Virus record (IMG/VR): IMGVR_UViG_3300034068_000169
Location: 1 to 31,124 of that record
DNA from: a virus
Reading direction: 5' to 3' (one strand)
Length of the DNA: 31,124 bases
Position numbers and translations under genes: made by a program. Position 1 is the first letter of the stretch, and each line of letters opens with the position of its first letter. The notes beneath the pieces were generated by a model, which was given only the letters and a program-made list of their open reading frames with translations, had not been told where the DNA came from and did no database searches. Shown one piece after another: positions 1 through 31,124 of the stretch.

Positions 1-117
1 AGCTATTAAATACATTTGTTGCATCTTTTTAATTTCACCTACATTTCTTGGTAAGTTAATCATTACTTCTACATTCTTAACGTGGTGTAAATAACATTGT
101 ATTGTGGCAATCATTTG
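1..117. repeat. Terminal direct repeat, left copy
   Basis: Bases 1-117 are identical to 31008-31124. This shows either a circular molecule or assembly with overlapping contig ends, or a terminally redundant phage genome. The unique length is 31,007 bp. An exact overlap of this size could be an assembler k-mer overlap, so it should not be read as a biological terminal repeat without read data. Confidence 0.95.
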
Positions 118-129
118 TCCGTAGCTCAT
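1..129 (-). CDS. Small protein crossing the circular join (49 aa)
   Basis: An ATG at 129-127 opens a frame that runs off the left edge at base 1 and continues at 31007, ending with TAA at 30989-30987. That gives 49 codons over 150 bases. The product begins MSYGQMIATIQCYLHHVKN and is mixed helical and hydrophobic; I do not recognise it. It is the first gene after the large terminase subunit. Its ATG overlaps the stop of an 11-codon mini-frame (ATGA), which suggests translation coupled to the terminase. Its stop codon lies inside the upstream element of the next early promoter (30976-30991). The window edge splits the gene, so a linear annotation would miss it. Confidence 0.6.
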   Translation of the reverse strand, partial: MSYGQMIATIQCYLHHVKNVEVMINLPRNVGEIKKMQQMYLIA

Positions 130-161
130 TTGTCGTGTATTTTGCGTTGTTTACTTGTCAT
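126..161 (-). CDS. 11-codon mini-frame linking terminase to the next gene
   Basis: The large terminase stop TAA (163-161) overlaps an ATG (161-159) as TAATG. This opens an 11-codon frame, MTSKQRKIHDK, whose stop TGA (128-126) overlaps the ATG of the 49-residue gene as ATGA. It may be a relay that passes re-initiating ribosomes to the 49-residue gene rather than a functional peptide. A frame this short can arise by chance; only the two perfect overlaps support it. Confidence 0.3.
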   Translation of the reverse strand: MTSKQRKIHDK

Positions 162-1369
162 TAATATATAAAATAGTTTCCTTTATTTGGGTTCTCTAAT
201 TGGTAACCTACAGCATACCTTAACGCATCTATTAAATGATTATGATTATCTATAGGTGTATTTGATTTCTTTTCTAACCAACTGTAATTGTTTAACTCTT
301 TAATTAAGTTAATTGATTCAGGTGATATAATTAAATCATAATCTTGTAGTAATGCTATTCCATAAGTAACTGAACCTTGACCTTTAATTGCAGGAACTAT
401 ATTTAACCCTGCCGATTGTAACTCAGATATTAGTCTTGGTTCAGCACTATCTGCAACTATTAAACTATCTAAACAATGTTGTTTATTTAAGTTGTGTATT
501 TGTGATGTTGTTAATGCTTGTAAACAATATCTTTCATTTATATAAATTCGTTTATTAGCTGCATCTATATTACATTCTACTAATGTTGTAGGGTCATTAC
601 TAAAACCAAAATCTTGACCGAATACTGATTTAGAAACTTGTTCGTATTTCCCAATAGTCCAGTTAGTAAATATAACTCCTTCTGCTTTATCTAACCAGCC
701 ACCTAAGATTTGATGCTTATACTTTTCAGGTCTTCTTAACTTTATATTCTCTATTTGATTAATAAATGATTCAGATAAGTTTTCAATGTTATCTTCATAA
801 GTTGTATGAATGTACGTTGTATCACCTTTGATTAAATTACTTCCTGCTTGTACTCCTTTATCTTCAAAGAATTTTTTATAAATAAAATGTTCTTTAGTTG
901 CTGGATTCAATACTAATAAAACCCTATTTTGTATTCCTTTAGTTCTTATGCTGAAGTCTATCTTTTCAAATATTTCTTCATCGTTTAATTCTTCTGCTTC
1001 ATCTAATACCCAAGTTGTAACTCCTGCTAATGATTTTAAACTTGCAGTTTGTGTTCCACTACTTGTTTTAATACCTTTAAATAGAATCTTAGACCCTGTT
1101 TTCTTATTTATAATTTCGTCTTTAGTAATATAAAATTCGTGGCTTAAATTAGCTGTTTCAATCTTATCTATAAATTCAGGTATAATAGAAACATTTGCAG
1201 AAGTTAAAGTATATCTTGTAAATAATATAACGTGACCTGATTCATAAGTTAAACCAAGTAGAAAGGAATTAAGGGAATATGATTTCCCAGAACCCCTTCC
1301 GCCTGTTATTACAAAATATCTACTTTCAGAACCTAATAGATTATATTTGTCGTTAAGATTTATTTCCAA
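161..1369 (-). CDS. terL: Terminase large subunit
   Basis: This is the ATP-driven DNA packaging motor and genome-cutting nuclease that docks on the portal. The 402-residue product has a Walker A motif GGRGSGKS (23-30), a Walker B motif VLDEAEE (121-127), and a C-terminal RNase H-like nuclease with candidate acidic residues D253 (GQDFGFSNDP), D307 (IVADSAEP) and D381 (HLIDALRYA). Length and motif order fit the PBSX XtmB/terminase_3 type. The only usable start I find is TTG at 1369; the frame is closed just upstream by TAA and has no ATG before Walker A. It overlaps the small subunit by 17 bases, as expected for a co-translated terminase pair. Confidence in the function is high, and in the TTG start moderate. 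Confidence 0.95.
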   Translation of the reverse strand: MEINLNDKYNLLGSESRYFVITGGRGSGKSYSLNSFLLGLTYESGHVILFTRYTLTSANVSIIPEFIDKIETANLSHEFYITKDEIINKKTGSKILFKGIKTSSGTQTASLKSLAGVTTWVLDEAEELNDEEIFEKIDFSIRTKGIQNRVLLVLNPATKEHFIYKKFFEDKGVQAGSNLIKGDTTYIHTTYEDNIENLSESFINQIENIKLRRPEKYKHQILGGWLDKAEGVIFTNWTIGKYEQVSKSVFGQDFGFSNDPTTLVECNIDAANKRIYINERYCLQALTTSQIHNLNKQHCLDSLIVADSAEPRLISELQSAGLNIVPAIKGQGSVTYGIALLQDYDLIISPESINLIKELNNYSWLEKKSNTPIDNHNHLIDALRYAVGYQLENPNKGNYFIY

Positions 1370-1646
1370 CTTTAAAGATATCTTTTATGTTAAAGTCATT
1401 TACATTGTGAGTAGCTTCTATAATCTCTTTTGGTTTCCCAAATATATGTTCAGCAATAAACAATTGACCTCTTTGTGAATCCATTAAAGTATTCTTTACA
1501 AATGCAATCTTTGTTTCTTCTTCAGTATCTTTACTATACAATTCTTTTAATGCTTGTATAAATATATTATTTACTTTAGCTTCTTCTACTTTAGTTTTTC
1601 TACCTGCAGTTTTATGACCTCCGTTATTCTTTCTTTTATCTTCCAT
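1353..1646 (-). CDS. terS: Terminase small subunit
   Basis: This is probably the DNA-recognition subunit that brings phage DNA to the large terminase. The 97-residue product is basic at the N terminus (GGHKTAGRKTKVEE) and has the signature SQRGQLFIAEHIFGKPKE at about 61-78, a pattern I know from Bacteroidota phage small terminases. It lies directly upstream of the large subunit and overlaps it by 17 bases. About 50 bases of AT-rich, gene-free DNA separate it from the preceding gene, with no obvious promoter. Confidence 0.8.
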   Translation of the reverse strand: MEDKRKNNGGHKTAGRKTKVEEAKVNNIFIQALKELYSKDTEEETKIAFVKNTLMDSQRGQLFIAEHIFGKPKEIIEATHNVNDFNIKDIFKVGNKS

Positions 1647-1696
1647 TTAAAAAAGTTATTATTATTAAATTAAAAATAAACATTTTTGTTTATTGT

Positions 1697-1936
1697 TTAT
1701 ATCAGTTCATCAATTTCTATATTATGATGTTGCAATAGTTCACATATTTTATCAAAGACTATTTCAATTCCATCTTGTTGATACTGTGATGTAATAGAAT
1801 CGTTTAGTTGATTGATTAAACCTTTTCTTGTATTATATACCAATTCAAAAATAAAGTTCGCCATATCCATTGCTTTGACTGTTGCTAAATATTCTGTATT
1901 ATCTTCAGGTAAGTTAAATTCTAATGTTGCTTTCAT
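1697..1936 (-). CDS. Small conserved phage protein (79 aa)
   Basis: The product begins MKATLEFNLPEDNTEYLATV and is an acidic, mostly helical protein. The opening resembles a small family that is common in Bacteroidota phages, usually near replication or packaging genes, with no known function. Its start overlaps the stop of the upstream Cys-rich gene by four bases (ATGA). No membrane segment or metal-binding motif is visible. Confidence 0.75.
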   Translation of the reverse strand: MKATLEFNLPEDNTEYLATVKAMDMANFIFELVYNTRKGLINQLNDSITSQYQQDGIEIVFDKICELLQHHNIEIDELI

Positions 1937-2154
1937 AAGTTTATTTGTATTTTAATTGTTGGACAACTCATTTTGTGAACTCCATTTGTTTGATTGCAAT
2001 ATTCACATTCTAATTCCCAATAATAATCACATTCTAAACCATTGTTTGGTTCTTTAATAAAATACGATTGTCTAAATTGACTTGGTTCTGCTTTATATCT
2101 GTAACACGTTGAACTTAGTTCGCAATTGTTACCACTACACATTGTTATATCCAT
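1933..2154 (-). CDS. Cysteine-rich small protein (73 aa)
   Basis: This 73-residue protein opens with MDITMCSGNNCELSSTCYRY and has seven or more cysteines, including C6, C11, C17 and a later CEYC pair, which suggests metal binding. Similar short proteins starting MDIT-x-C are frequent in Bacteroidota phages, but I know of no assigned role. Its ATG overlaps the TAA stop of the upstream HNH endonuclease gene (TAATG). Confidence 0.75.
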   Translation of the reverse strand: MDITMCSGNNCELSSTCYRYKAEPSQFRQSYFIKEPNNGLECDYYWELECEYCNQTNGVHKMSCPTIKIQINL

Positions 2155-2570
2155 TATATTTCGTTTTTTATATATTTAATTATGTTTTCTAATATATCTA
2201 ATGTTAAAGATGATTTTAATAAATTTGCTTTTCTTGAAATTACCCTAACATTTCCTTTTACATATCCTTTATTGTTATCTACTCTATCTAAAGACATAGC
2301 ATTAAATAAATATCCATCACCTTTTTCAAGTTTACAATTTAATATCGGACAATTAATTGGAATAATAATATCTGATTCTTCTATATTAAATTCAGTATTA
2401 TATTTTCTTGCTCTTGTTCTTGCAACATACCACAAATAATGTTGTGGATTTTCAATAAATTTTTTCTTTCTTACTGATTCATAATTTACTTTATTTTGCA
2501 TACTTCTTTTATCTTTATTTGCTTTTCTATATTCAATATCGTATAATCTTTTTTCTTCTTTATTTCTCAT
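2154..2570 (-). CDS. HNH-type endonuclease, free-standing
   Basis: The 138-residue protein has a lysine-rich N-terminal half (DNA binding inferred) and a C-terminal HNH-like core: a Cys pair (C74, C79) followed by SLDRVDNNKGYVKGNVRV (93-110), the pattern of phage and homing-type HNH nucleases. Such genes are often selfish inserts between phage genes. Here it is tightly coupled to both neighbours, overlapping the next start as TAATG and sitting 2 bases after the upstream gene. The exact catalytic histidine is not obvious by eye, so the subclass is uncertain. Confidence 0.7.
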   Translation of the reverse strand: MRNKEEKRLYDIEYRKANKDKRSMQNKVNYESVRKKKFIENPQHYLWYVARTRARKYNTEFNIEESDIIIPINCPILNCKLEKGDGYLFNAMSLDRVDNNKGYVKGNVRVISRKANLLKSSLTLDILENIIKYIKNEI

Positions 2571-2571
2571 C

Positions 2572-2766
2572 TTATTTGTTTTTATATAGTTTACTTAATT
2601 CTTTTGATACTTCTTTCCAATGTTCTGTTTGTTGCATATCACCTGATACTAATGCTCTATTGTATTCTATTGAATATTTATCAAATAATATCTTTGCTCT
2701 TTCTTTTGCTGATATGTAACCATCTTTAAGTTTCATATAGTTTTCTGCTCTTTCTTTTGGTGTCAT
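2572..2766 (-). CDS. Small protein with MTPKE N terminus (64 aa)
   Basis: A charged, helical protein that begins MTPKERAENYMKLKDGY. The opening MTPKE-(K/R)-A is shared with the gene directly upstream (2763-2990), so the two may be diverged duplicates or share an N-terminal module. The starts of both genes are joined to the preceding frame by short overlaps. Function unknown. Confidence 0.7.
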   Translation of the reverse strand: MTPKERAENYMKLKDGYISAKERAKILFDKYSIEYNRALVSGDMQQTEHWKEVSKELSKLYKNK

Positions 2767-2990
2767 AATTTTTCTATTTCTTGTTTAACTTCTAACCAAT
2801 ATTTCCAACATTCGTGAGGTATATTTGTTTCAAAAATTGTATTGTTTGAAAACAATATCGCTTCAACTGCTATTAATGCACATTGTTTGGCTTTATCGTT
2901 ATTATAACCATATTCTTTTTCATTATAAAACTCAACGAAATGAATTAAATATTCACTTACTAATTTAGATGCTTTTTCTTTTGGTGTCAT
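2763..2990 (-). CDS. Small protein with MTPKE N terminus (75 aa)
   Basis: This product begins MTPKEKASKLVSEYLIHFVE and ends with a Trp-rich helix (ECWKYWLEVKQEIEKL). Proteins with this opening are widespread small accessory proteins of Bacteroidota phages, with no known function that I can name. It overlaps the next gene (2572-2766) by four bases as ATGA, and its own ATG overlaps the stop of a 32-residue membrane peptide upstream. Confidence 0.75.
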   Translation of the reverse strand: MTPKEKASKLVSEYLIHFVEFYNEKEYGYNNDKAKQCALIAVEAILFSNNTIFETNIPHECWKYWLEVKQEIEKL

Positions 2991-3085
2991 AATATTATTA
3001 TTGATGTTATTAAACTCATTATTGTTACTATAATTATAAATGTTACTATTACTGCAGTTATAAATGTTTCTGTTTCTTTTCTCAT
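2987..3085 (-). CDS. Single-span membrane micro-protein (32 aa)
   Basis: ATG at 3085 and TGA at 2989-2987 give 32 codons. The product begins MRKETETFITAVIVTF and is then almost wholly Ile, Val, Thr and Leu, so it should span the membrane once with its charged N terminus on one face. Both ends are ATGA overlaps, with the DnaA-domain gene upstream and the MTPKE gene downstream. That double coupling is the main reason to accept a gene this short. Role unknown. Confidence 0.6.
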   Translation of the reverse strand: MRKETETFITAVIVTFIIIVTIMSLITSIIIL

Positions 3086-3606
3086 AGTTTTATGTTTTTA
3101 TTCATTCTATAAAATGCATTTAATCTATCGTTTATTATTTCATATTGCATTGTTTCTTTTGTTTCTTCTAATAGGTTATTTAAGTTTTCTATTATTTCAA
3201 AGTCATATCTTTTTATTTGTTTTTGTTTTCTTAGTTCTATTTCTAATCTATCTTTGTCAAATGTTAATTGATATATTCTTTGTTGCAATTGTTCTACTTC
3301 ATTAAGTTCTTCTATTTGTCTTTCGTCTACCTTTATAAAGTGTGACATTATAATGTCTTTTAACTTTTTTAAGTCTGTGTTATCTTTAGAATATACTTCA
3401 TACATTTTTAAAGAATGAATTACTGAAGCGTGATTTAAATCTACTGTATCGCCAATTGATTGTAGTGTTCTATTTGGTTTTAATTCTTTTAAGATATTAC
3501 AATATAAACTTCTTATTTCTACTGTGTTTTTCTTTCTTGTTCTTATGTTTATATCTGTATCTGTTTCTTGTAGTATTATTTCTTTTAATCTTTCTGTTAT
3601 GTCCAT
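3082..3606 (-). CDS. DnaA domain IV-like DNA-binding protein with coiled coil
   Basis: The N-terminal ~75 residues match the C-terminal DNA-binding domain of the bacterial initiator DnaA: a helix-turn-helix ending in the DnaA-like signature LNHASVIHSLKMYEVY (57-72). There is no AAA+ ATPase domain. The remaining ~100 residues are Glu/Lys/Gln-rich and probably form a coiled coil. It may bind DnaA-box-like sites at a phage or host origin, or compete with host DnaA; that is inference. It overlaps the restriction-fold gene upstream by 10 bases and couples to a membrane micro-protein downstream. Confidence 0.75.
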   Translation of the reverse strand: MDITERLKEIILQETDTDINIRTRKKNTVEIRSLYCNILKELKPNRTLQSIGDTVDLNHASVIHSLKMYEVYSKDNTDLKKLKDIIMSHFIKVDERQIEELNEVEQLQQRIYQLTFDKDRLEIELRKQKQIKRYDFEIIENLNNLLEETKETMQYEIINDRLNAFYRMNKNIKL

Positions 3607-3965
3607 TTTAGTATTTGTGTTATTGGTATTAATATTGCTTTTGATGTGTTATTGTCGCCCATTGATTTTATATTTCCTTTCTTGTAATATGTTCTACAAA
3701 TATCCTTTAATCTATTTTCTTTTATTATTAATATTATTTCATCTTTGTAATCACCTGAAAATATTATTGCCCAATAGTCTGCTTCTGATTTTGCTATTCC
3801 TGATGGTTTGTTTCTGCTTTCGTATTCTATTGCTATGTTACCGCTTTTATAAATCCAGTTATCACGTTTAACTTCTATTGTTTTTAAAGTAAGTATTTCG
3901 TTTAATAGTTGTTCGCCTACTTGTCCCACTTTTAAATCATATTTAAAGTCATTACAGTATTCCAT
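3597..3965 (-). CDS. PD-(D/E)XK nuclease-like protein
   Basis: This 122-residue protein has an E-V-K core (31-33) and a strand IEYESRNKPSGI (46-57) resembling a small phage family with a restriction-endonuclease-like fold. Such proteins often act as junction-resolving or repair nucleases, but the substrate here is unknown. It sits between the DNA methyltransferase and the DnaA-domain gene in a DNA-metabolism cluster. It might pair with the adjacent methyltransferase, but the order and spacing do not prove a restriction-modification pair. Confidence 0.5.
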   Translation of the reverse strand: MEYCNDFKYDLKVGQVGEQLLNEILTLKTIEVKRDNWIYKSGNIAIEYESRNKPSGIAKSEADYWAIIFSGDYKDEIILIIKENRLKDICRTYYKKGNIKSMGDNNTSKAILIPITQILKWT

Positions 3966-4610
3966 TTAAAATAATTTAGTTTGATTAGTATGGTTTACTA
4001 TTCTTTGTATTGCTTTGTCGTAATACTCTTTATCTAATTCGCAAGCTGTCAATTCAAATCCGTAATCGTGACAAGCTATTGCAATACTACCACTACCTAA
4101 ATGCGTGTCAAGTATTTTGTCGTTTTCTTTTGCATAATTATCCAATAGCCATTTGTATAATTGTATTGGTTTTTGAGTTGGATGTATAGAACCACCTTCC
4201 CACATTATTTGATGCTGTATTTGTTTTTTACTATCATATACTTTACCATTTATTGGAAAGGATGTCCAAAGATATTCTGCTTGTGCAAAATTAGGTGCAG
4301 GATTATTTTTAACCCAACAAATAAAGCTTTTTGTTGAATATAAATATTCATTAAAATAATTTGCACCACATATAATTTGATTTTTACTTACTCTAAATAA
4401 TTCTTCAAAATATTTTTCAGTAGGGATTTCAGTGTCCCACATTTTACCTGCTTTTTGAAACTTACGTCTTGAATGTAATCCTACACCCATACTTGCATTT
4501 ATTCCATAAGGAGGGTCAACAATAGCTAAATCAAAATAGTTATCAGGATAACGAGCCATCAATAACATATTATCTTCGTTTGTTATTGTTATTTTATCTG
4601 TTACTTTCAT
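3966..4610 (-). CDS. DNA methyltransferase (N6-adenine or N4-cytosine type)
   Basis: It transfers methyl groups from S-adenosylmethionine to DNA bases, probably protecting phage DNA or marking it for a phage process. The 214-residue product has the catalytic motif IV DPPY (32-35), then HPTQKP (143-148), and the cofactor-binding motif THLGSGS (169-175). The catalytic motif precedes the cofactor motif, as in beta-class enzymes of the N6_N4_Mtase family. It overlaps the exonuclease gene upstream by four bases (ATGA). No clear separate target-recognition domain is visible, so specificity cannot be predicted. Confidence 0.9.
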   Translation of the reverse strand: MKVTDKITITNEDNMLLMARYPDNYFDLAIVDPPYGINASMGVGLHSRRKFQKAGKMWDTEIPTEKYFEELFRVSKNQIICGANYFNEYLYSTKSFICWVKNNPAPNFAQAEYLWTSFPINGKVYDSKKQIQHQIMWEGGSIHPTQKPIQLYKWLLDNYAKENDKILDTHLGSGSIAIACHDYGFELTACELDKEYYDKAIQRIVNHTNQTKLF

Positions 4611-5320
4611 TCTGTTTTAAGTTTTAATAAGTTCCAGCATTCAACATATTTTTGCCTTGCTTTTCCTTTGTATATTATTTTAAATAATTCAAAAATCTTT
4701 TTAGTATATTGGTATTTACTTTTGCAATCTACTAAATACTTTTCAGCGTATTTTTTTCCATAACCTTTGCAATAGTTTACATTGTCCGCAGTATCTCCTA
4801 TAATCATTTGTTCGTAGAAGTTATACATAGCTTCTTCTTCAGATATATCATAGATTACTTTATGCTTAGCGTGATAGTTATACATCAAACAAGGAAATTG
4901 TTTATAGTCTTTGTCTATTGAAACTATTATAACATTGTTTCTTCCTATTTCATTTGATAACTCGAACCAGTATTTAGCTACAACATCATCTGTTTCACAT
5001 CCATAACCCCATATAGAATTATATTGCTCTTTAACAAATTCGTGCATCTCATTAAGCAACGGTGGCAAATTATTGTAATTTCTATTTGCTTTATATTTTG
5101 GCGAAATATATTTCCTAAAATTACCTTTAGAACCAGAAAACACTAATACTTTTTCAATTTCATATTTTTCTTCTAAATCATTAATAATTTTCATAAATCC
5201 TTCATCAAACTTATGTATAGAATCATTAATATTAGTGTAGTATTGTTCATCATCTTCGTGTTCTTTTCTTTTATAACAACTTGCGAATATCAAGCTATCT
5301 GCGTCAAATAATAATATCAT
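4607..5320 (-). CDS. 5'-3' exonuclease / flap-nuclease-like (PIN/FEN fold)
   Basis: This probably removes RNA primers or degrades DNA ends during phage replication or recombination. Visible motifs of the FEN/T5-exonuclease group in the 237-residue product: FDADSL with D6 and D8, an arch-like basic stretch KYKANR (75-80), ETDD (109-112), DKD (136-138), and GDTADN (175-180) followed by GYGKKYA (186-192), the helix-hairpin-helix. These supply the acidic residues for two metal ions. Coupled overlaps join it to the methyltransferase downstream and to a small gene upstream. Confidence 0.88.
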   Translation of the reverse strand: MILLFDADSLIFASCYKRKEHEDDEQYYTNINDSIHKFDEGFMKIINDLEEKYEIEKVLVFSGSKGNFRKYISPKYKANRNYNNLPPLLNEMHEFVKEQYNSIWGYGCETDDVVAKYWFELSNEIGRNNVIIVSIDKDYKQFPCLMYNYHAKHKVIYDISEEEAMYNFYEQMIIGDTADNVNYCKGYGKKYAEKYLVDCKSKYQYTKKIFELFKIIYKGKARQKYVECWNLLKLKTE

Positions 5321-5523
5321 TAGTTTACGTTTTGATTATTAATTAATAACTTTAAAATATGATTATAAACTTGCAACTCGTTTTCAGTTCTATTTATTAG
5401 AATAACTAAATGGTCTTCATTTGTTATGCTATCTCCTGAAATTAATAGTTTAACATATCCTTCCAATTCTCTATCTAATCCTATTACTTTAGATTGTATT
5501 TTTATTAATGCTAATTCATTCAT
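5320..5523 (-). CDS. Small hypothetical protein (67 aa)
   Basis: An unrecognised, helical, leucine-rich protein with likely coiled-coil character. Its stop overlaps the exonuclease ATG (TAATG), and its own ATG overlaps the stop of the upstream 69-residue gene at 5523. No metal-binding or membrane motif is visible. The coupling on both sides supports a real gene. Confidence 0.65.
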   Translation of the reverse strand: MNELALIKIQSKVIGLDRELEGYVKLLISGDSITNEDHLVILINRTENELQVYNHILKLLINNQNVN

Positions 5524-5732
5524 TATCTTATTCTTATTTTATCTAAATTTGACATTGTTTCATCGTAATTTAATACTTGTTTTACTACTTCATCATAAGC
5601 ATCACTTTCGTTCCATTCATTTATCAATGCTTCTGCTACTTGTGTAAGTTTATTTCTTACATAAACATTCTCTGATAAATTTGATAACTCAATACAGTTA
5701 CTTAATGTTTCAATAATTTCTTGCTTTGTCAT
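5523..5732 (-). CDS. Small hypothetical protein (69 aa)
   Basis: An acidic helical protein that begins MTKQEIIETLSNCIELSNLS. I do not recognise it. It is joined to the next gene by a one-base stop/start overlap. About 57 bases of gene-free DNA separate it from the gene upstream, without a clear promoter box. Confidence 0.65.
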   Translation of the reverse strand: MTKQEIIETLSNCIELSNLSENVYVRNKLTQVAEALINEWNESDAYDEVVKQVLNYDETMSNLDKIRIR

Positions 5733-5789
5733 AATGTTTGTTTTTAGTTGTTAAAAATACAGTTTATAGTATGCTGCACCACTTTATTT

Positions 5790-6005
5790 TTATTTTCTTG
5801 AATAACACATATTAGATAGTAAATTATAATTTTTATTTACAAGTTGGTTATTTAGATTTGTTAATCTTAATTCTTCTTCAATAATGTTTGTTTGATTGTT
5901 TTTAATTGATTCTAAAATAGAATTAAATAATTCAGGTGAATAAGCTAAATTATTTTCTTTCATAAAATCAGTAGCTTTTTGTGTGTAAGTTTTAATAGTT
6001 GTCAT
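5790..6005 (-). CDS. Small hypothetical protein, first gene of an early operon (71 aa)
   Basis: This product begins MTTIKTYTQKATDFMKENNL and is helical, with an Asn-rich middle; I do not recognise it. It is the first gene after the promoter-like element at 6047-6096, about 38 bases from the predicted transcript start, and heads the unit that runs through the exonuclease, methyltransferase, DnaA-domain and terminase genes. Confidence 0.65.
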   Translation of the reverse strand: MTTIKTYTQKATDFMKENNLAYSPELFNSILESIKNNQTNIIEEELRLTNLNNQLVNKNYNLLSNMCYSRK

Positions 6006-6046
6006 AATTTTTGTGTTTTAAATTGTTATTGTTTTAAATTGTTATA

Positions 6047-6096
6047 CAAATATAAACAACTTTTTAACATAAAAAACATTTTAACAAATATTTAAC
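6047..6096 (-). promoter_or_regulatory. Early-type promoter with GTTAA upstream element
   Basis: On the minus strand this contains TATATTTG (plus 6054-6047), which matches the Bacteroidota -7 consensus TAnnTTTG. Upstream, with 26 bases between, is GTTAAATATTTGTTAA (plus 6096-6081), similar to the element found at 12307-12322 and 30976-30991. No convincing -33 TTG box is present. It lies just past a terminator and upstream of the gene at 6005, which supports promoter function. Confidence 0.6.
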
Positions 6097-6098
6097 AC

Positions 6099-6126
6099 AA
6101 AAAAAAGCAACCATTTCTGATTGCTT
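6099..6126 (-). terminator. Rho-independent terminator, GAAA loop
   Basis: On the minus strand a 9-bp stem starting AAGCAATCA closes on a GAAA tetraloop (GNRA type) and is followed by eight T. It lies 43 bases after the stop of the 44-residue gene. The loop and its closing pairs match those of the terminator at 30194-30221. Confidence 0.85.
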
Positions 6127-6168
6127 AATTTCCCGTTATTAAATTACTTGTAAATGTAAGACCTACCG

Positions 6169-6303
6169 CTAGTTCTTTTTTGCTAACTTTTCATTAATTA
6201 TTTTTCTATACACTTCATTAACTGATTCTTTATTATTACCACGTTTCCAGTTAAAGTCTATTATTCTATTTATTCTTTGTAGTGGTGATTGTTTACTTTT
6301 CAT
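6169..6303 (-). CDS. Small basic protein (44 aa)
   Basis: ATG at 6303 and TAG at 6171-6169 give 44 codons. The product begins MKSKQSPLQRINRIIDFNWK and is strongly basic and helical, so nucleic-acid binding is possible but unproven. It overlaps the stop of the upstream MazG-like gene by 11 bases and is the last gene before the terminator at 6099-6126. Confidence 0.6.
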   Translation of the reverse strand: MKSKQSPLQRINRIIDFNWKRGNNKESVNEVYRKIINEKLAKKN

Positions 6304-6730
6304 ATTGTTTTAATTTTTCTAAATATAAAATCATATCCATTGCTTCTTCTTGTGCGTGTTGTAGCCACTCTAAGCGTGTTAAATCTGTTCTATCAAGTGT
6401 AACGCCATATTTATTTATTCCTACTTCAGAACGTTGTTTAAATTGTTCTATAACTGATTCTACTATTGTATCTTTTGTTTGTTCTTTTTCAAATTTCATA
6501 TATAAAAAACCTGAATTTTCACATCCATATTCATTTTTCCACCAATGCATTCCATTTTGCACGTTATTTAATACGTAATGATTTTCAGCCAACCATTCGG
6601 AAAATTTTACTTTATCTTTATTTTGTAAATTCATACACCAATCTTCAATAGTTATTTCTTTATCTTTCATTTTCTTTTTTATTTTATTTTCTCTTTTTGG
6701 TCTTTCAAATATATCTATTGTTGTCCACAT
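6293..6730 (-). CDS. Possible MazG-like nucleotide-metabolism protein
   Basis: The 145-residue protein has an unknown N-terminal part with several Trp and two Cys. Its C-terminal helical segment includes KYGVTLDRTDLTRLEWL followed by QEEAMDMILYLEKL. The EWLxHxQEE...D arrangement resembles all-alpha NTP pyrophosphohydrolase-like proteins that are common in phages. If correct it may trim non-canonical nucleotides or sense nucleotide pools; the full metal-binding set (EExxE plus a later ExxD) is not clearly complete. It couples to its neighbours by short overlaps. Confidence 0.5.
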   Translation of the reverse strand: MWTTIDIFERPKRENKIKKKMKDKEITIEDWCMNLQNKDKVKFSEWLAENHYVLNNVQNGMHWWKNEYGCENSGFLYMKFEKEQTKDTIVESVIEQFKQRSEVGINKYGVTLDRTDLTRLEWLQHAQEEAMDMILYLEKLKQYEK

Positions 6731-6990
6731 TATTTAAATCTTTTTGAGTGTTGTGTGTAAAGTTCCATTGTTTTTTTTAATGCATCGTATTCTGTAAATT
6801 CAATATCAATATTATTTTCTTTATAAGTATATTGCTCTAACCTGTTTGATATTTTAAATTTAACTATTTTATATTTTTTCGAATCTTTTATTGGTTGCAT
6901 TATATATGCTAAATCATTTTTAAAGCATAAATACATATCTTTAATTTCTGATTCTTTTGGAATATATTTTTCTATTTGTTTCTTAGCCAT
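6730..6990 (-). CDS. Hypothetical protein (86 aa)
   Basis: A lysine- and tyrosine-rich small soluble protein that starts MAKKQIEKYIPKESEIKDMY. I do not recognise a family. Its stop shares a base with the next gene's start at 6730, and its ATG overlaps the upstream gene by eight bases. Confidence 0.65.
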   Translation of the reverse strand: MAKKQIEKYIPKESEIKDMYLCFKNDLAYIMQPIKDSKKYKIVKFKISNRLEQYTYKENNIDIEFTEYDALKKTMELYTQHSKRFK

Positions 6991-7207
6991 TATAAGTTTC
7001 TTCTATTATAACATCATACCCTAATTCTTTTAATACTGCTTGTAATGCCGTACTAACTTCTTCACCGATATAACCATTATTATATATATCAGGATTTGGA
7101 TGTTCTAACTGTTTATTATTTAAATATAAATTAGTTCCATAATTATCACAACACCCATCACCACATTGGTAATGCCAACTTTCCAATTTAATATTGATTT
7201 TTTTCAT
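6983..7207 (-). CDS. Small protein with WHY-CGDGCC motif (74 aa)
   Basis: The product has SWHYQCGDGCCDNYGTNLYL near the N terminus, a Cys/His-rich segment that suggests metal binding, and an acidic C terminus. I recall similar short proteins in other Bacteroidota phages, without function. I place the start at ATG 7207, which overlaps the upstream stop as TGATG, rather than at the TTG one codon earlier. Confidence 0.7.
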   Translation of the reverse strand: MKKINIKLESWHYQCGDGCCDNYGTNLYLNNKQLEHPNPDIYNNGYIGEEVSTALQAVLKELGYDVIIEETYNG

Positions 7208-7563
7208 CAATCTAATTTTAAAAATTCAGTTTCACCATACGTTTTAAACCATTCTTTGTTTTCTTTATACTTATCAATTACTGCATTTATAAAAACTAAT
7301 TCATCTATTGAACTTGTTTGTAGTTTCTTTACAATTGATTCAATGCTATTTAATATGTTTGTAGTTGTTTCAGGGTCTGTATTGTAAATGATACTATATT
7401 CTTTTCTTACTGTTTCTTCTAAGTCTTTATTTAAACTGTTTATTTTGTGTTTAATTTGTTGCTTATATTGTGTTGTAAAAAATAATGATTCATTTGATTC
7501 AAGTAATAATTGACTTAATATTACTGATTTTAGGTATTCTTGTTGTATTACGTTAATTTCCAT
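7207..7563 (-). CDS. Hypothetical helical protein (118 aa)
   Basis: The product is Lys/Glu/Leu-rich and almost wholly helical (QYKQQIKHKINSLNKDLEET in the first half), with coiled-coil character. I do not recognise it. Stop and start overlaps join it to the CGDGCC gene downstream and to the restriction-fold-like gene upstream, so it belongs to the same polycistronic unit. Confidence 0.65.
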   Translation of the reverse strand: MEINVIQQEYLKSVILSQLLLESNESLFFTTQYKQQIKHKINSLNKDLEETVRKEYSIIYNTDPETTTNILNSIESIVKKLQTSSIDELVFINAVIDKYKENKEWFKTYGETEFLKLD

Positions 7564-7949
7564 TGTTTTGCTTTTGTTATTTCTAAATATGCTACTTCTT
7601 TTTCTACTTTATTAGTATTTTTAAAATGTGTTGTTGCTGGATTCTTAAAGTTAGTTTCCCATTCAGGAACTATTATGTTTAAATTAAAAGAAAATATTCC
7701 TTTTGGTGTTGAATTAAAATACATTGGTGTATCTAAATGTTTTTCACATTCTTGCTTCATTGCATCATACTTTTTCTTTTCAAGTAGTAAAGTACCATAA
7801 TGCGTTTTTCTGCACTTTAATTCAAGCCTATGCCCTGTAATGGGACTGTAACAATCCCATCTTGACATTTGATTTTTAGCTTTAACTAAATCAGGATATA
7901 CATTTTCTTTTAACCAATTAAATAAATCAACTTCTTTCCAGTTAGTCAT
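7548..7949 (-). CDS. Putative restriction-endonuclease-fold protein (133 aa)
   Basis: The segment WDCYSPITGHRLELKCRK (31-48) contains D32 and E43-L-K45, spaced as in the D-(x)n-ExK core of PD-(D/E)XK nucleases. A later strand with a Lys pair follows (LLEKKKYDAM). The fold assignment is inference from this pattern. It could be a recombination or repair nuclease, or a DNA-end-processing factor. It overlaps its neighbours on both sides (15 and 8 bases). Confidence 0.45.
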   Translation of the reverse strand: MTNWKEVDLFNWLKENVYPDLVKAKNQMSRWDCYSPITGHRLELKCRKTHYGTLLLEKKKYDAMKQECEKHLDTPMYFNSTPKGIFSFNLNIIVPEWETNFKNPATTHFKNTNKVEKEVAYLEITKAKQWKLT

Positions 7950-8325
7950 TTAATTTATATTCGTTGTACACTTTTCTTAGTTCATCTATTTTACCTTTCC
8001 AACAAGAACTGCAAGAACTTAATTGAAGTCTAAAATTAAATACATTAAAATAAATATTTGAAACTATTTTCTGTTCATCAGGTGTTAATGTATTTTTTAA
8101 AGGGTCTAAAAATGTTGTAAGTAAATTATAATCTGATTCAGTTAAACAATTGATATTTCTGTTATATGGAAATAATTTGTTTAAAGTTTCTTTTCGCTTG
8201 TCGCAATTACAATCTACTCCAGTAGCTTTTGTAAACATTTCAACTGCAGCTTTTATTCCCGTAGCAGTAGTTAATTTTTCAATAGTATCTCCAAGACCTA
8301 CTGATTCTTTTTTTGATTTTGCCAT
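7942..8325 (-). CDS. Conserved Cys-containing phage protein (127 aa)
   Basis: The opening GLGDTIEKLTTATGIKAAVE followed by DCNCDKRKETLNKLFPY (38-54) is a pattern I recognise as recurrent in Bacteroidota phages and prophages, without assigned function. Cysteines at 39, 41 and 60 and a late CSSC pair suggest a zinc site. It lies two genes downstream of the sigma-like gene and overlaps the next gene by eight bases. Confidence 0.7.
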   Translation of the reverse strand: MAKSKKESVGLGDTIEKLTTATGIKAAVEMFTKATGVDCNCDKRKETLNKLFPYNRNINCLTESDYNLLTTFLDPLKNTLTPDEQKIVSNIYFNVFNFRLQLSSCSSCWKGKIDELRKVYNEYKLND

Positions 8326-8336
8326 TTTATTTAATT

Positions 8337-9011
8337 TTAAATTAGTATTAATTGTTTTTCTGTTATTTTATTTCCTTTTTTTAAATTATCTATTGCCCAT
8401 AAAGGTTGAAAATTAGTGTAATGATTTAATTTTATTAATTCATCTTCATCTTTTGCTAAAGATATAGGATAAATGTGGTCAAGATGCCATTGTCCTTGAT
8501 TTTGCCAACTCATTCCTTTAGCAAATTGTCTTTCTAAATGATGCTTAAATTCTTCAAATGTGCATCCAAGTAATTGATATGTTCTTGATTTTTTAGTATA
8601 TCCTTGTCTTTTAATTGATAATAAAATTAAATTTCTTATATTACATTTTAATTTAAATAAAGGTTCATTTTCTTTTCTAAAATTTGTATTTTTATTTCTT
8701 TTAACTTTATTATTTAAACGATATTGTTTATAATATTCTTTATTATTTGAACTCCATTTATTTTTTCTTTCTCTTTCTTTTTCTAAATTATTTAAACGAT
8801 ATTCTTTATAATATTCTTTAAATAATTCTTTATTTTTTAACGTATATTTTTTTTTATTATTTTTTATTTGTTCTTTATTATTTAATCTATATTTATTTCC
8901 ATAATTTTTTATACAAATTTTACAAGAACCGTTAAATCCATCTTTATTTTGTTTAGCTTTGCCAAATTCAGTTAATTCTTTTTCTTCTTTACATTTAGTA
9001 CATTGTTTCAT
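8337..9011 (-). CDS. HNH endonuclease with zinc-finger N terminus and YRLNN repeats
   Basis: Residues are counted from ATG 9011; ATG 9017 is an alternative two codons earlier. The 224-residue protein has a four-Cys zinc site (C4, C7, C30, C33), then a very basic Lys/Asn/Tyr-rich linker in which YRLNN recurs at 41, 71 and 97, and a C-terminal HNH nuclease: WHLDHIYP (175-182), N200 and PLWAIDNLKKG (203-213). The linker may contact DNA along its length. It overlaps the sigma-like gene by 17 bases. It may be a free-standing homing-type nuclease or take part in packaging or recombination. Confidence 0.85.
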   Translation of the reverse strand: MKQCTKCKEEKELTEFGKAKQNKDGFNGSCKICIKNYGNKYRLNNKEQIKNNKKKYTLKNKELFKEYYKEYRLNNLEKERERKNKWSSNNKEYYKQYRLNNKVKRNKNTNFRKENEPLFKLKCNIRNLILLSIKRQGYTKKSRTYQLLGCTFEEFKHHLERQFAKGMSWQNQGQWHLDHIYPISLAKDEDELIKLNHYTNFQPLWAIDNLKKGNKITEKQLILI

Positions 9012-9537
9012 AATCATTTTCTATATAATCAGTATAATCTTTTTGGAACTTAGTATTTAATATTTCTTTGTAATTCTTAATACTATGGAAAATTGATATT
9101 AAACTAATATTGGTTTCTTTTGCAATATCTCGCATAGACATATCTGTATCACGATATAATTTAAAAAGTTTGCGGTCATACCAATGCCAATTATCTATTT
9201 CTTCATCTATCATTAAACATATATCATTGTACGCTTTATGTTCTTCTACGTTTGAATCATCAAATAATTCCCAACACCCATCAAAAGATACTTTATTAAT
9301 CTTTTTCTTTTTGTTGTAAAACTGATAATATAAAGAACGTAAAGTGAAATAAACATAACCCTTTCTTACATTTCCATTTGCATCTAATATTTTTTCAGCT
9401 GATGCATATTTCATTAAAGCTATATATGTTTCTTGTACGATGTCTTGTGCATAATCGAATTCCCCAAACTTATGTATCACCTCAACCCATTCTTTGTGAT
9501 GCTTTGCAACTTGTTCTAACCATTTGTAGTCGTCCAT
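8995..9537 (-). CDS. Sigma-70-like RNA polymerase factor
   Basis: The 180-residue protein has a region-2-like helix DYAQDIVQETYIALMKYA (28-45) and a C-terminal region-4-like helix-turn-helix (MSMRDIAKETNISLISIF, 133-150). This matches short phage sigma-like proteins of the ECF type. It probably redirects host RNA polymerase to phage promoters. I infer that its targets are the three late sites sharing ACAATT-N13-ATTATAAT (19449, 22880, 30160), because the gene lies in the early region and those sites lack the host TAnnTTTG box. It overlaps its neighbours on both sides. Confidence 0.8.
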   Translation of the reverse strand: MDDYKWLEQVAKHHKEWVEVIHKFGEFDYAQDIVQETYIALMKYASAEKILDANGNVRKGYVYFTLRSLYYQFYNKKKKINKVSFDGCWELFDDSNVEEHKAYNDICLMIDEEIDNWHWYDRKLFKLYRDTDMSMRDIAKETNISLISIFHSIKNYKEILNTKFQKDYTDYIENDYETMY

Positions 9538-9722
9538 AGAAAGTTGAATGATATAAATAAAATTAATATTTGAATTGTATGGTCTGTTTCTGTATCGTAA
9601 ACATCATCGTTATATAAAGCACCAAACATAATACCTTTAATTGGTGTAATTAATATATCACAATCAACAAAATTCATTACTATAAAAACTACTGCTAAAA
9701 TAAATACTAATAATATTATCAT
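9516..9722 (-). CDS. Small membrane protein (68 aa)
   Basis: It begins with a hydrophobic segment, MIILLVFILAVVFIVMNFVD, and has a second one near 50-62 (IQILILFISFNFLW), so two membrane spans are likely, with an acidic loop between. It overlaps the sigma-like gene by 22 bases and lies 4 bases after the gene upstream. Function unknown; its distance from the lysis genes argues against a holin. Confidence 0.6.
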   Translation of the reverse strand: MIILLVFILAVVFIVMNFVDCDILITPIKGIMFGALYNDDVYDTETDHTIQILILFISFNFLWTTTNG

Positions 9723-9726
9723 AATG

Positions 9727-10014
9727 TTATTTTTTTATATATGCTGATTTCTTTTCTGTTGTTATTTCTGCAATTTGAATTTCAATATTAATATGTGTTA
9801 ATTCTGTATCTATTTCTTTTAACTTTAACATTAAATTTTCAATTTCAATCCAGTTGTATTTTGAATCCATATTAACTAATTCTTTCAAATATAACAACTT
9901 TTCTGTTAAGTCTTTAAAGTAACTTATTAACATTTTGTTATCTGAATTTAATACTAACATTCTTGCTGCTGATGTTTGTAATTCTTCTAAGTGTGTTTTA
10001 ATTGTTGTTTGCAT
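9727..10014 (-). CDS. Helical hypothetical protein (95 aa)
   Basis: Predominantly helical, with heptad-like Leu/Ile spacing through the middle (LLYLKELVNMDSKYNWIEIE) suggesting a coiled coil. Its ATG shares a base with the stop of the ATPase gene upstream. I do not recognise it; it may be an accessory to that ATPase, by position only. Confidence 0.65.
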   Translation of the reverse strand: MQTTIKTHLEELQTSAARMLVLNSDNKMLISYFKDLTEKLLYLKELVNMDSKYNWIEIENLMLKLKEIDTELTHINIEIQIAEITTEKKSAYIKK

Positions 10015-10856
10015 TAAAATATATCTTTTAGTGGGTCGTAAAAAGCACCTTCAACTTGTGGCAATCCAAAACTATTAACTTTAAAACTAAAGTTTTCAAA
10101 TGATGCGTTTCTTGAACGTTTACAACTTACTGTTACTAATCCTTTGTTTACTGTGTTTAACTCTAATTGTATTTGTGTTTCTGTTTTCTTTTCTAAAAAT
10201 GAACCTAAATGACCTGTAGGCTTATCTGAACCGAAGTTGCTATGTATTACAGTTATTATATGACAATTTAATTCTTTAGTCCATTTCATAAGTTTCTGAA
10301 CTACATTATTAGATTCTTCTATATTGTTTACATCAGAACATAAATCTGCTATTCCATCAATAATTACCAATCCAATATTTTTACCTTCTAATTTGTCGTA
10401 AAGATAATATTCTATAAAGTCTATTCTTTCTTTAAATGATAATTGTCTAAGTGCTAACGTATGATATTTATCTGATTTTATTCCTGTCATATCAATTGGT
10501 CTTTTAAATACCATTGCAGCGTGAAAATTCCCTTGCTCAGTATCAAAATGTACTAAATGTTTATCTTCTCTATTTGCTTTTAAATCACCGCAAAATGATT
10601 CTAAATGTTCAGCTAAATAAATTGCTGATAATAAACTTACAAAAAAAGTTTTCTTTGATTTTGGTGGTGCTTGTATAAAGCTAAAATTTCCGTATGTTCC
10701 TAATGGTACTGGATAACTTACTTCACCATCTTTTGTCTCATAACTTTTAGTTCCAAATGATATAGCTGGTTTTGGATGTTCTATCTTTTCTAATGGATTA
10801 ATAAAGCAATCTTCCTCGTACATTTGCATTAATAACCTTTGTGCTTCTATATCCAT
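10014..10856 (-). CDS. RecA-like (RepA/DnaB-type) ATPase, probable replicative helicase
   Basis: The 280-residue protein has a P-loop-like APPKSKKT (63-70), in which the usual GxxxxGKT glycines are replaced, a Walker B LVIIDG (163-168), and a motif-3 segment ITVIHSNFG (201-209). The layout fits the AAA_25/RepA branch of RecA-like hexameric helicases. As the only helicase candidate here, it probably unwinds DNA at the phage origin. It follows the SSB-like gene after a terminator, with no clear promoter of its own, so read-through is likely. The degenerate P-loop is seen in some phage relatives and does not by itself mean an inactive enzyme. Confidence 0.8.
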   Translation of the reverse strand: MDIEAQRLLMQMYEEDCFINPLEKIEHPKPAISFGTKSYETKDGEVSYPVPLGTYGNFSFIQAPPKSKKTFFVSLLSAIYLAEHLESFCGDLKANREDKHLVHFDTEQGNFHAAMVFKRPIDMTGIKSDKYHTLALRQLSFKERIDFIEYYLYDKLEGKNIGLVIIDGIADLCSDVNNIEESNNVVQKLMKWTKELNCHIITVIHSNFGSDKPTGHLGSFLEKKTETQIQLELNTVNKGLVTVSCKRSRNASFENFSFKVNSFGLPQVEGAFYDPLKDIF

Positions 10857-10875
10857 ATTATTGTTTTCTTTGTTT

Positions 10876-10899
10876 AAAAAAAGGGGCTTTTACACCCCT
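10876..10899 (-). terminator. Rho-independent terminator, GTAAAA loop
   Basis: On the minus strand a GC-rich stem AGGGG/CCCCT with a T-G closing pair surrounds a GTAAAA loop and is followed by seven T. It begins 8 bases after the stop of the SSB-like gene. It may lower expression of the ATPase and sigma-like genes relative to SSB and ERF. The loop matches that of the terminator at 12327-12353. Confidence 0.85.
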
Positions 10900-10906
10900 A
10901 TTAAAT

Positions 10907-11203
10907 TTAGAACGGTAAATCCGACTCTACTTCTTTTGCAGTAACTTCTACTTTTTTATCAGCAAGTTTAATGTTACCATCTGTCCAAACTACATTACCA
11001 TTTCCTAAATAAGACTTTGGCTTTTTAGCTTCACGTTCTTCTTTAGTTTGTGAATCTGTTGCTGATACATTTTGTCCCCATTGATTTGAATCATCATTTA
11101 CTCCAATTGTAAAATTGTAATAAACTGCTCCATCTTTACCTTGAACAAATTTTTCTTTTGGTAACTTGTCTACTCTTAAACTTAAATTAATTAACGCACT
11201 CAT
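10907..11203 (-). CDS. Single-stranded DNA-binding protein-like
   Basis: The 98-residue protein has an OB-fold-like series of strands in its first half (MSALINLSLRVDKLPKEKF, then KDGAVYYNFTIGVNDD) and ends with the acidic tip ESDLPF, the hallmark by which bacterial SSB proteins recruit partners. It is shorter than host SSB. It lies next to an ERF-type annealing protein, as in many phage recombination cassettes, and directly before a terminator, suggesting high expression. Confidence 0.75.
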   Translation of the reverse strand: MSALINLSLRVDKLPKEKFVQGKDGAVYYNFTIGVNDDSNQWGQNVSATDSQTKEEREAKKPKSYLGNGNVVWTDGNIKLADKKVEVTAKEVESDLPF

Positions 11204-11271
11204 ATTATTTGTTTTTTATTGCTTACCTTTTTTTACTGTTGTCAGCTATTCAGTTTGTAAATATAATAATT

Positions 11272-11850
11272 TTATTTTAATAATTCGTTTTTAACTTCTT
11301 TAGTCATTTTATATTTAGCTTCTATTGCAGAAACAGAACCACCCTCTTTGATATATTTAACTGCTGAATTAAATTCTGGTGTATTTTTATTTAACCATTT
11401 TAATTCCTTTACTTCTTCAACTTTTACTTCTTTAACCTTTATTTCTTTTTCGTGCTTATTAGAAGCATCAGCATCTTGTGTATCATCAATAAGTAATAAA
11501 TTACCTAAAGCATATTTCTTTGCGTATGAACTTGCAGAACCAAACTTTTGTGGCATTTGCATACCTTTTTGTTCTAAGTCTATACCAACTATAGCTGAAG
11601 CAGTTATTGTGTCTAAATCATCGCTTATTGCAGCTACAGAGCGTAACATTGGAAATTGTAAAAATTGTGATTCTACCATAGATTCTGTAATTGTAAAATT
11701 AACTTGGTACTTTTCATTATAAGGCTTTAATGCTTCTAAAATATCTTCAGCACTACGAAAATTATATTTACCAAATGAATTGAATTTTGACTTATTAGCT
11801 TTAAATTCTTTTTGAATTAAAGACAGTTTTTGATTTAATGTTAATTCCAT
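11272..11850 (-). CDS. erf: ERF-family single-strand annealing protein
   Basis: It promotes annealing of complementary single strands in phage recombination and circularisation. The 192-residue product shows the ERF core: YNFRSAEDI (29-37), SASSYAKKYAL (105-115) and DDTQDAD (122-128). A Lys/Glu/Val-rich linker (KEIKVKEVKVEEVKELK) then leads to a small C-terminal helical domain that may bind SSB or other partners. About 68 bases without a gene separate it from the SSB-like gene. Confidence 0.88.
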   Translation of the reverse strand: MELTLNQKLSLIQKEFKANKSKFNSFGKYNFRSAEDILEALKPYNEKYQVNFTITESMVESQFLQFPMLRSVAAISDDLDTITASAIVGIDLEQKGMQMPQKFGSASSYAKKYALGNLLLIDDTQDADASNKHEKEIKVKEVKVEEVKELKWLNKNTPEFNSAVKYIKEGGSVSAIEAKYKMTKEVKNELLK

Positions 11851-11867
11851 TTTAAATTGATTTTAAG

Positions 11868-11966
11868 TTATTCTTCTATTTCTATAAATTCAGCGTGTTC
11901 TTTACAAGCTGCACATATTCCTGTATCTTCAATCCATTCTCCTGCACCGCAACAATCACTTTCCAT
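11868..11966 (-). CDS. Cysteine-rich micro-protein (32 aa)
   Basis: ATG at 11966 and TAA at 11870-11868 give 32 codons. The product has C5, C6 and then CAAC (18-21), a four-Cys zinc-ribbon-like layout, followed by an acidic tail. Similar very short Cys-x2-Cys proteins are common in Bacteroidota phages. It lies between the ERF gene and a 59-residue gene in a tight operon (1 to 17 base gaps). Confidence 0.6.
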   Translation of the reverse strand: MESDCCGAGEWIEDTGICAACKEHAEFIEIEE

Positions 11967-11967
11967 T

Positions 11968-12147
11968 TTAGTTTATTTTTAAGTTATAAATTTCTTGTTT
12001 AATTATAGTTTTGTATTCTTCAGGACATTCATCTGATAATGCTTCAAAGCAATAATTAGATAATTGATTGTTAATGTTTTCAAGTTCGCAAACTCTTGCT
12101 TGTAAACTTTCGATTTGAAATCTTTGGTAGTCTATTAAATCTTTCAT
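11968..12147 (-). CDS. Helical small protein (59 aa)
   Basis: ATG at 12147 and TAA at 11970-11968 give 59 codons. The product begins MKDLIDYQRFQIESLQARVC and is helical with heptad spacing, so a short coiled coil is likely, plus a C-terminal acidic segment (ALSDECPEEY). It lies 1 base from both its neighbours. Function unknown. Confidence 0.65.
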   Translation of the reverse strand: MKDLIDYQRFQIESLQARVCELENINNQLSNYCFEALSDECPEEYKTIIKQEIYNLKIN

Positions 12148-12148
12148 A

Positions 12149-12241
12149 TTATAAAAAGTAAAAAGTTAGTGTTAAATAAATTAATGTAAGTGTAGCCATA
12201 AATGCTAATGATAATGCAAAATCTTTTAAATGTTGTTTCAT
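12149..12241 (-). CDS. Membrane micro-protein (30 aa), first gene of the ERF/SSB operon
   Basis: ATG at 12241 and TAA at 12151-12149 give 30 codons. The product begins MKQHLKDFALSLAFMATLTL and is hydrophobic from about residue 8 to the end, so one membrane span is expected. It starts about 27 bases after the predicted transcript start and has an A-rich leader typical of Bacteroidota translation. Role unknown. Confidence 0.55.
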   Translation of the reverse strand: MKQHLKDFALSLAFMATLTLIYLTLTFYFL

Positions 12242-12271
12242 TTTGTTTGTTTTTAATTGTTATTTCTGATG

Positions 12272-12322
12272 CAAATATATAACTGTTTTTTGAATATAAA
12301 ACTACATTAACAAAACTTTAAC
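12272..12322 (-). promoter_or_regulatory. Early-type promoter with GTTAA upstream element
   Basis: The minus strand carries TATATTTG (plus 12279-12272), matching TAnnTTTG. Upstream lies GTTAAAGTTTTGTTAA (plus 12322-12307), with 27 bases between them. The same 16-mer occurs at 30976-30991. It follows a terminator and precedes the micro-protein/ERF/SSB operon. The -33 region is T-rich without a clear TTTG. Confidence 0.65.
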
Positions 12323-12326
12323 AAAT

Positions 12327-12353
12327 AAAAAAAGCTACCTTTTACAGTAGCTT
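12327..12353 (-). terminator. Rho-independent terminator, GTAAAA loop
   Basis: On the minus strand, AAGCTAC pairs with GTAGCTT, with a T-G pair closing a GTAAAA loop, followed by seven T. It lies 31 bases after the stop of the NinG-like gene and only 5 bases before the upstream element of the next promoter, so it insulates the two units. Confidence 0.85.
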
Positions 12354-12383
12354 CTTAAAACAAAGAAAAACAAAAACAAATTT

Positions 12384-12764
12384 TTAACCCAAATCATTAA
12401 CTTTATTAGTATAATATTCTATCATATCTATTAAATCCACATCAGCAAATTTAACTATTTGTTTTGACTTAATATACATTTCTTCAGATAACTTATCACC
12501 AAGATATTGACTAAATCTATATTGCATACCTTGTGAAGTTATATTGCAAGAATAACATTGAACTCCAACATTAGTTTCTAACCATCTTGTAGAATAATGT
12601 CTTCTACTCATAAAGTGACCGCATTGTAATTTCTTATAATGGTCTTTTTTATTACAGGTAACGCAAATTGCAATATCAGATATAGCATCTTTACGCCTAA
12701 TGTATTGACTAAAGATTGCATCTAATTTTATTACTAAACTTTTCCTTGTTGGTTTCTTAGTCAT
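12384..12764 (-). CDS. NinG/Rap-like recombination protein
   Basis: The 126-residue protein has two zinc-binding Cys pairs, CVTC (34-37) and CYSC (70-73), flanking QCGHFMSRRHYSTRW (47-61), the NinG signature. In lambda, NinG (Rap) is a structure-specific nuclease acting on recombination intermediates. It is shorter than lambda NinG (about 204 residues) and appears to keep mainly the zinc/nuclease core. It overlaps the upstream gene by eight bases and ends before a terminator, forming a two-gene unit. Confidence 0.85.
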   Translation of the reverse strand: MTKKPTRKSLVIKLDAIFSQYIRRKDAISDIAICVTCNKKDHYKKLQCGHFMSRRHYSTRWLETNVGVQCYSCNITSQGMQYRFSQYLGDKLSEEMYIKSKQIVKFADVDLIDMIEYYTNKVNDLG

Positions 12765-12969
12765 AATCTTTTATCATTGGTGATGGAATTAATTGTATAA
12801 TATCTTTCATTAATTCATCATTAAAATAATATATTGGAATACCTTTATATTTTTTTAAACCATTATTCCATTTGTTACCACAACAAAAAGCATATCCATC
12901 TAAACTATATTTAGCATCTTGTTTAATTAAAATATCGGTCATTATTTTTTTAAAATCTTTATTTTTCAT
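12757..12969 (-). CDS. Small hypothetical protein (70 aa), possibly leaderless
   Basis: I start it at ATG 12969. The product begins MKNKDFKKIMTDILIKQDAK and has a central FCCGNKWNNGLKKYKG segment. I do not recognise it. A TACATTTG promoter box ends only four bases before the ATG, so the transcript would start at or near the A of the start codon. It overlaps the NinG-like gene by eight bases. Confidence 0.6.
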   Translation of the reverse strand: MKNKDFKKIMTDILIKQDAKYSLDGYAFCCGNKWNNGLKKYKGIPIYYFNDELMKDIIQLIPSPMIKDYD

Positions 12970-12972
12970 ATA

Positions 12973-13007
12973 CAAATGTAATTTTAAGATATTAACAATC
13001 GTGTTAA
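12973..13007 (-). promoter_or_regulatory. Early promoter with palindromic operator candidate
   Basis: TACATTTG on the minus strand (plus 12980-12973) fits TAnnTTTG. Eleven bases upstream lies a perfect inverted repeat, TTAACA-N4-TGTTAA (plus 12992-13007), placed where a bound protein would block or contact polymerase. It is the only promoter candidate for the NinG unit. The surrounding 190 bp (12976-13168) is the largest gene-free stretch in the window and is extremely AT-rich. Confidence 0.5.
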
Positions 13008-13135
13008 AAACTTTATTTTAAAACGTATTTACTTTGTCAAAAAAAAACTGTAAATTTGCTAAATACTTTTTAATGTATATTTAAAAACAAAATAAGTTTA
13101 TAAAAAAATAATAAAAAAAGTTTCAATAATATATC

Positions 13136-13157
13136 AAAAAAAGCAAAGTGAGTTGCT
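13136..13157 (-). terminator. Rho-independent terminator at the end of the late region
   Basis: On the minus strand, AGCAA pairs with TTGCT around a CTCACT loop, followed by a run of T. It starts about 12 bases after the stop of the spanin gene, closing the late transcription unit. The stem is short (5 bp), so it is weaker than the others in the window. Confidence 0.65.
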
Positions 13158-13168
13158 AATAGCTATGC

Positions 13169-13609
13169 TTATAAAACAAATCTAAATCTTTTGTATAAAT
13201 AATAAACTACTGGAATTAAAAGTAGCCATAAATAATTCCAATAATTAGCTTTTTTATCTATTTCTTTTTTAAATGACTTAACTGAAGTTTTAACTATTTC
13301 TTTTTTAACTTCATTTTTAAGCATTGTTTTCTTTTCAATATGTAAACTATTATCTTTTACTTTTTTGTATCTTAAAACGACGTTCTTGTACGTTATACCG
13401 TTTACTACAATATCTTTTAAAGTGTCTAAAGGTGTTATAGTAAATTCATCAGTATAAATATCATTTTTAATAGCAATATTTGTTTCTTCTTTTGTAACAA
13501 TTTTAGTATCTATTTGTTTCAAAGAATCTTTTTTAATTTCTTCTATTGCTACTTTTCGTGAACCACAACTAAATAAAACTAAACTAACTAAAATAAATAT
13601 CTGCTTCAT
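13169..13609 (-). CDS. Predicted unimolecular spanin (u-spanin)
   Basis: This probably fuses inner and outer membranes as the last step of lysis. The 146-residue protein has an N-terminal lipoprotein signal ending in LFSC (lipid-carrying C15), a long Lys/Glu/Thr-rich periplasmic region with strand and coil segments, and a C-terminal membrane span from about 123 (YWNYLWLLLIPVVYYLY) with a basic cytoplasmic end. An outer-membrane lipid anchor plus an inner-membrane anchor in one protein is the architecture of T1 gp11. It overlaps the lysozyme gene by 26 bases and is followed by a terminator. Confidence 0.75.
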   Translation of the reverse strand: MKQIFILVSLVLFSCGSRKVAIEEIKKDSLKQIDTKIVTKEETNIAIKNDIYTDEFTITPLDTLKDIVVNGITYKNVVLRYKKVKDNSLHIEKKTMLKNEVKKEIVKTSVKSFKKEIDKKANYWNYLWLLLIPVVYYLYKRFRFVL

Positions 13610-14030
13610 AATTTCTTCTTCTTGTTAAACCTGCTACTTCTTTTTTGTTTACTTTATTCCATCTTTTGAATTCTAATCCAATTAAAATATCATTATGATT
13701 TTTATTCACTAATTTTAAAAGTGTACTATTCATAAAATTAGCCATTCCAATATTATAAGCTAAAGATACACAAGCGTTGAATTGATTTTGATTTAAAGGT
13801 GTTTTAACTAAATTAGAAACTTTAGAAGCAAATCTATCAGCAATTACTTTAAACATTTCAAACGCTTGTTGTTTGTTTATTTCTTTGTCTAACATTGTTA
13901 CACGTTTACCATCAGAATAATATGTATTGCCATATCCTATTGTAGGTATCTTTGCAGAACATAAATAAGGCTTTGCACTATATCCTTCAAATTCTGTAAT
14001 AAGTAAATATCCATTATTGTTTAACTTCAT
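13584..14030 (-). CDS. Endolysin, T4-type lysozyme (GH24)
   Basis: It cuts the glycan strands of host peptidoglycan. The 148-residue protein is a single GH24 domain with the catalytic set Glu-8 aa-Asp/Cys-5 aa-Thr: E15, C24 and T30 (FEGYSAKPYL, then CSAKIPTIGYG). Cys in the middle position is a known variant. The C-terminal GLTRRRNYEADIY (about 134-146) is the conserved end of the family. There is no signal peptide, so a holin is needed for access to the wall. It overlaps the holin-like gene upstream and the spanin gene downstream. Confidence 0.93.
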   Translation of the reverse strand: MKLNNNGYLLITEFEGYSAKPYLCSAKIPTIGYGNTYYSDGKRVTMLDKEINKQQAFEMFKVIADRFASKVSNLVKTPLNQNQFNACVSLAYNIGMANFMNSTLLKLVNKNHNDILIGLEFKRWNKVNKKEVAGLTRRRNYEADIYFS

Positions 14031-14187
14031 CGTTTTTGCTTTTTTCTAATAAATACCAACGTCTTGCAGTATATCCCGTAGCTATAATAAAAGCTATTAT
14101 TTTCATAGCAGCATCAACATTTGTAAATGTGAACATAAAATATCCCCCTGTTATAATTGATTGTTTTAAATCTAAAATTTTTTCCAT
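14014..14187 (-). CDS. Holin-like small membrane protein (57 aa)
   Basis: I place the start at ATG 14187, where it overlaps the upstream stop as TAATG. The product has one clear membrane segment (AAMKIIAFIIATGYTARRWY, 26-45) after a Gly-rich helix (GGYFMFTF), and a charged C terminus. Size, hydrophobic pattern and its place directly before the endolysin fit a holin or holin partner of Bacteroidota phages. Which of this gene and the next forms the pore is not decidable from sequence. Confidence 0.6.
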   Translation of the reverse strand: MEKILDLKQSIITGGYFMFTFTNVDAAMKIIAFIIATGYTARRWYLLEKSKNDEVKQ

Positions 14188-14369
14188 TATTTTCTTAATC
14201 TTTCTACTATTGTTGTAACTCCTTCTATTCCTATATAAGCAGTTGCAATTATCACCCAATCAGATGAGGTTAATTGTCCGCTAAATAAACCCCCACAAGC
14301 TACCATAAAAACAAGTAACTTGCGTGAAATCCATTTACTTAATATTATATCAAATTGCTCTTTGCTCAT
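14187..14369 (-). CDS. Holin-like membrane protein with two spans (60 aa)
   Basis: A 60-residue product with two hydrophobic segments: about 17-33 (KLLVFMVACGGLFSG) and 38-52 (DWVIIATAYIGIEGV). The SRK-then-span, DW-x-IA-x-AYIG pattern matches short membrane proteins that I have seen beside endolysins in Bacteroidota phages. It is coupled to the second holin-like gene (TAATG). The pair could be holin and antiholin or two subunits of a pore. Confidence 0.6.
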   Translation of the reverse strand: MSKEQFDIILSKWISRKLLVFMVACGGLFSGQLTSSDWVIIATAYIGIEGVTTIVERLRK

Positions 14370-14410
14370 TCAAAAATTATATTTTGCTTCATATCTATTT
14401 CTTTAATTGG

Positions 14411-14722
14411 TTAAACTCCTGCAAAATCGTGTATTGGGTTTTTAGGGAATACCTCATTTTTTCCGAAGTCTATTTTTTGCTCACTCATAATATCATAAGC
14501 ATATCCATCAGCGAAAACAGGTGCAGTGAATTCTTTAAAATTTTCGTCTTCTGTTTCATTTGTTAAAACAATTTTGCCAATTTCAACAACTGCTTGAATA
14601 CCTTTTCCATAAGATAAAAAAATTTCTTTATCTGTGATTTCAACTTCAATAAAGACTCCTTTTTCAATAAAGTCTTTTATTGCTGTTTCTTTGTCTAAAT
14701 AATTAAGTTTATATATATTCAT
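14411..14722 (-). CDS. Hypothetical protein between tail fibre and lysis genes (103 aa)
   Basis: An acidic, strand-rich protein that begins MNIYKLNYLDKETAIKDFI. I do not recognise a family. It lies one base after the putative receptor-binding protein, so it may be a fibre chaperone or a small structural protein, by position only. No membrane segment is visible. Confidence 0.65.
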   Translation of the reverse strand: MNIYKLNYLDKETAIKDFIEKGVFIEVEITDKEIFLSYGKGIQAVVEIGKIVLTNETEDENFKEFTAPVFADGYAYDIMSEQKIDFGKNEVFPKNPIHDFAGV

Positions 14723-14723
14723 T

Positions 14724-15704
14724 CTATGGTGTTGTTAATGAAATGCATTCTGCATTTGTTAATTCTGTTTTATAAATTTGAAGAGAATCTATTCTTTCTC
14801 CAAGTGGTTCGTTTGAAATATTATTATTTCCTAAAAAAACACCTTCAAGATTAGAAGAAAAAGAAGCCCCTGTTTGAGTATAAATTAATAAACCATTTAT
14901 AAAAATTTTATTAACTCCGTTTTTATATGATACTGCTATTTTAACAACAGGTGCTGTATTTACAATAAAAGACAATGCTCCAACTCCTCCATTTGCTAAA
15001 ACCAAAAAACGAATCGTATCTGCTTGTGCTGCTGTATAATTTACAGTAATGAAATTATTTGCAGTTGAATCACCTACATAAAATAAAGTTCTGTTTGTTT
15101 GCCCTAATATTTTATTATCAGCTTGAATAAATATCGTTCCCTCAGTTTGTCCTATCAGACTACTAATTCCTGTTTTAGATATTATATCAACATTACGAGT
15201 TTCTGAATTTGCTACTGTTGGGATATATGAAGTTGGGTAAGAGCCTACTTCTAATTGTCCTTTTGTACAACTTCCTACAACCGTTAAAATTAAACTTCCA
15301 GCTGTTGGTGTAAATGTCAAAGTAACTCTATTATTCGCTCCAGTACCTACCAAAGACCCTATATAAGTTCCGCTAAAAGTAATTGTTCCCGTACCATAAA
15401 AAGATACAGTTGTAGCTACTGCTGTTGTTGTAATTGTTTGAGTTGCTACCGTTGCACTATTTAATAATAAATTTGTTCTTTGTGGCTCTACCAATATACT
15501 CGGACAGCTTCCGTTGGTGTAATCAATACGAGGTACATTTAAGCCTACGCTTTCAATTAAACCAGCACTATTAACTCTTGTTGCTGTTGTTGCTCTTACA
15601 ACGTCTAAATCCCCTAACGCTGTGTTAGGAATTACACTATATAATTTTCCAGCCTTATAACCATTTGGCGTAACTACTAAACTCGCCTTTTCTAATAAAC
15701 TCAT
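14724..15704 (-). CDS. Putative tail fibre / receptor-binding protein with LamG-like domain
   Basis: The 326-residue protein starts with a segment typical of phage and prophage tip proteins (RATTATRVNSAGLIESVGLN, then SCPSILVEPQRTNLL). A Thr/Ala/Val-rich beta region follows, and the C-terminal half resembles concanavalin/LamG-type sugar-binding folds (IAVSYKNGVNKIFINGLLIY). It probably sits on the tail tip and contacts host surface glycans. It is coupled to the 113-residue protein upstream (TAATG). Confidence 0.75.
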   Translation of the reverse strand: MSLLEKASLVVTPNGYKAGKLYSVIPNTALGDLDVVRATTATRVNSAGLIESVGLNVPRIDYTNGSCPSILVEPQRTNLLLNSATVATQTITTTAVATTVSFYGTGTITFSGTYIGSLVGTGANNRVTLTFTPTAGSLILTVVGSCTKGQLEVGSYPTSYIPTVANSETRNVDIISKTGISSLIGQTEGTIFIQADNKILGQTNRTLFYVGDSTANNFITVNYTAAQADTIRFLVLANGGVGALSFIVNTAPVVKIAVSYKNGVNKIFINGLLIYTQTGASFSSNLEGVFLGNNNISNEPLGERIDSLQIYKTELTNAECISLTTP

Positions 15705-16045
15705 TATTGATTATTTAAATTTGTTAATATTATATTTAGACAGCTCTCTGCTTCTAAATTTCCATTATCTTCTTTTATTCTTAAATTAAAATTAAATTCA
15801 AGGTCTTTTATTAAAGTTCCCAAAAATACACTTAAACAAGTTTCTGCTTCTATTATTCCACCATCAGCCAAAACCCTTGTTTTAAACTCATAAGATAAAT
15901 TTAAAAGCAATCCAACTATATCAGTTTCTCCAGCCCAACTAATTGAATGAATAGAACCCCAACCGATTGTATTATTTACAGAACCTTGACCCCAGCCAAT
16001 AGTATTATTAATTGCACCTTGACCCCAACCAATATCATTTGCCAT
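15704..16045 (-). CDS. Small tail-associated protein with GWGQG and CL-motif repeats (113 aa)
   Basis: The N terminus carries an 11-residue tandem repeat (IGWGQG-x2-NNT at 5-15 and 16-26, and a partial third copy). The C-terminal part holds two copies of a separate motif, DGG-x2-EA-x2-CL (61-71) and DNG-x-LEAESCL (93-103). The second motif also occurs at the N terminus of the 824-residue tail protein (31-41), suggesting a shared contact module. Proteins with the GWGQG opening occur beside tip proteins in flavobacterial phages. It is coupled to the receptor-binding gene. Confidence 0.7.
   Translation of the reverse strand: MANDIGWGQGAINNTIGWGQGSVNNTIGWGSIHSISWAGETDIVGLLLNLSYEFKTRVLADGGIIEAETCLSVFLGTLIKDLEFNFNLRIKEDNGNLEAESCLNIILTNLNNQ
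15953..16033 (-). repeat. 33-bp tandem coding repeat (IGWGQG units)
   Basis: Two full 33-bp units and one partial unit encode IGWGQG-x2-NNT. The repeat keeps frame and varies mainly at two positions, so it is selected at protein level. Confidence 0.8.
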
Positions 16046-16047
16046 AA

Positions 16048-16656
16048 TTAATAAACTTTAGTTAATGTGAAATTTTGTGAACGTATTGTATTTGCAGCGT
16101 TTGAAGTTATCCATTGTGCTGTTATTGTTAATGAATTATTAACAGTTGTATCAAATACTGTATTACTAACTTGTCCGAAATGTGCTCCTTCTATTGCTAA
16201 ACCAGCATTTTTATTGTAAGTAAACATTCCATTTGCAAATAATTCAGCTACTCCTGCAGCACCAATTTTAGTAACTGTAAAATCTAAAACTAAATCAAAA
16301 TATTTATCAGTTGTAGTTGCCAAAGTGTATTCCAAGGCATCTATAATAACAACACCATTAGAACGAACCCTAAAATGTAATACCTGATTATTAGCACAAG
16401 TCAATCTACCACACATTTTAGCTACAAATGAATCGCCAACTTTAAAAGTATTTGCAGGTACGCTTAATGCACCTACTCCTGTTCCAATTAAAGAAGCCTC
16501 TCCACTTGCTGTTACAATAGGTGTACCCAAAGCAGTTTGAGCATATAAACCTTTTGACACTTCAATAAAATTATCATTAACTTTATCAAATGCATTTCTT
16601 ATAGTATCGCCAGTACCATCGTTTGGGATTGTACCTATGTTAATTGTTTGTATCAT
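16048..16656 (-). CDS. Tail-fibre-like virion protein
   Basis: The N terminus MIQTINIGTIPNDGTGDTIR leading to AFDKVNDNF is a pattern found at the start of many phage tail fibre and tip proteins (GTxPNDGTGD-x-(L/I)R-x-AF-x-K-(I/V)N-x-NF). The rest of the 202-residue protein is beta-rich (AETSGEASLIG and HFRVRSNGVVII-type strands) and could form a knob or trimeric stalk. It lies between the connector and the GWGQG protein genes. Confidence 0.75.
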   Translation of the reverse strand: MIQTINIGTIPNDGTGDTIRNAFDKVNDNFIEVSKGLYAQTALGTPIVTASGEASLIGTGVGALSVPANTFKVGDSFVAKMCGRLTCANNQVLHFRVRSNGVVIIDALEYTLATTTDKYFDLVLDFTVTKIGAAGVAELFANGMFTYNKNAGLAIEGAHFGQVSNTVFDTTVNNSLTITAQWITSNAANTIRSQNFTLTKVY

Positions 16657-16732
16657 TTCTTTTATCTAATTTATTTAAAAAAATTTCTAACTTTTTTACG
16701 TTTACTTCTTTTGGCTTGTATGTTTCTTTCAT
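16640..16732 (-). CDS. Basic micro-protein (30 aa)
   Basis: ATG at 16732 overlaps the stop of the connector gene upstream (ATGA), and TAA at 16642-16640 lies inside the start of the tail-fibre-like gene, a 17-base overlap. The product begins MKETYKPKEVNVKKLEIFLN and is highly basic. It may be a small structural cofactor, or mainly a translational link between the two genes. Confidence 0.5.
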   Translation of the reverse strand: MKETYKPKEVNVKKLEIFLNKLDKRNDTNN

Positions 16733-17229
16733 AGTACCCATCCTGTAAAATTTGCGTCTTTGTCTGGATATACATCAGCATTTGAATTACTATTATATTC
16801 AGGAAATAAAGATTGATTAAAAGTCATATAATCAATGAATCTATTTGTATAACTTTGTGCTACATCACGTTCTTTTTCAATTAAGAAATCAATTTCATTC
16901 TTTTCAACTGTAGTACTATTTTCAGAATTATGTTTAAATACTCCTTTATTTGATACTTTATAAGCTGCGTAAGGTAAAAACTCTACCATTGCCCAATGTA
17001 TTACCATTGGTTTAATATATACGCTTAAAAGTGTTGTATATGGGCTTGCTAAATTACCAGCTACAATACCATCATTAATCTTGTTATATAGTTTAGTTCC
17101 TAAATAGTTTTGAATATGTAATTGTTGTGCCTGAAAAATATACTGTGTGTAAATATCAGGGTCTAAATTACCATTTAAAACAGTAAATTTAACTATGTCG
17201 TTTGTTGAAATAAATAATCCTTGTGCCAT
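16729..17229 (-). CDS. Head-completion / connector-like protein (DUF6712 type)
   Basis: The 166-residue, mainly helical protein opens with GLFISTNDIVKFTVLNGNLD and contains AQQLHIQNYLGTKLYNKI (33-50), a pattern of the Bacteroidota phage family I know as DUF6712, which is usually next to portal genes and is compared with the HK97 gp6 adaptor. It probably joins portal and tail. It sits directly after the portal gene. Confidence 0.75.
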   Translation of the reverse strand: MAQGLFISTNDIVKFTVLNGNLDPDIYTQYIFQAQQLHIQNYLGTKLYNKINDGIVAGNLASPYTTLLSVYIKPMVIHWAMVEFLPYAAYKVSNKGVFKHNSENSTTVEKNEIDFLIEKERDVAQSYTNRFIDYMTFNQSLFPEYNSNSNADVYPDKDANFTGWVL

Positions 17230-17236
17230 ATCTTAA

Positions 17237-19030
17237 TTAATTTGTATATCCCATTTTATCCCAATACTCTTGTGTGTAACCTTTTGTAGGCATATCACTT
17301 GGTTTCATAGCTACTTCTTTATCATTTCTAATTCTATAACCATATTTCTCAGCAGTTGCAGAACTAATAGCTTTTGCATTTGGATTTGTAGGGTCAATTT
17401 TAACACCGTCAAAATTAGCATAAGTTCTTCTTAACCATTTATGGTTGCATCTTGCTCCGCCCTTGTATAACCATACAGAATAAGAATCAGAACCTTTAGG
17501 ACCAAATCCAGCATTAACAACTTGCGTTTCCATATTTACAATATCTTCTTTACGATATACTTTTTCAGCACGTAACATTTTACTGCAAAATTCTCTTTCA
17601 CCGCTTAAATCACCACTATATTTATATCTTGTAATAAATTGAACACCATCAATTACTTTATCTTGTTCAGGACTTTTAACGTTTGGTTTTGCAGTTCCTG
17701 TAGAAGTAATAAATTTCCACATTTTAGATAATGTGCTTTTCTTTTTATTATTTAAAGTATTAATTTCAGCATCTAATTCATCTTCAGAATCATAATCAAC
17801 TTCAGTTTCATCAATTAAAAACCATTCGTCGCTTAATGTTTCTCCTTTTTCAATTAATAAATCAGCAATAGAATCTGTAGCTAAATTATGTGAACACATT
17901 TTAACGCCAGTTTCTTCTTCAGTAGTTTCAGCGTTCATACCAGTAGTATCAACGAATTCTAAAGGTTGTATTGTTTTAAAATATAGTTTCAATGATATAC
18001 TATTAATAGCTAAAATTTCATCTAAAGCATCAACTATTTCTAATTGGTATGGTTTTATAACTATATTATCAAATAATAGCGTAGCAGTCTTTATTTCGTC
18101 TGCATTGTTACCTAAACCACCACCTGATTCTCTAATTCCTAAAAGCATTGGGCTTGTAACTCTATGACCTACAATTAACTTTTCAAAACATTCTCTAGAT
18201 AAATATTCGTAATGTGCGGGAGCATCATTTAAAGGTAAATCTTCAACTGTAGTTTTACTTTCAGCATTTGCATTAAAAGCTATAATAACTTTTTCGCCTC
18301 TTGCTCCTGTTAGTTTACCAAGTACATCACGTTTCATTTTATCACGCATTTCTTCAGAAGGAATACCATTATTAAAATTGATAACTTTAGTACCGCTAAA
18401 ACCGTTTTGACAATCATTAATTTGATAATCTGCAATGTTTTCTTCAAGCAAAGCATAAGGCAAAGAACCTGAATAATCTATTGGACTGTAATAATCAAAT
18501 CCAGAAACATAAGGTTTTAAAATATAAAGTTCAACTTCATTACCATTACCAAATCCAAAAGCAGGAATCTTTTTAGGTTCTTCACTTGGTTTCTTTTTTG
18601 TCCAATCAGGGAAATAATACCAATTTTCTATCTGTCCTTTGTCATTACATTTTTCAGCTCTTAATGTATGCATTGGAAAATGAAGTATTTGCTTTACTTT
18701 CTTTTTTTCCATTACAACTTGCATAGCAGCCATTCCTAAAAGTTTTCTTTCTAAAGCTATTTTCTTTAAATCAGAATCTTTCACAATAGATTTCATTTGT
18801 GCGTACTCATTTGGCTTTCTATTAGAATCTAAAGCATCTAATCCTTTACCGTAAATCATATTTGCAACACCTGTAATAATAGCTCCATTTGTAGCACTAT
18901 ATAAATACCTATCAATTAAATATTGAAAGTAATTATTATCAGCACCATATTCAATATAATTATTCTTCTTGTTTTCTTGTATTACAGGACTTGTATAAGC
19001 ACTTAAATTTACAATTGATATATTACTCAT
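17237..19030 (-). CDS. Portal protein with C-terminal extension
   Basis: It forms the ring through which DNA enters and leaves the head and to which the terminase docks. Portal signs in the 597-residue product: NNYFQYLIDRYLYSATNGAI near the start, DALDEILAIN and KLYFKTIQPLEF towards the end of the core, and the turn GLGNNADEIKTATLLFDN. After about residue 450 an added domain of about 130 residues contains FCSKMLRAEKVYRKEDI and GFGPKGSDSYSVWLYKGG followed by CNHKW. That segment also occurs linked to protease or minor-head genes in Bacteroidota phages, so it may be a fused accessory. It overlaps the gene upstream by eight bases. Confidence 0.85.
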   Translation of the reverse strand: MSNISIVNLSAYTSPVIQENKKNNYIEYGADNNYFQYLIDRYLYSATNGAIITGVANMIYGKGLDALDSNRKPNEYAQMKSIVKDSDLKKIALERKLLGMAAMQVVMEKKKVKQILHFPMHTLRAEKCNDKGQIENWYYFPDWTKKKPSEEPKKIPAFGFGNGNEVELYILKPYVSGFDYYSPIDYSGSLPYALLEENIADYQINDCQNGFSGTKVINFNNGIPSEEMRDKMKRDVLGKLTGARGEKVIIAFNANAESKTTVEDLPLNDAPAHYEYLSRECFEKLIVGHRVTSPMLLGIRESGGGLGNNADEIKTATLLFDNIVIKPYQLEIVDALDEILAINSISLKLYFKTIQPLEFVDTTGMNAETTEEETGVKMCSHNLATDSIADLLIEKGETLSDEWFLIDETEVDYDSEDELDAEINTLNNKKKSTLSKMWKFITSTGTAKPNVKSPEQDKVIDGVQFITRYKYSGDLSGEREFCSKMLRAEKVYRKEDIVNMETQVVNAGFGPKGSDSYSVWLYKGGARCNHKWLRRTYANFDGVKIDPTNPNAKAISSATAEKYGYRIRNDKEVAMKPSDMPTKGYTQEYWDKMGYTN

Positions 19031-19436
19031 ATATTTTAAATTCGTTTGTTGTAACGTTCGCTACGTATTGATTTTCATTAACAGTATAGTTATCTTTGTT
19101 TTGATTTGTACAGAAAATTTTATCCCTATAAATTAAAGAATTTTCACTACTAAATTGTGTCATATCTGCAGTTAATATATTATTATCAACTGTTTTAATT
19201 CCATTGTCAGCAGTAAAAGGCAAAGCAGTATTTAATACTGTTAAATTATAAAAAGTATTTTCTTTTAAATCTAAAACTAAATCACATTTTAAATAATATC
19301 CATCAACTACAAAAGTAGGATTTAATGTAACTGAAACATTAGTAGTTTCATTTCTTAAAATAAGCGTATCTGCCGAGTAAAATCTCGGTATGAATTTTAT
19401 AGTTTGTGATTCTATTTGCTCTTTTAAAATTATCAT
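19023..19436 (-). CDS. Small beta-rich virion-associated protein (137 aa)
   Basis: It begins MIILKEQIESQTIKFIPRFY, has regular strands and ends QYVANVTTNEFKIYE. Similar proteins lie between major tail and portal genes in Bacteroidota phages; the role is not known to me. It is the first gene after the terminator and late-promoter-like motif at 19449-19513 and heads the portal-to-lysis unit. Confidence 0.7.
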   Translation of the reverse strand: MIILKEQIESQTIKFIPRFYSADTLILRNETTNVSVTLNPTFVVDGYYLKCDLVLDLKENTFYNLTVLNTALPFTADNGIKTVDNNILTADMTQFSSENSLIYRDKIFCTNQNKDNYTVNENQYVANVTTNEFKIYE

Positions 19437-19448
19437 ATTATATTTTTT

Positions 19449-19475
19449 ATATTAATAAATTAAAATATAAATTGT
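19449..19475 (-). promoter_or_regulatory. Late-promoter-like motif ACAATT-N13-ATTAATAT
   Basis: On the minus strand ACAATT (plus 19475-19470) is followed after 13 bases by ATTAATAT (plus 19456-19449), 33 bases from ACAATT to the ATG at 19436. The same layout is found at 22880-22906 and 30160-30186. It immediately follows a terminator and lacks the TAnnTTTG box. Confidence 0.5.
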
Positions 19476-19483
19476 TTTAAAAC

Positions 19484-19513
19484 AAAAAAGGTATACTAAT
19501 TAAAGTACACCTT
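19484..19513 (-). terminator. Rho-independent terminator, TTAATT loop
   Basis: On the minus strand a 10-bp stem beginning AAGGTGTACT (one G-T pair) closes on a TTAATT loop and is followed by six T. It lies 25 bases after the stop of the major tail protein gene. Confidence 0.85.
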
Positions 19514-19537
19514 TCTTAAAAAAAACAAATAATATTA

Positions 19538-20080
19538 TTATGCTACAGTACCTTCAACAATAGAAGCTAAAATACCAGTAGTTAATGGTCCAGTTACAAA
19601 GTTTGCAGCAACTGGCTCCATTCCTTGAAATTCCATTTTATATCCACTCATATCTGCCATAGCAGCACCATTCGAAATAGTAGCGGTTACTAAATCCATT
19701 CCTTTAGTTAAACCAGCTAAAAAGAAGTTTCCATTGTTATCTTCAATTATAACTTGTGGTCTACCATAAGAAAGTAATTTCAATTGTTTATGGTCAGCAA
19801 TAGTTAATTTAGCTAAACTTAAACTTAATTTTTGGTCTACAAATGTAGTTCCGTTTTCTCTTGAACTTGTTACAGTTTGTTCAAAAGTAGAAGTTCCCTT
19901 CAATTCATATTTATAACCAACAGGAGTTCCACCTAATCCAGTTATAACATCTTCTTGTCCTGCAGTTGCAGAATAAGTTACAGTTGTTGCATCACCCCAA
20001 TTAATGAAGTATGCAGCTCTTAATCCACCGATTGAATTTTTACATTGTTCGGCTCTTCCCAAAGATATATCGCAAGGCAT
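19538..20080 (-). CDS. Major tail protein (tube) candidate
   Basis: The 180-residue, strand-rich protein opens MPCDISLGRAEQCKNSIGGL and shows a repeated tube-like sheet pattern (TFEQTVTSSRENGTTFVDQ, LLSYGRPQVIIEDNNGNFF, MSGYKMEFQGMEPVAANF). This matches Bacteroidota phage major tail proteins in size and motif. It lies alone between two strong terminators, which fits a highly and separately expressed structural protein. Confidence 0.75.
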   Translation of the reverse strand: MPCDISLGRAEQCKNSIGGLRAAYFINWGDATTVTYSATAGQEDVITGLGGTPVGYKYELKGTSTFEQTVTSSRENGTTFVDQKLSLSLAKLTIADHKQLKLLSYGRPQVIIEDNNGNFFLAGLTKGMDLVTATISNGAAMADMSGYKMEFQGMEPVAANFVTGPLTTGILASIVEGTVA

Positions 20081-20103
20081 AGTTTATATTTTTTAAAGTT
20101 AAT

Positions 20104-20129
20104 AAAAAAGGGAGCGATTAAACTCCCTT
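20104..20129 (-). terminator. Rho-independent terminator, TTAATC loop
   Basis: On the minus strand AAGGGAG pairs with CTCCCTT, with a T-G closing pair around TTAATC, followed by six T. It lies 17 bases after the major capsid stop. The loop resembles that of the next terminator downstream (19484-19513). Confidence 0.85.
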
Positions 20130-20145
20130 CTTAATTTGTTTCTAA

Positions 20146-21090
20146 TTATGCAGCAGGAGTGTAAAGTACAATGTCAGAACCAATACCATATTGAACACCA
20201 GCAGTAAATCTCATTACTACTCTTACATTTTCTGAACCGTCGATGTCAGCTAAATCAATTAATTTAACTTCGTTATGGTCAGCTAATAAACCTGTTCCAA
20301 AATATAAGTTAGATTTTTGAGCAGCCATCATATAATCGTTAGCTAATCCATTTGCAACAAAGATTTTAACACCATCAAAAGATAAACTTCCGTTGTTAAA
20401 CCATTGTGTACCTTGTGCGTTAGTACCGTTAGCACCTAATCCACTTGCTCCAAATCCACCTAAAGCACGTACATAATCACGAGCAACAGATTGAGAAACG
20501 TAAAGATATAAATCTTCTTTTCCGTACAATGCAGCAGGAATAGCATCTACTAATTTACCAAGTTCACCGATAACATTTGCAGCAGTAATTCCACCTGATA
20601 CAGGAGAAGCTACATCGATAACAGTAGCATCAGCAGTAGCCAAAGTTACAAGTCCATCGAATTCACCTGCAGTAGCAGTAGCACCTTTCCAAATATTAGA
20701 TTCCATTTTCTCAGCAACTTTAGCAACAACGTGAGCTAAAATAAAATCAGCAAAAGCAGGAGGCAAATTGTCAAATGCAGAATATCCCATTTGTACTGCT
20801 TCCCAATCAGATTTGAAAGTTTTTTTACAAAATTCAAGATTCACTTGGAATTCCTCAGGTTGTAAAATTCTTTCAGTTAATGTAATAGTAGAAGTTGCAG
20901 TAAAATCACAAGAAGCATCTTTAACGATTGCATCAGTTGCAAGTTTTTTAATAACCTCTTTGTATTTTACATTTGGTTTAACCTCAATTCCACCATTTGC
21001 AATAGTAGAACCTGAAAGTAATGCAGCAGAAATATACTTTCCGGCAAATTCTCCAGCATAGGTAGTAGTAACATTAGTTGTAGTAGCCAT
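20146..21090 (-). CDS. Major capsid protein (HK97-fold)
   Basis: It builds the icosahedral head. The 314-residue protein shows HK97-type features: an N-terminal arm, an E-loop-like segment, a spine helix region (FADFILAHVVAKVAEKMESN) and A-domain strands near the end (NVRVVMRFTAGVQYGIGSD). There is no long N-terminal delta domain, consistent with the separate scaffold-like gene directly upstream. It is followed by a terminator. Gly- and Ala-rich loops in the middle (GGFGASGLGANGTNAQG) are usual for Bacteroidota capsids. Confidence 0.9.
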   Translation of the reverse strand: MATTTNVTTTYAGEFAGKYISAALLSGSTIANGGIEVKPNVKYKEVIKKLATDAIVKDASCDFTATSTITLTERILQPEEFQVNLEFCKKTFKSDWEAVQMGYSAFDNLPPAFADFILAHVVAKVAEKMESNIWKGATATAGEFDGLVTLATADATVIDVASPVSGGITAANVIGELGKLVDAIPAALYGKEDLYLYVSQSVARDYVRALGGFGASGLGANGTNAQGTQWFNNGSLSFDGVKIFVANGLANDYMMAAQKSNLYFGTGLLADHNEVKLIDLADIDGSENVRVVMRFTAGVQYGIGSDIVLYTPAA

Positions 21091-21097
21091 AATTTAT

Positions 21098-21637
21098 TTA
21101 ATTAAAAAGTTTTGCCATAACTATATCTTGTGTAGTCATTTGGCGATTAGTTGATATTTTATTTAATTTTACTTCAGATTTAACTTCAGGAGAATGTGTT
21201 AATGGTTCAACAACAACTTCTGAACTTAATTCTTGTTTTACTGATTTTAATTCAGCAATTTCAGTTCTTAGTTTTTCAATTTCAGCAAAGAACATTTCTT
21301 TAGAAACTGATTCTACAATTCTTTTAGGAGTAGCTACTTTTTCAGCCTGTGCTTCAACCTCAACTTCTACTTCAGCCTCAGGAGCTTCTTCAACTTCAGC
21401 TTCAGCTTCTTTAATTTCAGCAATAACACCTTCAACGGCTACTACTAAAATCATTCCATCTTCAAGTTCGTATTCACCAACAGGCATTGCAATACGTTCT
21501 TCACCGTTTACTATAAAAACAGCGTTATCCGTTTCAAAAGCATCTGCTTCTATAACAGTAACTCCATCTTTAAGTTTCATTTGAGCAAGTTTTACTTCCA
21601 TACCCAAAAGAGTTTTGATTTCATTAATTACATTCAT
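21098..21637 (-). CDS. Scaffold-like or head-associated acidic protein
   Basis: The 179-residue protein has a compact N-terminal domain (GEYELEDGMILVVAVEGVIA at 53-72), a long Glu/Ala/Val-rich acidic stretch (about 75-98) and a helical coiled-coil C-terminal part (FFAEIEKLRTEIAELKSVKQ). Position eight bases before the capsid gene and the acidic, helical composition point to a scaffolding or capsid-assembly protein; this is inferred, since scaffolds are poorly conserved. Confidence 0.65.
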   Translation of the reverse strand: MNVINEIKTLLGMEVKLAQMKLKDGVTVIEADAFETDNAVFIVNGEERIAMPVGEYELEDGMILVVAVEGVIAEIKEAEAEVEEAPEAEVEVEVEAQAEKVATPKRIVESVSKEMFFAEIEKLRTEIAELKSVKQELSSEVVVEPLTHSPEVKSEVKLNKISTNRQMTTQDIVMAKLFN

Positions 21638-21657
21638 ATTTACTTATTTAACATTAA

Positions 21658-22047
21658 TTATTTAGCAGATGCAATAGCTTCTTTCATTTGTCCAACATTG
21701 TCAGCAATTTGTCCAATCTTTGAAACAACATCTAAATACTCTTTATAAAATTGTGTAGATTTTACATCAATATTTAATTCAGATGCTTTCTTTGCATATT
21801 CTTTGTAATATCCATCAACATTTTTTTGATATGTACTTGGTACATTTTGATATTGTGAAAATGCTTTTTTAGCAATTGCATAATCTGCAGCAGCTTTATT
21901 TAATTTAGCAGAAGCACTTGAAGTGTCTTTTAATGCTGTATCTGTTTGTTTTGTTATAGTTCCAAAGTCAAAAGCTAATTCTACTTTTTCACTTTTTAAT
22001 TCTGTTTTTCCAAACAAAGAATTCATTACTAATTTTTCAGTTGTCAT
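21658..22047 (-). CDS. Helical virion or assembly protein (129 aa)
   Basis: A Lys/Ala/Ser-rich, almost all-helical protein (TSSASAKLNKAAADYAIAKK, then ELNIDVKSTQFYKEYLDVVS). It lies between the protease-like gene and the scaffold-like gene, so it is probably a head-assembly or internal virion protein. I do not recognise the family. Hairpin DNA at 22072-22090 lies just upstream of its leader. Confidence 0.65.
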   Translation of the reverse strand: MTTEKLVMNSLFGKTELKSEKVELAFDFGTITKQTDTALKDTSSASAKLNKAAADYAIAKKAFSQYQNVPSTYQKNVDGYYKEYAKKASELNIDVKSTQFYKEYLDVVSKIGQIADNVGQMKEAIASAK

Positions 22048-22071
22048 ATTATTTTTTTTTATTAATTATTA

Positions 22072-22090
22072 TTATAACTTTTTGTTATAA
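22072..22090 (-). other. AT-rich hairpin between two head genes
   Basis: TTATAAC and GTTATAA form a perfect 7-bp inverted repeat with a 5-base T (plus strand) loop, placed just after the stop of the gene at 22092. A further GTTATAAC lies at about 22103. No T run follows on the minus strand, so it is not a standard terminator. It may be an RNA-processing or stability site, or chance in AT-rich DNA. Confidence 0.35.
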
Positions 22091-22091
22091 A

Positions 22092-22271
22092 TTAGTTATG
22101 TGTTATAACTCTTGTTGTATCTGTATTTGTAACTGTAGAAGTTGTTTGCTCTTGTAAAGCTCCTATTCCTTGTTCTTGTAATTCTCCATTACAACATTTA
22201 GAACTATACGTTCCATCTTTACATACACAACCTCTTTTACCACCTTTTGGTGAACTTGTTTTGTTTCCCAT
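22092..22271 (-). CDS. Small Cys-rich virion-associated protein (59 aa)
   Basis: I place the start at ATG 22271, four bases after the protease stop. The product has a basic start (SSPKGGKRG), a Cys cluster CVCKDGTYSSKCC and the motif NGELQEQGIG. This C-x-C...CC plus QGIG pattern occurs in short structural-gene neighbours in Bacteroidota phages. Its function is unknown; the Cys cluster suggests metal binding or cross-linking. Confidence 0.65.
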   Translation of the reverse strand: MGNKTSSPKGGKRGCVCKDGTYSSKCCNGELQEQGIGALQEQTTSTVTNTDTTRVITHN

Positions 22272-22275
22272 AATT

Positions 22276-22866
22276 TTATTTATTAATTTCAGCATTAGTT
22301 ATTATTGATTTTATTTTATCCATTAATTCTTGTTCTTTTGCAATTTCTAAACTCATTTCTAATTTGTCTGAAAAATATCCTTCAATCGAAAAGCCTTTAA
22401 CCTTTCCTGTTTTTACAAAGTCATTCCATATAGCTTCATTATTAACTTTCATAGATACCATCCAAGTACCTACGGGTGCATTTAAGCCATACTTTTTAGA
22501 TTTATCCATATCTACATCTTCAACTATCCAAGATTCAACTACAGTTAAATCCTTTAGCTTTTTATCGTGTTCTAATGTAGCATTGTTTTGATTTGAATTC
22601 ATTAAAAACAATTCACTTGCTTTTCTAACTGTGTCATCTGAAAAGAAAATATAATATTCATCATTTCCATTTCTACGATAAATGTTTTTATTAGGAATTA
22701 ATGCAGCACCCATTAAAATCTTTTTCTCATCATCTACTTTTGCAAGTTCTAAATGTTCACTTAATGCTATAAAATTAGATTCTATTGCAGGAAATTCTAC
22801 AATTGAAACTGCATCTATTCCGCTTAATTTTTCTGTTTCGTCTATTATTAATTCTACTATTCGCAT
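22276..22866 (-). CDS. XkdF-like prohead protease
   Basis: It probably cleaves scaffold or capsid proteins during head maturation. The 196-residue protein carries the XkdF family pattern: GAALIPNKNIYRR (53-65), EYYIFFSDDTVRKASELFL (70-88), LEHD (98-101, with likely catalytic H100), VVESWIVED (109-117), GTWMVSMKV (133-141) and GFSIEGYF (158-165, candidate nucleophile S160). These match the H and S of S78-like phage proteases. It is the first gene after the late-promoter-like motif at 22880-22906. Confidence 0.85.
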   Translation of the reverse strand: MRIVELIIDETEKLSGIDAVSIVEFPAIESNFIALSEHLELAKVDDEKKILMGAALIPNKNIYRRNGNDEYYIFFSDDTVRKASELFLMNSNQNNATLEHDKKLKDLTVVESWIVEDVDMDKSKKYGLNAPVGTWMVSMKVNNEAIWNDFVKTGKVKGFSIEGYFSDKLEMSLEIAKEQELMDKIKSIITNAEINK

Positions 22867-22879
22867 TTTATATTTTTTA

Positions 22880-22906
22880 ATTATAATTAATTTAATTTTA
22901 AATTGT
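22880..22906 (-). promoter_or_regulatory. Late-promoter-like motif ACAATT-N13-ATTATAAT
   Basis: On the minus strand ACAATT (plus 22906-22901) is followed after 13 bases by ATTATAAT (plus 22887-22880), with 34 bases from ACAATT to the ATG at 22866. It lies in the short gap between tape measure and protease genes, where no terminator is seen. It matches the sites at 19449 and 30160 in sequence, spacing and distance to the start codon. Confidence 0.5.
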
Positions 22907-22911
22907 TTTAA

Positions 22912-24759
22912 TTAACCCATTGAAGCATTATTGATAATGTTTCTATTTAAAGACTGACCTGTTGTAACATCTCCTGCAGTTACATAAGTTTTTATAGGTT
23001 GTTGTTCTTTTGAACCTATAGTTTGTGCTAATTGATTTGCTCCGCCTTGACCTACAACATTAAAACTTGGAGCAGTCATTCCGCCACCACTACCACCTAC
23101 ATTTCCTGCACTTGGAGTTCCACCACCACCTAAAGCAGATAAACCTTTTGCAGTTGCAGCAATATTAGAAGCTATACCTATTCCAGCACCAATAGTATTG
23201 ATTATCCTTGACCTAACACCGTATGTTGGGTCGATTGCATTTATAGGTGAAGCAGTTGCTATAGCGTTTGCAGTTTGTGTATTAATAATAATTTTAGCTA
23301 TGCCTAAAGCACTTTCTGTTATCATTGCTACTTTCTGAATTGCTTTATTTTTTTCAAACAACCCTTTTATTAATCCTATTCCTGATTCTATAGCTGCAAA
23401 TCCAGCATCTTGAATTGCTTTTTTTGCGTCTGCTACTGCTTTTTCATTTGCTATTGTTACTTTATTAGTTTCTTTTTGATTAGTTATTAAAGCGTTATCT
23501 GTATCTTTCTTTTTAATTAAAAATTCATTTTCAGCGTCTACTCTTGCTTGTGTTCCATCAGCATATAATTTTCTCTTACGTAATAATTCAGCATTATCTA
23601 TTTCTTGCTGTAATACTATAACTTCTCTTTGCTTTTCTAATTTTTTTATTTCAGTTAATTCTTGTTCTGAATCAAACTGTTTTGATTTAATATTTAATTC
23701 ATTTTTTGTGTCTATTTGACTTTGCAATAATTCATTAGATTCTTTAGTTAATGAATTCTCATTTGCAAGTTGTTCACTTTTCAAACCTTTAATCTGTGCT
23801 AATACCCCTTCTACATTTGCTTCTGCATTAATTAATGCTACTCTATTTTCAGTAGTTTTATTAAGGTTATATGTAGCAGCAGCAGCATCCTTTTGTAAAT
23901 TTGCTGCCTTAAGCATTGCCACTTCTTGTTTTTCTAATATAGTTTTTAATTTATCATTAGCCTTTATTCTATCTGAAATAGATAATAAATCATTATCTCT
24001 TATTTGTCTTTGACTTTCTGCTTGTCTATCATATTGTTCAACTAATTTAGCTTGTTGAGCAGCTGCTATTAAAGCGGAATTTTGAAGTTTAATATTTGCT
24101 TCCGATGCTTTTAAAGTTTTTACTGCATAATTACCTATTGCATCAGCAGTATCACCAATAGCTTTTTTACCTCTATCAAAAGTATTATTAACTCCACTTA
24201 AAATATCAATAGATTCTTTACCTGCTTGTTTAACAGATTCCATTGCACCAGCAAAATCTCCTTCAAATACTTTTTTTAATGCACTTCCTAAATATCCTAC
24301 AGTATCTAAAAATGAATTAAATCTTTCAATTAAATTTTCTTTAATTAAATCACCAAACTTTTTTAAATATGTAGTTGGGTTTTCAAATACATCTTTAAAT
24401 ATTTTAACAACAGATGGAAAATTATCCATTACAAATCCAAATAAATCATTAAAAGCAATAGATAAAGCACCTATAACAGTGTTAAAAGCATCTACAACTT
24501 TTTGATTCTTACCTAATACTTCTTTAAATAAATTAAAGGCTTCCATTACTAAACCAATACCAATTGCCTTAACAGCTAATCCCATTCCTTTAAATCCATC
24601 AGCCAAAGATTTAACTCCTGCTTCAGCACTTTTAGTTGACTTCTGTATTCCTTTTATTTCATCAGCAGTATCTTCAAAAGAATTACCTAATTTTTTAACA
24701 TCTTTAGTTATGCTATCTAAATTACTTTCTATTTTTAACGTAACTACTTTATTTTCCAT
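22912..24759 (-). CDS. Tape measure protein
   Basis: It sets tail length and is threaded through the tail tube. The 615-residue protein has an N-terminal helical part, a hydrophobic stretch near 55-75 (GMGLAVKAIGIGLVMEAF), long Ala/Gln/Lys-rich coiled coil (about 210-470) and hydrophobic C-terminal helices (AMITESALGIAKIIINTQTA-like). The C terminus TYVTAGDVTTGQSLNRNIIN, ending NASMG, is a mark of Bacteroidota phage tape measures. At 615 residues it predicts a rather short tail (inference). Its start overlaps a 48-residue gene by 16 bases. Confidence 0.9.
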   Translation of the reverse strand: MENKVVTLKIESNLDSITKDVKKLGNSFEDTADEIKGIQKSTKSAEAGVKSLADGFKGMGLAVKAIGIGLVMEAFNLFKEVLGKNQKVVDAFNTVIGALSIAFNDLFGFVMDNFPSVVKIFKDVFENPTTYLKKFGDLIKENLIERFNSFLDTVGYLGSALKKVFEGDFAGAMESVKQAGKESIDILSGVNNTFDRGKKAIGDTADAIGNYAVKTLKASEANIKLQNSALIAAAQQAKLVEQYDRQAESQRQIRDNDLLSISDRIKANDKLKTILEKQEVAMLKAANLQKDAAAATYNLNKTTENRVALINAEANVEGVLAQIKGLKSEQLANENSLTKESNELLQSQIDTKNELNIKSKQFDSEQELTEIKKLEKQREVIVLQQEIDNAELLRKRKLYADGTQARVDAENEFLIKKKDTDNALITNQKETNKVTIANEKAVADAKKAIQDAGFAAIESGIGLIKGLFEKNKAIQKVAMITESALGIAKIIINTQTANAIATASPINAIDPTYGVRSRIINTIGAGIGIASNIAATAKGLSALGGGGTPSAGNVGGSGGGMTAPSFNVVGQGGANQLAQTIGSKEQQPIKTYVTAGDVTTGQSLNRNIINNASMG

Positions 24760-24890
24760 TGTCTTTTTATTTGTTCAAATCCTTGTTTCCAAGTTTTTAA
24801 TAATTGATATTTTCCTTTTGCTATTTCTATTACTTCACTTTGTCCGTAATGTTCGTGCAATGCTAATAAGTCTAAAATGTTTTTTATCAT
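24744..24890 (-). CDS. Small protein upstream of tape measure (48 aa)
   Basis: ATG at 24890 overlaps the TGA stop of the 824-residue tail gene (ATGA), and TAG at 24746-24744 lies inside the tape measure start. The product begins MIKNILDLLALHEHYGQSEV and ends in a basic Trp/Lys helix (KRQWKIK). The coupling on both sides makes a real gene likely. It could be a tape measure or tail-tip assembly chaperone, by position only. Confidence 0.65.
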   Translation of the reverse strand: MIKNILDLLALHEHYGQSEVIEIAKGKYQLLKTWKQGFEQIKRQWKIK

Positions 24891-27361
24891 AATTCTTGAT
24901 TTATAAATACGTATTCTGTTAATTGTAAAATTCCTTTATTATAGTATTCGATTCCTATCCTATCAGTTCTATAAACTCCACTTGTATTTTCTGGAACATT
25001 TACATCTAAAATATAATCATTATAGTTTTCTGCAGTTGGAGGTGTGTAGTTCAAAAAACTTTCTGCTCCTTTAATACCAAAATAATCATAATCATTTTTA
25101 TAAATAGTAACTTTAAAATCCTGATTTGTATTGTCAATATCAATATCCATTGAATCAGCATATCTATAACCGACAGTACTCGCAGCATTAATACCACGAT
25201 AATCAGTTATCAATTCAAATGTAGCTTCACCTGTTGTTAAATCAGTTGTAAAGTTGTTTATAATATACCTTTTATCGCGAATAATTAACCTGTCGTTTAA
25301 ATTTATTCCTGTTTTTTCGCCGTAATAATTAGTTACTGTTGAACCTAATAATCTTTGGGGTAGAATTGCTTTTATTTTTAATATTCTCGTTTTAATATTA
25401 TATAAATTTTGTACGTAATTATTATACATTCTATAATATAAACCTTGTGGAGCTAAAACATTATACCAAGGTGATTGTTCATTTCCAAAATTCATACTCA
25501 TCAATTGATTTGTATCTGTTGGAATATTAGTATATTCATTTGAGTATCTTTGGTAACTTGAAAATGTTGTTGTACCTGTTTCAGTTGTCAATACAATAGG
25601 AGTTGATAATGTATTCATTCCATTATTATATATTAACATTGTTTTTGGTACATAAGGTTTTAAATCTTTGTCAATTAAACTTGCAGTTAAAAAATTTTCA
25701 CCGAATGTTTTCTCAAATAATACATTTTCAAATGGTAGTTTAATATCATAATTTGCACTTTCATTTGAATTAATATCTTTATAAATCAAGTCGCCATATT
25801 CTGTGTTGTTATTTCCATAAAAAGCATTATTTAAAACGTTAGTACTTTTTTCATATTGAAAATTAATAGCCTTAAATAATTTTGGTCGTTCTATATCAAA
25901 TTCATTTGATTGTACATATTTTGTAATATCTAAAATCTTACCTTGATTGTAGTACATTTCAAGAGGTACAAATTCAAATGTTTTATCAGCAATAGGAAGA
26001 ATCATTAAATTAAAAGCCTTTATTAAACCAGTTAAAAATGCTTCTACAGTAATATCAGGAACGTAGTTTGCAATATTAATATTTGAAACTGTAAACTGAG
26101 CCGCTAAAGTTACAGAAGTAGCAAATGAATGTATTGCATTATTGTTATATCTCCAATACCAAAATTTTGATTTAAAACTATTTGAAGCATCGGATGAAAT
26201 TTTAACTTCATAAATATTATTTTGAGGTTGGTCTTGTTTACTATAAAAATCAATTGAAAATGCAGTTCCAGCACTTCCGTTTATCCCCATTAAATTTGAA
26301 TAAGTAGCAAACAATAAACCATTTTTATAAATAAAAACTGAATAAGGTATTGTTAAATCAGCAGGTGTTACTGTTAATTGTATTTTAATTTTAGTACTAT
26401 ATGTAGGACCACTCGCAAAGTTCCAATTAGTTGTTATTTTTCCCGTTGTTAAATTCAACTCAGGAAATGAACCTGTATTACTATCAGGTTTTAAAGTAAA
26501 TTTTTCTGTTTGAACCTTTAAAGTTTCAGCATTTTTTAAATATAAATTTAATTCAGTAAACTGTTGCATACTTAAAAAAGTACCTTGAAAAGTTAAACCG
26601 AAATAGTTTTCTATTCTTCCTAAAACCCTTTCTAAAGATATAGCAGGGAATAATTCATTCCATTTTACGGGTGCAGTTGTCAATGTTACATCTTCTGATG
26701 CAATACCATTTTTATAATAAAATTTTCTTTGTGAACCAATTAAAGGATAGCCTACAAAATAATAAAAAGGACTTTGAGTTATTCTATTTTTTATTTGCGT
26801 TGAATTATACGGATGGTTGTAAATACTCCAATCTAAAGCGTTCATTTTAGTATCTTTCAATACATCTTTTAATTGTGTTAAGTTACCGTAAAATGTAATG
26901 CTATAACTTTCTATTGCGCCATTCTTTTTATTTACTTTTTCAAGTTGTATGTTTCCTTTTTTAAATGTGATTGTATCTAATTCAATATAAGCATCGTATC
27001 TAACACGATGGTCGTAACCATTATTTACATCGGATTCATACCAATGTGAAAATATTTTATTATTATAATCACTCGCAGGAATTGTGAAACTTTGAGAATA
27101 ATCTGTATAGATTTTACCTAAGTCATTTGCATTTTGCAAGGAACTTGTAACGCTTATTTTTTCGTCGTTAAATAACTCAATTCTTTTAGCAACCTTTTGA
27201 GTTTCAAAATATCCTCCTAAAGAATTTAATTCGTTTACTAAACAAGCTTTTGATTCAAATATACCGCCATTATTAACAACTGAAGTTTCAAAATCATTAA
27301 CTACATTTTGAGTTATGTTTATAACCTCATCTACATAAATAAATACTTCTACTGTAACCAT
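24887..27361 (-). CDS. Large conserved tail protein (824 aa), probable distal tail / tip
   Basis: This protein is conserved in Bacteroidota phages in my recollection (KRIELFNDEKISVTSSLQNA, YSQSFTIPASDYNNKIFSHW near 115-135). It is mainly beta structure with many aromatic residues. Its N terminus (21-45) carries the motif NNGG-x2-ESKACL, matching two copies in the 113-residue tail protein at 15704-16045. It lies directly before the tape measure and is coupled at both ends (TAATG, ATGA). A role as distal tail or baseplate-like hub protein is likely but not shown by a named catalytic motif. Confidence 0.75.
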   Translation of the reverse strand: MVTVEVFIYVDEVINITQNVVNDFETSVVNNGGIFESKACLVNELNSLGGYFETQKVAKRIELFNDEKISVTSSLQNANDLGKIYTDYSQSFTIPASDYNNKIFSHWYESDVNNGYDHRVRYDAYIELDTITFKKGNIQLEKVNKKNGAIESYSITFYGNLTQLKDVLKDTKMNALDWSIYNHPYNSTQIKNRITQSPFYYFVGYPLIGSQRKFYYKNGIASEDVTLTTAPVKWNELFPAISLERVLGRIENYFGLTFQGTFLSMQQFTELNLYLKNAETLKVQTEKFTLKPDSNTGSFPELNLTTGKITTNWNFASGPTYSTKIKIQLTVTPADLTIPYSVFIYKNGLLFATYSNLMGINGSAGTAFSIDFYSKQDQPQNNIYEVKISSDASNSFKSKFWYWRYNNNAIHSFATSVTLAAQFTVSNINIANYVPDITVEAFLTGLIKAFNLMILPIADKTFEFVPLEMYYNQGKILDITKYVQSNEFDIERPKLFKAINFQYEKSTNVLNNAFYGNNNTEYGDLIYKDINSNESANYDIKLPFENVLFEKTFGENFLTASLIDKDLKPYVPKTMLIYNNGMNTLSTPIVLTTETGTTTFSSYQRYSNEYTNIPTDTNQLMSMNFGNEQSPWYNVLAPQGLYYRMYNNYVQNLYNIKTRILKIKAILPQRLLGSTVTNYYGEKTGINLNDRLIIRDKRYIINNFTTDLTTGEATFELITDYRGINAASTVGYRYADSMDIDIDNTNQDFKVTIYKNDYDYFGIKGAESFLNYTPPTAENYNDYILDVNVPENTSGVYRTDRIGIEYYNKGILQLTEYVFINQEL

Positions 27362-28425
27362 TATACAACATCGTTTATAAGATTAAAAGCGTATTCAAAT
27401 TCTATTTCAAAGTTTATATTTTTATCTTTTAAATCAGTTTTATATTCAAAAGATTTGTTTTTAACTTTTGCAGGTTTATTATCTAACAATACAGTTTCAC
27501 TTAATAATAAATCGTGTATTAATTCATTATAGTTTTCTGCAACCCAACCTGTGTTTAATTTAATTGACTTAGTTCCATTTATATTAAACGCTTGTGATTG
27601 TCCTTTATAAACATTGTAATCTATGTTATCAGGTAGTAAATTATATTCTGAACCCTTTACATTAATGCTATTACTTTGTGCTTTAAAGAAAGTTAAAAAC
27701 TGCCACCCACCAAATGAATTTATAAACGTACATTCAACAGGTGTATATTTACATTCTTCAATAGGTTGCGCGTTAATAACAAATTCGTCGTAATCGTCAC
27801 CAACGTTATAAATAGTTATTTGACAAGGTAACTGATAGTTACTAAGCAAATCACTTGAATATGGTACTTTTAATAAATTAACAGTTCCTGTAGTTGGTAC
27901 ATAATAAATATAATCACTTCCTGAATTTTCGTAAATAATTTGATACTCATTTGATGTAGTGTCGATTAATAAATTGAAATAACCGAAAGGACCAGTTTTG
28001 TTCCAAGTATTAATTATATTTTGATTTTGTAATAAGTATGAATTTGCTACAATAGCAGCTTGTTTGCCATCTGTGTATTTTGTAAACCCATTTAAACCAA
28101 CATAACTAATAGTGTCTAATAATATATAGATATCATCAAAATAATATCTTTTAACTTTAAATAAACACCAATCAGCATTACTTTCATTTGAAACGTTAGT
28201 CGTTTTAACTGCATTCGTATTGTCTATAAATTCACTTAGAAAATTAGATATATTATAATAGTTTGCTATTTGTGAAGCACTCGGAATATCTTTACTCATT
28301 ACATAGTTTGGAACAGTTGGCTCAGTATCACCTTTATTCCAAATAAATAATTCTATTTTAGAACCCGATTGCCCTGTTTCATTTACTTCAATTATAAATG
28401 GACTTCTTACTTGTACTATATTCAT
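27361..28425 (-). CDS. Conserved tail protein (354 aa)
   Basis: It opens MNIVQVRSPFIIEVNETGQS and is beta-rich with many Tyr and Asn residues. I recognise the family as a recurrent neighbour of the large tail protein and tape measure in Bacteroidota phages, but not its exact function; a tail-tip structural role is probable. It is joined to the 824-residue gene downstream as TAATG and overlaps the gp10-like gene upstream by four bases. Confidence 0.7.
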   Translation of the reverse strand: MNIVQVRSPFIIEVNETGQSGSKIELFIWNKGDTEPTVPNYVMSKDIPSASQIANYYNISNFLSEFIDNTNAVKTTNVSNESNADWCLFKVKRYYFDDIYILLDTISYVGLNGFTKYTDGKQAAIVANSYLLQNQNIINTWNKTGPFGYFNLLIDTTSNEYQIIYENSGSDYIYYVPTTGTVNLLKVPYSSDLLSNYQLPCQITIYNVGDDYDEFVINAQPIEECKYTPVECTFINSFGGWQFLTFFKAQSNSINVKGSEYNLLPDNIDYNVYKGQSQAFNINGTKSIKLNTGWVAENYNELIHDLLLSETVLLDNKPAKVKNKSFEYKTDLKDKNINFEIEFEYAFNLINDVV

Positions 28426-28952
28426 TTTATATCTTTTAAATTATAATCTACCATTGTTTCTATATCTTGTCCAAATGCTTTAATTAAATCAACATCTATA
28501 TATTTTTTATATCCTGCTTCAAATGGTTTAGTAAAAAACAAACTTGGTTTAATTCCTTTGTGAAATATTGAGCGAGTAATTAAATAAGCTGTTGAATCAT
28601 AACTTAAAAACTTACCTGATTTTTTATCACGAAATTGAAATCCTTTTTGTTTGACCCATTGATTAATTCCTTTTGTTAAACCGCCTTTTTTACCTGTACC
28701 TGAACCAAACTTATAAGGACTATCAGGAGCTTTATTAGAACTTGTTTTACCTTTAACACCTAAGTCTAAAAATGTTCCATAATCTGCCATTTGAAAGCCT
28801 ACAATAGTATATCCATTTTCTGTTACTACTTCGCCTTTTAAACTGTTGTATAATGATTTACTATTATTATGTCCAGTCTTTGATAGATTACTTCTTGACT
28901 GTTGAATAACATAATCACGAAATTTAGTTATAACCTTTTCAACTTCTAACAT
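28422..28952 (-). CDS. HK97 gp10-like tail-completion protein
   Basis: The 176-residue protein has the gp10-type features DYGTFLDLGVKG (about 57-68), SPYKFGSGTGKKGGL, a WVKQKGFQFR segment, and KGIKPSLFFTKPFE (about 132-145). It probably completes the head-proximal end of the tail or helps joining. It overlaps the neighbouring completion gene by seven bases. Confidence 0.8.
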   Translation of the reverse strand: MLEVEKVITKFRDYVIQQSRSNLSKTGHNNSKSLYNSLKGEVVTENGYTIVGFQMADYGTFLDLGVKGKTSSNKAPDSPYKFGSGTGKKGGLTKGINQWVKQKGFQFRDKKSGKFLSYDSTAYLITRSIFHKGIKPSLFFTKPFEAGYKKYIDVDLIKAFGQDIETMVDYNLKDIK

Positions 28953-29401
28953 TTAGTCATTGAATTTTGTATTGCAATATCAAATGTGTATGTAACTCCA
29001 GCTATTTTATTTTCAAATCTTTCAGTAAAGAATTCTATTGATGCAGTGTTGTTTACTAACTCATAATCTTCAGCTAATGTACCACGTCTTAATACTTCTA
29101 AGAATCTATTTGCTACAGCTAATTGTGTATTTAAAACATCTTGCTCATTGTCATTGCCTATAAATATATCAGTTGTTAATTCTTTAGATTCATCTACAAT
29201 ATCCATACTTAAAATAGATATATTATAATTCAATACAGCACCCTGATATGAAACTGAATTTACTATAATATGACTTAAAGGAAATATAGTCTGTTTGTTT
29301 AAATCAACTTTAAATATATCACCAGTAGTAACTGTGTTTACAAAAGCATCTTCTTGTAGTTGATTCTTTATTGCTTGTGTTATTTCGTAAAATGTACTCA
29401 T
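28946..29401 (-). CDS. Tail completion / terminator-like protein (151 aa)
   Basis: The product shows NTVTTGDIFKVDLNKQTIF (23-41), VLNYNISILSMDIVDESKEL and NEQDVLNTQLAVANRFLEVL, motifs that I recall in a Bacteroidota phage tail-completion family (functional analogue of tail terminators). It lies between the tail assembly chaperone and the gp10-like gene, as expected for head-tail joining. Its ATG overlaps the stop of the frameshifted chaperone extension (TAATG), which supports that extension. Confidence 0.75.
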   Translation of the reverse strand: MSTFYEITQAIKNQLQEDAFVNTVTTGDIFKVDLNKQTIFPLSHIIVNSVSYQGAVLNYNISILSMDIVDESKELTTDIFIGNDNEQDVLNTQLAVANRFLEVLRRGTLAEDYELVNNTASIEFFTERFENKIAGVTYTFDIAIQNSMTKC

Positions 29402-29652
29402 TATCTTTTTTTAATTAAATCTGATTCTATTTGATTCTTTTGTTTCTCAAATGTTAAATATGTTAAACATTGGTTAATTGGTAGTTCGGTAACTCTATCA
29501 AATTGGATAAGGTTTCCTTGAGCAATAGCATAGATTGAACTATACCATCCCCATCTTTTTCCAAATTGTGCTGATGCAGAATAGTCTGAATCTCCTTGTT
29601 GTTCTCCAAATAAGTCAGTGTACTTTTCAATAGTTCGTTGCCTAAAGTGTAA
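29401..29652 (-). CDS. -1 frame extension of tail assembly chaperone (gpGT-like)
   Basis: After a -1 shift at the T9 run (29659-29651), an open frame of 83 codons ends with TAA at 29403-29401. The predicted fusion is 248 residues: 165 from the zero frame and 83 from this frame. The extension includes FGKRWGWYSSIYAIAQGN and FDRVTELP followed by CLTYLTFEKQKNQ. I recognise these as conserved in the C-terminal part of Bacteroidota phage tail chaperones. Its stop overlaps the ATG of the next gene. It corresponds to gpGT of lambda in role: the longer product would bridge tape measure and tube protein. Confidence 0.85.
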   Translation of the reverse strand, partial: LHFRQRTIEKYTDLFGEQQGDSDYSASAQFGKRWGWYSSIYAIAQGNLIQFDRVTELPINQCLTYLTFEKQKNQIESDLIKKR

Positions 29653-30146
29653 AAAAAAACATTGGCACCAAATACAATATCTAAAGGTGCGTGTTTCATT
29701 ACTTCACTGTATGTTATTGAACCATTATATTTTTCAATCTCATACGTGCCATTTAAACCATTCTTTTTAATTGGTCTATATAATACTGCCATTGCTTTAT
29801 GCATTTGCTCCCAGTCGTTTATATACGTATCTAAGTCTGTATATTCACCAAATGTCATATCATCTAAGTTAGGTATAAACCCAAATTCAACACCACCCAT
29901 TTTAAATCTACTGATAAACTTATGATTTTTAACATCAAACATTTTACCAAGTGATTCAGTAATTTCTATTACTTCTTTATATCTTATTTCTGCAACTTCT
30001 TTTAAGTCTATACCGCAAAACGTTTGAACCATTTTTTGATGTAAGAATTCTTCGTCTGTGTTATCTTTAGCTATCTTTAAAAATGCTTGATACTGTGATA
30101 ACTTAATTTCATTTAATTCTGTTGGTATGCTAATTTCTAACTTCAT
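29463..30146 (-). CDS. Tail assembly chaperone, zero-frame product (gpG-like)
   Basis: I place the start at ATG 30146; a longer frame to 30209 would run through a terminator and late-promoter-like site and is rejected. The 227-residue product begins MKLEISIPTELNEIKLSQYQ and contains a helical core (CGIDLKEVAEIRYKEVIEIT) and FGANVFFYTLGNELLKSTL around the slippery site. Position before the tail completion and tape measure genes, plus the frameshift, identify it as the G-type chaperone. The segment after the slip site (ENNKEIQ to the LTNV end) overlaps the extension frame, so this stretch is coded twice. Confidence 0.85.
   Translation of the reverse strand: MKLEISIPTELNEIKLSQYQAFLKIAKDNTDEEFLHQKMVQTFCGIDLKEVAEIRYKEVIEITESLGKMFDVKNHKFISRFKMGGVEFGFIPNLDDMTFGEYTDLDTYINDWEQMHKAMAVLYRPIKKNGLNGTYEIEKYNGSITYSEVMKHAPLDIVFGANVFFYTLGNELLKSTLTYLENNKEIQTILHQHNLEKDGDGIVQSMLLLKETLSNLIELPNYQLTNV
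29651..29660 (-). promoter_or_regulatory. Slippery site for -1 ribosomal frameshifting
   Basis: On the minus strand GTTTTTTTTTAC holds nine T after G. Read as GTT TTT TTT TAC it contains the perfect heptamer T TTT TTT, which permits full re-pairing after a -1 slip. No strong stem-loop directly after it was obvious by eye; a slippery run may suffice. Confidence 0.8.
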
Positions 30147-30159
30147 ATTATTGTTTTTT

Positions 30160-30186
30160 ATTATAATAAAATAAAGTTGTAATTGT
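30160..30186 (-). promoter_or_regulatory. Late-promoter-like motif ACAATT-N13-ATTATAAT
   Basis: On the minus strand ACAATT (plus 30186-30181) is followed after 13 bases by ATTATAAT (plus 30167-30160), with 31 bases from ACAATT to the chaperone ATG. It lies directly after the terminator at 30194-30221 and would start the tail module. Confidence 0.55.
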
Positions 30187-30193
30187 ATTAAAC

Positions 30194-30221
30194 AAAAAAA
30201 GGTAGCCATTTCTGACTACCT
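30194..30221 (-). terminator. Rho-independent terminator, GAAA loop
   Basis: On the minus strand AGGTAGTCA pairs with TGGCTACCT (one T-G pair), closing a GAAA tetraloop, followed by seven T. It ends the early micro-gene unit, 25 bases after the 54-residue gene, and separates it from the tail module. Confidence 0.88.
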
Positions 30222-30245
30222 AATTTCGATTATAAATTAACCAAT

Positions 30246-30410
30246 TTAATTTTCTGTTGTATATATTTTAAAGAAGTTTACATTAGAATACTTATCTTTA
30301 AATATTTGTAATGCTACTTGGACGCTTGTACAAGTTATAGATTCATATATATAATCTTTTTCGTTAGCGTTACTGTAACGATACCAACCTTCAACTTTAA
30401 ATGTTTTCAT
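30246..30410 (-). CDS. Small hypothetical protein (54 aa)
   Basis: ATG at 30410 overlaps the upstream stop (ATGA); TAA is at 30248-30246. The product begins MKTFKVEGWYRYSNANEKDY and has a mixed strand-helix-strand pattern, ending IFKDKYSNVNFFKIYTTEN. Short proteins with this W-Y-R-Y opening are common in Bacteroidota phages, with no known role. It is the last gene before the terminator. Confidence 0.65.
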   Translation of the reverse strand: MKTFKVEGWYRYSNANEKDYIYESITCTSVQVALQIFKDKYSNVNFFKIYTTEN

Positions 30411-30655
30411 AGTTTTTTAAATTCATTTTCTAATTTTAATAAATCATCTTTTAATATTGGAAGTAAAACTCCACATACTTTTTTAAAATCTTTTTTGTCA
30501 AATTCCGCAATTCCATCACACCCATTAAAATCTATAATAAAATCTCTTTCAATTACATTTTCTAACAATGCGTATTCTAATTTTTTAACTGAAATTTTCT
30601 TTTCTTCAATTTTACTTAATAAATCATTAGCTTTTTTAAGTTTTTCTATATTCAT
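30407..30655 (-). CDS. Helical hypothetical protein (82 aa)
   Basis: Begins MNIEKLKKANDLLSKIEEKK and is a charged helical protein with a short middle segment rich in Asp, Gly and Phe (FIIDFNGCDGIAEFDKKD). No family recognised. It is coupled by ATGA to genes on both sides within the 30.9-30.2 kb early unit. Confidence 0.65.
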   Translation of the reverse strand: MNIEKLKKANDLLSKIEEKKISVKKLEYALLENVIERDFIIDFNGCDGIAEFDKKDFKKVCGVLLPILKDDLLKLENEFKKL

Positions 30656-30753
30656 AATTTTATTTCATAATTATATTTATACATTTCTATTAATTGTCCC
30701 TGTGTTGGCGTAAAATGTATCCATTCTTTACGCCATTTACTAAAGTATTGCAT
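30652..30753 (-). CDS. Small protein (33 aa)
   Basis: ATG at 30753 overlaps the upstream stop (TAATG) and TGA at 30654-30652 overlaps the next start (ATGA). The product begins MQYFSKWRKEWIHFTPTQGQ and is basic and aromatic-rich. Its role is unknown; the coupling on both sides supports a real gene. Confidence 0.6.
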   Translation of the reverse strand: MQYFSKWRKEWIHFTPTQGQLIEMYKYNYEIKL

Positions 30754-30896
30754 TATCTAATTGATTTTAAATGATTGTCAATAACTAAAGACATCATTTT
30801 AATATTATGTTGAGTTTTAGGAAACATTGTTTCACCTTTAAATTTAAATAATTCAGTAGTTTGTTCTAATGTTAATTCTTTATTAAATGTTTTCAT
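30753..30896 (-). CDS. Small protein, first of an early unit (47 aa)
   Basis: ATG at 30896 and TAA at 30755-30753 give 47 codons. The product begins MKTFNKELTLEQTTELFKFK and is helical and basic towards the end. It is the first gene after the promoter at 30931-30991, about 31 bases from the predicted transcript start. Function unknown. Confidence 0.6.
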   Translation of the reverse strand: MKTFNKELTLEQTTELFKFKGETMFPKTQHNIKMMSLVIDNHLKSIR

Positions 30897-30930
30897 ATTG
30901 TTTTGTTTTTATGTTGTTGTTATCTGAGTA

Positions 30931-30991
30931 CAAATATACAACATTTATTAACATTCAAAACTATCAATCTATTTTTTAACAAAACTTTAAC
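30931..30991 (-). promoter_or_regulatory. Early-type promoter with GTTAA upstream element
   Basis: On the minus strand TATATTTG (plus 30938-30931) matches TAnnTTTG, with TTTG 17 bases upstream as a possible -33 box. GTTAAAGTTTTGTTAA (plus 30991-30976) lies 37 bases upstream of the box, ten bases (about one helical turn) further than in the copy at 12307. The element overlaps the 3' end of the 49-residue gene, and no terminator separates the two units. Confidence 0.65.
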
Positions 30992-31124
30992 TATTCAAAT
31001 ATGTAGAAGCTATTAAATACATTTGTTGCATCTTTTTAATTTCACCTACATTTCTTGGTAAGTTAATCATTACTTCTACATTCTTAACGTGGTGTAAATA
31101 ACATTGTATTGTGGCAATCATTTG
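30987..31124 (-). CDS. 49-residue gene, 3' end and repeated part (partial in this window)
   Basis: This is the right-hand copy of the gene that crosses the join. TAA at 30989-30987 is its true stop. The frame is open to the window edge, and an internal ATG occurs at 31121, but the natural start lies at 129 in the left copy. The stretch 31008-31124 duplicates 1-117. Confidence 0.6.
   Translation of the reverse strand, partial: QMIATIQCYLHHVKNVEVMINLPRNVGEIKKMQQMYLIASTYLNS
31008..31124. repeat. Terminal direct repeat, right copy
   Basis: Identical to bases 1-117; see the left copy. Confidence 0.95.

Follow-up and report, generated by a model that had tools for sequence, protein, structure and literature searches.

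The kind of gene considered here, in which a −1 change of frame yields a short protein and an extended one, is already defined by lambda G/GT and P2 E/E′ (PMC5009743, PMC3931495). In lambda gpG/gpGT, the extension forms a second domain (PMC5009743). The −1 extension of P2 E/E′ has no ribosome binding site of its own and overlaps the start of the next gene, and P2 and the P2-like phages tolerate several T-run slippery sites (T6G, T7G or T7C) in this tail chaperone gene (PMC3931495). Homopolymers also give rise to two products in Shigella mxiE and spa13 and in Thermus dnaX, with nine A in dnaX and a U run in mxiE (PMC1088944, PMC5009743). Both mxiE and Thermus dnaX are established cases of T9 or A9 slippage (PMC1088944); in spa13, slippage yields 25–30% of extended product (PMC5009743).

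The gene described here lies in the window, the whole stretch of 31,124 nucleotides of viral DNA that was analysed (IMG/VR record IMGVR_UViG_3300034068_000169). It resembles the P2 gene in its T-run slip site and its probable tail chaperone function, and the lambda gene in its short and extended products, the extension again being a second domain. In contrast to P2, the run of at least nine T is never interrupted in this family, 186 nt are dual-coded (P2 E′ reaches 37 nt back into E), the slip falls at codon 165 of 227 instead of near the 3′ end, and sequence homology is not detectable. Compared to lambda, the slip site is different, the zero-frame product carries its own conserved tail of 62 residues, and four genes lie between the two-frame gene and the likely tape measure gene. 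Nearby stops in other frames are a feature in common with dnaX (PMC1088944), and an extension that overlaps the next gene start is a feature in common with spa13 (PMC5009743), although mxiE, spa13 and dnaX are not phage tail genes. This is not a new kind of system but an unusual variant of a known one; it differs in its uninterrupted site of at least nine T, in a long stretch read in two frames where the zero-frame tail is conserved, and in a documented replacement of the slip site.

Layout and conservation of the two-frame gene

The two-frame gene and its surroundings comprise the following features.

29463..30146, minus strand: zero-frame gene, an open reading frame of 227 residues with an MKLEIS start kept in relatives; residues 1–165 are the N domain and 166–227 the zero-frame C-terminal tail
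29651..29659, minus strand: slip site, a run of exactly nine T with T_TTT_TTT in phase at 29658–29652
29404..29652, minus strand: −1 frame domain (T-like), 83 codons after the heptamer, open in all relatives
29401..29403, minus strand: −1 frame stop TAA, with one base common to the next ATG (29401–29399; TAATG)
29466..29651, minus strand: dual-frame stretch, 186 nt or 62 zero-frame codons, with an intermediate substitution pattern
29642..29644, minus strand: third-frame (+1) stop TAG, two codons past the slip site
28946..29401, minus strand: next gene, its start overlapping the −1 stop; phrog_30964, function unassigned
22912..24759, minus strand: tape measure candidate, 615 residues; phrog_21537, virion structural protein

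The start codon is the ATG at 30146 and the zero-frame stop occupies 29463–29465. A longer start at an upstream ATG (30209) was rejected, as the alignments of relatives begin at MKLEIS. The original prediction had described an in-phase T_TTT_TTT inside nine T, a −1 frame open for 83 codons that contains FGKRWGWYSSIYAIAQGN and FDRVTELP, a −1 stop at a TAATG overlap with the next gene, and about 190 bases read in two frames. Each of these was located as described, both sequence motifs falling within the −1 domain, and the dual-coded length was refined to 186 nt. The −1 fusion is 248 residues long. The +1 frame is shut after two codons in 156 of 157 loci, and this conserved early stop may be a by-product of two coded frames. 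By position, the next gene is a tail or neck protein. The gene at 22912..24759, which from its sequence we take to be the likely tape measure gene, lies downstream of the two-frame gene and is separated from it by four others. The only other coding run of nine in the window is an A9 in a gene of 226 residues at 8337–9017. The terminase large subunit and the two-frame gene are found at opposite ends of the contig (window 161–1369 and 30146–31124), and in P12024S the terminase directly precedes the two-frame gene; the contig therefore looks like a circularly permuted, near-complete genome.

Public searches returned relatives among IMG/VR loci (26% to 96% identity), in the cultured Nonlabens phages P12024S and P12024L (∼27% identity), and in three bacterial MAG contigs labelled Bacteroidetes or Winogradskyella. 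A uniform profile analysis of 325 loci, which form 109 clusters at 80% nucleotide identity, identified the C-terminal domain in 322, the remaining three being cut by a contig end. The second domain is in the −1 frame in every one of the 322 loci having both domains. The run at the junction is T9 in 311 of these loci, T10 in eight and T12 in one, and never T7 or T8; where it is T10 or T12, the second domain is still in −1 relative to the first. Only two of the 322 depart from a run of at least nine: L131, where the site is deleted, and L274, which belongs to a clade with A_AAT_TTT (see below). The deletion in L131 removes ∼45 codons including the slip site, with the −1 domain still open, and is either real or an assembly artefact. 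Of the ∼286 loci in which the overlap could be scored, 247 have the −1 stop and the following ATG overlapping by 4 nt or 1 nt. Stops in the −1 frame of homologues would have been at odds with the prediction; none occurs in the −1 domain of any scorable homologue.

Variation in the two frames among relatives, a comparison that the original prediction had proposed, was analysed by codon position in 552 pairs at 75–92% identity. Upstream of the site, the differences per site at codon positions 1, 2 and 3 are 0.12, 0.08 and 0.35, the pattern of the zero frame. Past the zero-frame stop, they are 0.15, 0.08 and 0.29, with the third-position excess now in the −1 frame. The values for the overlap (0.21, 0.14 and 0.20) lie between the two patterns. 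By this measure, both frames are under purifying selection. Synonymous recoding with the zero-frame protein held fixed introduced a mean of 6.5 stops into the −1 frame and left it open in none of 20,000 trials, so the open −1 frame is more than chance would provide; in the converse test, which held the −1 protein constant, 0.6% of recodings left the zero frame open. When the two frames were folded apart with AF2, using loci L084 and L085, the zero-frame protein reached a mean pLDDT of 80, and the −1 domain, mostly helical in its model, folded confidently with a pLDDT of 88.

Comparison among the loci shows a conserved −1 domain, a conserved slip site and selection on both frames, and on this basis programmed recoding is nearly certain. 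The predicted −1 change leading to a 248-residue fusion is upheld by its conservation across the 322 loci, by the codon-position substitutions, and by a natural exchange of the heptamer. We are confident, though short of certain, that this is one gene making two proteins through T9, a short form and the 248-residue fusion, by ribosomal slippage with or without a contribution from the polymerase, and that the pair serves as a chaperone. Most expression would end in the zero frame and give the protein of 227 residues, while a minority would move to the −1 frame at T9 and give the fusion, where the helical domain of 83 residues stands in place of the final 62 residues of the zero frame. We infer this expression, the ratio of the products, how far ribosome and polymerase each contribute, and the function as a chaperone. 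A widespread, unannotated phage family associated with Bacteroidota would thereby gain a two-product tail gene.

Slip-site replacement and the route of the frame change

Starting from L274, we identified a clade (L328–L337, and L274 itself) in which T9 has been lost and the longest T run is four. Its loci are 60–100% identical and have kept the −1 domain whole. The junction reads GTA AAT TTT ATT; all 10 loci have a canonical, in-phase A_AAT_TTT that lies one codon upstream of where the site is usually found, against a background of in-phase heptamers in these genes of 0.7% per codon. In L336, the preceding codon has changed from GTA to ATA with the heptamer kept. P12024, which also has T9, served to root a tree built from 111 representatives; there the clade has a support of 0.998 and is nested among T9 lineages, the enclosing groups having supports of 0.92–0.95. 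T9 is thus most simply the ancestral state, as judged from this tree. That one slip signal has taken the place of another argues more strongly than any other observation that the frame change is itself under selection, and the A_AAT_TTT clade shows that a ribosomal signal would suffice there.

A mechanism open to the family as a whole would be the slipping of two Phe-tRNAs in tandem on U_UUU_UUU; slippage by RNA polymerase, which would insert one extra U and give the same fusion, probably adds to it in the T9 lineages. The original prediction had put forward a programmed −1 frameshift, with use of a G/GT-type ratio inferred from lambda. Of this, the frame change stands, and RNA polymerase slipping on T9 could share in producing it, with the same products.

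That the route is purely ribosomal has close to an even chance. The length of T9 would then follow incidentally from the residues required in the two frames, namely V, I or L before the run and, after it, Leu in the −1 frame and Tyr or Trp in the zero frame. All lineages that have kept the site show a canonical X_XXY_YYZ, the A_AAT_TTT clade with no long run among them, and the flanking codons are mostly GTT, CTT or ATT and TAC, TAT or TGG. However, other clades accept Asn, Phe, Ile, Leu and Ser at the flanking sites, so the constraint is not absolute, and the absence of T_TTT_TTC is left unexplained. For E. coli ribosomes, the all-pyrimidine UUY are the shiftier of the UUN codons (PMC4066793).

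T-to-C at position 7 of the heptamer is never seen, though in the TTA/TTG majority it would leave the amino acid of either frame unchanged, and TTC is found at 6–39% of the other upstream invariant Phe codons. In P2-like phages, by comparison, the corresponding base does vary (PMC3931495). Outside the A_AAT_TTT clade, the run is at least nine in every 80% nucleotide cluster that retains the site, and a clade without the 3′ T (it has a CTG codon) has kept nine T by extension on the 5′ side, which is one event in one lineage. Long runs are depleted elsewhere: runs of at least eight T in other genes number 5 against ∼30 expected (one of the five, L242, being a homologue of the two-frame gene), and runs of at least nine A outside the two-frame gene number 13 against 48 expected, in the coding sequences of the fetched loci. 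Slippage on nine bases of the U or A type has precedents in mxiE, Thermus dnaX and spa13. These observations make it a serious possibility, somewhat below even, that in the T9 lineages it is mainly RNA polymerase that slips, producing mRNAs with ten U in which the frames are fused and which ribosomes translate normally. Against this, the A_AAT_TTT clade cannot work by homopolymer slippage, any T9 contains the ribosomal heptamer, and the known phage cases of such a frame change are ribosomal. The avoidance of runs could also reflect replication indels, and a rarity of long runs is expected where slippage or indels are costly (PMC1088944).

We think that both ribosome and polymerase contribute in the T9 lineages; the arguments are indirect, and the related sequences are not independent of each other. 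More tentatively, the T9 lineages may make the fusion mainly by polymerase slippage and one lineage may have become ribosomal through the change from T9 to A_AAT_TTT. If true, this switch from polymerase to ribosome would be a phage parallel to dnaX, Thermus versus E. coli. In the open-access literature that we searched, polymerase slippage had not been reported for a phage tail chaperone. Members of a single gene family that have either T9 or A_AAT_TTT at the same site provide a natural experiment, which makes the question of ribosome or polymerase directly testable in flavobacteria, in which, to our knowledge, recoding has been little studied.

A stimulator of ribosomal slippage was sought in downstream RNA structure and in upstream Shine–Dalgarno (SD) sequence, and none was found. 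For the T9 family, a consensus of 39 sequences gave no structure and 60 loci had a mean z of −0.17; in the A_AAT_TTT clade there was nothing convincing, a small CCGTT/AACGG hairpin being broken in two of seven sequences. An SD-like sequence precedes the slip site in 35 of 321 loci. Stimulatory RNA structures or SD sequences are common in −1 frameshift genes and are not obligatory. As a stimulator is not a defining requirement, its absence does not exclude a programmed −1 frameshift gene.

Role of the two products

The best inference for the two-frame protein pair is a tail assembly chaperone, based on a weak fold match, marginal PHROG and Pfam hits, a position in the tail module and the G/GT-like design. 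The identity given in the original prediction is retained in this form, drawn from weak structure and profile evidence, position and architecture. The zero-frame model had no match in the PDB at E≤0.001 by Foldseek. The top-scoring match to residues 1–74 was the HK97 tail assembly chaperone (2ob9), with Z of 4.1 for 68 residues and an rmsd of 3.7, a weak fold likeness within the helical noise range, such Z values being common for helical folds; there is no sequence match between the two. For the −1 domain model, only two candidate chains were obtained from the PDB, none with Z≥2. Pfam gave no convincing match for the two frames or their neighbours; one member matched Phage_TAC_7 weakly (E of 0.099). 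All 70 aligned homologues match phrog_32199, and six members match phrog_166, annotated as "tail protein", with a best E of 0.0011.

The two-frame gene appears to open the tail module. Genes of G/GT-type chaperones usually lie directly upstream of the tape measure gene, a positional hallmark and not a functional requirement. The two-frame gene is not in that position, four genes intervening, and in P12024S it adjoins the terminase. This placement, together with a PHROG family (phrog_32199) to which no function is assigned, leaves a small probability that the frameshift is real and the protein pair has another assembly role, in the head–neck region or as some other scaffold. The hint of the HK97 chaperone fold, the phrog_166 and Phage_TAC_7 hints and the G/GT-like design of two products all argue against such a role. 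If the pair acts as a tail assembly chaperone in the manner of lambda gpG/gpGT and P2 gpE/E+E′, coating of the tape measure protein would fall to the short form, and recruitment of tail tube subunits to the fusion.

Readings without recoding and distant relatives

In GenBank, the two frames of P12024S and P12024L are separate hypothetical proteins, the −1 part being AFM54700 and AFM54761. This listing is what speaks for regarding the −1 domain as a small independent gene that has a start codon of its own, a reading that we consider highly improbable and have rejected. No ATG, GTG or TTG is present among the 83 −1 codons of the window; in the first 25 codons of the domain, 220 of 321 loci have no start codon and a single one has ATG. 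Moreover, the start annotated in P12024S drops ∼26 residues that are conserved in relatives, including the LSFRERL segment. The further suspicion, raised with the original prediction, that T9 is a sequencing or assembly indel splitting one gene draws on the error-prone nature of homopolymers; it has virtually no chance of being correct and was rejected, given the agreement of 320 loci, drawn from two cultured phages as well as many metagenomes, the constraint on the zero-frame tail itself, and the −1 relation preserved in the T10 and T12 loci.

In the deposited annotation of P12024S_39 and P12024L_41 (6528–6695), the gene is divided in two, the −1 domain is cut short, and no frameshift is marked. 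Flavobacterium phage 6H (10047–10927) was examined as a second case of a frame-changed gene, and no clear one was found. Its structural homologue R9VW65, taken as a gene of 191 residues at 10352–10927, is followed by a −1 stretch of ∼100 codons whose end overlaps the start of the next gene as ATGA. A TAG after T_TTT_TTC in the −1 frame confines any shift to the next 12 nt. The region is kept at ≥97% in ten F. psychrophilum phage records. A match to Vibrio phage 168E36-1 was spurious. Proteins of 226–267 residues in BFVD (A0A6J5N0W0, A0A516L611, A0A516L5A8 and others) match both the zero-frame and the −1 models, which suggests that distant relatives may encode both domains in one frame.
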